DNA of 64,000 bases from contig JAAHGF010000030.1 of the NCBI GenBank assembly GCA_010672585.1, forward strand, positions 6,585 through 70,584, written 5' to 3'. The DNA comes from Okeania sp. SIO1I7 (GTDB lineage Bacteria > Cyanobacteriota > Cyanobacteriia > Cyanobacteriales > Microcoleaceae). Shown here piece by piece: positions 1-64,000 of the stretch. The notes below the pieces were generated by a model that worked only from the letters and a program-made list of their open reading frames with translations, was not told the DNA's origin and ran no database searches. Numbering within the stretch: the first letter of the stretch is position 1; every line of letters starts with the position of its first letter. The position numbers and the translations under genes were made by a program.

Positions 1-175
1 CCCCTCTATTTATTGCCACATCCGCAATAGTCAAATCATTTTGTGAAGCGCATAACTTGAGAGTGTGTAATCGGAAAATATCTACTTCCCCTCTATTTAT
101 TGCCACATCCGCAATAGTCAAATCATTTTGTGAAGCGCATAACTTGAGAGTGTGTAATCGGAAAAATATCTACTT
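1..175. repeat. 87-bp direct tandem repeat, two copies, at window edge
   Basis: Two nearly identical 87/88-bp units run head to tail (1-87 and 88-175) and differ by one extra A in the second. Each contains TATTGCCACATCCGCAATAG. Just after the array, at about 186-202, the inverse motif GCGGATGTGGCAATAG appears, so the block ends in an inverted repeat of its own core. The array may continue to the left of the window. No coding potential is seen. Confidence 0.85.
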
Positions 176-252
176 CCTCTCTCTAGTGCGGATGTGGCAA
201 TAGTCATTAGTCAAAACTGCTATAATTTTTGCCCAGGTGCTTACTTTCCCAT

Positions 253-891
253 CTATGGACGAACAAATTTATTCAGTTCTTTAACCAATAAATGTACAGT
301 TGTGGAAGGATTATCATTAACAGGATTAGGTGGATTATGTTGCTCTAATAACTTCTCAGCATTTTTAATTGCTTGAAGTTGCTTATTTTTCAATATTTCA
401 TACATTTCCTTACTATTTTTCTCATATTTTTTATTCAGCTTCTCAGTTAAAGCTTTTTTATAATCTTTGCGAGACATGGCAGTATCTCGATATTCAAAAT
501 GTAACAAATACCAAATTTCAAATGCTTCATTTGAATAAGCAACTTTAATATCATTATTTTCAGCATCTTTTATCGCTTGATTAAAATTTTTTACGGGAAA
601 TGAATCACGGTCAAATACACACCACACTTGATTGTAATTACCATCTTCTTTCATAATCTTGAGAGCTTCTTTGACCAAACTAATTGTATTTTGACCTAAT
701 CCTCGTATGTCAATCACATCTTTAGGCACGCGAAAACTCCGAAAATAATTGGGTTCCGTTTCTTTTCCCTCACAAACTATCAAAAAACGCTGAATAACTT
801 CTCGTGTTGCTACTGTTTCATTTCTTGAATAACGACTATATTTACTTTTCCCAGAATGTTGATAATTTCTCTTATCTTCTCTTTTTGGCAT
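253..891 (-). CDS. rloB: RloB-like TOPRIM-type protein, putative defence effector
   Basis: This 212-residue protein belongs to the RloB-like family, first described linked to type I restriction loci. Near the N-terminus FLIVCEGKETEPNYF has the invariant glutamate, and further on WCVFDRDSF gives the Asp-x-Asp pair; this spacing matches a TOPRIM-like metal site, so nuclease activity is an inference. The start at 891 (MPKRED) is chosen because the 29 codons upstream lie inside a mobile element. That ATG is itself made by the element terminus. Removing the element restores a start ATGGCTAAA that overlaps the rloA stop (see findings). It lies downstream of rloA on the same strand and probably acts with it. 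Confidence 0.82.
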   Translation of the reverse strand: MPKREDKRNYQHSGKSKYSRYSRNETVATREVIQRFLIVCEGKETEPNYFRSFRVPKDVIDIRGLGQNTISLVKEALKIMKEDGNYNQVWCVFDRDSFPVKNFNQAIKDAENNDIKVAYSNEAFEIWYLLHFEYRDTAMSRKDYKKALTEKLNKKYEKNSKEMYEILKNKQLQAIKNAEKLLEQHNPPNPVNDNPSTTVHLLVKELNKFVRP

Positions 892-1229
892 TGCTGAATT
901 AAGGTATGAAAGTAGATTTATAGGTATGGAGGGAACACTTAACTGGGAACAGGGAACAGTTAATATTAATAATACCAAATTAAAAAAGGTAGTTACATCT
1001 TAGTTAATGATTTCTTCCTACAATAAAAAAATATAAATTCTATAAATTCTAACAATTAAACCTTTTTCCTCTTTAATATTTCTGTTTTTCTTTCCCTATT
1101 CCCTATTCCCTATTCCCTGTGCCATGACTGTAGCAATATTTTATGAAATTGGTATAAGTAGTTCAAACCATCCAAAATACAAAATCCAAAATATAAAATT
1201 ATTAAATCATACCCATAATCAGCAACGCC
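887..1229. mobile_element. MITE family A, copy 1 (between rloA and rloB)
   Basis: This 343-bp non-coding element has imperfect inverted ends (GGCATTGCTGAATTAAGG at left; the complement of GGCGTTGCTGATTATGGG at right). It is flanked by a perfect 8-bp direct repeat CTCTTTTT at 879-886 and 1230-1237, the target duplication. The interior is AT-rich and includes a short CCCTATT repeat near 1095-1125. Three other copies in the window share ends and duplication length. Confidence 0.9.
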
Positions 1230-1237
1230 CTCTTTTT

Positions 1238-2521
1238 TTAGCCATTTTTTTCAAATAATTCAGTGAAATTACCAAGAAAAGGTATGGCTCCATATTTACC
1301 CTTAATATAATCACTTTCAAAAGTCGTATCATTCGGTACTTTGTATTCAACTAAAGAATATAAATCAGTCGCTCCCTGCTGATTTTTTTCTGTAAACCAT
1401 ATCTGGTCTCGTCTAAAAATTTTATTACTAAGTAAGTTAGTATCGTGAGTCGTAAAAATAAGTTGTGCGTTTTTAGGATTTGTTTTATTAGAGTTAAATA
1501 AATCAATAATTGCGCGAGTGATGATTGGATGTAACCTAGCATCAAGTTCATCAATTATTAAAATTTCTCCATTTTTTAAAGTATCCAAAATTGGCACGGC
1601 AAAAGCAAACAATTTTTTGGTTCCTTCTGACTCATCCTCATAAAAATCAAATACTTCTAAAGATGCCACTTTTCCTTCTGAATCATACTTTTTATGAAAA
1701 GTTTGAATATCATCAGTTTGCGCTTCATGATTTATCATAAATTTTCTAAATTCTTCAGAGTAAATCTCAGAAAGTTGTTCTGGTAAAATATTTATTGTAT
1801 CAATTTTAATATCATCAATACCTAAGTCCCACTTCCTAATTAATTGAATAATTTCTTTTTTATATTGACTATCCTTGAAGAATTCAATTGTTAGTTGTTG
1901 ATAAAAATCGCTATGTAATCCTGAAATTACATTCAAATCTATAAACCACCGCAAAATACTTGTAGAAATTTTGCCATTAAATTGAGCATTTACAGACAGA
2001 AAAAGTGCGTTGTTTCTTGTCTTCTCAGCAATTAATTCTCCTTCTTTAAAAACTTTAGTCATCTCAATGCCATTTTCATCACGTTCAAATAGTCTAGTCT
2101 CCCTAACTTTTGGCACATAAAATAACCATTCAGAAACCACCTGTTTTGTATCTACTTCAAAACCATATCTATATAATTTATGGTCTAAAATAAAAACTAT
2201 TTCAAAAAAAGAAGGCTCTACTTCTGTTTCCGTACTTAATCTAAATTCCTCTACATTAATAGCATCTTCTATCTGAGTTTCTTTTGAAGAATTAAGCACA
2301 AACCGACGCATGAAATCTAATGCTTTAACCAAATTACTTTTGCCACTAGCATTCGCGCCATAAACAGCACAACTTTTCAACAAACTTAACTCATCATCAA
2401 CTTGAAAAACATTATTTTCATCAACACTTTTATTATTAGCAGTTAAATCTGTAGTCACCATACTCAAAGTGACAATTTTGTTAAAAGATAAATAGTTACC
2501 AACACTGAATTGAATCAGCAT
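1238..2521 (-). CDS. rloA: RloA-like AAA/ABC-type ATPase, partner of RloB
   Basis: This 427-residue ATPase of the AAA15/AAA_21 group (SMC/OLD-like ABC ATPases) begins with the typical MLIQFSVGNYLSFNK. Walker A is GANASGKSN at about residues 54-62; Walker B is EILIIDELDARLHP in the C-terminal third, followed by LIFTTHDTNLLS (H-loop region). Such ATPases pair with TOPRIM-type nucleases in phage-defence systems such as PARIS and OLD/Gabija, where the ATPase senses and the nuclease acts. Here the partner is rloB downstream. The gene ends TTTGAAAAAAATGGCTAA, and the ATG inside that ending was probably the original rloB start. A role in defence is inferred from family and pairing. Confidence 0.85.
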   Translation of the reverse strand: MLIQFSVGNYLSFNKIVTLSMVTTDLTANNKSVDENNVFQVDDELSLLKSCAVYGANASGKSNLVKALDFMRRFVLNSSKETQIEDAINVEEFRLSTETEVEPSFFEIVFILDHKLYRYGFEVDTKQVVSEWLFYVPKVRETRLFERDENGIEMTKVFKEGELIAEKTRNNALFLSVNAQFNGKISTSILRWFIDLNVISGLHSDFYQQLTIEFFKDSQYKKEIIQLIRKWDLGIDDIKIDTINILPEQLSEIYSEEFRKFMINHEAQTDDIQTFHKKYDSEGKVASLEVFDFYEDESEGTKKLFAFAVPILDTLKNGEILIIDELDARLHPIITRAIIDLFNSNKTNPKNAQLIFTTHDTNLLSNKIFRRDQIWFTEKNQQGATDLYSLVEYKVPNDTTFESDYIKGKYGAIPFLGNFTELFEKNG

Positions 2522-2700
2522 AGAATTATAAAGAATAGATCGAGTGGTAAATTTGTGAAAAAATTACAAATTTACACTAATTATACTATTGATGATTACT
2601 TTATATGAAATAGAATAATTATCGCTACGGAATATCTCACATAACCTCCTGAAAAAGGAGAAAATATATAGCCAATATTTTAATCTTTCAGATTATATAA
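2522..2700. other. rloA upstream region
   Basis: About 180 bases of AT-rich sequence without an open frame. It should contain the rloAB promoter on the minus strand, but I could not assign -10/-35 boxes. Confidence 0.4.
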
Positions 2701-2708
2701 ACAATTTT

Positions 2709-2955
2709 GGCGTTGCTGAATAGCGTGTATGATATTAACTTTAATTACTTAGGAGTCAACCCACCCCTCGCCCCTCCTCCTCCCAGGAGGGGAAGTCAGA
2801 ACTCAGGAGTCAGGAGGGAATAAAGAGGAAGAAAGAGGAATAGAAGGAGAGGCGTTGCATATTTGTGGGATGAATTGTATGCTTGGATAAAAAAGAAGTA
2901 TTAAGCATGAGATTTACCTGTTTAAAAAAGATTCATCCCGCCCCTCAGCAACACC
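2709..2955. mobile_element. MITE family A, copy 2
   Basis: This 247-bp element has the left end GGCGTTGCTGAAT and a right end complementary to GGTGTTGCTGAGG. It is flanked by a perfect 8-bp direct repeat ACAATTTT at 2701-2708 and 2956-2963. Inside, 2851-2875 (GGCGTTGC...GGGATGAAT) pairs imperfectly with the right end, so the element may be two nested or rearranged copies. It carries a CCACCCCTCGCCCCTCC-type pyrimidine tract found elsewhere in the window. No gene is present. Confidence 0.88.
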
Positions 2956-3204
2956 ACAATTTTAATATATGTATTGTATATAGTAGGTAAAAATCATAGT
3001 ACTATAGCAATCATAAATCATTTGTAAAAAATTTCAGGATATATAAAAACTCTCAAGCTTTTACCCCTATTTCCTGTTTCTTAAATTCAAAGAGATTTTT
3101 ACCAGCAACCGAAATAGGATTACTATATATATTTAGAATAGATAAATTATCATTCCCAGGAGTTTTGCTATAGTATAGAAATACTCAAGAATAAAATCAT
3201 AGAA

Positions 3205-3810
3205 ATGACATCAGAAAAAGAATCCTTAAATCAACCAATAACAACTAACTCAACAACTCCCTGGTGGTTAAAAATATGGCAACAACAAAAAGAAAATATT
3301 AAAGTTTTGGCGATCGCTTTATGCTTATCTTTATTAGTCAGAATATTCATTGCAGAGCCAAGATATATACCTTCAGACTCAATGATACCTACTTTAGAAG
3401 TAGGCGATCGCCTAGTGGTGGAAAAAGTATCTTATAATTTTCATCCACCAGTAGCAGGGGATATTATTGTTTTTCAACCACCCCAACAGTTACAACGCTA
3501 TGGTTATGTTAAAAATCAAGCTTTTATCAAAAGAGTTATTGGCCTGCCAGGAGATACTATTAGAATTGAGAATGGTCTAGTGTATATAAATGACCAACCG
3601 CTGACTGAAAATTATATTGCTGAACCTCCTGAATATACTTTGCCAATTTCAGTCGAAGTTCCTGAAAATCAATATTTTGTGATGGGAGATAATCGTAATA
3701 ATAGTAATGACTCTCATGTTTGGGGTTTTTTGCCTAAGAAAAATATTATAGGTAGGGCTATATTTCGCTTTTGGCCTTATCCAAGATTTGGACCATTAAT
3801 TAGGGAGTAG
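3205..3810 (+). CDS. lepB: Signal peptidase I
   Basis: This 201-residue membrane protease cleaves signal peptides from exported proteins. A short cytoplasmic N-terminus is followed by one membrane segment (VLAIALCLSLLVRIFIAEP, about residues 33-51). The catalytic serine is in PSDSMIPTL, the catalytic lysine in FIKRVIGLPGD, and the S26 box GDNRNNSNDSHVWGF precedes the C-terminal FGPLIRE. Length and motif order are normal for cyanobacterial LepB. The start follows an AT-rich leader without an obvious Shine-Dalgarno. It appears monocistronic. Confidence 0.96.
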   Translation: MTSEKESLNQPITTNSTTPWWLKIWQQQKENIKVLAIALCLSLLVRIFIAEPRYIPSDSMIPTLEVGDRLVVEKVSYNFHPPVAGDIIVFQPPQQLQRYGYVKNQAFIKRVIGLPGDTIRIENGLVYINDQPLTENYIAEPPEYTLPISVEVPENQYFVMGDNRNNSNDSHVWGFLPKKNIIGRAIFRFWPYPRFGPLIRE

Positions 3811-3848
3811 GGTTCAACAATTAATAATTAATAATTAATAATTAACAA

Positions 3849-3965
3849 TTCTTTCCTTTAAAAGAAGAGGATTGACTAAAAGGAAAATTTTTCTTCTCTT
3901 GGTCGATTGGATATAGCAAGGAAACCTCGACATCCTTCGACCGCTTTTATCCCTTTAAAAGGCTA
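3849..3965. repeat. Partial family D repeat
   Basis: The stretch shares TTCTTCTCTTGGTCGATTGG and GACCGCTTTTATCCCTTTAA with the longer family D copies at 11020, 29376, 29694, 34424 and 40464, but lacks their TTACC/GGTAA ends. It is preceded by TTAATAATTAA repeats. No coding capacity. Confidence 0.65.
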
Positions 3966-4187
3966 TGCTTTATAAACATCTTTATTAACATAAAAATTGA
4001 CAAAATAGACAAGTTATGTATAAGTCTTTCAACGGTTTTTGTCAGAGAAAAAGTGTGTGAAAAAGTACATTTTTTTTGATTACTTAAGTAGTTTTTCCTA
4101 TCTACTATGATTCTTTACTTCCCTTCTCCCCTGCTCCCCTGCTTCCCACAAGATTTTCAGGAGTTCCTGATAAGGGATAGCTTTAAA

Positions 4188-4470
4188 ACCCACATTCCGC
4201 AGGTCAAGAGCGTAACATTAAAAGTAGTATATAAATCCGTAGCTTGGTAGATATTTATAATATGCAAATCATCTTAATTACTTTTTTCGTTGATCAAATT
4301 CCGAGTAAAAAATTTACGCATAAATACTTGCTATACATGATTACTCAATCACGGCAGCTATGATTTTCTTCTAAAATTCTGTCTCCTGAGTTCCCCTCCT
4401 GGGAGGGGCGGGGGTGGGTTGTCTCCTGACTCCTTCTTCTATACTAGATTTTGTAGCGCGGAATGTAGGT
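4188..4470. mobile_element. MITE family E, copy 1
   Basis: A 283-bp element with ends ACCCACATTCCGC (left) and the complement of ACCTACATTCCGC (right), flanked by TAAA at 4184-4187 and 4471-4474. Its interior, read on the other strand, matches copy 2 at 6798-7036 over long stretches, for example TACCAAGCTACGGATTTATA. A 62-codon open frame starting inside it looks spurious. Confidence 0.8.
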
Positions 4471-4655
4471 TAAAAGGGGATGCTTTAAATCACAATTTTT
4501 CGGTAAATAGTCTTTCAAAATTTATGAGGGTAATCTCTATTTTTAGTCAAACAGATATAACGAATGAAAATCTTTCAATTACTCAAATGATTTGTGAAAT
4601 TATTTAGTTTTACGCTTGTTATAAAACCTCAAAAAAACACCTCAAACCTAATTCC

Positions 4656-4973
4656 TTACCATTGTTGTTTATCCAAAACAGAAGGTAAACTTAGTTTAGG
4701 AAATCTGTAGAATGTATCTCCTTGCTCATCAACTTCTAAGGTGGCGGTAAAAACTTGTACTTGACGTTCAAGATATTTCTGAGCTATTTGAGCATCAAGT
4801 TTAGCAGCAGCAGCTAATTGAATCAAAGAAATTTTACCATTTTGTAGTTCTAGTAATCTATAAAAAGCATCATCTAAAATACGTTTTTGTTGTCTATCAT
4901 TAGATATATTAAAAATAAATCCACCTAATATAATTCCTAATCCTGTGAGTATTACAAATTCGATAATAGCCAT
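4656..4973 (-). CDS. Small membrane-anchored hypothetical protein with winged-helix-like domain
   Basis: This roughly 105-residue protein begins with a hydrophobic segment (IIEFVILTGLGIILGGFIF), followed by a soluble domain: DAFYRLLELQNGKISLIQLA, then LDAQIAQKYLERQ and a strand-rich end with DEQGDTFYRFP. The start at 4973 (MAIIEF) is preferred over one 15 codons upstream, because the extra residues are low-complexity. The soluble part resembles residues about 70-130 of the protein at 22227-22955 (FYQLIQENNGYITALDLA, then GKIAQEFLDEQ, then LYYFP). The layout suggests a membrane-tethered helix-turn-helix protein. Function unknown. Confidence 0.75.
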   Translation of the reverse strand: MAIIEFVILTGLGIILGGFIFNISNDRQQKRILDDAFYRLLELQNGKISLIQLAAAAKLDAQIAQKYLERQVQVFTATLEVDEQGDTFYRFPKLSLPSVLDKQQW

Positions 4974-5018
4974 TCTATCAAAAAGAGAAAGAAGTAAGAA
5001 GTAATAAATCAGAATCAA

Positions 5019-5486
5019 CCAAAAATCCGAGGGATAAATTTAGAATATTAGGTAGAGCAAAATGCAGAATAAAAAACAAAACTAATAAGCATTCAGGTGT
5101 CAGCTATCAGCCATAAGCTATTAACTTAATTGCCCTTGAAGAAGGAGTCAAAGTTAAAAGATTTAACAGAATTAAAAGTTTGAAATAAATTAGCTACTTG
5201 CTCATAACTCAATATTACTCAAATAATGGCTGAATCCTTACCAAAACTATGGATGTATAGTAAATTTTTTTTTACCTATTAAGCTTATTAAGGGTAGTGC
5301 AATAAAATAAATGAATATTTATTATCTTTGCCCTAGTTATCCTAAATTTTTTCTATTTTTATAGCTAGAAATTTTATGATTTAAACTAATTAGAGTAATT
5401 GGTAGCTTAGTCTTAAAATCTCAAGAAGATTTGAGTCGCTAAATTATCCAATTACCTAATTTTAGGCTAAATTTTACCTAATTATT
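5019..5486. other. Intergenic, nothing recognised
   Basis: About 470 AT-rich bases between two minus-strand genes. A short TCAGCTATCAGCCATAAGC motif near 5098 recurs in other spacers (35130, 53996, 55050). No open frame or clear terminator is visible. Confidence 0.5.
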
Positions 5487-6626
5487 TTAAGCTTCAGGTT
5501 CGACAAGATTTTCTAATCCAGCAACTACCTTAGCAGAAATAATTTTGTCTCCTTTACCTAATTTTTCCAAAACCTTTTTCCCTTCCACAACATAACCAAA
5601 AACCGTATAACGACCATCCAATAAATTGACTCCTGCAGGCGTTAACTCTGGTTGGAATAAGAAAAAGAAAAATTGAGAAGAACCACCATCATTTTCAGAT
5701 TCAGGACGAGCCATTGCCACTGTACCATAAGCAGAAAAAGGTAGAACAGGTTGTTCCCGAAAACGACCAATTTCTTCTAAAGTAAAACTATATATTGGTT
5801 CCTCATCTCCCTTGACCAAAATTTCCAGTGGGATATTACGATACTCACCACTATCAGGGTCAATAAAACCAACCTCTGGGCCAGGAGGATCTCCAGTTTG
5901 CAAAACATAAGACTGTTCTGAGCGAATAAACTCTAGGCCATCGTAAAAACCCCTCTGAACTAAATCTACAAAATTACCAGCAGTAATAGGGGCACTATAA
6001 CCATCAACAACCAAAGTCAAAGAACCTTTTTCCGTTTCCATCTCAATAGTAGCGCGACCTTTGAGTTGAGGTAAATTAACAAACTCTGAAGGAACTTCAA
6101 ACGGAAATCCTTCTAGCATCAACTCTTCAAGCTGACCCACTAATGCCAGTAGTTGTGCCCGTTGCTCCAATACTTGTTCCCCATCTTTAGCTTCAGCAAC
6201 TTCTCGAATATTAATAATGCCCTGATCAAGTTGTTCAATTATGGCCTCTGCCTCAGATTGTTTCGACTCAGGAACACTAGCTAATAACTTAGACTTACTA
6301 ATATTAAGAACCCTAGATGCAGCAGCAATATCACTACTAACAGGAGTCCAACGTTTACCTCGCAGTCTATTAGCAATATCTTCCAGACTGCTTTGTATTT
6401 TACGCACTGGTTCATTGTCTATCGGTAGAGCATACCTCAATAATGCCTTACCATCAGTAATCGGATCACCTTGGGGCAAACGACTTTCACGAGTTGTTGT
6501 GCCACCACCAAAGTCCCACCAAGCAGCACTAAGGCCAACAGACAAAGTGAAAAGTAATAGTGCTAGAATGCCAGTTTTAAGCAAGCGTTTACAAGTGTTA
6601 ATTACGGAATTGTGTAGATTTAGCAT
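5487..6626 (-). CDS. Thylakoid-lumen cyclophilin-type peptidyl-prolyl isomerase (TLP40-like)
   Basis: This 379-residue protein has an N-terminal signal sequence (GILALLLFTLSVGLSAAW, about residues 18-36), a helical N-terminal region of about 150 residues (KIQSSLEDIANRLRGKRW onwards), and a C-terminal cyclophilin domain beginning near GRATIEMETEKGSL. Recognisable cyclophilin elements are AGNFVDLVQRGFYDGLEF and GSSQFFFFL. The cyclophilin loop segments are expanded and divergent, as in chloroplast TLP40/CYP38. That family assists photosystem II assembly and need not be an active isomerase. Export is inferred from the signal sequence. The gene stands alone. Confidence 0.9.
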   Translation of the reverse strand: MLNLHNSVINTCKRLLKTGILALLLFTLSVGLSAAWWDFGGGTTTRESRLPQGDPITDGKALLRYALPIDNEPVRKIQSSLEDIANRLRGKRWTPVSSDIAAASRVLNISKSKLLASVPESKQSEAEAIIEQLDQGIINIREVAEAKDGEQVLEQRAQLLALVGQLEELMLEGFPFEVPSEFVNLPQLKGRATIEMETEKGSLTLVVDGYSAPITAGNFVDLVQRGFYDGLEFIRSEQSYVLQTGDPPGPEVGFIDPDSGEYRNIPLEILVKGDEEPIYSFTLEEIGRFREQPVLPFSAYGTVAMARPESENDGGSSQFFFFLFQPELTPAGVNLLDGRYTVFGYVVEGKKVLEKLGKGDKIISAKVVAGLENLVEPEA

Positions 6627-6772
6627 ACTTATGAATTTTTATTCCCTTACTAATATTACATGGCTGTCCACACTCATAGAATTTTTGGGGGGAAAAATTA
6701 GGTTTTAGATTTGGTCGCCAGTTAGTTTTGTTTATGTATGGCAATAGGCAATAGAGTAGAGATATAGTGTTA

Positions 6773-7151
6773 TATCATGTCCGGTTGAACAGTTATAACC
6801 CACATTCCGCACCACAAAATTTAGTATAGAATCAGAACTCAGAACTCAGAATTTAGGAGAAAATCATAGCTGTCGTGATTGAGTAAACAATCAAGTAAGT
6901 ATTTATGATTAATTGTTTACTCAGAATTTGATCAACGAAAAAAGTAATTGAGATGATTTGCATAGTATAAATACCTACCAAGCTACGGATTTATATACTA
7001 CTTATAATGTTACAAGTTGAAGTGTGGAATGTGGGTTATAAATAAACGACTCAGGAGTTAGAATTCAGAAGTCAGGAGTCAGGAGTCAGGAGAAAAGAAA
7101 GAAGAATAGAAGGAGAAAGTTTTTTTGATCACTAATTACCCGGACATGATA
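6773..7151. mobile_element. MITE family C, copy 1, carrying a nested family E element
   Basis: Ends TATCATGTCCGG (left) and its complement CCGGACATGATA (right) are flanked by TTA at 6770-6772 and 7152-7154. A family E element occupies 6798-7036. Outside it, the sequence matches the complement of the right part of the copy at 57235-57720. The right part contains TAATTA about 18 bases from the end, the site occupied by family B elements in other copies. Confidence 0.85.
6798..7036. mobile_element. MITE family E, copy 2 (nested)
   Basis: This 239-bp element has ends ACCCACATTCCGC and the complement of ACCCACATTCCAC, flanked by TATA at 6794-6797 and 7037-7040. Removing it with one TATA restores CAGTTATAAATAA, matching the uninterrupted family C sequence near 57700 on the other strand. 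Confidence 0.85.
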
Positions 7152-7154
7152 TTA

Positions 7155-7468
7155 CGCATTTAAGGTTAAGACATTTTGCCTTCTAGAGTTGTTGCCTTTT
7201 CCTAGCGGAATGCTGCGCAAATAACTCAAGTTTATTGTCTTAAAAACATAACCTACTATTATATGCCTTAATATGTCTGAGACAAAAAAACTTTTGATTT
7301 TGATCGCCAGACATCAGATATTTTACATAAAATTATTTTGACGAGGTACTAAAAATTGCTTCTACTCCCACGATATTTGACAATTTTTCTGACTCCCGAA
7401 TATTGTACGATGTCTAATGTTAAGTTCTAATCTGATAATTTAATTAAAAACCGCAATAACGTTGTTAT
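7155..7468. promoter_or_regulatory. efp upstream region
   Basis: A 314-base spacer before efp. It presumably holds the promoter. I see no riboswitch-like structure and no confident promoter boxes. Confidence 0.4.
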
Positions 7469-8026
7469 ATGATTTCTAGTAATGATTTTCGCCCCGGTGT
7501 GACTATTGAATTGGATGGTTCAGTTTGGCGGGTGGTAGAATCTCTGCACGTTAAACCAGGCAAAGGTTCTGCTTTTGTCCGAACAAAGCTCAAAAATTCA
7601 CAAACTGGTAGTGTAGTGGAAAGAACATTTAGAGCTGGTGAAACAGTACCTCAAGCTACTTTGGACAAGAGAGAAATGCAGCATACTTATAAAGATGCTG
7701 ACCAATTTGTGTTTATGGATATGAAAACCTATGAGGAGGCCAGTTTAAGTTCAGAACAAATTGGCGAAGGTGTTAAGTATCTAACTGAAGGTATGGAGGT
7801 TAATGTTATTCAGTGGGGCGAACAAATAATAGAAGTGGAACTACCCAAATCAGTAGTTTTAGAAGTAACTGAAACTGACCCTGGTGTTAAAGGAGATACT
7901 GCTACTGGTGGTAGTAAACCTGCTATTGTCGAAACAGGGGCTCAAATTATGGTTCCTTTATTTATATCTAAAGGAGAACGGATTAAGATAGATACTCGAA
8001 ATGATTCTTATTTGGGTAGAGAGTAA
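7469..8026 (+). CDS. efp: Translation elongation factor P
   Basis: This 185-residue EF-P relieves ribosome stalling at polyproline. The N-terminal KOW-like domain carries the tip loop [14 protein letters not shown] with lysine 32 at the position that is modified in many bacteria, followed by two OB domains. [20 protein letters not shown] and the ending [15 protein letters not shown] are signature EF-P sequence. Full length. In many cyanobacteria efp and accB are adjacent; here accB follows after a 458-bp spacer. Confidence 0.98.
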
Positions 8027-8484
8027 TAGTAGAAAACTAGATTTATTGTAGAAGGTAAGTTATGCATTGATTGCGTAATTCTGAGGTCTGTTTACAGGGC
8101 TTAATAAATGTGCGGCAGTAATTCCGCACAAAGCCCCTTGAGAATATTTTCAGATGTACTTTAGAGAGAGAAAAAATAGATAAAAATTTAATTAAATAAA
8201 TTAGAATTCATTTTAATTTTGGTTTTATTAAGAAGTATAATTCAGTATTTCTGGCAGGACTTAAGCCCCTTGTATTTTTCGATAAACTTCTAAATTATTT
8301 TTTGATTAATAAGTATATGGTAATTATGCTATCACCTAAATTTCAAGCTAACTTCTGTAAGTAAAAAAAAATTATGGCTTTGAATTTCACACTTCTACAT
8401 CTATACTAAGACAGTAATAAACTCTTCTTTTTTTCAATATTAATTAATTGAGTTGAACGCCGATTAAATGAGGATATAAAAACA
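8027..8484. other. efp-accB spacer with a hairpin
   Basis: A 458-base AT-rich spacer. At 8110-8129 GTGCGGCAGTAATTCCGCAC forms a 6-bp stem hairpin. Nearly the same hairpin occurs at 61082-61101 beside the tnpB remnant. It could be a weak terminator for efp or a relic of an IS605-type element. Confidence 0.45.
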
Positions 8485-8982
8485 GTGCAATTAGATTTAC
8501 ATCAACTGCGAGAACTACTAACAGCAATAGACCAAACTAATATTTCGGAGTTGACTTTAAAAAGTGGAGATTTGGAATTAACAGTACGTAAAGGAACTTC
8601 ATTTAGCGATCGCCTCTCATTGCCTTCTTCCGATGGGACTGACCCTTCCGAATTTGTTTCTCCTGGTGCTACCCCATTAAACACAACAGCAACCAAAACT
8701 TCTCCTATGACTCCAGGAACACCTCCTACGGTCTCAAACAAATTTGAAGAAATTTTATCTCCAGTTGTGGGCACTTTTTACCGCGCTCCTGCTCCTGATG
8801 AACCATCATTTGTAGAAGTAGGCGATCAAATTACTTCTGGCCAAACAGTTTGTATTATTGAAGCGATGAAAGTTATGAATGAGATTGAAGCAGAGGTCTC
8901 TGGACAAATAGTAGAAATTTTAATCGAAAATGGGCAACCCGTAGAATATAATCAGCCTTTAATGTTAGTTAATCCCAACTAG
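8485..8982 (+). CDS. accB: Biotin carboxyl carrier protein of acetyl-CoA carboxylase
   Basis: This 165-residue subunit carries biotin for the carboxylase that makes malonyl-CoA for fatty acid synthesis. The C-terminal biotinyl domain contains the biotinylation motif [11 protein letters not shown], preceded by [20 protein letters not shown]; a Pro/Thr/Ser-rich linker joins it to the N-terminal segment ([20 protein letters not shown]). Translation starts at a GTG (8485), supported by GAGGA about 10 bases upstream and by the normal N-terminus. It is followed 14 bases later by the cupin gene, probably co-transcribed. Confidence 0.97.
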
Positions 8983-8996
8983 AGTGTATAAAAATC

Positions 8997-9362
8997 ATGC
9001 CACAATTGATTGAAAAACCAACTCGGATTGAACCTACAGGCAACAAACCGAAGCAAATTGACGAATATGTTGGTCGTGTCAATAGTCAAACAGATGCTAT
9101 TAGTATTGCTCAAATGCGCTCTCCCAGTGGTTGGATGGAACCAGGTCAAAGGCCAGAATTTGATGAATTTACTCTGGTACTAAAGGGAAAACTATGTGTT
9201 GAGTTTGAAGGCGGTCAGTTAGAAGTTAGTGCTGGCCAAGCAGTAATAGCTCGCAAAGGAGAATGGGTAAAATACAGTACACCTGGTGCTGAGGGAGCAG
9301 AATATGTTGCCATTTGTCTGCCTGCTTTTTCCCCTCATACTGTAAATCGTGATTCTGATTGA
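8997..9362 (+). CDS. Cupin-domain protein
   Basis: This 121-residue single-domain cupin has PGQRPEFDEFTLVLKGKL as the first cupin motif and the G-x-G region AGQAVIARKGEWVKYSTPG as the second. Cupins of this EutQ-like type bind a metal or small ligand; the substrate cannot be read from sequence. The usual first histidine pair is not obvious, the glutamates being the more conserved residues. It starts 14 bases after accB, so it likely shares that transcript. An IS605-type palindrome begins directly after its stop codon. Confidence 0.85.
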   Translation: MPQLIEKPTRIEPTGNKPKQIDEYVGRVNSQTDAISIAQMRSPSGWMEPGQRPEFDEFTLVLKGKLCVEFEGGQLEVSAGQAVIARKGEWVKYSTPGAEGAEYVAICLPAFSPHTVNRDSD

Positions 9363-9620
9363 CTACTCCCCGGACTCAAGTCACGGGGATTCTAAGTATA
9401 TACCACGCAACAGGATAAATCCGTGTTGCTTCGTCTATTCTTAGCTGACCAAAGATATATTCTTTGGGGACAGGTAAAAGTGCCCCTACACAGTTGGCTA
9501 AGGCTAATACCTAGCATTCTACTTACTTTTTGTTAAAAATGATAGCACAGGAAAACTTTAGTTGTCTAGTCTAAACGACTCCCTTGTTTTCATCCCCCGG
9601 TTAAAACACGGGGGCATTCA
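9363..9620. mobile_element. Palindrome-ended IS200/IS605-type remnant (PATE-like)
   Basis: The segment opens with the hairpin TCCCCGGACTCAAGTCACGGGGA (9366-9391 region) right after the cupin stop and closes with CCCCCGGTTAAAACACGGGGG (about 9595-9614). Subterminal hairpins at both ends with no transposase between are typical of non-autonomous IS200/IS605 derivatives. The flanking ATTGAC at the left is shared with the similar end at 36338. An internal stem includes TCTTTGGGGACAGGTAAAAG. Confidence 0.6.
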
Positions 9621-9719
9621 ACGTCGCTTTTCGGTAAATACTGAAAAACTTTACTATGGTAGGAGCGGCTTTGAACTATCTGTTTACTTTAAAACCGCCC
9701 CTAAAATGATGTATGATAT

Positions 9720-10409
9720 CTAAAATTGGAATTCTTGCTGAAAATTATTGCGAGTAATGGGCTGAGATACTTCTAAACCTTCACCCCCAAGCATTTTTAG
9801 AGGTTTACCACCGACAAAAATCCAGACTTTTACATCTGGTTCTAAACTAGAGGCAGTATAGATAACTTGTCCCAAGCGACTTATCATCGAAGCACTACCA
9901 CCTCCAGAAGTAAATTCTTCAGATAAGTCGATGTAGACCCCATTATTTTCAACAGTAAGTGCTTGAACTTTTGTAGCTGTGGGAATAGCACTAAGGACAT
10001 CGGTATTTGCAGGACCTACGAGCAAATGGTCGAAAGCAGCTTTTAAGATAGCTTCTGGTTCGTCTGTTGTTTCTAATTTTACCGTAGAAGAAACTAAATC
10101 AATTTCTCCAGTAGTGTCTTTAACCCAATAAAGTTGTACAGTTTTTTCTGTAACTGCTTTGGGTTGAGGTACATATAAAGGAACAGAGTCTGAAGATTCA
10201 ACTTTAGTAGGAGGTAGGGGGGGCAATGTCCCATCAGGCGACTCTGAAGTTGAGGGAGTTGTAAAAGTCTGAGAATTATCAGAAGTTTTCGTGGTGGTTG
10301 ATTGTAAATTTGTCCATAAGGCGATGCCACCACCTACCGCCACTGCCAATGCACAAACACTGGCCACGATACCGAGAGATAAATTATTAGTTTGATTTTG
10401 ATCTTTCAT
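9720..10409 (-). CDS. GerMN-domain membrane-anchored protein
   Basis: This 229-residue protein has an N-terminal membrane anchor (LGIVASVCALAVAVGGGIALW, about residues 12-32), a Ser/Thr/Pro-rich linker, and a C-terminal GerMN domain: VQLYWVKDTTGEIDLVSS, then EAILKAAFDHLLVGP, VYIDLSEEFTSGGGSASMI and KVWIFVGGKPLKMLGGEGL. GerMN domains occur in spore-germination proteins and in many cyanobacterial envelope proteins and are thought to bind other proteins or peptidoglycan. It is probably extracytoplasmic. The gene stands alone. Confidence 0.9.
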   Translation of the reverse strand: MKDQNQTNNLSLGIVASVCALAVAVGGGIALWTNLQSTTTKTSDNSQTFTTPSTSESPDGTLPPLPPTKVESSDSVPLYVPQPKAVTEKTVQLYWVKDTTGEIDLVSSTVKLETTDEPEAILKAAFDHLLVGPANTDVLSAIPTATKVQALTVENNGVYIDLSEEFTSGGGSASMISRLGQVIYTASSLEPDVKVWIFVGGKPLKMLGGEGLEVSQPITRNNFQQEFQF

Positions 10410-10541
10410 GGTAAGAACTTTCCTTGAGAGTTAGGCATAATGGCGGTGAGGAGCTAAGGCTAGGTTTTTCTGAGGTTATATTTAATAATTCTATTGTATT
10501 GCAGAAAACAGGGAAGAGTGGAAAAACATTTTCCCTAATTA

Positions 10542-10847
10542 GGGTTTGCGTATGGAAAGTCTTTTTGCTCTTTGTAGGAGACAGCTATACAGGAGACAAC
10601 CCACCCGCGGGCCCCTCCCAACCCACCCCTCGCCCCTCCCCCTCCCAGGAGGGGAGGGGAAGACAGGAGAAAAGGGTCGGGAGCCAAGAGGTAGGAGCGG
10701 GCGTTTTGTCTCTCAATTTTTTTGCCATAATCATCCTAAGATACTAGCTTTTTGAGCTTTTTCTACCGAAAACAGGCGCACTTTTTTCAACTATAAAACG
10801 CTAAAACCTTTATATGTCAATACTTTTAGGATTAATCAGCAGAGCAA
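10542..10847. mobile_element. MITE family B, copy 1
   Basis: A 306-bp element with left end GGGTTTGCGTATGGAAAGTC, the inverse of the right end of the copy at 57254-57583. Its degenerate right end TTTTAGGATTAATCAGCA is the inverse of that copy's left end. TAATTA flanks both sides (10536-10541 and 10848-10853). The interior holds the CCACCCCTCGCCCCTCC tract and short spurious open frames. Confidence 0.75.
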
Positions 10848-11019
10848 TAATTAGCTTCATCATCAGCATAAGTCCTCACTATCCCGTTCTTTAGTAGGGT
10901 TTGCGCTCAAAAGTCTTTTGTTAAGGGTAGGAGTCAGTCCTCAGGAGGGACGGAGAATTATCAGGAAGGTAGGAGGAAGAATTTTCATTAATTGATAATG
11001 GATAATGGATAATTGATAA

Positions 11020-11342
11020 TTACCTCTGGTTAAAACCGTTACGGAATTGAATATCAGGAGATATTATTTCTTCACAGGAGTCGATTGGATATGGCTCCGA
11101 GACCTCGCCATCCCACCCAACGGGTGCGCTGCGAAGAGAGAACTCCGTTCCGCTGTCGCGTTTCGCGTCAGCGTTGCGTTACGCCAGTTTTGCGAAGCAA
11201 AAGCAAACGACCGCTGTCTTGGTCGATTGGATATGGCTCCGAGACCTCGCCATCCGGAGACCGCTTTTTTTACCCTTAAAAGGGGAGGCTTCAAAGCGCG
11301 AATTATTTAATTATTAATTATTAATTATTAATAATTCGGTAA
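11020..11342. repeat. Family D repeat, long copy
   Basis: The segment runs from TTACCTCTGGTTAAAACCG to AATAATTCGGTAA. The phrase GTCGATTGGATATGGC occurs twice inside it, bracketing a GC-richer block (CACCCAACGGGTGCGCTGCG onwards). The same organisation recurs at 29694 and 34424. Short open frames on both strands here are repeat artefacts. Flanks are TTAATTGATAATGG-type simple repeats. Confidence 0.75.
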
Positions 11343-11900
11343 GAGTGATTTTTTGCTTAAAATACTAATTTTTTAATCTTTTTTGGCTGAAAAGCTGGCA
11401 CTTTTTAAAGACCTAAAAATGCACTTGCTTTTATCTGTCAATGCTTTGAGAGTTAATCAGCAATCCTTATATAGCAGAAGAAAGAAAGAAGGAAGAAGGA
11501 AGAAGGAAAAATATTGCGTTGTCTGAGTTTTAAGCTTTTGATCTATCCACCCCCTTCCCTTCAACTGCTATATGTATAAATCAGCAGTTAGTTATTGAAA
11601 TTAGTATTTCTGCTTCTAACTTCAAGTCTTTTAACCTACATTCGGATTTAAATAAAAATAATTAATATAGAGTACTGCCATTATCAATCCAGTAAGTAAC
11701 AGTATCACTAAAAGGCAGATAAATTAAAAATATCCAGAGTGCTTTTCGGGAATACTTATAAGCAAATCCTAGACAGGAAAAAATAGCTGCACTGAAAAAT
11801 CCTACCTAAAAACTATTACTGAAATTTATGATTAAAAAAACAGCAATAGTTAACAATATAAAAGTTAAATTTTAACTAGGAATTTGAGACCTGGAAGGAA
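11343..11900. other. Spacer downstream of proS
   Basis: About 560 bases with no open frame. It includes a GAAGAAGGAAGAAGG purine tract (11478-11508) and a phrase TTGCGTTGTCTGAGTTTTAA that also occurs at 13831 and 56840. One end resembling family E (AACCTACATTCGG) lies at 11634. Confidence 0.5.
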
Positions 11901-13706
11901 TCATTTTAATGCTTTTTCAATCAAATCTTTAATAGTAGATAAAACCTCCACCACAGGTATTTCCTGAGATTGATGATTAACTCTTTCCACAAATTCAACT
12001 TTGCCTGACTTGAGCGATCGCCCGGTAACTATTCGATAGGGAATTCCAATTAAATCTGCATCTTTGAATTTAACACCCGCTCGTTCATCTCGGTCATCCA
12101 AAATAGTCTCTATTCCAGCTTCATTTAATTCTTGATAGAGATTTTCTGCTACTTCCATTTGTTGAGCATCCTTAATATTAGGAATACAAATAACCACATG
12201 ATAAGGAGCGATCGCCACAGGCCAAATAATCCCATCTTTGTCATAGGACTGTTCCACCGCTGACTGAGCCAAACGGGACACACCTACACCATAACATCCC
12301 ATCATCAAAGGTACTTCCTCACCCTGTTCATTTGTATAAGTTGCCCCCATAGCTTCAGAATATTTCGTCCCTAACTGAAATATATGACCTACCTCAATAC
12401 CTCTAGCAGTTTCTAAGGTTTGACTGGGGTCATGGATAGAGCGATCGCCTTTTTGAGCTTTTCGTACATCTACGACCAACTTTGGCAATTGAAATTCCTG
12501 GCCCCAATTTGTACCCACGACATGATAACCAGATTTATTACTACCTGTTGCGAAATTTGTCAAGTTTACAGCCGTCTGGTCTACCATTCGTAAGAACTTA
12601 GAACTTATCTCTTTACTAGAAACAATATAATCGTCAGATAAATCTGGAGCAATATAACCCAAAGGTAAAGACTTAGCTGCCCATTTCTTTTGAGCCTCCA
12701 CATCTGGTACAGTCAAAGCCAAAACAGTTTTTGCTTCATAATTTCCAGCCAACTTAGTCAACTCATTCAACAACTTCACATCATTAACATCTTGGTCTCC
12801 CCGGATATTCACCAAAACCAAAACAGTCATCCCATTGTCATAGACTGCCTGGTAAAGAACATTTTTCACAATATTAGTAGGAGAACATTTGAGAAACTTA
12901 CACAACTTTTCAATAGTCTCCGTGCCAGGAGTTTCCAATTTTTCATAACTCTCAAAAGGTGAAGCTTCCCCATCAGGTGGCATAGAAATAGCCTTTTCCA
13001 CATTTGCTGCATATTTGCCATCCTCGGTATAGAGAATTTCATCCTCACCAGCATCAGCCAAAACCATAAATTCTTGAGACCCAGACCCACCAATAGCTCC
13101 AGAGTCAGCATCGACGGCGCGAAATTCTAATCCACTGCGACGTAACATATTTCGATAAGCCTTATCCATATCCTGATAAGTCTTTTTGAGACTTTCCTGG
13201 TCAGCATGAAAAGAATACCCATCCTTCATAATAAATTCCCGGCCTCGCATTAACCCAAACCTGGGGCGAATTTCATCCCGGAACTTAGTTTGCAGTTGAT
13301 AGAGATGTAGAGGTAATTGGCGATAGGAGCGAATCATATCTTTAGCAACAGTAGTTATTACCTCCTCGTGAGTTGGGCCTAATCCTAATTCCCGATTTTG
13401 ACGGTCAATTAGAGAAAACATAATACCCTCAGCCTGAGTATAAGTATCCCAACGGCCAGACTCTCGCCACAGGTCGGCGGGTTGAAGTTGAGGGAGGAGA
13501 CATTCTTGAGCACCAGTAGCATCCATTTCTTCACGGACAATTTTGGAGACTTTATTGAGCACCCGCAACATTAGAGGAAGATATGCGTAGAGACCACTGC
13601 CAATGCGACGAATATATCCAGCACGGATGAGGAGTTTGTGGCTGGGAATTTCTGCTTCTGCGGGGTTGTCTCGGAGAGTAACTAATAACATTTGAGATAG
13701 TCGCAT
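11901..13706 (-). CDS. proS: Prolyl-tRNA synthetase
   Basis: This 601-residue class II synthetase charges tRNA-Pro. N-terminal [20 protein letters not shown] and [20 protein letters not shown] are typical; motif 2 lies around [19 protein letters not shown]; the editing (INS) domain spans roughly residues 220-400, as in bacterial-type ProRS; motif 3 is within [19 protein letters not shown]. The C-terminal anticodon-binding domain includes [20 protein letters not shown]. Length and domain order are normal. It is monocistronic, with repeat-rich spacers on both sides. Confidence 0.97.
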
Positions 13707-13910
13707 GGTTGCTCCTTAGTAAAAATAATGATTATTTCAGATTAGTGTAGGATATCTGATACTGCTTCACATTCAAAAATGAGGACGTTCCAGATTTTCA
13801 ACTTATAGCAGAAAGAAGAAGGAAAAATTTTGCGTTGTCTGAGTTTTAATATTTTGATATGTCCGCGCCCATTCCTTCGACTGCTATAACAGTCCGCTCC
13901 GCAGTCATAT

Positions 13911-15075
13911 TAGGTCAAAACGCTATATGTCTGTATGAAAAACTATAGTGCTACACTAAATATAGTATTTACCATGAAAAAATCTCTAATTTCTGTTGAA
14001 TATCCACAAAGGAAAGTAGGAAAAAAGAAGTTTCTGCTCCTGACTACTTTTAGTCATAAGTTATTGAGATACCAAAAGTAAGTGATTAGGTCAAAACGCT
14101 ATATGTCTGTAGAAAAAACTATAGTGCCACGCTAAATATAGTATTTACCATGAAAAAATCTCTAATTTCTGTTGAGTAATAAAATTCAGATATTTAATGG
14201 GTACCACAAGCAGATCATAATTAGGTCAAAGCGCTATATGTCTGTATAAAAAACTATAGTGCCACGCTAAATATAGTATTTACCATGAAAAAATCTCTAA
14301 TTTCTGTTGAGTAATAAAATTCAGATATTTAATGGAGACCACAAGCAGCTCATATTAGGTCAAAACGCTATATGTCTGTAGAAAAAACTATAGTGCCACG
14401 CTAAATATAGTATTTACCATGAAAAAATCTCTAATTTCTGTTGAGTAATAAAATTCAGATATTTAATGGGGACCACAAGCAGCTCATATTAGGTCAAAAC
14501 GCTATATGTCTGTATAAAAAACTATAGTGCCACGCTAAATATAGTATTTACCATGAAAAAATCTCTAATTTCTGTTGAGTAATAAAATTCAGATATTTAA
14601 TGGGTACCACAAGCAGCTCATATTAGGTCAAAACGCTATATGTCTGTATAAAAAACTATAGTGCCACGCTAAATATAGTATTTACCGTGAAAAAATCTCT
14701 AATTTCTGTTGAGTAATAAAATTCAGATATTTAATGGGTACCACAAGCAGCTCATATTAGGTCAAAACGCTATATGTTTGTATAAAAAACTATAGTGCCA
14801 CGCTAAATATAGTATTTACCATGAAAAAATCTCTAATTTCTGTTGAGTAATAAAATTCAGATATTTAATGGGTACCACAAGCAGCTCATATTAGGTCAAA
14901 GCGCTATATGTCTGTATAAAAAACTATAGTGCCACGCTAAATATAGTATTTACCATGAAAAAATCTCTAATTTCTTCTAATTTCTGTTGAATATCCACAA
15001 AGGAAAGTAGGAAAAAGGAAGTTTCTGTTCCTGACTACTTTTAGTCATAAGTTATTGAGATACCGAAAGTAGGTA
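13911..15075. repeat. Tandem array: eight units of about 134-175 bp
   Basis: Units begin TTAGGTCAAAACGCTATATG at about 13910, 14086, 14221, 14355, 14489, 14622, 14756 and 14891. The six inner units are about 134 bp. The two outermost carry a different, shared tail (ATATCCACAAAGGAAAGTAG to TTATTGAGATACC) and are about 175 bp. Units differ by only a few bases. Each contains an ACTATA...TATAGT mini-hairpin and the string ATGAAAAAATCTCTAATTTC, a potential 9-codon frame in inner units. No CRISPR-like repeat/spacer pattern is present. Confidence 0.92.
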
Positions 15076-15304
15076 ATATAGCGGTTTTCACTAAAGGTAG
15101 ACTACAAAACTTATGCCCTCAGCATAGCTGCCTTCTGCTTTTATAGTCATTCCAGTTAAGATTGAGACAAAGGTTTCTTGCCTTGAAAGAGTTTCAGCTA
15201 AAAAAGTGTTCCAGTCTTATTCAGAATGACTATAAGCCAAAATCTCTGTACTCTATGAAACATGAAAACTGCTATACATATAACTCAGAAATATTTTCCG
15301 TTTC

Positions 15305-15982
15305 CTATTTCCTATTCTCTCTTAAGCAAAGTTTTGCTACCATTTCAGCCCGCGACGAAACTTCCAGTTTGCGAAACATCCGCTTCAAAGCTTGTTTTAC
15401 TGAATTTTCTGTAATCCACAGAGTTGCTCCAATCTTTGCATTGGTAAATCCTCTGGCTACCAATTCTGCAATTTGTGCTTCCCGTGGCGTTATGTTGGAA
15501 CAATTCATCCGAAACACAAAAGGTTTCGAGCGCAGCACCGCTAGTTTTGTAGAAATATGGAGACAAAGCGCATTTAGATCTGCCAAATTATCTGCATTAA
15601 AAGCCTGGTCATAACGATAACGAGTAAAGGCAATGCCACCCACAAGTTGACCATCACTCACAATTGGACCGAGCATAACGTGTCCATGATCCTTGCGAGG
15701 ACAAATTCTCTGCCAAACTCCAGGAGGTAACATTACTTCGTCATGGACAGCAGCATGGCGTTGAACCACATAGCGCAAAACAGGATTATGGTCTAGCGAC
15801 AAAGCTCGTTTAATCATGGCTGGAGTATGTTCATCAATAGCAGGAAACTGGTCTAAAAAAGTTAGCCCCCAACGTTTGGCAGCAAAATAATTGCCTATTT
15901 TGGCCACTATTGGTTGCCTTAGCTCTTGTTCATCCTCTGCTTGAGCGATCGCTTGGAATAAAGCTGACAAAGAAATTTCCAT
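15305..15982 (-). CDS. LuxR-family transcriptional regulator with GAF-like sensor domain
   Basis: This 225-residue protein has an N-terminal GAF-like region (residues about 10-150, with YFAAKRWGLTFLDQ and HVMLGPIVSDGQLVGGIAFT) and a C-terminal LuxR-type helix-turn-helix (ITPREAQIAELVARGFTNAK, then ENSVKQALKRMFRKLEV). The domain order suggests a one-component sensor whose ligand is unknown. It is transcribed away from the rhodanese gene at 16178. The 195-bp shared spacer contains TTAATAATTAA repeats and part of family D, so regulation of that neighbour is plausible but not shown. Confidence 0.9.
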   Translation of the reverse strand: MEISLSALFQAIAQAEDEQELRQPIVAKIGNYFAAKRWGLTFLDQFPAIDEHTPAMIKRALSLDHNPVLRYVVQRHAAVHDEVMLPPGVWQRICPRKDHGHVMLGPIVSDGQLVGGIAFTRYRYDQAFNADNLADLNALCLHISTKLAVLRSKPFVFRMNCSNITPREAQIAELVARGFTNAKIGATLWITENSVKQALKRMFRKLEVSSRAEMVAKLCLRENRK

Positions 15983-15989
15983 AAAGAAA

Positions 15990-16080
15990 AAATTTTCCCT
16001 ACCGGGTCAATCCTCTCCTTGAAAAGAAGAGGTAATAATTAATAATTAATAATTAATAATTAATAATTAATAATTAATTA
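15990..16080. repeat. Family D fragment plus AATTAATA simple repeat
   Basis: AAAAAATTTTCCCTACCGGGTCAATCC and GAAAAGAAGAGGTAA match one end of family D (compare 32010-32065 and 40600-40632). It continues into TAATTAATAATTAATAATTA. It occupies the divergent promoter region of the regulator and rhodanese genes. Confidence 0.6.
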
Positions 16081-16177
16081 TTGAAGCGTAGCGCTATAAA
16101 GTGTACCCGATCGAGGTCTATACGCACATAAGAGGTCAATTTTAATCTGGATTCAGGATTTTTGATAGGAGAAACCA

Positions 16178-17014
16178 ATGACTAATTATGCTTATCCTGA
16201 AGTTCTAATTGATACACAATGGCTGGCCGAGCATCTCGATGATTCTAAAGTCCGTATAGTGGAGGTTGAGACAAGTCCACAACCAGACAAGAATACTCAT
16301 TCTCACATTCCAGGTGCAGTTTTATGGAGTATTACTGACCTATTACTACCAAGTCTCCAGATAAATTTTGAGGTAAATGCCATCGAGAAGCTACTTTCAC
16401 AATCTGGCATTACCAATGAGACAACTGTTGTTCCCTATGGCAGTGACCCTGGAATAGGAGGTTTTATCTTCTGGCTATTAAAATTATTTGGACATCAAGA
16501 TATACGAGTTTTGAACGGCGGACATCAAAAGTGGGTGTCAGAAGGTCGTCCAGTAACAGCAGAATTATCCAACTTTGCTCCGACTGAGTACAGGGCAAAA
16601 CCAATCGATCAAAGTCTGCGAGTATTGCATGAGGAAGTTCAGTTATCAATTGCTCGTCCCGACACAGTCATACTAGATGTTCGTACCATTCAAGAATACC
16701 AAGGCGAACACTTTTACATGAAGCCACCAGAAGGTTCCGAACGTGCAGGACATATTCCCAGTTCTATTCATATTGAACATATACTCACAGTCAATGAAGA
16801 TGGAACTTTTAAATCATTTGATGAGTTACAGATGCTCTACAGTAGTCATGGCATTATCTCAGACCGGGAGGTGTTTCCCTACTGTGCAGTTGGTGGGCGA
16901 TCGGGGTACATCTGGTTTGTTTTGAAATATTTACTCGGCTATCCCAAAGTTCGGAACTATGATGGTTCGTGGAATGAGTGGAGTCGCTTGCCTAATGTGC
17001 CGATTGAAAAATAG
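16178..17014 (+). CDS. Two-domain rhodanese (thiosulfate/3-mercaptopyruvate sulfurtransferase)
   Basis: This 278-residue sulfurtransferase has two rhodanese folds. The N-terminal one includes HSHIPGAVLWSITDLLLP and lacks a catalytic cysteine. The C-terminal one has ILDVRTIQEYQGEH, ERAGHIPSSIHIEH and the active-site loop FPYCAVGGRSGYIWF with cysteine about residue 236. The loop CAVGGRSG differs from the CRxGxR type, so donor preference cannot be stated. The start follows GATAGGAGAAACC, a good ribosome-binding site. It is divergent from a LuxR-type regulator. Confidence 0.93.
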   Translation: MTNYAYPEVLIDTQWLAEHLDDSKVRIVEVETSPQPDKNTHSHIPGAVLWSITDLLLPSLQINFEVNAIEKLLSQSGITNETTVVPYGSDPGIGGFIFWLLKLFGHQDIRVLNGGHQKWVSEGRPVTAELSNFAPTEYRAKPIDQSLRVLHEEVQLSIARPDTVILDVRTIQEYQGEHFYMKPPEGSERAGHIPSSIHIEHILTVNEDGTFKSFDELQMLYSSHGIISDREVFPYCAVGGRSGYIWFVLKYLLGYPKVRNYDGSWNEWSRLPNVPIEK

Positions 17015-17140
17015 ACTCAGAGGCAGAATATAAAATATTGATTATTGATATTCCATAGTTTCTACTGGGTTGTGCTACACAGATAGCAAATATATAGACT
17101 CATGCTTCAGCAATGAAATGCTATAGTTTCTCTGGATAAT

Positions 17141-17596
17141 ATGACATTCAGCAGGGAAGATATGGAAAAGTCAGCAGTTAAGCCACAATTTCCACTTGTA
17201 ACAGTTGGTGCTTTAGTTCAGGGGTCTTCTGGTCGGATATTAATTGTTGAGACTACGAAATGGAAGGGTACATGGGGAGTACCTGGTGGAAAGGTTGAGT
17301 GGGGAGAGTCTTTAGAGGTTGCTGTGGCGAGGGAATTTATGGAAGAAGTGGGTTTGAAGTTAACTGATATCCGCTTTGCAATGTTACATGAGGCAATACT
17401 CGACCCACAATTTTATAAGGAAGCACATTTTGTTATGGTTAATTATTGGGCAGTTTCAGATTCTGAAGATGTTGTGCCTAATGAAGAAATTGTCCGGTGG
17501 GAGTGGGTTACTCCTGAAGTTGCTTTTGATTATCCTTTGAATAGCTATACTCGGATACTTATTGAAAAATTTAGGTGTTATACCATGTCAGGTTGA
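17141..17596 (+). CDS. Nudix hydrolase
   Basis: This 151-residue protein carries a complete Nudix box, GKVEWGESLEVAVAREFMEE followed by VGLKL, matching GX5EX7REUXEEXGU. The fold is otherwise normal (VTVGALVQGSSGRILIVE; VPNEEIVRWEWVTPEVA). The substrate is probably a nucleoside diphosphate derivative, as for the family. The start could be 17141 or the ATG at 17162. The last residues (YTMSG) and the stop are encoded by an ATACCATGTCAGGTTGA sequence that resembles a family C end, so the natural C-terminus was probably altered by an insertion. Confidence 0.92.
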   Translation: MTFSREDMEKSAVKPQFPLVTVGALVQGSSGRILIVETTKWKGTWGVPGGKVEWGESLEVAVAREFMEEVGLKLTDIRFAMLHEAILDPQFYKEAHFVMVNYWAVSDSEDVVPNEEIVRWEWVTPEVAFDYPLNSYTRILIEKFRCYTMSG

Positions 17597-17996
<400 letters not shown>

Positions 17997-20294
17997 TCAC
18001 CTTTGACCTCTAACTTCATAATTTTGAAATCTCAACTCTGAAATATCCTCAGATAAAGATTTCCAGAAAGGATTATTTTTTCCTAAACGGGTTGTATTCG
18101 TCGCATCATGGATACTTCCCCTAAGATTCTGATAATATTTATCGTCCATAAAATTAATATTTAAACTAGCATCAGCTACTAACCTGCGGAATTTTTCCTG
18201 AGTATAATCTCTACCATTAATTAATGCTCCTACAGGATTTGAAACCAATAATTCTCCGTTAACTACCACCGAATTCACCATATTCGGCCACCAAGAATAA
18301 CCGCTATATCCAAACATAGCAGGTACTTGAATAATCTGGTCATCACTTAAGTTAAACTCCCGCTTCAACTTTTCAATTAATGGGTCTAATTTTTCCCGCT
18401 GTAAATAGAGATTATGCTGAATTAACTTCTGATTTTTTAGCGCTGCTCTTACTGTTGTTTGAGTGCTTAAACCACGATTTATTGCCGCTTGTCCATATCC
18501 TTGTTGACTCAACTCTTGTAATAGTTTCACCCCTGCTTCTGGACTAACAATTAACATTAAAGGTTTGCCAAATTTACTAGGAATAAAAGTAATAATTTCA
18601 TCTACATGACGAATCATTAACCAAGAAGTATCAATATCTACTGGCGGACCTTGAATTTTTTGTGCTTTAATAAAATCAATGATTTCTGGATTCATTCCTA
18701 CTTCACCTGCCTTACCATAATAAATTCTTCCCAGCTCATATCCTGGTAGAGGTGGTGTAACTTCTAAATTTCCATAAGCATCGACCCATCTATTTAGGGG
18801 ATCGAGTTGTCTGGGTTTACCTACTTCAAACCAGCCAAAATCTTCTTTGAGCAGACTTCTAGCATATTGGTCATTTTCCCCAGGACGATTAGCTTTGAGA
18901 ACCACATTCATATTATGGGTTTTACCTTGAGAGGGAAATTGCACATAACCTATTTCTTTAGTATCTTGCATCCAGGTGGTACCACCAGAATTAATTTGAG
19001 CTTTAGCGCCTGTTTTTTCAACTATCTGTTTGATTTTGGCGACAAATTCTTGATTGCCAAAACCACGTTCGCTGACATGAAGCTCTTTGACTGGAGCAGT
19101 ATTGGGAGACATCAACCAGGGAACTACACCTATTTGAATACTATCAGAAGCAATTTTTCTGCCATTTTTTTCAGCGATCGCTGTTAGTTTAACGACTCCT
19201 TTCCAGTTGCGATCTGCGAACTGTTTAGCTTCTACCCCTAATAATACTTTCTCTCTAGATATTAATGCTTCAGCACCAGAAATATCTACTGGTTGCCATC
19301 CGTATTCTGTTTTTTGGAATACATTAATATAGTCACTAGCATCTGTGTCTGTTGAGATATAGATTTGAGAATCTTGATAATTTTCTGCTACTTGAATATT
19401 CACCAGCGCTAAGTCTGCTTCATCTGTTTTGCCATTAACTTCTCGATCGCGCCAGTCTGGTATTCGATCGCCATTATCATCATCGCTATTAAATAGCATT
19501 AATGCTCCTTCTGATAAAGACCATTTTTCTCTACTCGATCTGTCAGCTTCGTCTAATTCTCCGTCTCTGTTGGTGTCGCCATACATAGTGAAACCGGGAG
19601 ATAAACTATATGCAATGGGTGAAGAATTGCTTGTATTATTCTTTGTGTCGTCTTCTATATTTTCTACCCATCTTCTTGCTGCTATTACTTTTTCATAGGA
19701 GGCAACTGCTAGATAACCCTGATATTCGATCATTTTTTCGATCGCTTTATCTGTAATTAATGAATTTTGGGGAATTTGGCGCAGGTTAGAAATTGCCTCT
19801 AACCAAAGATTTTCTGCTTCTTGCCAGGTTTGGTAATTTGTCTGAATTATTTTTCCTTTTTCTACTGCCTTCTTTGCTTTGGCGATCGCTTGCTTCCAGC
19901 TTTGGAGTGCTTTTTCTTCTTTAATAATATTAGCTTCTACATTACGGAAATCTTTGAGGGTTTTTTCATATTGTTGTAGGTGGAATTTATATTGCCAGGG
20001 TTCTTCTACTTCTTGGAGACTTGGCCTTTGAGACACTTTATTCAGTTCAGCTTTTACTTCGTCTCTAAGCTGGTAAAGTTCTGATAGTGAATTTACTTTT
20101 TTTGTAGTTTTTAAGTTGTTGTTTACTGACTTGATCGTTTCTAAGGGCGAAACTGCTGAATTTGTTTGTTCTGGAAGTAAAGGTTGTGCCACTGCTTGAG
20201 GAACAGGCACCCAAATAATTGCTACTAATGCTCCAATGGTATTAACTAGAGCTATTTTGACATATCTAATCCAACACATAGTATACATCCTCAT
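17997..20294 (-). CDS. Secreted peptidylarginine-deiminase-like protein, catalytic cysteine replaced
   Basis: This 765-residue protein has an N-terminal signal segment (ALVNTIGALVAIIWVPV, cleavage likely after AVAQ). A helical region of about 150 residues follows, then a calcium-binding-type loop (DTNRDGELDEAD near residue 238, and NSDDDNGDRIPDW). The C-terminal part, about residues 400-760, matches the PAD catalytic domain: TWMQDTKEIGY (Asp of PAD4 D350), SWLMIRHVDEIITF (H471/D473) and VSNPVGALINGRDY. The last motif, HCGTN in PAD4, reads HDATN here, so the nucleophilic cysteine appears to be aspartate. It may be inactive or altered in function. It stands alone on the minus strand. Confidence 0.85.
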   Translation of the reverse strand: MRMYTMCWIRYVKIALVNTIGALVAIIWVPVPQAVAQPLLPEQTNSAVSPLETIKSVNNNLKTTKKVNSLSELYQLRDEVKAELNKVSQRPSLQEVEEPWQYKFHLQQYEKTLKDFRNVEANIIKEEKALQSWKQAIAKAKKAVEKGKIIQTNYQTWQEAENLWLEAISNLRQIPQNSLITDKAIEKMIEYQGYLAVASYEKVIAARRWVENIEDDTKNNTSNSSPIAYSLSPGFTMYGDTNRDGELDEADRSSREKWSLSEGALMLFNSDDDNGDRIPDWRDREVNGKTDEADLALVNIQVAENYQDSQIYISTDTDASDYINVFQKTEYGWQPVDISGAEALISREKVLLGVEAKQFADRNWKGVVKLTAIAEKNGRKIASDSIQIGVVPWLMSPNTAPVKELHVSERGFGNQEFVAKIKQIVEKTGAKAQINSGGTTWMQDTKEIGYVQFPSQGKTHNMNVVLKANRPGENDQYARSLLKEDFGWFEVGKPRQLDPLNRWVDAYGNLEVTPPLPGYELGRIYYGKAGEVGMNPEIIDFIKAQKIQGPPVDIDTSWLMIRHVDEIITFIPSKFGKPLMLIVSPEAGVKLLQELSQQGYGQAAINRGLSTQTTVRAALKNQKLIQHNLYLQREKLDPLIEKLKREFNLSDDQIIQVPAMFGYSGYSWWPNMVNSVVVNGELLVSNPVGALINGRDYTQEKFRRLVADASLNINFMDDKYYQNLRGSIHDATNTTRLGKNNPFWKSLSEDISELRFQNYEVRGQR

Positions 20295-20795
20295 ATATAC
20301 TAATGGATTTTACCGGATTCTTGGCAACTCAGAGGACTAATTTCCAATCTTCTCAATATTGACTCTACAGAAGTTACGCTAAACTCAATTAATACCAAAT
20401 TCATTTCTAAGTTGCATAGAATAATATTGCGATCGGGGTTGACTTTAGATCGAGATAGGCAAATTAATGAATTTCTTCAAGAAAGAAGGACTGAAGTTGG
20501 AAAAAGGAAAAAATAATTCTGTGTCGCCTCACATAAAGTTTGTATAAAACCTTAATTTATCAAAATAATTGGGTCCCGCAACCCCGCCTTTTCAGGCGAA
20601 ATATTTTTGGAGGGGTGCTCAAATCCCTGTTACAAAAATAACTTTTGACTTCTGACTTCTGACTTCTGACTTCTGACTTCGTTAAATTTCCGGTTGAGAG
20701 ATTGTAATTCGTAAGGTATTACAGAATTTTGAAAAAATCTCTCTGTTAGTTCAGTTTTTTATACCTAAATTATAATTTTTCAACCGGAAATTACT
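20295..20795. other. Intergenic with TTCTGACTTC repeat
   Basis: About 500 bases without a gene. Notable are the inverted GGGTCCCGCAACCCCGCC to AGGCGAAA block near 20571, a (TTCTGACTTC)n run at 20651-20680, and CGGTTGAGAGATTGTAATTC (20693) whose inverse AATTATAATTTTTCAACCGG lies at 20767-20786, forming a possible 3' structure for rpaA. Confidence 0.5.
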
Positions 20796-21572
20796 TTAAG
20801 GTTCTCTAACCCATTCCTGATTTGGTTTTGCCAAATTAGATGTTTCCACATTATTAGCACTGGAACTATTACTAGGTAATTCTAAGCAGTAACCAGCACC
20901 GTATACTGTTTTAATATACCGAGGATGGCGAGGATCTGGTTCCATCTTCGTTCTCAGATGTCTAATATGGACTCGGATAGTCTCAATATCATCATCTGGA
21001 TCGTAACCCCAGACCTCCTTGAGAATTTCACTCGGAGATACTGTCTGGCCATGTCGTTGCAGTAAACAATGTAGTAACTCAAATTCTAAATGAGTTAGTT
21101 TGACTGTCTGCTCAAACCAAATAGCCTCAAACCTTTCAGGAACAAGAGTCAGAGGACCATAATTCAGAATTTCGCTATGTTTAGCTGCTTGTGGAATTCG
21201 ATCTGTGCGTCGGAGTAGGGCACGAACTCGTGCCAGCATTTCTTCTACTTCAAAGGGTTTTGTTAGATAATCATCTGCTCCTGCATTAAAGCCTTCTACT
21301 TTATTTTGAGTTTGATTTAAAGCAGTTAACATCAGTACTGGAATATCCGCTGTCCGTTCATCACGACGCAGACGTTGACAAACGGTAAACCCATCTACCT
21401 TTGGTAGCATTAAATCTAATACTATCAGGTCTGGTAGTAGTTGCAGGGCTAGAGCTTGCCCTTTTATGCCATCTTCTGCTTGGCTAACTTCATAGCCAGC
21501 CATTTCTAGGTTGACAGCAACGAGTTCTGCGATCGCAGGATCGTCGTCAATGACGAGTATTCTGGGCATCAT
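20796..21572 (-). CDS. rpaA: OmpR-family response regulator RpaA
   Basis: This 258-residue regulator has a receiver domain ([20 protein letters not shown], phosphoacceptor aspartate in [18 protein letters not shown], then [20 protein letters not shown] and [13 protein letters not shown]) and an OmpR-type winged helix ([40 protein letters not shown]). The sequence is that of cyanobacterial RpaA, the output regulator of the KaiABC clock acting with the kinase SasA and also tied to phycobilisome-photosystem coupling. Full length. No kinase gene is adjacent, as usual. The start MMPRILVID is the second-codon variant of the usual MKPRILVID. Confidence 0.94.
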
Positions 21573-21816
21573 TTGCTACACTTACCTATAATTTTTTTTA
21601 TTGTAATGTTTAATTAAGATTTTTAAGTTTGTTCTAACATTTTTTCATTCAATGTTATAATCCTTTTTCAGTACATAGTTGATATTTATTTTATTGTTCT
21701 ACTTCTCTTTAACATGATTTTATCTTTTTGTCAAGCAACACTATTATAGATTATAGAGAAGAATATCTAAGTGGTACTTTAACTAGCTGTCAGCTATCAG
21801 CTTGAATTGAAATCCC
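21573..21816. promoter_or_regulatory. rpaA upstream region
   Basis: About 245 bases upstream of rpaA, AT-rich. It must hold the rpaA promoter on the minus strand; boxes were not assigned. The right part carries CAGCTATCAGC, a recurrent spacer motif. Confidence 0.4.
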
Positions 21817-21827
21817 CGGTTTATAGG

Positions 21828-22020
21828 CAGGGTCAATTTATTGTCAAGCTTAGAAAAATTGATGGGGAGATGGGGAGATGGGGACCCACCCTTAACCCCT
21901 CCCAGGAGGGGAATGTGGGGAGATGGGGAGATGGGGAGATGGGGAGATTCGTATATTTGCACAATTAAATGTATTTCATATTCATATAAATATTCTCGCT
22001 ACGACAAAGAATTAGCCCTG
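21828..22020. mobile_element. MITE family F, copy 1
   Basis: This 193-bp element runs from CAGGGTCAATTTATTGTCAA to AAAGAATTAGCCCTG and is flanked by CGGTTTATAGG at 21817-21827 and CGGTTTATATG at 22021-22031, an 11-bp duplication with one mismatch. The interior has the GGGGAGAT microsatellite and a CCACCCTTAACCCCTCC tract. A 66-codon open frame across it is an artefact. Confidence 0.82.
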
Positions 22021-22149
22021 CGGTTTATATGCACAGGATAATTTAAAGAGGATTTCAAACCCCTATAAATTGTATTTCTATGTTGTTTCAATATAAATCT
22101 AAGTTGCAGGAAAGGTGTTTGACAGTTCAAAAGTTTCAAACTCAGACAA

Positions 22150-22210
22150 CGTAAGATTTTTCCTTCTTCCTTCTTCCTTCTTCCTTCTTCCTTCTTCCTT
22201 CTTCCTTCTG
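22150..22210. repeat. CCTTCTT heptanucleotide repeat
   Basis: A run of about eight TTCCTTC units lies just downstream of the minus-strand gene at 22227. The same pyrimidine/purine heptamer occurs at 11478, 29165, 54100, 54720 and 56785. Confidence 0.8.
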
Positions 22211-22226
22211 CGATAAAACTTTGTAC

Positions 22227-22955
22227 TTAAAATCTAGAAATTATAGGTAAAAATTGTGCTTGTTCTTTAAAATATTTCCATGTAATTGATTCGGGATCTT
22301 TTTGGCTACTCCATTCTCCAAAATCAGGTTTTGATTTACGTTTACTGATAGTACTAGCATGAACATTGAGCCTAATTGCTAATTCTTTTTGGGTAAGAGG
22401 AGAAGCTATTTCAGTAGCAGATTGAAGTTGGGAATTTTCTGGCAGTTGAGTCTCATAATTTGAAACTTTCGAGATTAATTGATTATTGTTTTCTAAAATT
22501 TTATCCGTTGGTCTTCCAACTAGAGATACAGCAGTAGGAAAATAATATAATAAACCACCTTCTTGTGTAATTTCTAATTCAGCACCAAATTCTTTAGCTT
22601 GTTCATCAAGAAACTCTTGGGCTATTTTTCCCGATAGTTGGGAGTTTATGGCTAAGTCTAAGGCTGTAATATATCCATTATTTTCCTGAATTAACTGATA
22701 AAATATGCTATTCAAATAATCTTTTTGTTGTTTTTGTTTTTTCTGATAATGCTTGAGGAACCAGGTAACTCCAGAGACAATAGCAATGATTGTCAATATA
22801 CGCCAGGATAAACCTAGTATTAGCAATGCTAATCCCAAAGAAATTACAATGAGAAAATTATCTGTGGACTTATTATTAGTGTTAAGGTTTCTTGGTTGTT
22901 CGGGCATTTTAATGTTCTTGAGCCAACTTTGATACTTGTTAGGTATCACCAACAT
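22227..22955 (-). CDS. Membrane-anchored protein with winged-helix-like and helix-turn-helix regions
   Basis: This 242-residue protein is not recognised by name. It has a hydrophobic region FLIVISLGLALLILGLSWRI near residues 33-52. Then comes a domain (FYQLIQENNGYITALDLA; SGKIAQEFLDEQ; GGLLYYFPTA) resembling the soluble part of the protein at 4656-4973. A C-terminal helix-turn-helix-like segment follows, LTQKELAIRLNVHASTISKR. The last part, SWSSQKDPESITWKYF-like, is acidic/aromatic. It may be a membrane-tethered regulator. Starts further in (MPEQPRNLN) are possible. The promoter side faces a long AT-rich spacer. Confidence 0.8.
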   Translation of the reverse strand: MLVIPNKYQSWLKNIKMPEQPRNLNTNNKSTDNFLIVISLGLALLILGLSWRILTIIAIVSGVTWFLKHYQKKQKQQKDYLNSIFYQLIQENNGYITALDLAINSQLSGKIAQEFLDEQAKEFGAELEITQEGGLLYYFPTAVSLVGRPTDKILENNNQLISKVSNYETQLPENSQLQSATEIASPLTQKELAIRLNVHASTISKRKSKPDFGEWSSQKDPESITWKYFKEQAQFLPIISRF

Positions 22956-23805
22956 TTACTGTCAATATAACTAAATATAGACACAATGGATCAATACTTT
23001 TAGCGGATTTTTAATAAATAATGATGTAGTTGGGATAGATATAGTGGGGATAAATTTTTGTTAATAATTAAGTGAATCGGACTAATTATTAATACTATTG
23101 AGGTAATTTATGAAGCCAAACAAATAACAATAATGATTACTTGTAATAGAACATATTGCTGAGATAATTAATTCTCTCATCACTCACAAAAAAAATTGGC
23201 ATTATGAATAATTTTTCAAAAGCAATAATAGTAATAAAATGTTAATTTAGGGAAAAAATAATTAAATGATTTAAATCTAATAATTTAATCCTCATAGATA
23301 GTAATGGTAGATGGATGAACAACCCCTAGTAAGGGAGCAAGATGCTCCCACTGCCTTTCCTCTTGACCAAAATAATTACAATAGACCATCATTATAATGC
23401 ACCACCAATAATTCTATACATCAAAAATAATTTTTATTGATAATGATTAAATTCCTATCTATAAAATTAGTGATAAAAAATAAGTCTATAGTTTTAGTAG
23501 GTAAAAAAAGATTACTCCCAAATTATTTTAGCTATGAGATAGAATAGTAAGTGCCTTTGAAAGTTTCTTTAACTTGAAATAACTAGCGTAGCTTTATAGT
23601 CTACACCATTTGGATAAAATTGGTAAAAAAAGACCTGTCTTATGTAATAGAACTCTCCGTTTAATGAGTTATGAAAAAACCGATCCTCTAGCTTCAACGG
23701 CATTTTCCTCTTCACTTAATTTATAAAATGTATAAATATTCAACCGGACATGATATAACTATGTTTTTATAAGGTATACCTCCTTAGTTTGCAAGATTTT
23801 AAATA
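22956..23805. other. 850-base AT-rich spacer with one family C end
   Basis: No open frame. GTTCAACCGGACATGATATAA-type sequence at 23738-23758 is the right end of a family C element; I could not find its left end. ATTGCTGAGATAATTAATTC at about 23158 is only a loose match to other repeats. The spacer lies between divergently oriented genes and must contain both promoters. Confidence 0.55.
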
Positions 23806-24270
23806 ATGTTTCGTAAATTAAAAATTATTGGTGGGACTATTCTAATCTATTTGTCCATTGCTGGCTGTGGGCCTAGCAAAGTTGTTCAGTGTAATCAATT
23901 GATTGTTACTATTAACAAGGGAAATACTCTTGTAAATTCTGAAAATTCCTTTGATGCTGCGACAACTAATCAGCTAGGAGGAGATTTAGAAGCAACTTCT
24001 CAAGAATTAGAAGCTCTCAAGCTTGAGGATGAAACTCTTCAACAGTTTCAAAAAGACTTAACTAAAACATTTAAAGAACTTTCTCAAGCTTTTCTTGAGA
24101 TGAGTTTAGCTCTTAAAACTAGCACACAAGTTGAAGCTTCATTAGAGGGTAGAAAAAAATTTAATCAGGCTAAAAATCAACTGACTCAAACAGGTCAGCA
24201 AGCTAATAAGGTTGCTACACAAAAAGATATTTTGTTAGATAAGCTGGTTACTTATTGTCAAAATAAATAA
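23806..24270 (+). CDS. Predicted lipoprotein, hypothetical
   Basis: This 154-residue protein begins with a lipoprotein signal (ILIYLSIAGCG, cysteine about residue 22), followed by an all-helical region rich in Gln, Glu and Lys with heptad character (LEATSQELEALKLEDETLQQ; QAFLEMSLALKTSTQVEAS). It should be anchored to a membrane and fold as a helical bundle. No family was recognised, though similar short helical lipoproteins are common in cyanobacteria. A second cysteine pair (VVQCNQ, YCQNK) could form a disulfide. Confidence 0.8.
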   Translation: MFRKLKIIGGTILIYLSIAGCGPSKVVQCNQLIVTINKGNTLVNSENSFDAATTNQLGGDLEATSQELEALKLEDETLQQFQKDLTKTFKELSQAFLEMSLALKTSTQVEASLEGRKKFNQAKNQLTQTGQQANKVATQKDILLDKLVTYCQNK

Positions 24271-24369
24271 GTTTAGAACACTTTACAACTAATAAATAAT
24301 TTCTATGACAGTTAAGTTTTAGCTGGTTGTTGTTAGGAAAAATATTGATTGGTAACTTAAACCAAACTA

Positions 24370-24921
24370 TTAGTGATGGATTTCTAGCTCTAGTACATAA
24401 TGTCCCATGCGTAATTGCTGAGACCATAGTTCATATTCTAAACGTAGATAATCTGGAACTGGTTTTCCCTGAACTACTAGGTTACGGGTAAAGTTACGCA
24501 TTTGTAGCTGATAATGTAAATTGAATGACTCGTCTTGGAACCAATAACGACAGATGCCATATACTCCTCTTTCCCAGATATGGCGGTAACAATATTTACC
24601 GTTTCCTTGCATAGTCATAATAATTCGGGACGGGGAAACTTCTAGCCATAAAAGTCTTGGTTTTAAGACAGTTGGCAATATTGATGGCTCATCTATGTCT
24701 ATACATGATGTTTCTTTGTCTGTAATTGCAGGTTCATGCAATAATATATGAAATTGATCGCGGTCTTTATGATATAGAGTGGCCGCTGTTTCAACTATCG
24801 ACCAAATTGGCAAGTCTGTTGATATTAATGACAGACTTACAGGTTTGCGTTGATAAGTTAGCATATGTTTTCTTAGGGTAAGTTGTAATGATTGAATGGT
24901 TGTTAGTTCTACAAAGATCAA
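24370..24921 (-). CDS. Conserved-looking hypothetical protein
   Basis: This 183-residue soluble protein is of unrecognised family. It is rich in Tyr, His and aromatic residues, with strand-like patterns (LLWLEVSPSRIIMTMQGNG) and IWERGVYGICRYWFQDESF. No signal sequence or membrane segment is seen. The start could be the ATG at aa 19 (MLTYQRKPV), since the first 18 residues look less regular. It ends 99 bases from the convergent lipoprotein gene. Function unknown. Confidence 0.7.
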   Translation of the reverse strand: MIFVELTTIQSLQLTLRKHMLTYQRKPVSLSLISTDLPIWSIVETAATLYHKDRDQFHILLHEPAITDKETSCIDIDEPSILPTVLKPRLLWLEVSPSRIIMTMQGNGKYCYRHIWERGVYGICRYWFQDESFNLHYQLQMRNFTRNLVVQGKPVPDYLRLEYELWSQQLRMGHYVLELEIHH

Positions 24922-27039
24922 AAATATTACTCTTGGTTAATAGCTTTTTATTTCGCACGCAACCTTGGTCAAGCTCTAATTCAGATTTAACTCTATTCTG
25001 ACCCAACATTTAAGCTATCGTTATATACAGCACTTTTGAAGTATAGTGAGGTACGCTAGCAGAACAATAATATTTACTGATTAAGAGGGTGATTGGATAA
25101 TCTGTAATTCATAAACCTGCAATATGCTGTATATTCGTGGTTTTTTATTTATAGGTTTTACGGGACTCATACATCTAATGTGTAATTATGAGGTTTCTAT
25201 TTCCTGCACAAAGGCTATACAAACATAATATTAAGACGCACTCAAGAAAGTCAAAAAAAAGATTCCTTTGGCTTAAAACTTTAGCTGACAATAATTTAAA
25301 GCAATTACTTCATGTGAAGCAGTGTTAAATTATTTGAGTTAATTGTTATTAATAGAGAAGTAATATAGTATTAATCAAATTAATCTCTCTCATAATGTTT
25401 TTGAATTTGGTGAGGTCAAAAAAAATTAATAACACTTTGACATTAGGGTTAGGAAAATATTAAACACCATTGCACTATCAAATACTGTGCTAATAAATAT
25501 ATTAGTTATAGTTAAAGCAAAAAGGCAATTCACAATAACTTTTTTCTTAACTCCTGAGTTTTGAGACTTTTTTTATTAACTCAATTCAAGATATTAGAGA
25601 GTGTTTGTTAAATGAATATTAAATCGTGTAGTGGTGTGAAACACCTAAAATGTTGCAATAGTAGGGGCGGATTCTGCGTTAAATTAATGAGTATTAACCA
25701 ATTATATGAACCTGGCCCCGCCCTAATAATCGCTCCGCACCAAATTAGCTTTGTCAGTCCAGTAGGGTGCGTTAGTTTCAGATAAAGCACTATCCCAAAG
25801 CACGTGGTGCGTCAGGTATAAAACTAAGCATTATTCCAGAAATGCTAAGGATGCCGTCACACACCTTACTTAATCTTTTGTTTACAAACTATCTCTTAAT
25901 TATCCCTATAGTAGCATATTTACATAGTTGGACACAAGGGATAGTTTTTTTATAAAAACTTTAAAATTCTCCATGCTAAAATATTGCTAGTGGCAAGTAT
26001 AAATAAATGTATTGATTTTAATTATATCTTTTTTATTTTTGTTACAATTTTTTTAACTAAATACATCAAATTATCACTTGATGAGTTAAATTTTACTGCT
26101 TTAAATAATCATAAACAATCAAAAGTAATCAGAGAGTTGTTTGTCAGAGAAAAATAAATTGCCCATGTTTTACAGTTTATTTATTAAGGCTATATTCGGT
26201 ATTTAAAATTTAAGTAAGATAGTGATAATTGAAATATAGCAATCTTATTTAAGTTGTAATGTTTTAGTGGTAGGGGCGAATGGCTATTCGCCCGTACAGG
26301 ACTCAGGATTCAGGAGTCAGGAGTCATAATTTTAAAGGTTTTCAGTTCAAATTAACTGTTATAAAAATTATCACAACCTATTTGGGATTGGGTGCATCTC
26401 AATGTATGAATAAAGCCAAAAATTTATCGCTTTTAGGCAACAGCGGTCAGACCCCGCGTCGGCGTCAGACGCAAGGGAATGCTGACCAAGAGAGGCAACA
26501 GCTCCGAAAGGCAACAGGGAATATATAGGAAAAAAGTATTTTTGCAAATATGAGATGCACCCTTGGAATTACTATATATTAAGTCTGAAATAAAGAGGTT
26601 TTTGATCGATTTACTTTTTCTTGAAGAATTAACTAGGTATAATCTTACTACATTAAACTTAGATGAAATTATTTGTATATTTACTTTTTATTACTCATAG
26701 CAAACAATTTAATCGAATAATTTTAGAAATAAGCTTGAGTTATTGAAAGACAGTCTTTTGATGTTTGTTAGAGTGCAATACCAAATTAATCTTCAAAATT
26801 AGTCTCAAATCAACTAGAATAGCTACAAATAGATAAAAAAAAGACAAGATAAAGTCTAAAAGAAATCCTCAGACGCTTTGAATCATAAGTTCTAATCCCC
26901 AACGCTTCCCTTAATGGTCAACCTCTGTATACGGTTTTCCTAACTGATTTTTGCCAAAAGTATAACAATTAGTAATAATTTTTTTTCAATTGGTATTTAT
27001 AGTAAATATTGAGTTGCTTAGGACATTAGCTCAGGGAGG
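24922..27039. other. Long gene-free region
   Basis: Over 2.1 kb without a convincing open frame on either strand. Contents: a GTAGGGGCGG repeat at 25661 and 26269, a GTCCAGTAGGGTGCGTTAG motif at 25757 shared with 63261, a GGCAACAGC-rich stretch with GTCAGACCCCGCGTCGGCGT at about 26428-26520, and otherwise AT-rich sequence. Frames of 60-82 codons at 25608 and 26280 lack coding character. Small RNAs cannot be excluded by eye. Confidence 0.55.
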
Positions 27040-27210
27040 CAAGGTCAATTTATTGTCACGCTTAGAAAAATTGATAGGGAGATAGGGACTCACCCCTCGT
27101 CCCTCCCCCTCCCAGGAGGGGAATGTGGGTAGATTCTTAATATTTATTTGCACAATTTTTTGTATTTCATATCCATATAAATATTCTCCCCAGGCAAAGA
27201 ATTAGCCCTG
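27040..27210. mobile_element. MITE family F, copy 2
   Basis: It runs from CAAGGTCAATTTATTGTCAC to AAAGAATTAGCCCTG, closely matching the copy at 21828-22020 in both arms (TATTTCATATCCATATAAAT near the right end). No clean target duplication is visible, so it may be older. It is followed by GGGAGTAGG repeats. Confidence 0.75.
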
Positions 27211-27655
27211 GGATAGGGAGTAGGGAGTAGGTCGTAGGGAGCGGGGAGAATAAGGAGATTTGCTCTATGTTAAGAAGATAGGTTTTTTCATCACTAATTA
27301 TCCGGGCTTGATCAGGACTTAGGCAAAGCCACTATATATACTATATAAAAACTATAGCACTATGGTATATATAGTGTTTTTGTCGGAAAAATGCGTAATA
27401 CCAATTCTCAAAAACTTTGCTATGCTTGGATTTTCTATTTCTAAATACTATATTATTGACGTAATTTTATTGTTAGCTAACTTCTGTGATTTCTCCAGTC
27501 ATTTTTATCACCTTTCAAGGGTAGCATTACTTTTGAGAAGTGGTATAACTCCTGTTGATATTAAATGAATTCTGCACAGCGCTATATTTGTTCACCCTTC
27601 CCAGACTCCTATAAAATTGTGGCTGTGCAAATTTTGCAAATTTATAGTTAATTTT

Positions 27656-29005
27656 ATGATAGCTGCTGTAGTTACTACAAAAATCACAAATAGTCAAGAA
27701 GTTTTGATAATTCAAAGACCACAATCAGGTCTATGTCTCAAAGGTAACATTTCAATTCCTGGAGATAAATCAATTTCTCATCGGTCTCTAATGCTAGGAG
27801 CGATCGCTCAAGGGAAAACTACTATAAAAGGCTTACTCTTAGGGGAAGATCCCCGCAGCACTGCTAAATGTTTTTCACTTCTTGGGGCCGATATTTCTCA
27901 ACTGAATACAGACTTGGTGGAGGTTCAGGGGGTTGGACTAGATAATCTCACAGAACCATCTCAGGTTTTGGACTGTGGTAATTCTGGCACTACAATGCGA
28001 CTAATGTTGGGGATTTTGGCGTCCCATCCCGAACGTTTTTTTACTGTTACTGGAGATAGTTCCCTGGTTCAGCGCCCTATGTCCCGTGTGATTGAGCCTC
28101 TGACACAAATGGGCGCTCAAATCTGGGGTAGAAAAAGTGCCTCTTTAGCCCCATTGGCCATTCAGGGACAAAAGTTACGGCCGATCCATTATCATTCTCC
28201 CATTGCTTCAGCTCAGGTAAAATCTTGTATTTTGTTTGCTGGTTTAATGACGGAAGGGAAAACTACGGTAACTGAACCTGCTCTTTCACGAGACCATAGT
28301 GAAAGAATGTTGCAAGCTTTTGGCGCTCAAATTAGTATTGACTCAGAAACAAATAGTGTGACTGTGGCAGGTCCAGCTAAATTGCGGGGTCAAGATGTGG
28401 TTGTGCCTGGTGATATTAGTTCGGCAGCTTTTTGGTTAGTAGCAGCAGCTATCGTACCTGGGTCAGAATTGGTAATTGAAAATGTTGGTGTTAATCCTAC
28501 CCGCACAGGTATATTAGAAGCTTTGGAAATGATGGAGGCTAATATTATACAGGAAAATCAGCGAGTTGTTGCAGGAGAACCTGTGGCTGATTTACGAGTA
28601 TGTTACAGTCCTTTGAAAGCTTGTGAAATTTCTGGTGCGATAATTCCACGACTCATTGATGAAATTCCCATTTTGGCAGTTGCTGCTATGTTTGCTGAGG
28701 GGACGACTGTGATTAAGGATGCGGCTGAGTTGCGGGTAAAAGAGAGCGACCGCTTGATAGCCATGGCCACTCAACTTCAGAAACTGGGAGGTAAAGTTAC
28801 AGAATTACCAGATGGGTTGGAAATTACTGGTGGTGTGGCCTTGAATGGTGGTGATGTTGAGAGTTATGGGGATCATAGAGTTGCTATGAGTTTGGCGATC
28901 GCTGCTCTTAATGCTACTGAGACTACCAGTATCCATCAGGCTGAAGCTGCAAGCATTTCTTATCCCAATTTTACTGCTACTCTGCAACAAATTTGTAGGT
29001 CATAG
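27656..29005 (+). CDS. aroA: 3-phosphoshikimate 1-carboxyvinyltransferase (EPSP synthase)
   Basis: This 449-residue enzyme adds enolpyruvate to shikimate-3-phosphate in aromatic amino acid synthesis. Signature segments are [51 protein letters not shown] and [15 protein letters not shown], in the family order, with the terminal [13 protein letters not shown]. An upstream TTG frame would add 13 residues; the ATG at 27656 (MIAAVV) is preferred. The gene is monocistronic; repeat-rich sequence follows. Confidence 0.97.
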
Positions 29006-29122
29006 TAAAATTTCGGTAAGTGGGAAATCAGCTATTTGCCTCCTAGGTCGGAGCTACGCTATTGATAGCTGGATGGAAACTACTTGATGGATTTTCTCCG
29101 TAGTCAAAAAAATGTGTTTTAA

Positions 29123-29280
29123 TATTATGTCCGGTAGCATCGGTCTTGTATAGCAAAGGTAAGGAAGAAGGAAGAGGGAAGAAGGAAGAGGGAGGAAGGC
29201 TACCCTCGCAAGAAAAAAATCATTATTTCCTGTAGATATTCACCCTTGGGTTTACACAAACGATATAAACGGACATGATA
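29123..29280. mobile_element. MITE family C, copy 2
   Basis: A 158-bp copy with ends TATTATGTCCGG and ACGGACATGATA, flanked by TAA at 29120-29122 and 29281-29283. The interior is mostly GGAAGAAGGAAGAGG repeat. Confidence 0.78.
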
Positions 29281-29375
29281 TAATTTACGAAAAACTTAAA
29301 AAGTAGCCTCACTGGTCTTTGATTCTGGAAAGAGTAGTTTTCATTAATTGATAATTGATAATGGATAATTGATAA

Positions 29376-29555
29376 TTACCTCGGGTTTTAACCGCTACGG
29401 AATTGAATATCAGGAAATATTATTTCTTCTCTTGGTTGATTGGAGGACAGCGAGGAGACCTCGCCATCCGGAGACCGCTTTTTTCCCCGATCAAGGGGAG
29501 GCTTCAAGGCGCGAATTATTTAATTATTAATTATTAATTATTAATAATTCGGTAA
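29376..29555. repeat. Family D repeat, short copy
   Basis: 180 bp from TTACCTCGGGTTTTAACCGC to AATAATTCGGTAA, lacking the GC-rich internal block of the longer copies. It is preceded by GATAATTGATAATGG simple repeats. Confidence 0.75.
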
Positions 29556-29693
29556 TTGACACCGTAAGTGTGAACGACTGCTGTATAGAACCCCTGATCG
29601 TATCTTCATAAATATGCGCGTTTTTTTAGCTAGGAGTCAGGAGGTAGGAGACAGGAGTTCATTAATGGATAATTGATAATGGATAATTGATAA

Positions 29694-30035
29694 TTACCTC
29701 GGGTTTTAACCGCTACGGAATTGAATATCAGGAGATATTATTTCTTCTCTTGGTCGATTGGATATGGCGAAAAGACCTCGCCATCCCACCCAACGGGTGC
29801 GCTCCGAAGAGAGAACTCCGTTCCGCTGTCGCGTTTCGCGTCAGCGTTGCGTTACGCCAGTTTTGCGAAGCAAAAGCAAACGACCGCTGTCTTGGTCGAT
29901 TGGATATGGCGAGGGGACCTCGCCATCCCACCCTTCGGGAAGCTCCGCTAACGACCGCTTTTTTCCCCGATCAAGGGGAGGCTTCAAGACGCGAATTATT
30001 TAATTATTAATAATTAATAATTAATAATTCGGTAA
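29694..30035. repeat. Family D repeat, long copy
   Basis: 342 bp with the same ends as the copy at 29376 plus the internal block from CACCCAACGGGTGCGCTCCG to TTGCGAAGCAAAAGC between two GTCGATTGGATATGGCGA phrases. Open frames of 60-107 codons through it (both strands) are repeat artefacts shared with the 11020 and 34424 copies. Confidence 0.78.
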
Positions 30036-30117
30036 GAGGGAAGAGGGAAGATGTGGGGAGAAATAATACAAAAAATTCAACACTCCTTCAGATGATTTTT
30101 CCTCAAAGTAGTTAAAA

Positions 30118-30179
30118 AATTAAGACATTGGTTAATTTATTGAAAATGTAATTTCAAATTAATAACCAATGTCTTAATT
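30118..30179 (-). terminator. Strong stem-loop terminator of the CAAD gene
   Basis: A perfect 17-bp inverted repeat (AATTAAGACATTGGTTA at 30118-30134 and its complement at 30163-30179) encloses a second small stem TGAAAATGTAATTTCA (30141-30156). On the minus strand the stem is followed by a run of T (complement of 30114-30119), just downstream of the CAAD-protein stop at 30194. Confidence 0.78.
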
Positions 30180-30193
30180 GTTGGGGCTTTTTT

Positions 30194-30616
30194 TTATTTA
30201 CTTGATGATTTTTCCCCTAAAAGTTGTTCTTTCCAAGCTTGAAGCTCTACGGATAACTCCTGGCGGTTAGAAGCACGAAGTAGATAGCGATATATAAACC
30301 AGCCAGAATAGACAATACCAATTAACTCAAAAGTTGGAGCTAGCAGTGGGATATCATTTAATGATTCGATTACTGCCAACATTACCTTGAGAGTAACAAT
30401 AAGTCCTAGAATTAAGCCAAGAGTGACAATTGGCTTCTGATATTGTCCAAAGAAGCCAGATACAATAGCTGGTAGCTCTGATAATATTTCCAAGACTTGG
30501 TTTTTAATATCTTGGAACTGGTCGGATGTTTCTTCAGAATTGGATACTGTAGTTAGAGAACCTGGTTCTGTAGGGCTTACTCCTACTTCTTTTGTAGTAT
30601 CTTTTTCTTGTTGCAT
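30194..30616 (-). CDS. CAAD-domain (CURT1-like) thylakoid membrane protein
   Basis: This 140-residue protein has an acidic Ser/Thr-rich N-terminus, then the CAAD domain: an amphipathic start (FQDIKNQVLEILSELPAIVS), two membrane segments (PIVTLGLILGLIVTLKVMLA; LIGIVYSGWFIYRYLL) and a C-terminal helix (ELSVELQAWKEQLLG). CAAD is the domain appended to some cyanobacterial aminoacyl-tRNA synthetases and is homologous to CURT1, which shapes curved thylakoid edges. Localisation to thylakoids is by family. A strong terminator follows. Confidence 0.93.
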   Translation of the reverse strand: MQQEKDTTKEVGVSPTEPGSLTTVSNSEETSDQFQDIKNQVLEILSELPAIVSGFFGQYQKPIVTLGLILGLIVTLKVMLAVIESLNDIPLLAPTFELIGIVYSGWFIYRYLLRASNRQELSVELQAWKEQLLGEKSSSK

Positions 30617-30866
30617 AATTTAATGATGTCCCTTCAATTACTAAAGTAGTTATGATAAACATTTGAGTGAATCTTAATGGTCAGTATTCCAGAGTTTTAG
30701 AGGACATGACCTATTCTTCACTCAAAGTTATCTTGATTTTTCAAACATAAACCTAAACTAGAAAATCTGACATTGCAAGAATAATAATATATGGATTTTG
30801 GATATTTAGTGGTCTATAATTATTTCTACAAATCTTCAATCCTACATTTCGCACGACGAAATGTAA
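30617..30866. promoter_or_regulatory. CAAD gene upstream spacer
   Basis: 250 bases upstream of the minus-strand CAAD gene, AT-rich, containing the small palindrome ACATTTCGCACGACGAAATGT at 30844-30864 directly beside a family C element. Promoter boxes were not assigned. Confidence 0.45.
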
Positions 30867-30980
30867 TATCATGTCCGGTTAAATACTTATAAATAACTAC
30901 GGAGGAGTCAGTCCTCAGGAGTCAGGAGAGAAAAAGAATGAAAAGGAGAAGGTAGTTTTTTTTCACAAACGGACATTACA
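30867..30980. mobile_element. MITE family C, copy 3 (short)
   Basis: A 114-bp copy with ends TATCATGTCCGG and ACGGACATTACA, flanked by TAA at 30864-30866 and 30981-30983. The interior is TCAGGAGTCAGGAG repeat and an A/G run. Confidence 0.75.
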
Positions 30981-31283
30981 TAACAAATCAAATTCTAAAA
31001 ATTTAAGAGTAAGTATTGAGAGTGAAGAAGAAAAATTCTAACACTCTTATTTAAAGAAGAGTATTGGAGAAGAAACCTGAGTAGTCCATATTCTTAAGGC
31101 CATTAGTATTGAGTCTGAGTCACAAAAAATAAGTTTGATGCTTTTGTTTTCTTAGCTTCAGGATTTTTTTGAAATATCTACCCTAAATATCTTTTGTGCA
31201 GAATTCTATTGAAGATGGAAGTATTTAACAATTACTAAATACTAATTTAGATGTTTCAGTTCTCCATAAGATTGAGATAAAAG

Positions 31284-32030
31284 TTATAATTTTGAGACTA
31301 AAGATTTGATATTTTCAACAGCTTCTTCATATCTATGTTTAGCTAAAGGAATTTCTTCTCCATCTGGCATTTTAAATTTTTCCCCTTTATCAGGAAGTTG
31401 ATGTAAAGGAGTGCCGATCGATGCAGAGACTTTTCCTGAAGAATGAAAATCTTTGATATTGGTAAAATAGGCATTTTGCCATGTAATGAGAGAATCTAAT
31501 GAATTATCATTCCTAGTAAAATATTGAAGAAAACTTTGATATTGTTTATAGCAGAAATTAATTAATTCTTGTCTGATATATTTATAAGCCTTAGCTACAC
31601 CTTTATTGCTCGTGTAATTGTTAAAAACAAATTGTTTTATTTTAGGTAATTTCAGCTCGAATCGCTTAACTTGTTTATTAAATGTGAGGACTTTACTGGC
31701 ATATTTTTTGAGAGATTCTGAAGGATATTGTTCAGAAAGTAGCATTAAAATTCCTTTAATTCCTTCTAATGAAGTAAAATCAGCCATCATAGGAATTATT
31801 AAATAATCAGAAGAAAGTAACGCCATCTGTGTATAGATGGAAAAACTAGGATTGCAGTCTATGAAAACAACTAATTCTTTATATTTTTCTTTGTCAAACT
31901 CACTTTGACATAATCTTTTAATTGCTGTCATATGATTTTTCCATGCAGTATCATTTGCTGGATTAAGTACAGAATAATTAAGAGCTAACGACTCCTTTAA
32001 AGGAGAAACAAGAAAAAATTTTCCTTAAGC
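31284..32030 (-). pseudogene. ParA-family ATPase, 5' end missing
   Basis: The longest ATG frame (31284-31931, 215 residues) encodes the central and C-terminal parts of a ParA/AAA_31 protein: VVFIDCNPSFSIYTQMALLS (Walker B region) and SDYLIIPMMADFTSLEGIKG. In-frame sequence continues upstream without a start (SLALNYSVLNPANDTAWKNH) to about 32030, where it runs into a family D repeat fragment; the Walker A lysine motif is absent. I read it as a partition-type gene truncated by repeat insertion. It is unlikely to bind ATP. It abuts copA but shows no functional link. Confidence 0.75.
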
Positions 32031-32090
32031 GTCAATCCTTTCTTTGAAAAGAAGAGGTAATTGTTAATTATTAATTATTAATTGTGGAAA
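32008..32090. repeat. Family D fragment plus TTAATTATTAATTA
   Basis: AAGAAAAAATTTTCCTTAAGC and GAAAAGAAGAGGTAATTG match the end of family D seen at 15990 and 40600. It marks the breakpoint of the ParA remnant. Confidence 0.6.
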
Positions 32091-32101
32091 CTGCTATATT
32101 T

Positions 32102-34375
32102 CTATAGATTAATTTTGGGTCTAAATTTCCTTAAACGCAAAGCATTACTTACTACAGAAACAGAACTAAAAGCCATTGCTGCTCCCGCAATCATTGGATT
32201 TAATAACCAACCAAAAAAGGGATATAAAATACCCGCAGCAATAGGAATACTCAAAACATTATAAATATAGGCAAAAAATAGATTTTGACGAATATTTTTC
32301 ATAGTGGCATGACTGAGTTGAATTGCCGTAACAATTCCCCACAAATCTCCAGAAATTAAAGTTAAATCACTAGCTGACATTGCCACATCTGTACCTGTAC
32401 CAATAGCAATTCCTACATCTGCTTGAGCTAATGCTGGAGCATCATTAATTCCATCTCCTACCATCGCGACGATTTTATGCTTTTGTTTTGAGCTATTTCT
32501 TTCTTTTTGAATAGATTGAATAATACTAGCTTTTTGGTCGGGACGTACTTCAGCAAAAATTCTTTTAATACCGACTTCAGAGGCGATCGCTTCTGCCGTT
32601 TTTTGATTATCTCCTGTTAACATTACTACTTCTAATCCCATTCTTTGTAGAGCTTTAACTACTTCTCTAGAAGATGGTTTAATTGCATCAGCAATTCCAA
32701 TTAAACCTTCAATTTTTCCGTTAATAACTATTAAGGCAGTAGTTTTAGCTTCACTTTCCCATTGTTGACGATTTGATTGTAAAATTTGAGTATCAATTTT
32801 CAACTCATCCATCCATCTTTGTGTACCAATTTGTACCAACTTTCCTGATACATTTCCCTGTACTCCCATTCCTGCTACAGCTTCAAAATTAGTTACTTTT
32901 GGTAGGGGATTTTGTACTCCTTGAGATTGAGCATAATTAACCACAGCTTCCGCTAAAGGGTGTTCTGAATTTTTTTCTAAAGCAGCAGCTATTGCTAATA
33001 GTTCAATTTCATTATTATTAGCGATACCTTTAACCGTAATATAGTTAGTAACACTTGGTTTGCCTTGGGTAATTGTTCCAGTTTTATCACAAACAATAGT
33101 AGTTAATTTATGTGCTAATTCTAAACTATCTGCACCTTTAATTAAAACTCCATTTTCTGCTCCTTTCCCAGTACCAACCATAATAGAAGTGGGAGTTGCT
33201 AAACCCAAGGCACAAGGACAAGCAATAATTAAAACTCCTACCGTAGTAATCATGACAAAAGTTATATTTCCCATTGTATTAAACCAAATAATAAAAGTTA
33301 GAATAGCAATGGCAATTACTACAGGCACAAACCATCCAGTTATTTTATCTGCTAATTTTTGAATAGGTGCTTTACTGCCTTGAGCATCTTTTACTAACTG
33401 TACAATTTGGGCTAATACTGTATCTTTACCAACTTTTGTGGCTTGAAATTTGAAACTTCCTGTTTTATTAATTGTTGCTCCAATTACTTCATCTCCTACT
33501 TGTTTTTGAACAGGAATTGGTTCACCTGTAACTATAGATTCATCAATAGAAGATTCTCCTTCGACAACTGCTCCATCTACAGGAATTTTTTCCCCAGGAC
33601 GCACTAAAACAATATCTCCTACTACAACTTCTTGAATAGGAATATCACTCTCTTTTCCATTACGAATAACTCTAGCAGTTTTTGCTTGTAAACCCATTAA
33701 CTTACGAATGGCTTCCGAAGTTTTTCCTCTAGCACGGTTTTCCAATAGTTTTCCTAACAGGAGAAGGGTAATAATAACTGATGAAGCTTCATAATATACT
33801 TCTGGTTTTAAGCCTTGAGTAATAAAAAAATTGGGGTTAAAAGTAGCAAATAAAGAATATAAATAAGCAGCACCTGTTCCTAAAGCAACTAAGGTATTCA
33901 TATCAGCAGTATGATGTTTAAGTGCTTTAAATGCTCCTATAAAAAAACTTTGACCACACCATAACTGTACAGGTAAACTCAAAAATAATTGCACCCAAGA
34001 ATTATGTAGCCAACTAGGAATAAAAGGAATATGTAATCCTGTCATTGCAGGTAGGGAACCAATGAATAAAAAACTACTAATAATTCCCCCCAAAATAACT
34101 TTACGGATTAACTCTTTTTCTTCAGCTTCCCTAGCTTTTTTTTCAGTATCTTCTTCTAGTTCAGATTCTGCAAAAGCATAATAACCAGCTTCTCTTACAG
34201 ATTCTTGAATATGAGTTAAATTAGTTTCTTGAGAATAATAAGAAACTGTAGCTTGAGAGAGGGCAAAATTAACATTACATTCAATGACTCCTGATACTTC
34301 TTTAATTGCTTTTTCAACTCTATTTGCGCAAGAAGCGCAACTCATTCCCTGTAGACGAATACGAATAGTTTCCAT
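32102..34375 (-). CDS. copA: Copper-translocating P1B-type ATPase
   Basis: This 757-residue heavy-metal pump has one N-terminal HMA domain with GMSCASC, eight predicted membrane segments, and the intramembrane metal motif CPC in [17 protein letters not shown], which indicates Cu(I). Catalytic features are [12 protein letters not shown] (phosphorylated Asp), SEHPLAEAV (the His-Pro of P1B pumps) and [16 protein letters not shown]. The start METIRI (34375) is preferred; the 8 codons before it overlap a repeat. The gene is close to a family D repeat upstream. Efflux versus thylakoid delivery (CtaA/PacS type) cannot be settled from sequence. Confidence 0.96.
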
Positions 34376-34423
34376 CACAACAACCTCAATATGTTTCATT
34401 AATGGATAATGGATAATTGATAA

Positions 34424-34708
34424 TTACCTCGGGTTTTAACCGCTACGGAATTGAATATAAGGAATATTTTCTTTTCTTGGTCGATGGTCGGACAGCGCAG
34501 GTTTCGGAGCCATCCCACCCAACGGGTGCGCTCCGAAGAGAGAACTCCGTTCCGCTGACGCGAAACGCGACAGCGTTGCGTTACGCCAGTTTTGCGAAGC
34601 AAAAGCAAACGACCGCTTTTTTTTCCCTTAAAAGGGGAGGCTTCAAAGCGCGAATTATTTAATAATTAATAATTAATAATTAATAATTAATAATTAATTA
34701 TTCGGTAA
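34424..34708. repeat. Family D repeat, long copy upstream of copA
   Basis: 285 bp from TTACCTCGGGTTTTAACCGC to TTCGGTAA, with the CACCCAACGGGTGCGCTCCG block but only one GTCGATGGTCGGAC phrase. It lies less than 50 bases from the copA start, so the copA promoter is either inside it or upstream of it. Confidence 0.75.
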
Positions 34709-34790
34709 GGGAGATTAACTCTTTTATCTAATATTATACAACTGTTATACAACTCAAACTTATCGAGGATTAAAATTATTCTGATTTTCT

Positions 34791-35092
34791 GGCGTTGCTG
34801 AATTGAAGTATGAATGCGCGATTGTTTGGTTCTCGCCTTCGCCCCCGCGCATCCCCCATTCAACAAAAAGCGAAGCAACATCTGGCTTCCCATCCTTCAA
34901 ATGCGCAGCATCCTCTGGCTTTCCCATCGTTCAAAAGCGAAGCATCCTCTGGCTTCCCCCTTCCCAAGGGGGACGGGAGGGGGATTCCAAGGGGAACGGG
35001 AGGGGGATAAAATCGGGGGACTTTTAGAGTTTTATTCCCCCCAATTTTGGGGGGTTAGGGGGGCTTGCATCATACGCAGAATCAGCAACGCC
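34791..35092. mobile_element. MITE family A, copy 3
   Basis: This 302-bp element has left end GGCGTTGCTGAATTGAAG and a right end complementary to GGCGTTGCTGATTCTGCG. It is flanked by a perfect 8-bp duplication GATTTTCT at 34783-34790 and 35093-35100. Both ends and the GCTTGCATCATAC segment match the copy at 46889-47145. Inner GCATCCTCTGGCTTCCC repeats give spurious open frames. Confidence 0.93.
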
Positions 35093-35157
35093 GATTTTCT
35101 TTTCTTTCTAGTAAGCATTCAGAGGTCAGCTATCAGCTCTTAGAAGTAATTATTCAT

Positions 35158-35252
35158 TAGACATCTGGTGGCAATTCAAAATAAAATTAATTCTTATCCA
35201 TAAATTGTCAATTATTTCTCCTTCCTGTTCCCTCTTTTGGAGGAGATGTCTA
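35158..35252. repeat. Family H repeat (TAGACATCT ends)
   Basis: A short element-like stretch from TAGACATCTGG to GGAGATGTCTA; similar paired ends bracket 52769-52876 and about 54842-55146. A target duplication is not clear. Confidence 0.45.
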
Positions 35253-35575
35253 TTACTCACATTGCTGATAGCTGAGTGCTAATAGCTGTTTGCGCAGCAT
35301 TCCGCAGGAAATGCTTACCTTCTATTATAGGTAGGAACAATTATTTTTAGATTGACTGCTCAAGCAAGCAAATATATTTTATTTTCAAGTAACAGATATT
35401 AATCTAAAAATAAAATGGTATTTGAATATTCTCAAAAAATATTGTAGCTACTTACTTTCAGAATGGCGATCGCTAATCTCATTTTACACAAATAAGCATT
35501 GTTATTACATGAAAATAATTGAGGTTTATGTTAGACTAAAAAAAGTAATAAAGTACAATTATATTAGATTTCGAT

Positions 35576-36340
35576 ATGAATAATCCTAATAATCCTGCTG
35601 TTTCCTTTCATCATGTAAATAAGATTTATCCTAATAAAACTATTGCTTTGCAAGACATAAGTTTTACAATTAATCATGGTAAATTTGTAACTTTTGTTGG
35701 TCCCTCTGGCTGTGGAAAAAGTACAGTATTGCGATTAATATCAAAATTAAGCGAAGTTAGTTCAGGAAAAATTGAATCAAATATAGACCGGGATAAAAAT
35801 GAATTAGCTTTTGTATTTCAAGAACCAGCTTTAATGCCTTGGTCTAAGGTTATTGATAACGTACATTTACCTCTAAAATTAACAGGAAAATCTCTCAGGG
35901 AATCTCGAACAATAGTACAAGAAGCAATTAACTTAGTAGGATTAGATGGTTTTGAACGTTCTTATCCACGACAATTATCAGGTGGTATGAAGATGCGAGT
36001 TTCTATTGCTAGAGCATTAGTAACTCAGCCAAAAATTGTTTTGATGGATGAACCTTTTGGAGCTTTAGATGAAATGACTCGCAGTAAACTGAATAGCGAT
36101 CTATTAAGGGTATGGCAAGAACGAAATTGGACTGTAATTTTTGTCACTCACAATATTTATGAAGCGGTGTATTTATCTCAACAAGTAATTGTTCTAGCTG
36201 CCCGCCCTGGTAGAGTAGTAGCAGATGTTAAAATAGATGTGGATTATCCTCGTAGTGAAGATTTCCGAATGTCGCAATTATGTAATGAATATTGTCGGAA
36301 AATTTCTAATTATTTGGAAATGGCAGTATCAGATTATTGA
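35576..36340 (+). CDS. ABC transporter ATP-binding protein, SsuB/TauB/NrtD-like
   Basis: This 254-residue ATPase has Walker A GPSGCGKSTVL, Q-loop AFVFQEPALMPW, signature LSGGMKMRVSIARAL and Walker B VLMDEPFGALDEMTR followed by the H-loop VTHNIYEA. It fits the nitrate/sulfonate/taurine/thiamine-precursor importer group; the substrate is not predictable. No permease or binding-protein gene is adjacent. Its stop codon is followed immediately by an IS605-like palindrome, so the rest of the operon may lie elsewhere or be lost. Confidence 0.93.
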   Translation: MNNPNNPAVSFHHVNKIYPNKTIALQDISFTINHGKFVTFVGPSGCGKSTVLRLISKLSEVSSGKIESNIDRDKNELAFVFQEPALMPWSKVIDNVHLPLKLTGKSLRESRTIVQEAINLVGLDGFERSYPRQLSGGMKMRVSIARALVTQPKIVLMDEPFGALDEMTRSKLNSDLLRVWQERNWTVIFVTHNIYEAVYLSQQVIVLAARPGRVVADVKIDVDYPRSEDFRMSQLCNEYCRKISNYLEMAVSDY

Positions 36341-36460
36341 CATACTCCCGACGTTGCGCTTACAAAGGCATCGCGGGATTCTTCAGCCAGGGAAAACCTG
36401 ACCGCAGTTTTAACAGAGGTGATGTCCTCCCCCTGTGTTGATAACAATCCTACTCACCCC
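36338..36460. mobile_element. IS200/IS605-type end beside the ABC gene
   Basis: Starting at the stop codon, TTGACATACTCCCGACG and GCATCGCGGGATTCTTCAGC form a hairpin comparable with 9363-9391, and the same ATTGAC precedes both. No transposase follows; a GGGAGGGG-rich stretch takes over. Only one end was seen. Confidence 0.5.
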
Positions 36461-36524
36461 CATCTCCTCCCGGGAGGGGAGCTAGAGGGGTGGGTTTACT
36501 CCTGAATTATACAATAACTAATTA

Positions 36525-37137
36525 GGGCTTGCTGATTAAATCTAAAAGCATTGACAGATAAATACTTTAGCCTTTTTAGGTCTGAAATACCTTGGTTTTC
36601 AGCTCTTCACGCCCAAAAAGTTAGTATTTTAGGCGCATAGTTGGGCAGAAAAATTAAGGGACAAAACGCCCGCTCCTACCTCCTCGCTCCCGACCCTTTT
36701 CTTCCCCTCCTGGGAGGGGTTAGGGGTGGGTTGTCTTCCCCTCCTGGGAGGGGTTAGGGGTGGGTTGTCTTCCCCTCCCCTCCACGGTCGGGGGAGGGGC
36801 TAGGGGTGGGTTGGGAGGGGCCCGCGGGTGGGTTGTCTCCTGTCTTCCCCTCCACGGTCGCAGGGCTAATTCATTGCCTGGGGAGAATATTAATATGAAG
36901 TACATTTAATTGTGCAAATATACAAATATCCCCATCCCCCCAAATTCCCCTCCTGGGAGGGGCTAGGGGTGGGTTCCCATCCCCCCAAATTCCCCTCCTG
37001 GGAGGGGCTAGGGGTGGGTTCCCATCCCCCCATCAATTTTTCGCTCGCGTGACAATAAATAGACCCTGCCTCCACGGTCGGGGCCCGCGGGTGGGTTGTC
37101 TCCTACCCCTACTAAAAGACTAATGAAGCGCAAACCC
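36525..37137. mobile_element. MITE family B, copy 2, with a nested family F element
   Basis: Ends GGGCTTGCTGATTAA and GCGCAAACCC, flanked by TAATTA at 36519-36524 and 37138-37143. Beyond the right TAATTA comes TCCGGATAC, the end of a family C element, so this copy sits in the same C site as the copy at 57254. It is lengthened by repeated GGGAGGGGTTAGGGGTGGG blocks and by a family F insertion at 36861-37068. Confidence 0.82.
36861..37068. mobile_element. MITE family F, copy 3 (nested, inverted)
   Basis: This 208-bp element runs from CAGGGCTAATTC to GACAATAAATAGACCCTG and is flanked by a perfect 12-bp duplication CCTCCACGGTCG at 36849-36860 and 37069-37080. It is inverted relative to copy 1 and carries two CCCCTCCTGGGAGGGGCTAG blocks. 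Confidence 0.9.
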
Positions 37138-37281
37138 TAATTATCCGGATACTATACGATTCCTTCTTCAATAGTTATGTCTGGTGATAAAATTCACAGA
37201 CAAACTAAAAAGTTAATCAAGTTAAGAAGTCTTATTTTTGACTTTTGATTTGGTATTAAACCCTATCTATAAGGAGAAAAA

Positions 37282-37602
37282 ATGTCGGATTTTATGGATT
37301 TTTTGAAGCATAAATATGCTTATGTTGCCTTGGGAGAATTTAAACCAGGAAAGTTTGAAGAAGCAAGAGAACTTTATGAAAAAGCAGTTGCTAGCTATAA
37401 CGAAGGTTTTAAGGGAGCTTATTTATTGCAGTTGCCAGGAACCGATCAAGGTATTGCTGTAATTTTTTGGGAAGGAGTTGAAGATATGGATGCGAATCAA
37501 ACTGATGCTTATAAAGCGGCATTGGAACAAATGTCACATTTATTTGCTAAACCACCAGAAACTAACTTTTATGAAACTGTCACTGAGATATTGCCAGAGT
37601 AA
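37282..37602 (+). CDS. Hypothetical protein, ABM-like dimeric alpha/beta barrel fold
   Basis: This 106-residue protein begins after a good ribosome-binding site (AAGGAGAAAAA). The pattern YAYVALGEFKPGKFEEAREL, GAYLLQLPGTDQGIAVIFWE and ending FYETVTEILPE resembles small ferredoxin-like proteins of the antibiotic-biosynthesis-monooxygenase/stress-barrel group. No catalytic residues can be assigned. A family C end (TATCATTTCCGGTTGAAC) begins right at its TAA stop. It is monocistronic. Confidence 0.8.
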   Translation: MSDFMDFLKHKYAYVALGEFKPGKFEEARELYEKAVASYNEGFKGAYLLQLPGTDQGIAVIFWEGVEDMDANQTDAYKAALEQMSHLFAKPPETNFYETVTEILPE

Positions 37603-37906
37603 TATCATTTCCGGTTGAACAGTTTTAAGGAGTCCTCAGGAGTCAACCCACCCCTCGCCCCTCCCCCTCCCAAGAGGGGAACTCAGGAGTCAGGAGGGAA
37701 AAAGAAGAAGAAAGTTTTTGGTCGCGTAAGCGGAACGGAGTTCTATCGCGCTATTAAGCGAACACAATCTAATTGGGTAGATAAGGATAATCTTTTGTCA
37801 ATCTAATTAGACAAATTTTGCCTTTAATATCCTGGCAATTAGACAATTTTCCCTCTGCATTCTCAATTGGGGGATAGAACAAAGTCTATTCCCCAACTCC
37901 TGAATA
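37603..37906. other. Spacer with truncated family C end
   Basis: About 300 bases: a family C left end at 37603, the CCACCCCTCGCCCCTCCCCC tract, and further down no gene. The matching right end was not found. A 63-codon frame at 37615 is repeat-derived. Confidence 0.55.
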
Positions 37907-40255
37907 TTACGAACTAACTTTGATTGTAATCTGAATCTTATTTACAGCAGAGGGAACGCACCATTTTAACAGCGATCGCTTAATTTCCTCTATAATTTTT
38001 TTATCCTTCAAACTAGAAACTTCATCATCTAAAATTACTCGGAGTACGCGATCGCCTTTCACTTGCAATTCCAAAACTATTTCACCATGAATATTTGGCG
38101 GTAAATTCACATTCTGTAGATGCTGTTGCAGATTTTTTTGCCCTGCTGCATCCAGTCCCTTTACCTGAATAATTTGTAAGGAAGTATTGGTTAACTTTGT
38201 ATAATCTGGCTTTTTGCTCTTTGCTTCTCTTTTCCCTAAAGACTTTGCACCAAGGGAAATTCCTCTTTCCCTTTCCTCATTCATCCAATCTATTGCTTGA
38301 GGTGCTGCTAATTTTGCTCCTATATCTTTACGCGGTAGCTTCGCCATAAATGCCAAATCCGAATCAAATGACATAGTACGAGCTGCATATTTGTCTACTT
38401 GAGGTATTGGAGATGCTGCCCCAAAAATCCCCTCATAACTCACTCCCTCTGGCATTTCCACAGGAACTTCCATCGAAATGCGCTTACCATTAGGATCGAC
38501 ACGCACCTCTTCGCTTACCGCAACAAACGCCGTATATTCAGACAACAATTGATAATTCAAAGCTGTCTCCGTCACTTCTTTTACAATTGACTTCTTATCA
38601 TAATCAAACATCTGATTCATCAAATGCTTAATCTTTTGCCTGGCCAAAATTTGAGCAACTGCTATATTGTTAGACTCAGCAAAATGAATATCGAAAGTCT
38701 GCTGATAAATTTCCCCACCAGCAGCAATACCATTAACCTGTAACTCACCTCCCACAGCATCCTGTTTGTGCCCAAATAAAACCAAAGGTTGTTCGGCAAA
38801 CAAATCTGGAGTTGTCACCGGATAAATTTCTGGTACTTCACCCCAACCATTCCACTCAACCTCAATTTGAGTCAATACTGGATTATTAATTTGCTGAAAA
38901 AATTTATCTGCTACTTCCTCAGTCGGTTCATCCTGTCGTACAACCCTAGCAATACCCTGCCCAATTTCTGCCAAACGGTTAATCAAATATCGATTTACCG
39001 AACTACCAACACCAAAACTATAAAGTCGGTTGCCTGGTTGGAGTTGGTCTTGCACTTCTGCCAATACTGCTTTTTCATTACCAATATAACCATCGGTCAA
39101 CATCACAATACTCCGCAGTCTTCCCGCAGGTGGAGGCGGAAAATTCAAAACTTCCTGGATGCCATTAAGTAATTCAGTGCCACCATTTGCAGTTAATCTG
39201 TTGATATAGTTAATTGCAGTGGCAATATTTTTAGGTGTATTCGGTAGAGGTTGTTCTGATAGTTTTCTGGCAGTATTGGCAAAGTCGATAATTGTGAAAG
39301 TGTCGTTGGGGTTAAGTCCGTGAATAAAACGGCGCATTAATTCCTGACATTTCAAGAATGGTTCTCCCCTTTGGGAACCAGAAGTATCCATGAGGAAAAC
39401 AACATCTTTCGGCACAATTTCATCACTGCGATATCGTAAAGCGGGAATTAGATAAACGGCAAAATATCCGCCACGTTGGTCTGCTTGAGTTAATACCGTT
39501 GCTTTGGTACGATCGCCAGCAACTTGATAGTGGAGAATGAAGTCTTTATTTGGGATGGTGTCTTCATTTCCTAATTTAACCGTAACAATTTCTCTTCGCT
39601 CGGATGTTTGAATTTGGTGGGATGTAGAATTCACCTGAAAAATTGGCATCCCACAGTCTATTTCTACTGTCATACCAATATCATGTCCGGAACGAGTTGC
39701 CGGGGGAACTATTGGTGGTGTAATTTGACTAGCATCGGGAACTTGGTCTGTATCACCACTTCCATCTATAGATGTTCCAGGAATATAGCGAGGTCCGACT
39801 ACCATCGGAAACACAAATTCATAGTCCCCACCTTCAAATTTGAGGGAGTCTGTATAGCGAATAATTACATCTATTTGTTCCCCTGGTTTAATATTTGCCA
39901 GGGACTGAGTGAAAATATTATCGCGCTGTTGTTCGAGTAACCCCGCAGTGCGACCTTGTTGTTTAGCTTGTTGATAGATTTTTTTTGCTTCTTCTCGTTT
40001 TTTGATATTGCCTTTGATTAAGCGATCGCCGATTTTTATTTCCATTTCATCGACTGCTGCTTCATCTGGTAATGGGAAGACATAAGTTGCTTCTAGGGGT
40101 TCGGTGAATGGATTTTCAAATTGTTGAGTTACTTCTACCCTAGATAGGTTGCCCGCTATTTTAGCCTTAACTTCGGTGTGTTTGAGCGGAAAAGTCAGTT
40201 GCTCTTCTGAGGATAGAATGTATAATCCAGTTATAGTTGGTATGGTTACAGACAT
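37907..40255 (-). CDS. VIT and von Willebrand factor A domain protein
   Basis: This 782-residue protein has an N-terminal VIT domain (LKHTEVKAKIAGNLSRVEVT; PLEATYVFPLPDEAAVDEME) and a central VWA domain with the metal-site motif DTSGSQ in VVFLMDTSGSQRGEPF and later IVMLTDGYIGNE. A C-terminal region of about 250 residues follows. It resembles inter-alpha-trypsin-inhibitor-like bacterial proteins. No signal peptide or sortase tail is obvious, so it may be cytoplasmic. The MIDAS suggests metal-dependent protein binding. Partner unknown. Confidence 0.92.
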   Translation of the reverse strand: MSVTIPTITGLYILSSEEQLTFPLKHTEVKAKIAGNLSRVEVTQQFENPFTEPLEATYVFPLPDEAAVDEMEIKIGDRLIKGNIKKREEAKKIYQQAKQQGRTAGLLEQQRDNIFTQSLANIKPGEQIDVIIRYTDSLKFEGGDYEFVFPMVVGPRYIPGTSIDGSGDTDQVPDASQITPPIVPPATRSGHDIGMTVEIDCGMPIFQVNSTSHQIQTSERREIVTVKLGNEDTIPNKDFILHYQVAGDRTKATVLTQADQRGGYFAVYLIPALRYRSDEIVPKDVVFLMDTSGSQRGEPFLKCQELMRRFIHGLNPNDTFTIIDFANTARKLSEQPLPNTPKNIATAINYINRLTANGGTELLNGIQEVLNFPPPPAGRLRSIVMLTDGYIGNEKAVLAEVQDQLQPGNRLYSFGVGSSVNRYLINRLAEIGQGIARVVRQDEPTEEVADKFFQQINNPVLTQIEVEWNGWGEVPEIYPVTTPDLFAEQPLVLFGHKQDAVGGELQVNGIAAGGEIYQQTFDIHFAESNNIAVAQILARQKIKHLMNQMFDYDKKSIVKEVTETALNYQLLSEYTAFVAVSEEVRVDPNGKRISMEVPVEMPEGVSYEGIFGAASPIPQVDKYAARTMSFDSDLAFMAKLPRKDIGAKLAAPQAIDWMNEERERGISLGAKSLGKREAKSKKPDYTKLTNTSLQIIQVKGLDAAGQKNLQQHLQNVNLPPNIHGEIVLELQVKGDRVLRVILDDEVSSLKDKKIIEEIKRSLLKWCVPSAVNKIQITIKVSS

Positions 40256-40463
40256 GAATTTCTATGCTCCTAATAGCGATAGATTTTTTTGTAGTATTTT
40301 AATTCTTCTTGTAACAGATCTGAACAATAATTGTCTATTAAAAATTGTGTTTTATATCATGTCTGGTAGCAAAGGAACGGGCAAGATGCACATTCCACAA
40401 CAAAACTATTAAAATATTCTCGCATTTATGCAATGCCTTTTTTTCCCTGTTCCCTGCTATAAA
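40256..40463. other. Upstream spacer with a family C end
   Basis: TATATCATGTCTGGTAGC at 40344-40361 resembles a family C left end (compare 29123), and CACATTCCACAACAAAAC at 40389 resembles a family E end. Neither element is complete. Confidence 0.5.
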
Positions 40464-40632
40464 TTACCGAAAAATTGCAGTTGTAAAGCCTCCTCTTTTA
40501 AGAGGATAAAAAGCGGTCGTTAGCGGAGCTTACCGTAGGGTGGGATGGCGAGGAGACCTCGCCATATCCAATCGACCAAGAGAAGAAAAATTTTCCTTTG
40601 AGTCAATCCTCTTATTTTATAAGGAGAGGTAA
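40464..40632. repeat. Family D repeat, inverted copy
   Basis: 169 bp from TTACCGAAAAATTGCAG to GGAGAGGTAA, the inverse orientation of the other family D copies (CGCCATATCCAATCGACCAA). It lies between the minus-strand genes at 37907 and 40656. Confidence 0.72.
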
Positions 40633-40655
40633 TTCTAAATTATAAATTCTAAATT

Positions 40656-41993
40656 CTAAATTCCTGAAAAACTTTTCTGTTTATTCTGAGCAAATTTCAA
40701 CAACTCTTGAGCTTCTTGATAATAAGTTGTTCCTGGTTTAATATTCTCTAACTGATTAATAATTAATTGAAGTTTACTAGCCAGTATACCACGATTAGAA
40801 GTATCATCAACAGCATATCTTTGCCAATCTGCAATTAAATTTTTAGCCTCCTTAAAAGCTTTTTTTGACTCTGTTTCTGCTTGCAACCGCATTTTTACAT
40901 TAGCCAAATTAACCTGATATTCTCCCAGTTTAGTTTGTGCTTCCAAATAAGCTGGATTATCTCCTGGTATTTTCTTTAATTGATTAATTGCTTGTTCCCA
41001 TAAACTCGCCACCACTTGCCATTGTTGTTCTGGATGGGGTCCATTTTGGGCAGCTATAGCCGCTTGCATACCAAATTGTTTTGCCACTTGCATAAAAGTG
41101 AAACTGAGTTTACTTCCCTCAGCTAAACCTGCCTCTATTTGAAAATCTCGCTTTGTCGCTGCTAACTTTGGTTTCACCATTTTTCCGGCGAGAGTAGTAG
41201 GAGGAATTTGCTCTAACTTATCTATTGCCGCTTGCCAGTCAGCGATCGCTTGTTGTTTGTCTGTTGGGGTTGTCACTTGCTCATACTGTTGTTTAGCTGT
41301 TGTAATAGTTTTCTCTGCTTCTGTCAACAACTTTTGAGCATTCTTTTCTTGAAACGCCTTTGCTTCTATTTGCCCCACTTTTTTTCTCGTACTTTCAAAT
41401 TCATCTACAGTGAACTTCCAAGAACAACTAAAAAAAGTACAATATCGTTGAGGATAGTAACCTAAAGACCATACCGGCAGTTTATCTAAGTGTTTTTGCG
41501 CTTCAGCAACTCTCTGCGTTCCCAAATTAATATCGGCACTAGAAGTTGCCTTATTTATCAATTGGTCTGCTTGTTCAACATTAGCGATCGCCTCTCGATA
41601 GTTATTATCCATACTGATATAGCTAGGTATCAAAATTATTGGTGCTACTCTAGACACAGGTTTACGAATCATTGGATAGGGTAAATTTGCGACCCAAACT
41701 ATCCCTGCCATTCCCAGCAAAGCAGGAGGTATCAAGGCAATTTTACTCAACATTCCTGGTGGTTTATTTGCTTTAGCTGCTTTCTGAATAACTGTGTCAC
41801 TAAAATTAGGAAATTGGTCTTTTACTAAATGGCTTAACTCTTCTTCTTTTAGGGGTTCTCCTGATTGAAAAGTTAACTTATCCAATCTTTTCATTACTAT
41901 ATTTTTTCCTACTTCCCCAACCACATCTTCTTTAGCACATTTGTTAACTTCAACCTCTAATATTTTATATGCTCGGTTATATAAACGTGACAT
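40656..41993 (-). CDS. Helical-repeat membrane protein, hypothetical
   Basis: This 445-residue protein has a cytoplasmic N-terminus of about 85 residues (KRLDKLTFQSGEPLKEEELS), one or two hydrophobic segments (ALIPPALLGMAGIVWVANLP; VAPIILIPSYISM), and a long region of repeated helices in TPR-like pairs (ANVEQADQLINKATSSADIN; EQAINQLKKIPGDNPAYLEA; QLENIKPGTTYYQEAQELLK). The repeating pattern L..IP....AYLEA suggests a solenoid scaffold. Such proteins are common in cyanobacteria without assigned function. A CTFFSCSW pair of cysteines is notable. Confidence 0.82.
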   Translation of the reverse strand: MSRLYNRAYKILEVEVNKCAKEDVVGEVGKNIVMKRLDKLTFQSGEPLKEEELSHLVKDQFPNFSDTVIQKAAKANKPPGMLSKIALIPPALLGMAGIVWVANLPYPMIRKPVSRVAPIILIPSYISMDNNYREAIANVEQADQLINKATSSADINLGTQRVAEAQKHLDKLPVWSLGYYPQRYCTFFSCSWKFTVDEFESTRKKVGQIEAKAFQEKNAQKLLTEAEKTITTAKQQYEQVTTPTDKQQAIADWQAAIDKLEQIPPTTLAGKMVKPKLAATKRDFQIEAGLAEGSKLSFTFMQVAKQFGMQAAIAAQNGPHPEQQWQVVASLWEQAINQLKKIPGDNPAYLEAQTKLGEYQVNLANVKMRLQAETESKKAFKEAKNLIADWQRYAVDDTSNRGILASKLQLIINQLENIKPGTTYYQEAQELLKFAQNKQKSFSGI

Positions 41994-42129
41994 ATTTTTA
42001 CCTCTAGATTTATTACTTATATTATAATCTTCGGATAACTCATCAGTCCAATAGTTAATTTAATAGCAGATATACCTAATCGTTGCCCAATTTAAAATCC
42101 AGTTGATAAATAAAGTTAATAGTCATCAA

Positions 42130-42390
42130 ACTGTAGGTTGGGTTAAGCGACAGCGCAACCCAACAGATACTTATGGTTTTCACCTGATGTTTGGAAATAT
42201 CTACATTTTGTTGGGTTTCCCAAGCTCAACCCAACCTACACCACTCAAGGAGTAATTGTACAACAACGTCTTCAACTAATTATTTATAATGTAGAGCAAG
42301 AGTAGTCTAGTAGGTTGGGTTAAGCGAAAGCGCAACCCAACACCAAGCTATAATGTTGGGTTTCCGTAAACGTCAACCCAACCTACAAAG
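42130..42390. repeat. Two inverted-repeat (TAGGTTGGGTTAAGCG) elements
   Basis: TAGGTTGGGTTAAGCGACAGC with GCTCAACCCAACCTACA forms one hairpin element (about 42132-42240), and TAGGTTGGGTTAAGCGAAAGC with GTCAACCCAACCTACA a second (about 42310-42388). A relic with the same right half occurs at 47152-47210. Between the two lies a xisH fragment. Confidence 0.75.
42243..42305 (+). pseudogene. xisH 3' fragment (first)
   Basis: The frame from ACTCAAGGAGTAATTGTAC reads TQGVIVQQRLQLIIYNVEQE then stop, nearly identical to the second fragment at 42640-42729 and to the C-terminus of XisH. It ends early by a TAG and is separated from the other fragment by an inverted-repeat element and a G-rich repeat. 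Confidence 0.65.
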
Positions 42391-42489
42391 TGTCAATAAT
42401 TTTTTAGTATAAAATTCGGTGTAAGAATGGGGAAAAAATTGCTGTATAAATCAAAAGTTTTATTCAAAAATCAATAACTTATAGCAATT

Positions 42490-42615
42490 CCTATAGTTAT
42501 GAAGTACATTTACGATCCCCCTAAATCCCCCTTAAAAAGGGGGAGTCTTCAAAGTCCCCCCTTTTTAAGCGGTTCCCCCCTTACTAAGGGGGGTTAGGGG
42601 GGATCTGGGGGCGGG
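42490..42615. repeat. CCCCC/GGGGG inverted repeat (CCCCCTTAAAAAGGGGG)
   Basis: GATCCCCCTAAATCCCCC and GGGGGGTTAGGGGGGATC are inverted ends enclosing CCCTTAAAAAGGGGGAGTC and TCCCCCCTTACTAAGGGGG. It is a GC-rich insertion of about 125 bp between the two xisH fragments. Confidence 0.65.
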
Positions 42616-42639
42616 GGATCTAAAACTTTTTTTAGGTTA

Positions 42640-42729
42640 CTATTTACTCAAGGAGTAATTGCAGAACAAGGTCTTAAACTAATTATTTATAATGTAGAGC
42701 AGGAGGTAATTATAGAATGGAAAAGTTAG
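42640..42729 (+). pseudogene. xisH 3' fragment (second), overlapping xisI
   Basis: Reads LFTQGVIAEQGLKLIIYNV and on to IIEWKS then TAG at 42727-42729. This matches the C-terminal strand of XisH. The full-length XisH of about 138 residues is absent. The fragment overlaps the xisI start by 13 bases, as intact xisH-xisI pairs do, so it may still supply translational context. Confidence 0.72.
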
Positions 42730-43052
42730 AAAAATACAGAAATTATATTGAGCAAATAATTAAAGAATACGGACAATATAAACCATCTTATGGAGAGGTA
42801 GAAGTACAAACAATTTTCGACAGGGAACGCGACCATTATCAACTTTTAAATGTTGGTTGGGATGGGAATGAAAGAATAGGAGGTTGTGTTTTACAAATAG
42901 ATATTAAAAATGAAAAAATCTGGATACAACATGATAATACAAAAATGGGTATTGCGGATGAATTAGTAGATTTAGTAGTGCCATCGTCAGATATTGTTTT
43001 GGCTTTTCATGCGCCTTATAAACGGAAATATACAGGTTTTGCTGTGTCGTAA
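42717..43052 (+). CDS. xisI: XisI-like protein (first copy)
   Basis: This 111-residue XisI family protein was named for the fdxN-element excision factors of Anabaena. Family signatures are FDRERDHYQLLNVGWDGNER, GGCVLQIDIKNEKIWIQHDN and PSSDIVLAFHAPYKRKYTGF. In the genome it normally follows xisH; here only a C-terminal xisH fragment remains. No recombinase gene is near. XisH resembles endonucleases, and the pair is now often considered a conflict or mobile-element module, which is inference. Normal length. Confidence 0.92.
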   Translation: MEKLEKYRNYIEQIIKEYGQYKPSYGEVEVQTIFDRERDHYQLLNVGWDGNERIGGCVLQIDIKNEKIWIQHDNTKMGIADELVDLVVPSSDIVLAFHAPYKRKYTGFAVS

Positions 43053-43342
43053 AAAGAAGGAGTAGGAATTAGGTAGGGACGTTGCATGCAACTTCCCTAC
43101 AAAGTAGGAGGAAATAATTAATTTTATTTTTTATTATTGGAGATGTTTAATATAGCAATCCTAATATCAAATTTCATTAATTAGCCATAATAAATCAGCT
43201 ATCTTGAGTCATCTTTAGATGACTTTTGCTATGAGCCAAGAAATAAATTTCTTGGCGGATGAGAAAGCCATACTTGATACCCGATGGCTAGCCAAACCAA
43301 GCCAAGGATTGAAATCCTTGACTGATAGCTTAAGTCATCTAA
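43053..43342. repeat. Structured spacer with four palindromes
   Basis: Contains AGTCATCTTTAGATGACT (about 43205-43222), CCAAGAAATAAATTTCTTGG (43237-43256), CCAAGGATTGAAATCCTTG (43302-43320) and AGTCATCTAAAGATGACT (43333-43350). The first and last are near-identical, so the block could fold into a multi-stem structure, possibly transcribed. No gene. Confidence 0.7.
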
Positions 43343-43462
43343 AGATGACTAGATTATCTATACCATAGATGACTAAATTATCTATACCATAGATGACTAA
43401 ATTATCTATACCATAAATGACTAGATTATCTATACCATAGATGACTAGATTATCTATAGCAT
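43343..43462. repeat. 24-bp tandem repeat, five units
   Basis: Five copies of AGATGACTAGATTATCTATA-CCAT begin at 43343, 43367, 43391, 43415 and 43439, differing by single bases (TAGATT/TAAATT, AGATG/AAATG). The first unit overlaps the last palindrome of the preceding spacer. Confidence 0.88.
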
Positions 43463-43806
43463 CTTTTTGTATTATGGTTGATTAATGCAATCTGACATAA
43501 ATTGGTTGTGACAGTTCTTATAACAGTTAATTTTAACTGAAAACATGAACAAATTCTGAACTTTTACTACTTAAATAGGAATAAATTGACTTTTTTTATT
43601 AACCGCTGAAGCACTTAATTTACTTTTTTATACAAGTCTTTGGTGAGAATAGCTAAGTACAATTTTTATACTTTTTATTTCATTCCTTTCTCTAAATTTA
43701 TGTCTATAATTAAGAGATTTTTTTACTCTTTCTTCTGTTTTGTTTCCATAATTACTTTAATATTCAATCTCCCTATCTCCTCATTTCCCCACCTTGCTTT
43801 TAGAGT
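43463..43806. other. AT-rich spacer downstream of the KAP gene
   Basis: 344 bases with no open frame and no clear hairpin terminator for the minus-strand KAP gene. Confidence 0.45.
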
Positions 43807-46746
43807 CTAAAACTTTTTACGAAAGATAAACTTGCACAGCAAATTATCATCTTCATCTTCTATGTGGAAATTCTTTATTCCAATTTTCTGGCCTGGAGTC
43901 CACAAACGCGGAAGTTCACCTTTTCTCATGTTTTGTAATTCAAACTCAGGCTCATCGTATGACAACCAATTATCTCCTTTTCGCCAACCTACCTCTTCGC
44001 CAAATTTATTCCAAATCTCTTGATTACCCCGTTGTGTCTGCTCGGAGTTAACAAAGATTTGCTTATAAATTTGCTTTTGAACTCTGAAGCCAAATTTACC
44101 GTTACTGTATTTCTCCCATAGTTGATCGACAGTGCGGAAGTCATCAGAAGGGAAGTTATCAATTGCTTCTAGTAATAAGAATAGTACATATTTTTTATTC
44201 AGTAAAAGATTTTTTACTACTACTCCTGCTCTTTCTACTATTAATACTACTATTCCTGCTCCTAATACTACTACTCCTGCTCCTAATACTATTAATACTG
44301 CTACTCCTTCTCCTAATACTACTGCTCCTGTTACTAGTGCTCCTGTTACTACTACTGCTACTACTACTGCTCCTGCTACTACTACTACTGCTACCCAGTA
44401 CACTACCTCTTGTAATCTTGATACTTTTCTTCCTGCTATTACTCTTGCTACTAATCCTACTCTTTCTGGTTTTAATCCGACTTTTTCTAATCTTGAATTC
44501 AGTTCTTTTAAGGATGACATTGACAATGAGTTTCTGTTGCTGCGATATACCTCTTCTATGTTAGGAGCTTCAAATATGAGGTTAAACGTTTCATCGTTAG
44601 CTTCTTTCCACTTACCAGCAGCTAGAAGTTGACGCAGCTTGAAGTATTTAGGAGATATTCCTTGTGGTGAAACTTGTAGAAGTTTTTTAATCGATCCGTC
44701 TTGAAAAACATACTTGTTATCAGTTTTTTGCTCATTATTCGGCGATCCAGTTGTCTGTTTTATCTCAGAGGAAAGTAACTGTTTGATTTTTGAGTAATTG
44801 TCGATCCAATAATTTGCATTGCCTTTTTCCTGATTATTTGCTGTAGATTCATCCCTTATAGCATTATTTGATTGAGGAGATAGATCGACTGCATATTTTT
44901 CTAAGTCAGCAAGTAGTTCTTGATTGTTTTTTAGCTCAAAAAGAAGACGGGGATATTTGAGCGTAAGTGCTGTAAACTTAGCTATTTGTTCTATAGTTAT
45001 TGGTTTCTCATTAGAAGTAACTCCAATAGCATAATAAGCAATATAAGTTCTGAGCCTAAGTACATTAATATATTGTTTTAAACGACGGGGATTATAATCA
45101 AAAAAAGGAGCAACCATCTCGATTACTTCAGCAAGTTTTTGTACATCTAAATCTTTATCAATTACAGGGAAAATAGCTAAATATGGAGGTGAATCCTCAG
45201 TTTCTTCAAGTTTTAAAATTTCTTCTATAATTTGAGGTTGTACTACTGCCTCAGTCTCTTCTTTTCGTGAAAATCTTTTCACAACTTTTTTTCCCAATTC
45301 TTTGAATATAAATTTTGCATCCTCAAATTGTTTGGCAAAATTAAAAGTTTCAGCAATTAAACTATAAGGAATCCCAAAAAATTGTTTTTCTTGATAAATT
45401 TCTGTATATATTTCTGTCTGATTTTCAGAGATTTTTTTGACAAAATTATTTAAAGTATTTTGAGAAGTTGCAGGAACATAGAATGATAATTGCACAAACT
45501 TTTCCAGGAAACTAAAACCATAATCAATCTGTTTACTCAATTTATCATTTCCCTTTTCCTGTGCTTGATTTTCTTTAGCAATTGAAGCTAGAAAAGGAAT
45601 CACATCTTTTTGTTTAAAAGTTATCGAAGCTGCCACCTTTTCCCGATCCATTCCCAAAATAAAAATCAAATTTGGGTCATCAGAAATCATCATATTTATG
45701 CCTTGTAATAAATCCGCAGCTTTACCCAACTCACAACGGTCAAGGTCATCAATAAAAACATAAATTTTCTCTTCTTTACCTACATAAGCACCAACAATTT
45801 TAGAGAAATCTTCGTGAAATTCTTCAATAAAAGCAGCTTCCTTTTCATAATCAGGAGACTCAAGATATAGAGTTAAATCCATTTTCTCGTCCCCAATTAA
45901 GTCTTTGATTATTCCGAAAAGTTTTCCTATTCCGGCAGCAGAACTACTAATTCCGACCAGTTGTAACAAAATATTTAAAGAAAGATTATTTGTATCCTCA
46001 TTATTTGTTGATTCTGAGTCTGAATTATCATTTTCTTTTGTCTCATTGTTAGTTGTTTCAGCCTCTTCTTTTTGACTTTTATCTTCCTCCTTTGAATCTG
46101 ATTTCAGAGTGTCAGCCAAATTTTCAGACAACTGATAAACTCCCTCAAAGCCAAATTTCCAGTATACAATTGGAATAGCTACAGTAATACTAGAAATCAA
46201 CGAAACCATCACCAAAGTCTGAATAGCTTTAAACGGTTTATCTTTAAAATTTAAACGATAAATAAATAGCTGAAACCGACTGTATAAATTATAGAAAAAA
46301 TCAGGAATATTACGATTTTTAGATAACTCTTCCAAAAAAGAAAGAGCAAAAGTCGCCCAAAGTGACTCAGATTTTTCATGTCGCCAAGCATTAAACCAAA
46401 CTGTTTGTGTTTTTTGTTTTAATCCTAATCTAATAAATTTACCAATATCTGATAGATTGCTGAAAATAATCTGGTCTTCTTTAATTTTCTGCCAAACCTC
46501 TGCTAAATCTTTTTTATCTAATTCTTCCGACTTCTTGAGAATCTCCTTTTCCAACTGTTTCATAAAAGAAGATTTACCACTACCCCATTCACCTTCGATA
46601 GAAATAGTCAGTGGAGGTTTTGTATTTTCATTAGTTAAAAATTCAGCCATAGCTATTACATAAGGAGTAAAACCAAGTTCATCTTCTGTTGTTGCTTGGT
46701 CTCCGAAAGTAATAATTTTGTTTGATTTATCTGTAGATTCTGACAT
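43807..46746 (-). CDS. KAP-family P-loop NTPase with interrupted C-terminal GUN4 domain
   Basis: This 979-residue protein starts with the KAP NTPase module: Walker A GEWGSGKSS (about residues 52-60), two membrane segments inside the domain (about 175-200 and 250-280, with an acidic Asn/Glu-rich loop between) and Walker B IYVFIDDLDRCE near 332. The GUN4 domain follows: KYFKLRQLLAAGKWKEANDE near 700 and, after an insert of about 135 residues, IDNFPSDDFRTVDQLWEKYS, GKFGFRVQKQIYK and FGEEVGWRKGDNWLSY (about 860-930). The insert contains a Val/Ala/Gly tract (about 779-844) encoded by (ACT/GCT/CCT)n. It is flanked by two xisI genes. A membrane-linked sensor or defence NTPase is inferred. GUN4 binds tetrapyrroles in its founding family. 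Confidence 0.88.
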   Translation of the reverse strand: MSESTDKSNKIITFGDQATTEDELGFTPYVIAMAEFLTNENTKPPLTISIEGEWGSGKSSFMKQLEKEILKKSEELDKKDLAEVWQKIKEDQIIFSNLSDIGKFIRLGLKQKTQTVWFNAWRHEKSESLWATFALSFLEELSKNRNIPDFFYNLYSRFQLFIYRLNFKDKPFKAIQTLVMVSLISSITVAIPIVYWKFGFEGVYQLSENLADTLKSDSKEEDKSQKEEAETTNNETKENDNSDSESTNNEDTNNLSLNILLQLVGISSSAAGIGKLFGIIKDLIGDEKMDLTLYLESPDYEKEAAFIEEFHEDFSKIVGAYVGKEEKIYVFIDDLDRCELGKAADLLQGINMMISDDPNLIFILGMDREKVAASITFKQKDVIPFLASIAKENQAQEKGNDKLSKQIDYGFSFLEKFVQLSFYVPATSQNTLNNFVKKISENQTEIYTEIYQEKQFFGIPYSLIAETFNFAKQFEDAKFIFKELGKKVVKRFSRKEETEAVVQPQIIEEILKLEETEDSPPYLAIFPVIDKDLDVQKLAEVIEMVAPFFDYNPRRLKQYINVLRLRTYIAYYAIGVTSNEKPITIEQIAKFTALTLKYPRLLFELKNNQELLADLEKYAVDLSPQSNNAIRDESTANNQEKGNANYWIDNYSKIKQLLSSEIKQTTGSPNNEQKTDNKYVFQDGSIKKLLQVSPQGISPKYFKLRQLLAAGKWKEANDETFNLIFEAPNIEEVYRSNRNSLSMSSLKELNSRLEKVGLKPERVGLVARVIAGRKVSRLQEVVYWVAVVVVAGAVVVAVVVTGALVTGAVVLGEGVAVLIVLGAGVVVLGAGIVVLIVERAGVVVKNLLLNKKYVLFLLLEAIDNFPSDDFRTVDQLWEKYSNGKFGFRVQKQIYKQIFVNSEQTQRGNQEIWNKFGEEVGWRKGDNWLSYDEPEFELQNMRKGELPRLWTPGQKIGIKNFHIEDEDDNLLCKFIFRKKF

Positions 46747-46888
46747 TAGTTAATAAATTAAAAATAATCTTGATTTCTAATGATTTGTTGATAACAAAAT
46801 AGGTTCAATTCCTCTTGTTTATTCTTTCCTTCTGTCTCCTGTCTCCTGTCTCCTGACTCCTTCTTTATGTTTAGAGATATCTATTTTT

Positions 46889-47145
46889 GGCGTTGTTGAA
46901 TTGAAGTATGAATGCGCGATTGTTTGCTTCTGGTCTTCGCCCCCGCGCATCCCCCATCCTTCAAATGCGCAGCATCCTCTGGCTTCCCCCTTCCCAAGGG
47001 GGACGGGAGGGGGATAAAACTGGGGGACGGGAGGGGGATAAAACTGGGGGACGGGAGGGGGATAAAACTGGGGGACTTTTAGAATTTTATTCCCCCCAAA
47101 ATTGGGGGGCTAGGGGGGCTTGCATCATACCCAGAAAGCAACGCC
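46889..47145. mobile_element. MITE family A, copy 4
   Basis: This 257-bp element has left end GGCGTTGTTGAATTGAAG and a right end complementary to GGCGTTGCTTTCTGGG. It is flanked by a perfect 8-bp duplication CTATTTTT at 46881-46888 and 47146-47153. Inside, a 22-bp GGGGGACGGGAGGGGGATAA unit is repeated three times (about 47001-47063). It is upstream of the KAP gene. Confidence 0.93.
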
Positions 47146-47235
47146 CTATTTTTGTTGGGTTTATCCTCCGGATAAGCTCCGCTAACCTGACGTCAACCCA
47201 ACCTACACTTGTGCTAAATAACTAAATGCTTACGT

Positions 47236-47571
47236 TCAGTTTTTCCCATAACGAGAAAATTGACGCTTAAAAGCAGAATGAAAACCGATAACTATATCTG
47301 AAGTAGGTACACCCATCTGCTCTAATCTCTCAGCAACAGACTCTTCCGTACCATTATATTGAATCCAAATTTTGCCATCTATAATATCAAAGTGCATCAC
47401 AGGACCAAATACTCGTTTATCCCCTTGCCAACCTACATAAGCTAATTGATAATGGTCACGTTCTGTATCAAATATTAATTCATCTTTTACTGTATTATTA
47501 GTATTTGTTATTTCTGCGTGTGAACTCAAAATTTCCTGAACAAATTGTCGATATTGTTCTAACTTATCCAT
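47236..47571 (-). CDS. xisI: XisI-like protein (second copy)
   Basis: This 111-residue paralogue of the protein at 42717 has FDTERDHYQLAYVGWQGDKR, MHFDIIDGKIWIQYNGTEES and PTSDIVIGFHSAFKRQFSRY. It is preceded on its own strand by the last codons of a xisH gene (KLEVISQWIS) that overlap its start. The two copies lie on either side of the KAP gene in opposite orientation. Divergence between them (about half the residues) argues against a recent duplication. Confidence 0.92.
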   Translation of the reverse strand: MDKLEQYRQFVQEILSSHAEITNTNNTVKDELIFDTERDHYQLAYVGWQGDKRVFGPVMHFDIIDGKIWIQYNGTEESVAERLEQMGVPTSDIVIGFHSAFKRQFSRYGKN

Positions 47572-47617
47572 TGAGAAATCACCTCCAATTTAGGATTATA
47601 ATTTTTTCCCAAACCCT
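47559..47617 (-). pseudogene. xisH 3' fragment upstream of the second xisI
   Basis: On the minus strand the frame reads GKNYNPKLEVISQWIS then TAG, matching the end of XisH. The stop overlaps the xisI ATG (ATGGATAAGTTAG). The frame upstream is not XisH-like, so only the last 15-20 codons survive. Confidence 0.68.
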
Positions 47618-47815
47618 GTCTTTAAATCTATTTTTATTTATCAGCCATAAGTGCTATAATTCAACCAAATAATTAAAAAAAACGTTACTATTGTAACAAA
47701 AAAACTTTTTCAGTCCTAATATTCAAAAAAATTAGCTATAATTAATAAAATATTTGATAACTAACCAAGCGATCGCAATCCCTAAAACATTTACCAATTC
47801 TAGCTAATAGTAACC

Positions 47816-47986
47816 ATGAAAAATAAAACCATAGACGTAACTGGACTGACTCCCGAACAAATAAAACAGATTCAGGAGGCGATCGAGACCTTCAGAAATA
47901 TTAATAATTCTCAGAGCAAATTAACAGAAGAACAACAAGTAGAATTCGATCCAACGCCATTGTTTTTTGAAAATGAAATCCTCTGA
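47816..47986 (+). CDS. Small hypothetical protein, antitoxin-like
   Basis: A 56-residue acidic protein, MKNKTIDVTGLTPEQIKQIQ onward, with amphipathic helix LTPEQIKQIQEAIETFRNI and a C-terminal acidic tail (EEQQVEFDPTPLFFENEIL). Size, charge and position before a second small antitoxin-like gene and vapB suggest an antitoxin. No partner is identifiable. The start follows GCTAATAGTAACC without a clear Shine-Dalgarno. Confidence 0.6.
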   Translation: MKNKTIDVTGLTPEQIKQIQEAIETFRNINNSQSKLTEEQQVEFDPTPLFFENEIL

Positions 47987-48030
47987 GAAAGTAAACATTA
48001 TTAAATTGATAATCTATAAACTTAAAAACT

Positions 48031-48252
48031 ATGTCTAATAATCCTGATTACAATCTTACTGTTGACGAGCAAAATATAATCATCAAACTTGACAAAAAAA
48101 CAACTGATGATCAACAACTAATACAACTACTAAATCATCTTGAATTAGAGGCAATAAGTCAGCGCAGTCAGCTCACTGAAGAAGTAGCTTCTGAATTACC
48201 AAATGAAATTGACTATGCTGTTTGGTCGAAAGTTAAATCTAAACTTTTTTAA
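48031..48252 (+). CDS. Small hypothetical protein, antitoxin-like
   Basis: This 73-residue acidic protein has YNLTVDEQNIIIKLDKKTTD, then a helix LIQLLNHLELEAISQRSQ and the end DYAVWSKVKSKLF. It resembles small AbrB/Phd-independent antitoxins in length and charge only. It begins 44 bases after the previous small gene and ends 28 bases before vapB, so the three are probably one transcript. Confidence 0.62.
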   Translation: MSNNPDYNLTVDEQNIIIKLDKKTTDDQQLIQLLNHLELEAISQRSQLTEEVASELPNEIDYAVWSKVKSKLF

Positions 48253-48280
48253 AATCATCATTTTTTTCAATAAAATAATT

Positions 48281-48553
48281 ATGACTGAATCAAAATTACT
48301 AACTGTAAAATTAAGTTCCCAAGATTACGATCGCCTAGCGAGAGAAGCTCAAAGATTAAATTTACCCATAAATATTTTAGCCCAAAGATTACTTAAATTC
48401 AGTCTAGAAGAAATTCCACCTCAACTTAACAAACAAAAAGCAAGAGAAGCAATAGCTAGTTTGCGGGAAATAGGCAAAAATTTGTCTCCAATAGATGGAG
48501 TAGCGATCGCCCACGAAAGTAGAAAAGATTTAGAGCAAAGGAATATTTTTTAG
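48281..48553 (+). CDS. VapB-type antitoxin
   Basis: A 90-residue protein. The start ATGACTGAATC (48281) follows the previous gene closely. An N-terminal ribbon-helix-helix-like segment (LLTVKLSSQDYDRLAREAQR) precedes a longer C-terminal region that would bind the toxin (NLSPIDGVAIAHESRKDLEQ). It lies 6 bases before the PIN-domain gene, the normal antitoxin-toxin order. The DNA-binding fold is inferred from the N-terminal pattern. Confidence 0.8.
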   Translation: MTESKLLTVKLSSQDYDRLAREAQRLNLPINILAQRLLKFSLEEIPPQLNKQKAREAIASLREIGKNLSPIDGVAIAHESRKDLEQRNIF

Positions 48554-48559
48554 TTAATA

Positions 48560-48976
48560 ATGAATGTTGTCATTGATTCTAATTTACTAATAGTTCTTGT
48601 GAATAACGATCCTCGCGGTGAAATTGTTCGCCAACAGTTAGATAAATAGATCGTCCAAGAAGTTGAAATACACGCTCCTCGTCTAGCACTTTATGAAATA
48701 GCTAATGCTCTAACCAGATTGATTGTAAGTGGAATATTTCCCAAAGAACAACTAGCACCTGCTTGGGATTTTTTGAATAATTTACCCATAGTCTACCATG
48801 ATATTTCTCAGGAAATAAGAATAGTAGAAATTGCCTTATCTTTGCGTCGTCAAAGTGCTTATGATGCTGCTTACATAGCTCTAGCAGAAGATTTAGAGGC
48901 TCCTCTTTGGACGTTAGATGGTCCTCTTTACCGCAATGCAGTTGAGTGTGGTTTTCCTGTATTTCTTTTAAATTGA
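48560..48976 (+). pseudogene. vapC: VapC-type PIN-domain toxin with in-frame amber stop
   Basis: Reading ATG at 48560, codons give MNVVIDSNLLIVLVNNDPRG and then a TAG at codon 30 (48647-48649); the same frame then continues IVQEVEIHAPRLALYEIANA through SAYDAAYIALAEDLEAPLWT to a stop at 48976, the full 138-residue PIN domain. PIN acidic residues are present on both sides (D6, E in LYEIANAL, D in YDAAYIAL, D in WTLDGPL). The stop replaces a position usually Trp or Lys-like (LDKWI). The toxin is likely inactive unless the stop is read through or is an error. Confidence 0.85.
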
Positions 48977-49084
48977 TATACAATATTGATAACTTAAAGC
49001 GATAGGTAAATAGGAAAAAACATTTGTTGGAGAGTGGAGACTCAAAGCTACTCCTGTCTCCTGACTCCTGACTCCTTTTTCAAT

Positions 49085-49864
49085 CTAAACATACCTTGTC
49101 AACTGCACCCGATAACGTTCTTTTTTCGTAATCGCAACATCTCCTACTTCTAACCTTCCTTTACCCCGAATAGCAATTAAATCTCCTGTTTTCACTGTAT
49201 AACTTGCCTGACTAACTTCCTTCCAATTTACCCGCACATCTCCCCCTTCAATAAAACCAACCATTTTACTCCGAGACATTCCAAAACCAGCGGAAGCAAC
49301 TGCATCTAATCTCATCGAAGCTTCCACAGTTGTTAACTCTTTCTTTTTCGGTTCTCTTATTCTTAAATCACTCAATTCTAGAGGTTTAACTTTAACAGGA
49401 ACAGACCGAACTTGTTGCAGATTCATTTCTAAATATTCCACCAATTCAGGCACTACTATTACCTGAGCACCACGTTCTCCCAAAACAATAATATCCCCAG
49501 TTTTTTCTCTGACAATACCCGTACCCAACATCGAACCAAGAAAATCTCGGTGAGTAGCAGTATCAAACAGAAAATTTCCCTCAATATTAATAGCTGTTAA
49601 CTCCACACTCGAAGTATCAATAGGCAAATCTGAACGAGCGATCGCTAATCTTTTTCGTTCCGCTTGAGGATAACCACCCCAGGAAACTAATTCTACTTCT
49701 GTCAACTTTTGAAAAATTGCTTCCGACTCAAATATTTCTGGCGGTGATAAAAAATCACTCTGAGTAATTTCCCAAGTTCTGATAGCTTGTTCTGCTAGAT
49801 CGATGATGCGAGTAATAGTTTCGCGATTTTCAATTCCTTTGAGAAGTTCTTCTTTTGGTAACAT
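49085..49864 (-). CDS. Photosystem II S4 domain protein
   Basis: This roughly 259-residue protein of the cyanobacterial/plant PSII-S4 (YlmH-related) family starts MLPKEELLKGIENRETITRI. The C-terminal S4 RNA-binding domain covers RLDAVASAGFGMSRSKMVGF to VNWKEVSQASYTVKTGDLIA. The central region has WGGYPQAERKRLAIARSDLP. The start at 49864 is preferred over a more upstream ATG whose first 17 residues look non-coding. Its role in photosystem II is known only from association and naming; RNA binding is predicted from the S4 fold. Confidence 0.93.
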   Translation of the reverse strand: MLPKEELLKGIENRETITRIIDLAEQAIRTWEITQSDFLSPPEIFESEAIFQKLTEVELVSWGGYPQAERKRLAIARSDLPIDTSSVELTAINIEGNFLFDTATHRDFLGSMLGTGIVREKTGDIIVLGERGAQVIVVPELVEYLEMNLQQVRSVPVKVKPLELSDLRIREPKKKELTTVEASMRLDAVASAGFGMSRSKMVGFIEGGDVRVNWKEVSQASYTVKTGDLIAIRGKGRLEVGDVAITKKERYRVQLTRYV

Positions 49865-49915
49865 AATTTTTTTGCTGAATAAATTTATTTCACAGGAGTC
49901 AGGAGTCAGGAACAA

Positions 49916-50473
49916 TGAGATTGATAATTACAGCAGATTCGGTCGTATATGAGGTACAAATATTAATGTTTGCTAACACAAAACTTTCCTACGAAATACT
50001 CCGCAAACGCTAATATATGTCTGTAGTGCGGGCATCTTGCCCGCAACCAGATTTGATATAACCCGATTTCAAATAGTGTTCAGGAAAAACTGGTAGTCCT
50101 GCTAGCGTAATGATAGATGGGGATGAACAACGGCGTTTCAAGGGAGCAAGATACGTTTCAATAATTAATTATTAATTATTAACTAGACAGTGCAAAGTTA
50201 TTGGAATAACTATTACTCGCTAAGGCTTTCAGCGATCTAAAGGTTAAATTTTTTTTATTCACAGCTGTAAGTACTGTAAGCTTTTACCAGTAATACTTTC
50301 AGTGTTCAAAACAAATCGTTTTTTGGGAGAACTTTGTACTCTCCAGTTATTAATTTAGGACTTACGCAGATACGCTATATATAGTACTCATAACTATTGT
50401 CCAATAGTTACTGGACTCTATACACAGTGTCTTTGCGTAAGTCCTGTAATTATTAATTATTAATTATTAATTA
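49916..50473. other. Spacer, no gene
   Basis: About 560 bases between two minus-strand genes, upstream of the S4 gene. It includes TTGCGTAAGTCCTG (50427) whose inverse AGGACTTACGCAG lies at 50358, a possible stem. TTATTAATTATTAATTA repeats flank it. No open frame. Confidence 0.5.
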
Positions 50474-50983
50474 TTAATTATTTAAAGTATATCCTTGTAT
50501 ATTTTCTGGTTTAAACTGATATAAAGTACGAGTTGCTAGACGAATCAGAGCTTCTGAACCCTCAACAACAATCAAATACTTACCAGCATTAAGGCGGTTA
50601 CGATAAGGTACAGCATCACCACCACCAAAAATCAGACCCACTCCACCACCAACAAAAGTTCCACCCATTGCACCAGAAATAGCCCCCAATATACCACCAA
50701 TAAAATGATTACCAAATTCCCCTGCCCAGGCAAAAGTATTCAATCCCGTAATCAGACTAAAAGTAACACCAGCAGCAAAGCCAAAAGGTGCAAGCCAAGT
50801 AACCATTTGTTTTGCTTGTTTACGGGCCTGTTCATTAGGATCGATTAGGCCATATTCATCAGCAGTTTGATAGCCCCGGCCCAATATTGCCACTTGTTTC
50901 ATTGGCAAGTCTTCTTTTTCCAAAGCAGAATAAGCAGATTCAGCTTGAATGCGGTCTGATAATACAGCAACGAGATAATTCAT
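50474..50983 (-). CDS. Glycine-zipper-like stress/membrane protein, hypothetical
   Basis: This 169-residue protein, start MNYLVAVLSD at 50983, resembles the cyanobacterial general-stress family: an N-terminal alpha/beta part (AVLSDRIQAESAYSALEKED; QVAILGRGYQ), a hydrophobic glycine-rich middle (PFGFAAGVTFSLITGLNTFA; GGILGAISGAMGGTFVGGG) and a C-terminal soluble end (YLIVVEGSEALIRLATRT). The glycine zipper suggests membrane packing or assembly. The longer alternative start adds MIVRNILDCFDQNF, which is less convincing. Confidence 0.85.
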   Translation of the reverse strand: MNYLVAVLSDRIQAESAYSALEKEDLPMKQVAILGRGYQTADEYGLIDPNEQARKQAKQMVTWLAPFGFAAGVTFSLITGLNTFAWAGEFGNHFIGGILGAISGAMGGTFVGGGVGLIFGGGDAVPYRNRLNAGKYLIVVEGSEALIRLATRTLYQFKPENIQGYTLNN

Positions 50984-51184
50984 AAAATTTTGATCAAAGC
51001 AATCTAAAATATTTCTGACAATCAATAAAATTATAGGCCCATACTGATACTCTGAAGGGAAAGGTTAAGTCAGCAGCTAATGTTTTTGCTAAATAAAGCT
51101 GTTTGAGAAACTCAAAAATCAAACTGAAGCAAAAGTTTCAGTAGGTAAAACAGTCACATAACTCAATTATTCAACTAATTTCCT

Positions 51185-52768
51185 ATGCCAAAAGTTCTTG
51201 TATCCGATTCAATAGATAAAACTGGAATTGATATTATCTCCCAAGTAGCTCAGGTAGATGTCAAAACAGGTTTACCCGCAGAAGAATTGGTCAAAATTAT
51301 ACCAGAATATGATGCTTTAATGATTCGCTCTGGTACTAAAGTTACTAAAGAAATTATTGAAGCTGCTACTCAACTAAAAATTATTGGTCGTGCTGGAGTA
51401 GGGGTAGACAATGTAGATGTAACAGCAGCAACCCGCAAAGGTATTGTAGTAGTTAATTCCCCAGAAGGAAATACGATCGCCGCAGCAGAACACGCTCTTG
51501 CCATGATGTTATCTATGTCTCGCCATGTTGCAGAGGCTAACCAGTCAGTTGTTAGTGGCAAATGGGACCGCAAAAAGTTTGTTGGGGTAGAAGTCTACAA
51601 AAAAACTCTCGGTGTTGTTGGTCTAGGTAAAATTGGTTCCCATGTAGCTAAGGTGGCGAAAGCTATGGGTATGAAAATTCTGGCCTACGACCCATTTATC
51701 TCTAAAGAAAGAGCTGACCAATTGGGTTGTAATTTGGTAGATATGGATTTATTGGTCCAAGAGTCGGACTACATTACTCTCCACATACCCAAAACAGATG
51801 AAACTTATCATTCAATTAATGCTGAAACTTTTGCAAAAATGAAGCCCACAGCTCGTATTATTAATTGTGCTAGAGGTGGCATTATTGATGAAGTTGCTTT
51901 AGCTGAAGCTTTAAAAGAAGGCAAAATTGCTGGTGCTGCTATAGATGTGTATGAAAATGAACCTCTAGAAGCTGAGTCCCCACTACGAGAGCTAGGACAA
52001 AAAATTGTGATGACTCCTCACCTGGGAGCTTCTACTGCTGAAGCTCAGGTGAATGTAGCAATAGATGTTGCGGAACAAATTCGAGATGTGTTGTTGGGTT
52101 TACCTGCTAGAACTGCAGTCAATATCCCTGGTATGTATCCAGATACATTAGAAAAACTTAAGCCCTATTTGTTATTGGCTGAAACTCTTGGTAATTTAGT
52201 TAGTCAATTGGCAGGTGGACGAATTGATTTTCTGAATGTCCGTCTTCAAGGAGATTTGGCCACTGGAGATAGTAAACCAGTAGTAGTGGCAGCTCTCAAA
52301 GGTTTACTCTCTCAAGCTCTGCGAGAACGTGTAAACTATGTGAATGCTTCAATTGAAGCTAAGGAAAGAGGTATTCGAGTCGTGGAAACTAAGGATGCTT
52401 CAGTCCGGGACTATACTGGTTCGTTAGAGTTGGAAGCAAAGGGTTCTCTGGGCGACCATATTGTTAGAGGTGCTTTACTTGGAGAAGATGAGATTCGGAT
52501 TACTAATATTGATGGATTTCCAATTAATGTACCCCCAAGTCCCTATATGTTATTGACTCTGCACCGAGATATGCCTGGAATTATTGGTAAAATTGGTTCA
52601 CTTTTGGGTAGTTTTAATGTCAATATTGCCAGTATGCAAGTAGGTCGTAAAATTGTTCGGGGTGATGCGGTTATGGTATTAAGTATTGATGATTTATTGC
52701 CGGAAGGAATTTTAACTGAAATTCTCAAAGAACCAGGAATTAGGGATGCTTATACAGTTGCTCTTTAA
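51185..52768 (+). CDS. serA: D-3-phosphoglycerate dehydrogenase
   Basis: This 527-residue enzyme commits 3-phosphoglycerate to serine synthesis. It is the long cyanobacterial type: substrate and NAD domains (IIGRAGVGVDNVDVTAATRK; TLGVVGLGKIGSHVAKVAKA), active-site segments ARGGIIDEVALAEALKEGKI and MTPHLGASTAEAQ (catalytic His), an intervening domain, and a C-terminal ACT domain (MLLTLHRDMPGIIGKIGSLL) that usually mediates serine control. The gene stands alone with a repeat directly after its stop. Confidence 0.97.
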   Translation: MPKVLVSDSIDKTGIDIISQVAQVDVKTGLPAEELVKIIPEYDALMIRSGTKVTKEIIEAATQLKIIGRAGVGVDNVDVTAATRKGIVVVNSPEGNTIAAAEHALAMMLSMSRHVAEANQSVVSGKWDRKKFVGVEVYKKTLGVVGLGKIGSHVAKVAKAMGMKILAYDPFISKERADQLGCNLVDMDLLVQESDYITLHIPKTDETYHSINAETFAKMKPTARIINCARGGIIDEVALAEALKEGKIAGAAIDVYENEPLEAESPLRELGQKIVMTPHLGASTAEAQVNVAIDVAEQIRDVLLGLPARTAVNIPGMYPDTLEKLKPYLLLAETLGNLVSQLAGGRIDFLNVRLQGDLATGDSKPVVVAALKGLLSQALRERVNYVNASIEAKERGIRVVETKDASVRDYTGSLELEAKGSLGDHIVRGALLGEDEIRITNIDGFPINVPPSPYMLLTLHRDMPGIIGKIGSLLGSFNVNIASMQVGRKIVRGDAVMVLSIDDLLPEGILTEILKEPGIRDAYTVAL

Positions 52769-52876
52769 TAGACATCTCTAGAAAATAGGGGGTAGGGAGT
52801 AGGGAGTAGGGGGAAATAATTGATGATTTATTTACGATAATTGATTTTATTTTTGATTATTGGATATGTCTAATAG
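52769..52876. repeat. Family H repeat after serA
   Basis: TAGACATCTCTAG at the serA stop and GGATATGTCTAATAGG at 52860-52875 are inverted ends, as at 35158-35252. Inside is a GGGGTAGGGAGTAGGG run. It is followed by a CAGTTATCAGTTATCAG run (52893-52921). Confidence 0.5.
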
Positions 52877-53083
52877 GTAATAGGTCATTTCAGTTATCAG
52901 TTATCAGTTATCAGTTATCAGTACCTCTGCAATCAGGAGGCAAGAAAATACGAAATTCTCTTCTTTTCCAGGAGATGTAATTGTTAATTATTAATTATTA
53001 ATTATTAATTATTGAACCTACGACCTACCACCTACGATCTAAAACCTAGTCTAAAATATAACAATCTAAAAGCTGAAATTTTT

Positions 53084-53977
53084 ATGGCATATAACTGGTG
53101 GGAAATTAGAGTATTGTGTCACCCAAGTCTCGAGGAAGTCATTGCTTGGCGTCTAGATGCTTTTGGTTGCCGAGGTACTGCGAGTCAGGTTAAAGATAAT
53201 CAGTGTTTGATCTGGGCCTATATACCAGAAGAACAAGCTCAAATGTTGGACTTGTCAGCTTTGGCCGTACATTTACGTCAGGATGCCCTATGTATGAATT
53301 TACCCAATCCAGGAGTGGATTGGGATTTAATTGAGGAAGAAGACTGGGCAAGTAGTTGGAAACAATATTGGCAACCTCAAGAAATTGGCGATCGCTTTCT
53401 AATTCATCCTGCTTGGCTAGATTTGCCAGAAAATTTAGATAAAATTATCCTTCGTTTAGATCCAGGAGCGGCTTTTGGTACAGGAACTCATCCTACTACG
53501 GAGTTATGTTTGGAATCATTAGAAATGCGCTTGGGGTTGGAACCTAATCCGGAAGCTATTATTGCTGATATTGGTTGTGGTAGTGGTATTTTGTCTATTG
53601 GGGCAGCATTATTAGGGGTACGTCAGATATATGCAGTTGATATTGACCCACTAGCAATTAGATCCACTATTGGTAATCGGAAATTAAATGATATAACGGC
53701 TGAAAAATTAATTGTTGAACATGGTGATATTGAGCATTTAATTAAGTTAGTTTCTGGTCCGGTAGATGGTATAGTTTGTAATATTTTAGCTGAAGTAATT
53801 ATTGATATAATTCCACGTCTGGAAGCGATCGCTAAACCTACAACTTGGGGTGTTTTGAGTGGCATTTTATTAGAACAAGCTAAATCAATTGCTGATACTT
53901 TGGAACAAAATGGTTGGGTTGTGGCCACTCTTTGGAAACGAGGAGAGTGGTGTTGTTTTAATATTCGACGTTCTTAA
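53084..53977 (+). CDS. prmA: Ribosomal protein L11 methyltransferase
   Basis: This 297-residue SAM-dependent methyltransferase trimethylates L11. The N-terminal substrate-recognition region ends with [18 protein letters not shown], the SAM motif I is [19 protein letters not shown], followed by [11 protein letters not shown] and the catalytic-loop segment [12 protein letters not shown]. The start [10 protein letters not shown] (53084) is chosen because the 24 preceding codons come from an ACCTACGACCTACC repeat. A CAGCTATCAGC repeat follows the stop. Confidence 0.93.
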
Positions 53978-54083
53978 TTTGTAAGCATTCAGCGGTCAGC
54001 TATCAGCTATCAGCTATCAGCTATTGCTTAAAGAAGATATAGTGGTGGAAGGAAAGGGCGCGGACATATAAAAAGCTTAAAAC

Positions 54084-54713
54084 TCAGACAACTCCAGATT
54101 TTTCCTTCTTCACTTCTTCCCTCTTCCTTCTTCCCTCTTCCTTCTTCCTTCTGCTATAAAAATAAATATAACTACTACAATAAAAAATATTAACTAGAAC
54201 TATCAATACTTTTCCTATTCCAGAATTAATACTAGGAAATATCCACAAAGTTGCTAAGAACACCAGTAAAATTTCTACCAAAGCCACAATTCCTCCATAA
54301 TGTTTCGAGTCCCAATAAGAAATAGGACTAATAAATCGATAATTACTAAAAGGGAAAAAATGTCTATGAGCATCATTATTATGTACTGGTAAATCACCCA
54401 GAGAATGAAGCACTAAACTAATACAAATAACTTGCATAATTTCCCAGCCAAAATAGTAAGAAATTAGTAATAAAATTATCGCTAAAGGAATAGAATGAAA
54501 AGTCGCAACAAGATTTTGTATTAATGGTTGATAATAGGCTTCTGACCAAATTTTTGCTTCTGGTAACCGGACAATAAATTTTGCCCAAAAGTAGAAAATA
54601 AAGATTGGAATATCTGGTAAAATTCCACCTATTACAATAGCAAGATTAGCTTGTGGTAATTGTGGTTTAGCAAGAAGAGCTAGATTAATAATGGCATGAC
54701 TTGGTGTATTCAT
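54084..54713 (-). CDS. Membrane-bound YdjM/DUF457-like protein with repeat-encoded tail
   Basis: This 209-residue protein has several membrane segments (ANLAIVIGGILPDIPIFIFY; IPLAIILLLISYYFGWEIMQ; LVEILLVFLATLWIF) and the conserved histidines of the YdjM-like membrane hydrolase family (MNTPSHAIINLALL; LVLHSLGDLPVHNNDAHRHF). The last 25 residues (SRRKKEEGRRKREEVKKEKS onwards) are translated GGAAGAAGG-type repeat, so the original C-terminus has been extended by repeat DNA. Hydrolase activity is unproven. Confidence 0.83.
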   Translation of the reverse strand: MNTPSHAIINLALLAKPQLPQANLAIVIGGILPDIPIFIFYFWAKFIVRLPEAKIWSEAYYQPLIQNLVATFHSIPLAIILLLISYYFGWEIMQVICISLVLHSLGDLPVHNNDAHRHFFPFSNYRFISPISYWDSKHYGGIVALVEILLVFLATLWIFPSINSGIGKVLIVLVNIFYCSSYIYFYSRRKKEEGRRKREEVKKEKSGVV

Positions 54714-55415
54714 ATTGAAGAAGGAAGAAGGAAGAGGGAAGAAGGAAGAAGGAAGAAAAAAGAAGGAAGAAAAAAGAAGGAAGAAAAAAGAAGGAAAAGA
54801 GATTTGCCGTTAAAGTGAGAAGATGATTTTTTCACCACTCATAGACATCTCCAAAAATAAAATCAATGTAAGCATTCAGCTATTAGCATTTCCTACGGAA
54901 TGCTCCGCAAACAGCTATCAGCTTTTATTTGAGTCAAGCAAAGACTAAGGTTAGCTGACAGAAATATTTCATTTCCTGCGGAATGCGGAAGCAAACATAT
55001 TTCACTCCTTGACGACTAATTCCTTCTTCCAAGATAATGAGTTAATAATTCATAGCTGATAGCTGATAGCTGACGGCTGAATGCTTACAAATCAATTATC
55101 AGTTATTTCCACCTATTCCCTATTCCCTCTTTTCTGAAGATGTCTAATTCAACAGACATGATATAAAACTTGCTTCAACAAAATTATTGCTATAATAAAA
55201 GTTTGAATAATTTATATAGCAATCAGGAATCAGATGTGAGAATTGAGGTGTTCCTTTAAAGCATAGAATATGGCAGTTATCTTATTCATATATATTCGTT
55301 TTTTTCTTCTTCCCTGTTGCCTGTTGCCAGATGAGCTGTTGCCTAAAAGTCTTCAATATCTTACAACTAAAATCATATTGCTATATTTAGCTAAACTAAT
55401 TAATAAAAATTAACT
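54714..55415. other. Repeat-rich spacer upstream of der
   Basis: About 700 bases without a gene: (GGAAGAA)n run at 54719-54800, inverted AAGCATTCAGCTATTAGC / ATAGCTGATAGCTGACGGCTG arms around 54870-55085, and TAGACATCTCC (54842) with GAAGATGTCTAATTC (55135) as possible family H ends. A variant of GTTCAACAGACATGATATAA near 55150 is a weak family C end. Confidence 0.55.
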
Positions 55416-56777
55416 ATGTCCTTACCTATAGTAGCTATTATTGGCAGACCAAATGTGGGAAAGTCCACAATTGTGAATCGCTTGGCCGAAAATCAAGATG
55501 CAATTGTCCATGACGAACCAGGAATAACTCGCGATCGTACTTACCGTAACGCATATTGGCGAGACCGAGAATTTCAAGTTGTAGATACAGGAGGCTTGGT
55601 ATTTGATGATAATACAGAATTTTTACCGTTAATTCGCGAACAAGCTATGGCCGCTCTTGTGGAAGCAAGTGTTGCTATTTTTGTAGTAGATGGACAAGTG
55701 GGCCTGACTGGAGGAGATGAAGAAATAGCTAGATGGCTTCGTCAACAACCTGTCCCTACCCTCCTAGCGGTTAATAAGTGCGAATCTCTGACAGAAGGAT
55801 TAACCCAAGCTGCTATGTTTTGGGAATTGGGTTTAGGAGAACCTTATCCCATTTCTGGTATTCATGGCAATGGCACTGGGGAATTATTGGATGAGTTAAT
55901 TACCCATTTACCACCTATTGCAGAAATTCCAGAAACAAATGAAATTAGAGTAGCAATTGTTGGTCGTCCTAATGTGGGTAAATCTAGTTTATTAAATGCA
56001 TTTCTTGGAGAAAATCGGGCAATTGTTAGTCCTATTTCTGGTACTACAAGAGATGCTATTGATACTGTAGTAGAACGTAATGGAAAAACTTATCGTTTGA
56101 TTGATACTGCTGGTATTAGAAAGAAGAAAAATGTGGAATATGGTGCAGAATTTTTTGGTATTAATCGAGCTTTTAAAGCTATTCGTCGTACTGAAGTTGT
56201 TCTGTTTGTAATTGATGCTTTGGATGGGGTAACGGAGCAAGACCAAAAGTTGGCAGATCGAATTATTGAGGAGGGTAGAGCTTGCGTTATTGTGGTGAAT
56301 AAATGGGATGCTGTGGAAAAGGATGCATATACTATTTATACTTATGAACAAGAAGTAAGGTCGCGACTATATTTTATGGAATGGGCAGAGATGATTTTTA
56401 TTAGTGCATCTACAGGAAAACGAGTAGAGAAAATTATAGATTTAATAGATAATGCCGCTAATGAATATCAGCGTCGGGTAACAACTTCAGTGATTAATGA
56501 AGTTTTAGAGGAAGCTGTTAGTTGGAATTCTCCTCCAACGACTCGTCAGGGTCGTCAAGGAAAAATTTATTATGGAACTCAAGTAACAAGTAAACCACCA
56601 ACAATTGCTTTATTTGTAAATGACCCCAAGCGTTTTCCTGATAATTATCGTCGTTATATACAAAGTCAGTTTCGTCAACATTTAGGATTTACAGGAACAC
56701 CTATAAGATTAATTTGGCGTGGCAAAAAAGCTAGGGAAGTAGAGCATAATACTGTTAATAGAGCAACTCGTGTTTAG
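55416..56777 (+). CDS. der: Ribosome-assembly GTPase Der (EngA)
   Basis: This 453-residue protein has two tandem G domains: [20 protein letters not shown] then [19 protein letters not shown] and NKCE; and [20 protein letters not shown] then [14 protein letters not shown] and NKWD; plus a C-terminal KH-like domain ([20 protein letters not shown]). It acts in 50S maturation. It opens the order der / cbiQ-like / pipX / pipY / sepF / proC, which is conserved in cyanobacteria but widely spaced here. The stop is followed by a GAAGAAGG repeat. Confidence 0.97.
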
Positions 56778-57234
56778 GAGTAGAAAGAAGGAAGAAGAAA
56801 GAAGGAAGAAGGAAGAAGGAAGAAAGAAGAAAGAAAAGCTTGCGTTGTCTGAGTTTTAAGTTTTTGGTATGTCCTAACCTTTGTTTAGACTGCTATAATT
56901 GTCAATTCAGTTATCAGTTAAGCCTCTTCCGAAAGAACTTTGTTAACAGTACTTCCTGCAATAGGAAAGCGAGAAGATGCAGAATTTTTTTGTCAAAGTT
57001 AAAGATTAATATATTTGGCAGTTTTTTTGATTGGCTAAATAATATTATGTCCGTTGAATACTTAATAAATAAAATCAATATTAAAAACAGGTAATAGGAG
57101 GATGTCAGGGAGATAAAAAAAAAGCTTTTCCAAGATAGATAATATTAAATAGGTTAATATTTGCTACAGATAATTGATTAGGGATATAGGGAGATAGCAG
57201 AATAACTTGTATTTAATCTAAATTTGTTATTTTA
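56778..57234. other. Spacer with GAAGAAGG repeat and a family C relic
   Basis: The first 60 bases are a GAAGAAGG run. TTGCGTTGTCTGAGTTTTAA (56842) is shared with 11516 and 13831. ATATTATGTCCGTTGAATAC at 57044 is a degenerate family C end. An 84-codon frame at 56840 has no coding signature. Confidence 0.55.
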
Positions 57235-57720
57235 TATCATGTCCGGATAATTAGGGCTTGCTGATTAATTCTAAAAGTATTGACTGGTATTGATTTTAGC
57301 GTTTTAGAGTTGAAAAAAAGTACCAACTTTTCGGTGGAAAGAGCTGCAAAAAGCTAGTATTTTGGGATGATTATGGCAGAAAAATTGAGAGACAAAACGC
57401 CCGCTCCTACCTCCTCGCTCATTCCCTGTTCTTCCCCTCCTGGGAGGGGTTAGGGGTGGGTTGTCTTCCCCTCCCCTCCTGGGAGGGGGAGGGGCTAGGG
57501 GTGGGTTGGGAGGGGTTAGGAGTCGGTTGTCTCCTGTCTCCTGTCTTCTACAAAGAGCAAAAAGACTTTCCATACGCAAACCCTAATTAGTGATAAAAAA
57601 ACTTTCTCCTTCTTCTCCTGTTCTTCCTCTTCCTCTTCCTTCTTCTTTTTTCTTTCTCTACTCCTGACTCCTGACTCCTACGTCGTTATTTATTTTATAA
57701 CTGTTCAACCGGACATGATA
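57235..57720. mobile_element. MITE family C, copy 4, carrying a nested family B element
   Basis: Ends TATCATGTCCGG and CCGGACATGATA, flanked by TTA at 57232-57234 and 57721-57723. A family B element occupies 57254-57583. Joining across it at TAATTA gives GTCCGGATAATTAGTGATAAA, which matches the uninterrupted copy near 7134-7150 read on the other strand. Confidence 0.88.
57254..57583. mobile_element. MITE family B, copy 3 (nested)
   Basis: This 330-bp element has left end GGGCTTGCTGATTAATTC and right end CCATACGCAAACCC, flanked by TAATTA at 57248-57253 and 57584-57589. The interior shows CCTCCTGGGAGGGG and GTCTCCTGTCTCCTGTC runs; open frames in it are artefacts. Confidence 0.88.
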
Positions 57721-57869
57721 TTACTATCTTATCTAGTTCAACTTTTTTCAGTTTTTGTCAAATAACTTTAGGATAATTTTTTGTATGTTAATTAATTAAA
57801 AAGACTTGATATAAAACCTTCAACCTAAAACCTACGACCTAAAACCTAAAACCTACAACCAAAGTAAAA

Positions 57870-58880
57870 ATGGATTTACTACGATCGCTTCCTTTAGGAC
57901 TATACTTAGAAAAACCCATAACATGGCTACATAAACTCGACCCTAGAGTTAAATTAATCTGGCTAATGAGCTTTCTGGTTAGCCCAGTTTTGAGTAGTTC
58001 CATCTGGCGTTTAATATTAGTAGTTATGTTAATTGTATTAACATTTAGTGCCTCAATTCCTTTACGAGTTTGGAAACGACAAATGGGTTGGTTGCTCACA
58101 TTATGTTCTTTAGTTTTTGTAATGAGCGCAGCTATTGCTCCTGATGGACTTTCAATTAACTATCAACCCCGTTTACCAAAAGATGAATTAACCTTTGCTG
58201 AACAAACTAATAATTTACCACCAGTACCAGAAGCAAGAAATTTTTCAAATTTTTTGGGATTAATAAAAACAGAAACTTCAACTGAATCAACTTCTGAAAC
58301 ACAACAGCAAAAACTAACAGAATTACCTCAACCTACCTCTTATAAATACGTCCTTTTTCAACAAAGACCACTAACTATAACTCGTCGTTCAGTAGACTTA
58401 GGTATTAGGATTGCCACTTTATTATTTACCGTTATTTATAGCACAAACTTATACCTTTTAACCACCGGCTCGGAAGAAATTACAGCAGGTATAGAAGACT
58501 TAATGCAACCTCTGAATAAATTGAATTTACCTGTAACAGAAATAAGTTTAACTTTGACGTTATCTTTAAGATTTATTCCCCTAGTTTTAGAGGAGATACA
58601 AAATTTAGTTCGTTCAGTTAGAACTAGGGCAATTAACTGGAAAAAACTAGGACTGCGACAAGCTTCTCAGGTGTGGTTAATAGTAGCAGAAAGACTATTA
58701 GAAAATTTGCTATTGCGAGCAGATCAAATTGCCAGTGCAATGAAAGTGCGAGGTTTTACAACTCCCGATCAACATAAAGTACAATGGCACGATCTACAGT
58801 TAAAGATATTGGACTGGTTAGTATTGGTTAGCTTAGTGTTATTCTGGTGGGTTAGGTTAGTTTGGGGAGGACAAAGTTAA
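57870..58880 (+). CDS. CbiQ/EcfT-family ECF transporter transmembrane protein
   Basis: This 336-residue integral membrane protein of energy-coupling-factor importers has hydrophobic segments (LIWLMSFLVSPVLSSS; LILVVMLIVLTFSASI; LTLCSLVFVMSAAIAP; LGIRIATLLFTVIYSTNLYL), the coupling-helix region IEDLMQPLNKLNLPVTEISL and the conserved DQIASAMKVRGFTTP near the C-terminus. A long Glu/Thr-rich loop (about residues 105-155) separates two membrane blocks. It sits in the conserved cyanobacterial position before pipX. The partner ATPases are encoded elsewhere. Confidence 0.9.
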   Translation: MDLLRSLPLGLYLEKPITWLHKLDPRVKLIWLMSFLVSPVLSSSIWRLILVVMLIVLTFSASIPLRVWKRQMGWLLTLCSLVFVMSAAIAPDGLSINYQPRLPKDELTFAEQTNNLPPVPEARNFSNFLGLIKTETSTESTSETQQQKLTELPQPTSYKYVLFQQRPLTITRRSVDLGIRIATLLFTVIYSTNLYLLTTGSEEITAGIEDLMQPLNKLNLPVTEISLTLTLSLRFIPLVLEEIQNLVRSVRTRAINWKKLGLRQASQVWLIVAERLLENLLLRADQIASAMKVRGFTTPDQHKVQWHDLQLKILDWLVLVSLVLFWWVRLVWGGQS

Positions 58881-59218
58881 AACAAAATTATATATTCTTA
58901 TAGATAATTATTTATCTGGTATTGTTATGTAGTAAAGTAAAAAATTTTAAAAGTCACTGATTTATGTTGTTGATAATTTTCAGACAAAAATTATAGGTTG
59001 ATATTTGAGCTGAATATCAAATAATTATAATTGCAGAAAATATATTTTCTGGGTCTATTTAATTCTAAGAGCATTTAATAATTTACAGAAAAAACAAAAA
59101 CCTAAATTTATCTGTTAAGCTGTAAAATCTAAAATCTAAAACAATTAGGGGCTTTCAATTGACAAAGGCCACTAAGTTATTTAAAAATCCTGTCATTATC
59201 TGCTGATTTTAAGCCTAA
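58881..59218. other. pipX upstream spacer
   Basis: 338 AT-rich bases with no open frame; it should hold the pipX promoter. An AAAATCTAAAATCTAAAAC run occurs at 59128. Confidence 0.45.
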
Positions 59219-59488
59219 ATGACCAACGAAACTTACATGAACCATCCTAACTTTGGCCTTTTATACAGGGTGTGCTTAGTTGAGGATAACAAAGAATTGT
59301 TTACTACCCTCTATGCCCAACGCTTATTTTTTTTAGTGACAAATGGAATAGGAGGTATTAAATTTGAACCTTTAGGTCGTTCAGACGCACGTTTAATGGT
59401 GGAAATTCGCCTCCGCCAACTGCGTCGAAATGGTCAAGCAATTGAATACCAAAAACTTCAGACAATTCACAAAAATACTTTTCAATAA
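59219..59488 (+). CDS. pipX: PipX, PII- and NtcA-binding coactivator
   Basis: This 89-residue cyanobacterial protein switches between PII (GlnB) and NtcA according to nitrogen and 2-oxoglutarate status. The sequence is characteristic: MNHPNFGLLYRVCLVEDNKE, LFTTLYAQRLFFLVTNGIGG and RLMVEIRLRQLRRNGQAIEY, giving the Tudor-like domain and the C-terminal helices. The ATG at 59219 gives the usual length; a second ATG (MNHPNF) six codons later is possible. Normally pipX and pipY are adjacent; here 383 bp of repeat-containing sequence separate them. Confidence 0.96.
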   Translation: MTNETYMNHPNFGLLYRVCLVEDNKELFTTLYAQRLFFLVTNGIGGIKFEPLGRSDARLMVEIRLRQLRRNGQAIEYQKLQTIHKNTFQ

Positions 59489-59871
59489 TTAAGCTGTTCT
59501 CTGCTTCTACTCAACTAAAGTAAAGTTAACTATATTGTCCGGCCTAATCTTGAAGAAGGCAGAAGGCAGAAGGCAGAAGGCAGAAGGCAGAAGGCAGAAG
59601 GCAGAAGGGAAAATTGCATGGGTATAGTCAACGACCGCCCACGGGTGTGTCCGATCGCCCCAAACAATTTTAAGTATCCCCCTTAACCGGAATTGGGTAG
59701 TTACACCTCTTTCTCTAAGAGGATAAAAAAAGAATATCCTGTATTTCAATCGCAATGACTCAGTTAGAGGTACTGATAACTGATAACTGATAACTGATAA
59801 CTGAAATGACGGTGGGATATTAAGCCCGCCACAGATAAAGATAATCATAAATTCTCAAATCTCAAGATAAA
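59489..59871. other. pipX-pipY spacer with AAGGCAG repeat
   Basis: Contains (AAGGCAG)n (59552-59606), CTAAGAGGATAAAAAAAGAA (a family D end fragment) and AACTGATAACTGATAACTG (59777-59802), the same unit found at 52890 and before proC. It is larger than the short pipX-pipY gap usual in cyanobacteria. Confidence 0.6.
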
Positions 59872-60567
59872 ATGGTTGAGTCCATTACTGAACGTATTAC
59901 TAAAATCCGCTCTAACTTACCTGCATCAATACGCTTAATTGCTGTAACTAAACAGGTATCAGTTGATGCTATTCGTACTGCTTATGCAGCAGGAATAAGA
60001 GATTTTGGGGAAAATAAAGTTCAAGAAGCAGAAGAAAAGCAAGCCCAATTACGAGATTTACCAGAGATTACCTGGCATCTGATTGGCCACTTGCAATCTA
60101 ATAAAGCAGCAAAAGCCTTACAGCAGTTTCAATGGATTCATTCTGTAGATAGTTTAAAATTGGCCCAACGCCTAGACCGTTTAGCAGAAGAGTTATCTTG
60201 TAGTCCTAATATTTGCCTGCAAGTCAAAATTTTACCCGACCCTAATAAGTATGGGTGGAGCATACCAGAATTAATTGCTGACTTACCACAGTTAAATCAG
60301 TTTCAAAATCTGAAAATTAAGGGTCTAATGACTATTCCACCCCAAGGATTAGAGCATGGGCAAACCTTATCAGTATTTGAGAAAACTCAGGAATTAGCCC
60401 AGGAAATTAGCAAAAAAAATTTGTCTAATATAAATATCCAAGAACTTTCAATGGGAATGTCAGAAGATTATAATCTAGCCATAACTGCTGGTACGACTAT
60501 GGTCAGACTAGGTAGAATTCTATTTGGTGAGAGGAGGATTACACATAAAAAGGTTGAAAGCTCCTAG
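59872..60567 (+). CDS. pipY: PipY (YggS-type PLP-binding protein), C-terminus altered
   Basis: This 231-residue PLP homeostasis protein forms a single TIM barrel. The lysine for PLP is in RLIAVTKQVSVDAIRTAY, with DFGENKVQEAEEKQ, WHLIGHLQSNKAAKAL, GLMTIPP and ELSMGMSEDYNLAITAGTTM as signatures. It is the partner gene of pipX. The last residues THKKVESS and the stop lie inside an IS605-type hairpin (60561-60581), so the original end has probably been replaced. The barrel is complete, so activity is likely kept. Confidence 0.94.
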   Translation: MVESITERITKIRSNLPASIRLIAVTKQVSVDAIRTAYAAGIRDFGENKVQEAEEKQAQLRDLPEITWHLIGHLQSNKAAKALQQFQWIHSVDSLKLAQRLDRLAEELSCSPNICLQVKILPDPNKYGWSIPELIADLPQLNQFQNLKIKGLMTIPPQGLEHGQTLSVFEKTQELAQEISKKNLSNINIQELSMGMSEDYNLAITAGTTMVRLGRILFGERRITHKKVESS

Positions 60568-60581
60568 CCTTGAGGCGGGAG
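60561..60581. mobile_element. IS200/IS605-type left-end hairpin
   Basis: CTCCTAGCCTTGAGGCGGGAG forms a stem (CTCC..GCC / GGC.GGAG) with a TTGA loop and overlaps the pipY stop. Together with the tnpB remnant to the right it marks an old IS605-group insertion. Confidence 0.6.
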
Positions 60582-60948
60582 ATGAAAATGACAGTGCGGG
60601 ATAAATCCGGCCTAAGTGATAGAATGAAAGCTTGAACAAGGCGTTCATCTGCACCTGGAACTGTCCTAGTACGGAGAAATCCCGGCAAAGAAGAAACAAC
60701 GGTTGATACACTCAACTACAGTATGACTATAATTACTTCAAGCAACGATAGGACAGGGAGTATACCATTTTGGCATATTGATAGAACCTCCCGAAAGCTA
60801 ACAATGTGAATACAAGTGAGTTTCTAGGGACGCTTTGACTGGTTTGACCTAGATAAGTCTCTGGGTAACAGCTCATAATAAGCAAGCAATGTGTATTTGT
60901 CCCGTTGCGTAGTATCTGCTTAAAATGCCTGTATCTTTAATTATCGGG
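60582..60948. other. Eroded 5' part of the IS605-type element
   Basis: About 370 bases between the hairpin and the readable tnpB remnant. No open frame above 30 codons; I could not see tnpA or the N-terminal part of tnpB in any frame. It is either deleted or mutated beyond recognition. Confidence 0.5.
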
Positions 60949-61314
60949 GAGAAGTCATTAAATCTGAGGACTTATGATTGTCCAGAATGTGGCTTGTCAA
61001 TAGACCGCGACTTGAATGTGTCAATTAATTTAAAAAAGCGAGTGCTAATTGGCGAGGTTTCCTACGGGGAATATATATAAAGTGCGGAATTACTTCCGCA
61101 CACAGCTCCTCCAGAATGTAAGACGCACTCAAAAGATGCCGTTGGCTTGACTGTTTCGGCTGTCGCCGACATGAAAATGCTTGTGGATGAGTAACTGTCT
61201 ACGGTCTCACAAGAAGCAGGAAGTAAACATCAATTCGTCACTGTTTGTGAGGTGTTGTGTCAGTTTTATGAAGCAGAAGTCAAAAGGACTGATATGCTAT
61301 CAAATACAACTTAA
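60949..61314 (+). pseudogene. tnpB: TnpB (IS605-type) C-terminal remnant
   Basis: The frame from about 60949 reads SLNLRTYDCPECGLSIDRDL and on NVSINL, the zinc-ribbon and last catalytic-Asp region of TnpB, then drifts into a stop at 61078-61080. Further right EAGSKHQFVTVCEVLC (ending 61314) is the expected TnpB tail in the same direction. Only one CxxC is present, and the N-terminal RuvC parts are missing. A hairpin GTGCGGAATTACTTCCGCAC (61082-61101) lies in the 3' part. Non-functional. Confidence 0.82.
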
Positions 61315-61395
61315 AAAGTAAAAATAGTAGTAAACCTACGATTAAGCTACCTTGGGACAATAGTCCGAATTTGACAGTAGCGAAGGAGTAATTTA
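61315..61395. promoter_or_regulatory. sepF leader
   Basis: About 80 bases upstream of sepF with GCGAAGGAG ten bases before the ATG as the ribosome-binding site. The promoter lies either here or in the IS605 remnant. Confidence 0.5.
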
Positions 61396-62034
61396 ATGGT
61401 GAATGGTATTTTTTCCAAACTAAAAGATTTTGTGGGACTCAACGAACAAGTTGAGTACGAATATGATTACGATGAAGTGGAAGGAGAACAATATCAAAGT
61501 GTTTATCCTCCACAAGAACAAGCTCCTGCTGCTGTACCAGTAGCAGAAGAGGAAAGTCGCAGTCGCCGATTAAGAAATAGGGCCACTGCTGCGACAACAA
61601 CAACAAGCAGCACAGGTATTACTGGAGCTGTTAAATCAGAATCTGGAATGGGATCGGTTATGAACAATGTAATTGGAATGCCTGGCGCTTTAAATGGAAT
61701 GTCTGAAGTTGTGGTTATGGAACCACGAACTTTTGAAGAAATGCCTCAAGCAATTCGTGCTCTACGGGAGCGCAAGTCCGTGGTTTTAAATTTGACCATT
61801 ATGGACCCAGACCAAGCTCAAAGGGCAGTGGACTTTGTAGCAGGTGGTACTTATGCTCTGGATGGTCATCAAGAACGCATCGGAGAAAGTATTTTTCTGT
61901 TTACACCAAGCTGCGTGCAAGTCAGAACTCAAGCAGGTGTAGTCAACGAGATTTCTCAGACTCAACCACGCCCTCGTGTGGGAACTTCTGGGTCTCAAGT
62001 TTGGCAACCGGAGCAAGTTCAAATGATGCAATAA
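61396..62034 (+). CDS. sepF: Cell division protein SepF (Cdv2)
   Basis: This 212-residue division factor tethers and bundles FtsZ. The N-terminal amphipathic membrane helix is [20 protein letters not shown], followed by a Glu/Pro/Gln-rich linker and a Thr-rich stretch, then the SepF core ([71 protein letters not shown]). It is in the usual place before proC. Ribosome-binding site GCGAAGGAGT supports the start. Confidence 0.96.
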
Positions 62035-62428
62035 TAGCTAGGGAATTTTGGGTATGGGGTCAAAAAAAATATAATTAGCGCTAATTATATATCTAATACC
62101 AATTCACTCTAAGGATGTCACAAATAGTCAGCAACTAATGATGTGGAATAATAGGCTGAAATTATTGTTTAGTTAAAACTTTAAGTCTATCAACTTTTAC
62201 TTCGCGCCTTCTAACTTCGCGCCTTCTAACTTTTGACTTCCGTGAAACGGTATAAGAACCCATTCCCAATTCCCAATTCATCTTGAAAATTTGGTAAGTG
62301 GGAAACCACCGTATTTTAAGCAGTGGATGGAAACGACGCGACGGGTTTTAACCCGAAGATATTCTTGATGTCAAGTCTCCTTATTGTAGGAGGTACTGAT
62401 AACTGATAACTGATAACTGATAACTGAA
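62035..62428. other. sepF-proC spacer
   Basis: About 390 bases without a gene. It includes TTCGCGCCTTCTAACTTCGC repeats (62203-62232), TTGGTAAGTGGGAAACCACC (compare 29018) and ACTGATAACTGATAACTGA directly upstream of proC, the same unit as before pipY. Confidence 0.55.
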
Positions 62429-63256
62429 ATGGCAACTGCAAAGCTTGGTTTAATTGGTGGTGGGGTAATGGGTGAAGCTTTATTATCCCGACTGCTCGAA
62501 CAGAAAATTTATCAACCCTCAGAAATTTTAGTTAGTGACCCGCAGCAACAAAGGCGGGATTTTTTAGCACGGGAATATGGGGTAGAGGTAACTACTGATA
62601 ATCGTTTGGTTGTTACTACTACAATGGAAGTATTGTTGCTGGCGGTTAAACCTCAAATATTTGATGTCATAGCATCGGAATTGGCAGACTGGCAAGTTGG
62701 TGGCGAGACTATAACGGGAGCTTTGGTAATCTCAATTATGGCAGGTGTACCTCTGCAAAGGTTGGAGGCAGCTTTCCAATCACGACCTATGGTAAGAGTC
62801 ATGCCTAATGCTCCAGCGACAGTAGGTGCAGGAATGAGCGCGATCGCTCCTGGTAAGCATATTCAACCGGAACATCGGCAGTTAGCTACTCGCATTTTAC
62901 AGTCGGTAGGAAAGGTAGTGGAAGTTCCAGAAACTTTGATGGATGCAGTTACGGGTTTATCTGGTTCGGGACCTGGTTATGTGGCAATTTTAATTGAGTC
63001 CTTGACAGATGGGGGAGTTCGTGCTGGTTTGCCTAGAGCGATCGCTTATCAGTTAGCATTACAGACAGTTTTAGGTACGGCAGTTATGTTACAGGAGTCG
63101 GGAATGCACCCTGCACAGTTGAAAGACCGGGTAACAAGTCCTGGAGGAACAACTATTGCTGGAATTGCGGAATTAGAAAGTTTGGGTTTTCGTTCTGCTT
63201 TAATTGAAGCAGTGGTGGCAGCAAAAGAAAGGTCTCAAGAGTTAGGTAATAGTTAA
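62429..63256 (+). CDS. proC: Pyrroline-5-carboxylate reductase
   Basis: This 275-residue enzyme catalyses the last step of proline synthesis. The N-terminal Rossmann motif is LGLIGGGVMGEALLSRLLEQ, followed by LLAVKPQIFDVIA, VRVMPNAPATVGAGMSAIAP and the C-terminal dimer helices with TGLSGSGPGYVAILIESLTD and VTSPGGTTIAGIAELESLGF. The start at 62429 sits immediately after an AACTGATAACTGA repeat with no clear Shine-Dalgarno. Full length. It is the last gene of the pipX-pipY-sepF-proC cluster. Confidence 0.97.
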   Translation: MATAKLGLIGGGVMGEALLSRLLEQKIYQPSEILVSDPQQQRRDFLAREYGVEVTTDNRLVVTTTMEVLLLAVKPQIFDVIASELADWQVGGETITGALVISIMAGVPLQRLEAAFQSRPMVRVMPNAPATVGAGMSAIAPGKHIQPEHRQLATRILQSVGKVVEVPETLMDAVTGLSGSGPGYVAILIESLTDGGVRAGLPRAIAYQLALQTVLGTAVMLQESGMHPAQLKDRVTSPGGTTIAGIAELESLGFRSALIEAVVAAKERSQELGNS

Positions 63257-63592
63257 AATAGTCCAGTAGGGTGCGTTAATTAAATGTAACGCACCATCTA
63301 GATCGGAACTTACGCCACTGACAATATATATAGGGTTTTGGTGTGTTACGCTACCGCTAACACACCCTACTGGACTCCTGACTTCTCCCTTATTAACAAG
63401 CTATCGGCGCTTCCCTGCGGGATGCTATGCAAACAGCTAAAATCGGCGGGTTCGGCGTCCCCCACGCTGACTTGAAAAAGCGCGTGTTGTGCCTGTTCTG
63501 GGGGTTTTTAGACGCGGAGCGGCTTGTCTTGAGTATCCCCCATCATACGCCTTGAGAGCTGACCGCTGATCGCTGAGGTGCTGACTGCTATT
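63257..63592. repeat. Spacer with inverted GTGCGTTA / TAACACACC repeat
   Basis: GTCCAGTAGGGTGCGTTA (63261-63278) and TAACACACCCTACTGGAC (63357-63375) are inverted and enclose a second small AACGCACC motif and an ACAATATATATAGGG stretch. The outer motif is also found singly at 25757. Next come GCTTCCCTGCGGGATGCT and a GGTTCGGCGTCCCCC block. No gene. Confidence 0.65.
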
Positions 63593-64000
63593 TCAAAACA
63601 CAATTTTTGGATGAACTAACTCAAAACCTTCATCCCTCAATTTTTTATTTGATACTCTGGCATTAAAAGGGCGCATTGATGAGGTGGAACCATCCCAAGA
63701 AACTTTTTCTAAACCTTGATATTTATGTAAACTATCAAGTAATTCTCTACCTTTCATTGGTGCATCATTAACTAAGTTGTAAATACCCTGCAACTGTCTG
63801 TCTCTAGCAAATTCTACAGCACCGACGATATCATCTAAGTGAATCCAGTTTGTGACATAATCACCAGTCCCAGGGCGAGTTTTGCCTGCCGACCTACTAA
63901 AAATTTTGATTAGCTCTCTACCGGGACCGTAAATTCCCCCTAGACGCAGAATACATACTGGTTGCTGGGGAGTGGATGCAGATAATAATACTTTTTCAGT
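63593..64000 (-). CDS. NAD-dependent epimerase/dehydratase (SDR), partial
   Basis: The gene runs off the right edge; 136 C-terminal residues are visible. VCILRLGGIYGPGRELIKIF, YVTNWIHLDDIVGAVEFARD and GIYNLVNDAPMKGRELLDSL are typical of extended short-chain dehydrogenases of the YeeZ/epimerase type. The Rossmann NAD motif and catalytic Tyr-x-x-x-Lys are beyond the window. The substrate is unknown. Confidence 0.88.
   Translation of the reverse strand, partial: TEKVLLSASTPQQPVCILRLGGIYGPGRELIKIFSRSAGKTRPGTGDYVTNWIHLDDIVGAVEFARDRQLQGIYNLVNDAPMKGRELLDSLHKYQGLEKVSWDGSTSSMRPFNARVSNKKLRDEGFELVHPKIVF

Follow-up and report, generated by a model that had tools for sequence, protein, structure and literature searches.

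A KAP NTPase-GUN4 fusion in Okeania with a hydrophobic tract of A-ending codons inside the GUN4 domain

The locus and its product

The window (the whole stretch of 64,000 nucleotides of Okeania sp. SIO1I7 DNA analysed here) carries on its minus strand, at positions 43807-46746, a single open reading frame of 979 amino acids with zero internal stops. Pfam assigns residues 27-568 of the product to KAP_NTPase (PF07693, E 8.5e-28; 97.9 bits against a cut-off of 20) and finds GUN4 (PF05419, E 7.2e-23; 81.7 bits against a cut-off of 29.2) in two stretches, the best of which spans residues 858-947. With both domains above cut-off in one frame, the KAP-GUN4 fusion proposed in a preliminary description of this DNA is real. 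The features are as follows.

43807..46746, minus strand: KAP-GUN4 gene, 979 aa (ORF list, Pfam)
45043..46668, minus strand: KAP NTPase domain, residues 27-568 (Pfam PF07693, E 8.5e-28)
46567..46593, minus strand: GEWGSGKSS, residues 52-60, taken as Walker A (sequence; invariant in 13 aligned members)
46156..46233, minus strand: hydrophobic segment within KAP, residues 172-197 (Kyte-Doolittle peak 2.07)
45733..45765, minus strand: IYVFIDDLDRC, residues 328-338, taken as Walker B (sequence; FIDD and DRC invariant in 13 aligned members)
44578..44649, minus strand: GUN4 N-terminal half, residues about 700-723 (alignments)
44167..44577, minus strand: GUN4 loop insert, residues 724-860 (against 14-16 residues in three insert-less relatives)
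44179..44517, minus strand: hydrophobic tract of A-ending codons, residues 744-856 (99/113 codons, z 11.9; TRF 44215-44394)
43906..44175, minus strand: GUN4 C-terminal half, residues 858-947 (Pfam PF05419, profile positions 46-124)

The window protein contains both GEWGSGKSS, which we take to be Walker A, and IYVFIDDLDRC, which we take to be Walker B; across 13 aligned members the former is kept without change, as are the FIDD and DRC of the latter region. KAP NTPases are recognised by membrane segments lying between Walker A and Walker B. A single hydrophobic peak (residues 172-197, height 2.07) rises above a Kyte-Doolittle cut of 1.6 in the KAP domain, so that the several in-domain membrane segments described earlier are reduced to one candidate at this cut. 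The two GUN4 halves lie 137 residues apart, and in three insert-less relatives the corresponding gap measures 14-16; the earlier estimate of about 135 residues where about 20 are usual was right in substance.

Two XisI genes, a VIT/vWA gene, an S4-domain gene and a weak PIN match below cut-off are among the neighbours of the window gene; the eight neighbouring ORFs scanned with Pfam revealed neither a partner gene nor a defence island. The XisI genes flank it on both sides (window 42717-43052 and 47236-47571). Around other copies, most flanks hold, by eye, an SDR gene or transporter genes.

Distribution of the fusion and likeness to known systems

Among the matches listed when the family was searched with the window protein, 8 of the 61 genomes give KAP-level hits, their best E being 9e-138 or lower, and the best E in the remaining 53 is 5.5e-24 or weaker; GUN4 is present in the KAP genes of all eight. 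At least two genomes outside the family (G315 and G263) also hold KAP and GUN4 in one frame, in a survey of 291 genomes of the order that scored up to three candidates per genome and thus gives a lower bound for the number of fusions. The search for further KAP-GUN4 fusions proposed in the preliminary description has therefore succeeded, even if one family copy is apparently broken: the gene of G040 (L057:3460-5671) is split over two overlapping frames. A mobile origin was considered and set aside, viral contigs giving one KAP relative, by eye without GUN4. Plasmids gave 19 matching records, none reaching 80% query coverage.

GUN4 is not the only C-terminal partner of these NTPases. Five KAP relatives (L015, L016, L086, L087 and L088; the set leaves out the further such rows L089, L090 and L092, and G320) end in an FGE-like domain, confirmed by Pfam in both relatives run (L015 and L086). 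The best reading is that the C-terminal slot of the KAP NTPase is filled by GUN4 here and by an FGE/lectin-like domain in relatives. C-terminal lectin-type domains, some of them on KAP NTPases, have been proposed as antigen sensors (excerpts of PMC10907252). The window protein shares with the KAP-FGE proteins treated in those excerpts the KAP layout with a C-terminal module; it differs from these putative antigen sensors in having GUN4, not FGE, in the constant base of its tract, which is A, and in that a DNA search of its own genome turned up no second copy of the tract.

The genome itself (9.48 Mb) yields 23 GUN4 matches, 22 of them above the Pfam cut-off, with GUN4 also fused in NACHT, kinase plus macro, caspase and trypsin-like proteins and in macro/SLOG/pentapeptide/receiver proteins. 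These agree with fusions of cyanobacterial GUN4 to kinase, caspase, trypsin and TIR domains (excerpts of PMC7159879) and with the placing of GUN4 in conflict-type proteins (PMC8195603, in part). Like the former, the window gene appears to join GUN4 to a conflict-type protein; it differs from those described in the excerpts in its KAP NTPase partner and in the membrane-like insert within GUN4. A limited search of the literature returned no description of a KAP-GUN4 fusion, and KAP and GUN4 are named apart in the portion of PMC8195603 available to us. KAP thus joins the NTPases on which a GUN4 domain occurs, and GUN4 and FGE/lectin-type domains occupy the same C-terminal slot.

Resemblance to the KAP defence proteins QatA and PifA consists of the P-loop and FIDDLDRC motifs and the hydrophobic segment inside the domain, and the matches are weak (PifA 2.8e-16, PDC-S20 1.8e-14, QatA 2.6e-11; NCBIfam QatA 3.3e-14). 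The protein nevertheless differs from the Qat system: its score of 52.5 bits lies far below the cut-off of 600 of the NCBIfam QatA equivalog, and no Qat partner (qatBCD) was found by Pfam among the eight neighbouring ORFs scanned. The top PADLOC match is PD-T4-6 (2.1e-26), its best stretch lying over the GUN4 part (residues 849-956) and on the C-terminal stretch of the model. PD-T4-6 is a kinase-type defence protein, whereas the Pfam result on the 979-residue window protein contains no kinase domain.

Composition, copies and history of the insert

An insert of 137-163 residues separates the GUN4 halves in five copies, those of the window and of L010, L011, L013 and L060, in an alignment of the window protein with 17 others (18 in all, including some fragments and two KAP-FGE proteins; L060 is the same record as L017, judged by length and match). 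The same GUN4 loop is thus interrupted in five copies, which answers the question of conservation raised by the preliminary description. The edges of the insert are alike in all five, its borders are conserved among the four relatives, and every insert is open and hydrophobic. It looks as though the insert was inherited and is no chance disruption.

The preliminary description had placed a trinucleotide tract at 44213-44410, and a TRF repeat call at 44215-44394 agrees. Codon use in the tract exceeds chance: 99 of 113 codons end in A where 42.2 were expected from the rest of the gene (z 11.9). The corresponding counts are 106/136 in L010, 97/131 in L011, 91/129 in L013 and 94/130 in L060, so that all five inserts are 71-88% A-ending (z 9.3-11.9, expected 42-47), a level attained in 0 of 20000 simulations for each; expectations were amino-acid matched and drew on codon use outside the tract in each gene. 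Own-genome ORFs of at least 200 residues, taken as a sample, gave no second such A-ending island, and their hydrophobic segments had no A-ending bias. The pattern (GBA)7 is not enriched genome-wide (14 matches, 10 of them in the window tract, against 34 for the backward control); among the other own-genome matches the reading covers C15, by eye a transporter gene, and leaves out C18 and C37. Antisense ORFs over the tract are presumably an expected by-product of the A-ending codon run.

A second feature of the inserts is their low content of Glu codons: among the GNA codons of each of the five inserts, GAA accounts for 8-16% (32/277 pooled), whereas elsewhere in these genes its share is 56-65%. 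In SIO2B3, L141:3970-5334 holds a 124-codon Glu/Val/Ala tract in which 123 codons are GAA, GTA or GCA, 67 of the 123 being GAA; its gene looks by eye like a phage-tail baseplate protein and has zero Pfam matches. Because the A-ending rule also holds in this non-membrane tract, it marks triplet expansion and not membrane function, and low GAA is what separates the GUN4 inserts from the L141 tract. Low GAA could itself be a founder composition. The insert of SIO2C9 reaches the cut-off of no Pfam family, its matches to MgtE (0.0082) and holin (0.035) both lying below.

In nine of the ten insert pairs, with one tie, position 3 is less divergent than either of the other codon positions, the opposite of the KAP core, where position 3 diverges most in 6/6 pairs; between L010 and L013, for instance, differences at positions 1, 2 and 3 are 0.47, 0.46 and 0.28 in the insert and 0.07, 0.05 and 0.13 in the KAP core. 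Much of the insert pattern follows from composition. A DGR origin is disfavoured by the codon pattern and by a DNA search of the own genome, which finds the tract alone and no template copy. The internal periodicity was matched by codon shuffles in 2/500 cases for the window, 18/500 for L010, 144/500 for L011, 64/500 for L013 and 81/500 for L060, and slippage is accordingly clear in the window copy only.

When the DNA flanking 14 loci is compared, the window locus is found again in L010, L011, L012 and L013; for L017 the match is on the 3' flank. All five insert-bearing copies thus lie at one syntenic locus, one of them judged from one side only, and L012 (SIO3B5) is a sixth copy at the locus, without insert. 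The L012 frame is hydrophobic in the KAP linker at residues about 509-538, where the fraction of A-ending codons rises to 0.64 over a stretch of 50 codons. The window and L012 are 95-99% identical over the first 400 codons and 37-82% thereafter, and identity with L010, L011 and L013 likewise drops beyond about codon 400, which indicates that the C-terminal part has its own history. In a GUN4 tree the four other insert-bearing copies cluster (0.962) and are then joined by the window copy (0.984), whereas a tree built on KAP residues 523-690 puts the SIO3B5 copy, which lacks the insert, nearer to those four, with the window copy further out (0.943). The history of the gene, as read from these comparisons, is mosaic.

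A single origin of the insert is suggested by the same comparisons: homology of the window insert to the other four would rest on site, locus, tree and codon bias. It is somewhat unlikely that the window insert is instead an independent product of triplet expansion in this permissive loop, since the locus is the same, the GUN4 halves group in the tree, the insert edges are similar and the codon bias is shared. Several results nevertheless speak for it. A profile built from the four other inserts, run against 60 genomes, matches those four genomes and misses the window insert, and the start of the window insert has no significant relative in the 60 genomes (next best E 0.026). In pairs with the window insert, the agreement at position 3 does not exceed what unrelated sequence of like composition gives, and that at positions 1 and 2 exceeds it modestly at best, one pair being worse. 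Furthermore, an own-genome macro-SLOG-GUN4-pentapeptide-receiver-receiver protein (L009:4365-7256) has an unrelated GUN4 insert at roughly the corresponding point of the profile. In view of position 3 and the KAP tree we place more weight on an independent window insert and less on our best explanation, given below.

Fold, selection and possible function

AlphaFold models (11 sequences) have a mean pLDDT of 53.2 for the window protein and 47.8 for L010. The window insert is modelled as three short and two long helices, mostly with pLDDT below 60, and that of L010 as four long helices, mostly below 50; the best GUN4 blocks reach 70-84. The top Foldseek matches are GUN4 structures (E 0.028 over 72 columns, and E 1.3), all partial, and a profile search of solved structures returned five distinct sequences, all GUN4 entries (1z3x and 1z3y are labelled otherwise there and are Gun4 in the Foldseek result). 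The structure prediction proposed earlier gave two poor models. The C-terminal GUN4 half of the insert-bearing copies retains its conserved residues. GUN4 may still fold despite the insert. Of the doubts voiced in the preliminary description, namely that the fusion might have no parallel, the insert be unique and the halves unable to pack, the first two have fallen, and the third may still apply.

As far as dN/dS ratios indicate, which codon bias makes rough, the family evolves fast and the insert fastest. The insert gives 0.65-1.86 over 10 pairs. Ratios for the four insert-bearing relatives are 0.24-0.32 in the KAP core (3 pairs) and 0.41-1.01 in the GUN4 core (6 pairs, median 0.77), while insert-less copies have a KAP-core median of 0.50 (28 pairs) and a GUN4 median of 0.51 (36 pairs). 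The higher GUN4 values in insert-bearing pairs are compatible with decay. Triplet expansion may accordingly have wrecked GUN4, leaving a decaying C-terminus on a protein that works, if at all, through KAP. We regard this as unlikely: it accounts for the poor models, the high dN/dS of the insert in 10/10 pairs, the fast GUN4 of insert-bearing copies and the nearly pure repeat of the window tract, but not for an insert with conserved borders among four relatives, nor for the residues kept in the GUN4 C-terminal half. The possibility, raised in the preliminary description, that the repeat breaks the domain is weakened because the stretch is open and hydrophobic in 5/5 copies, and keeps some standing from the fast GUN4 and the poor models.

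Our best explanation, tentative and at close to an even chance, is that the hydrophobic insert was fed by in-frame triplet expansion and kept as membrane hairpins in a conflict-type KAP-GUN4 NTPase. The protein would be a conflict- or immune-type membrane NTPase of the KAP family that carries GUN4 as its C-terminal module. Among Okeania and relatives, a single syntenic lineage would have acquired, at an insertion-tolerant loop of GUN4, a hydrophobic insert created and turned over by in-frame expansion of A-ending triplets (GTA, GCA, GGA, TTA, ATA) and held in frame and low in charge by selection. With membrane helices in even number (about four for SIO2C9, about two for the window copy), both GUN4 halves would stay cytoplasmic. 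The C-terminal module may then sense a ligand or partner to which the KAP ATPase responds, and the insert may anchor the sensor to the membrane or perturb the membrane. What lies at the locus is a real, apparently inherited insert variant of a GUN4 fusion, to which this putative mechanism would apply.

It is tempting to speculate further that the protein is an immune-type NTPase with a hypervariable membrane module whose diversity would come from in-frame triplet expansion and not from a retroelement: the first two bases of each codon would change while the A in third place stays, always giving a small-residue hydrophobic helix inside the sensor domain. We consider this quite improbable.

A membrane NTPase sensor gated by a tetrapyrrole, as first proposed, would have GUN4 bind porphyrin or bilin and control KAP. 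Membership of the GUN4 family (Pfam) and the suggestion that fused GUN4 domains sense tetrapyrroles (PMC7159879, in part) are in keeping with it. Phe196 and Arg214 of the Synechocystis protein are porphyrin contacts (PMC8967248, in part). We set their approximate positions in the own-genome housekeeping GUN4 (L125) by spacing. In the window copy and its four insert-bearing relatives, no equivalents are seen at the aligned columns, the alignment being loose there. Tetrapyrrole gating is, at the level of sequence, unsupported, and we hold it very unlikely. Several other fused GUN4 domains also differ at these columns.

Triplet expansion seems to be the source of a membrane-like segment inside a folded domain, and the codon pattern makes the origin of such a segment readable and testable across strains. 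Elsewhere in the window, positions 14085-14975 hold a 134-base tandem array (6.6 copies, 97% matches).
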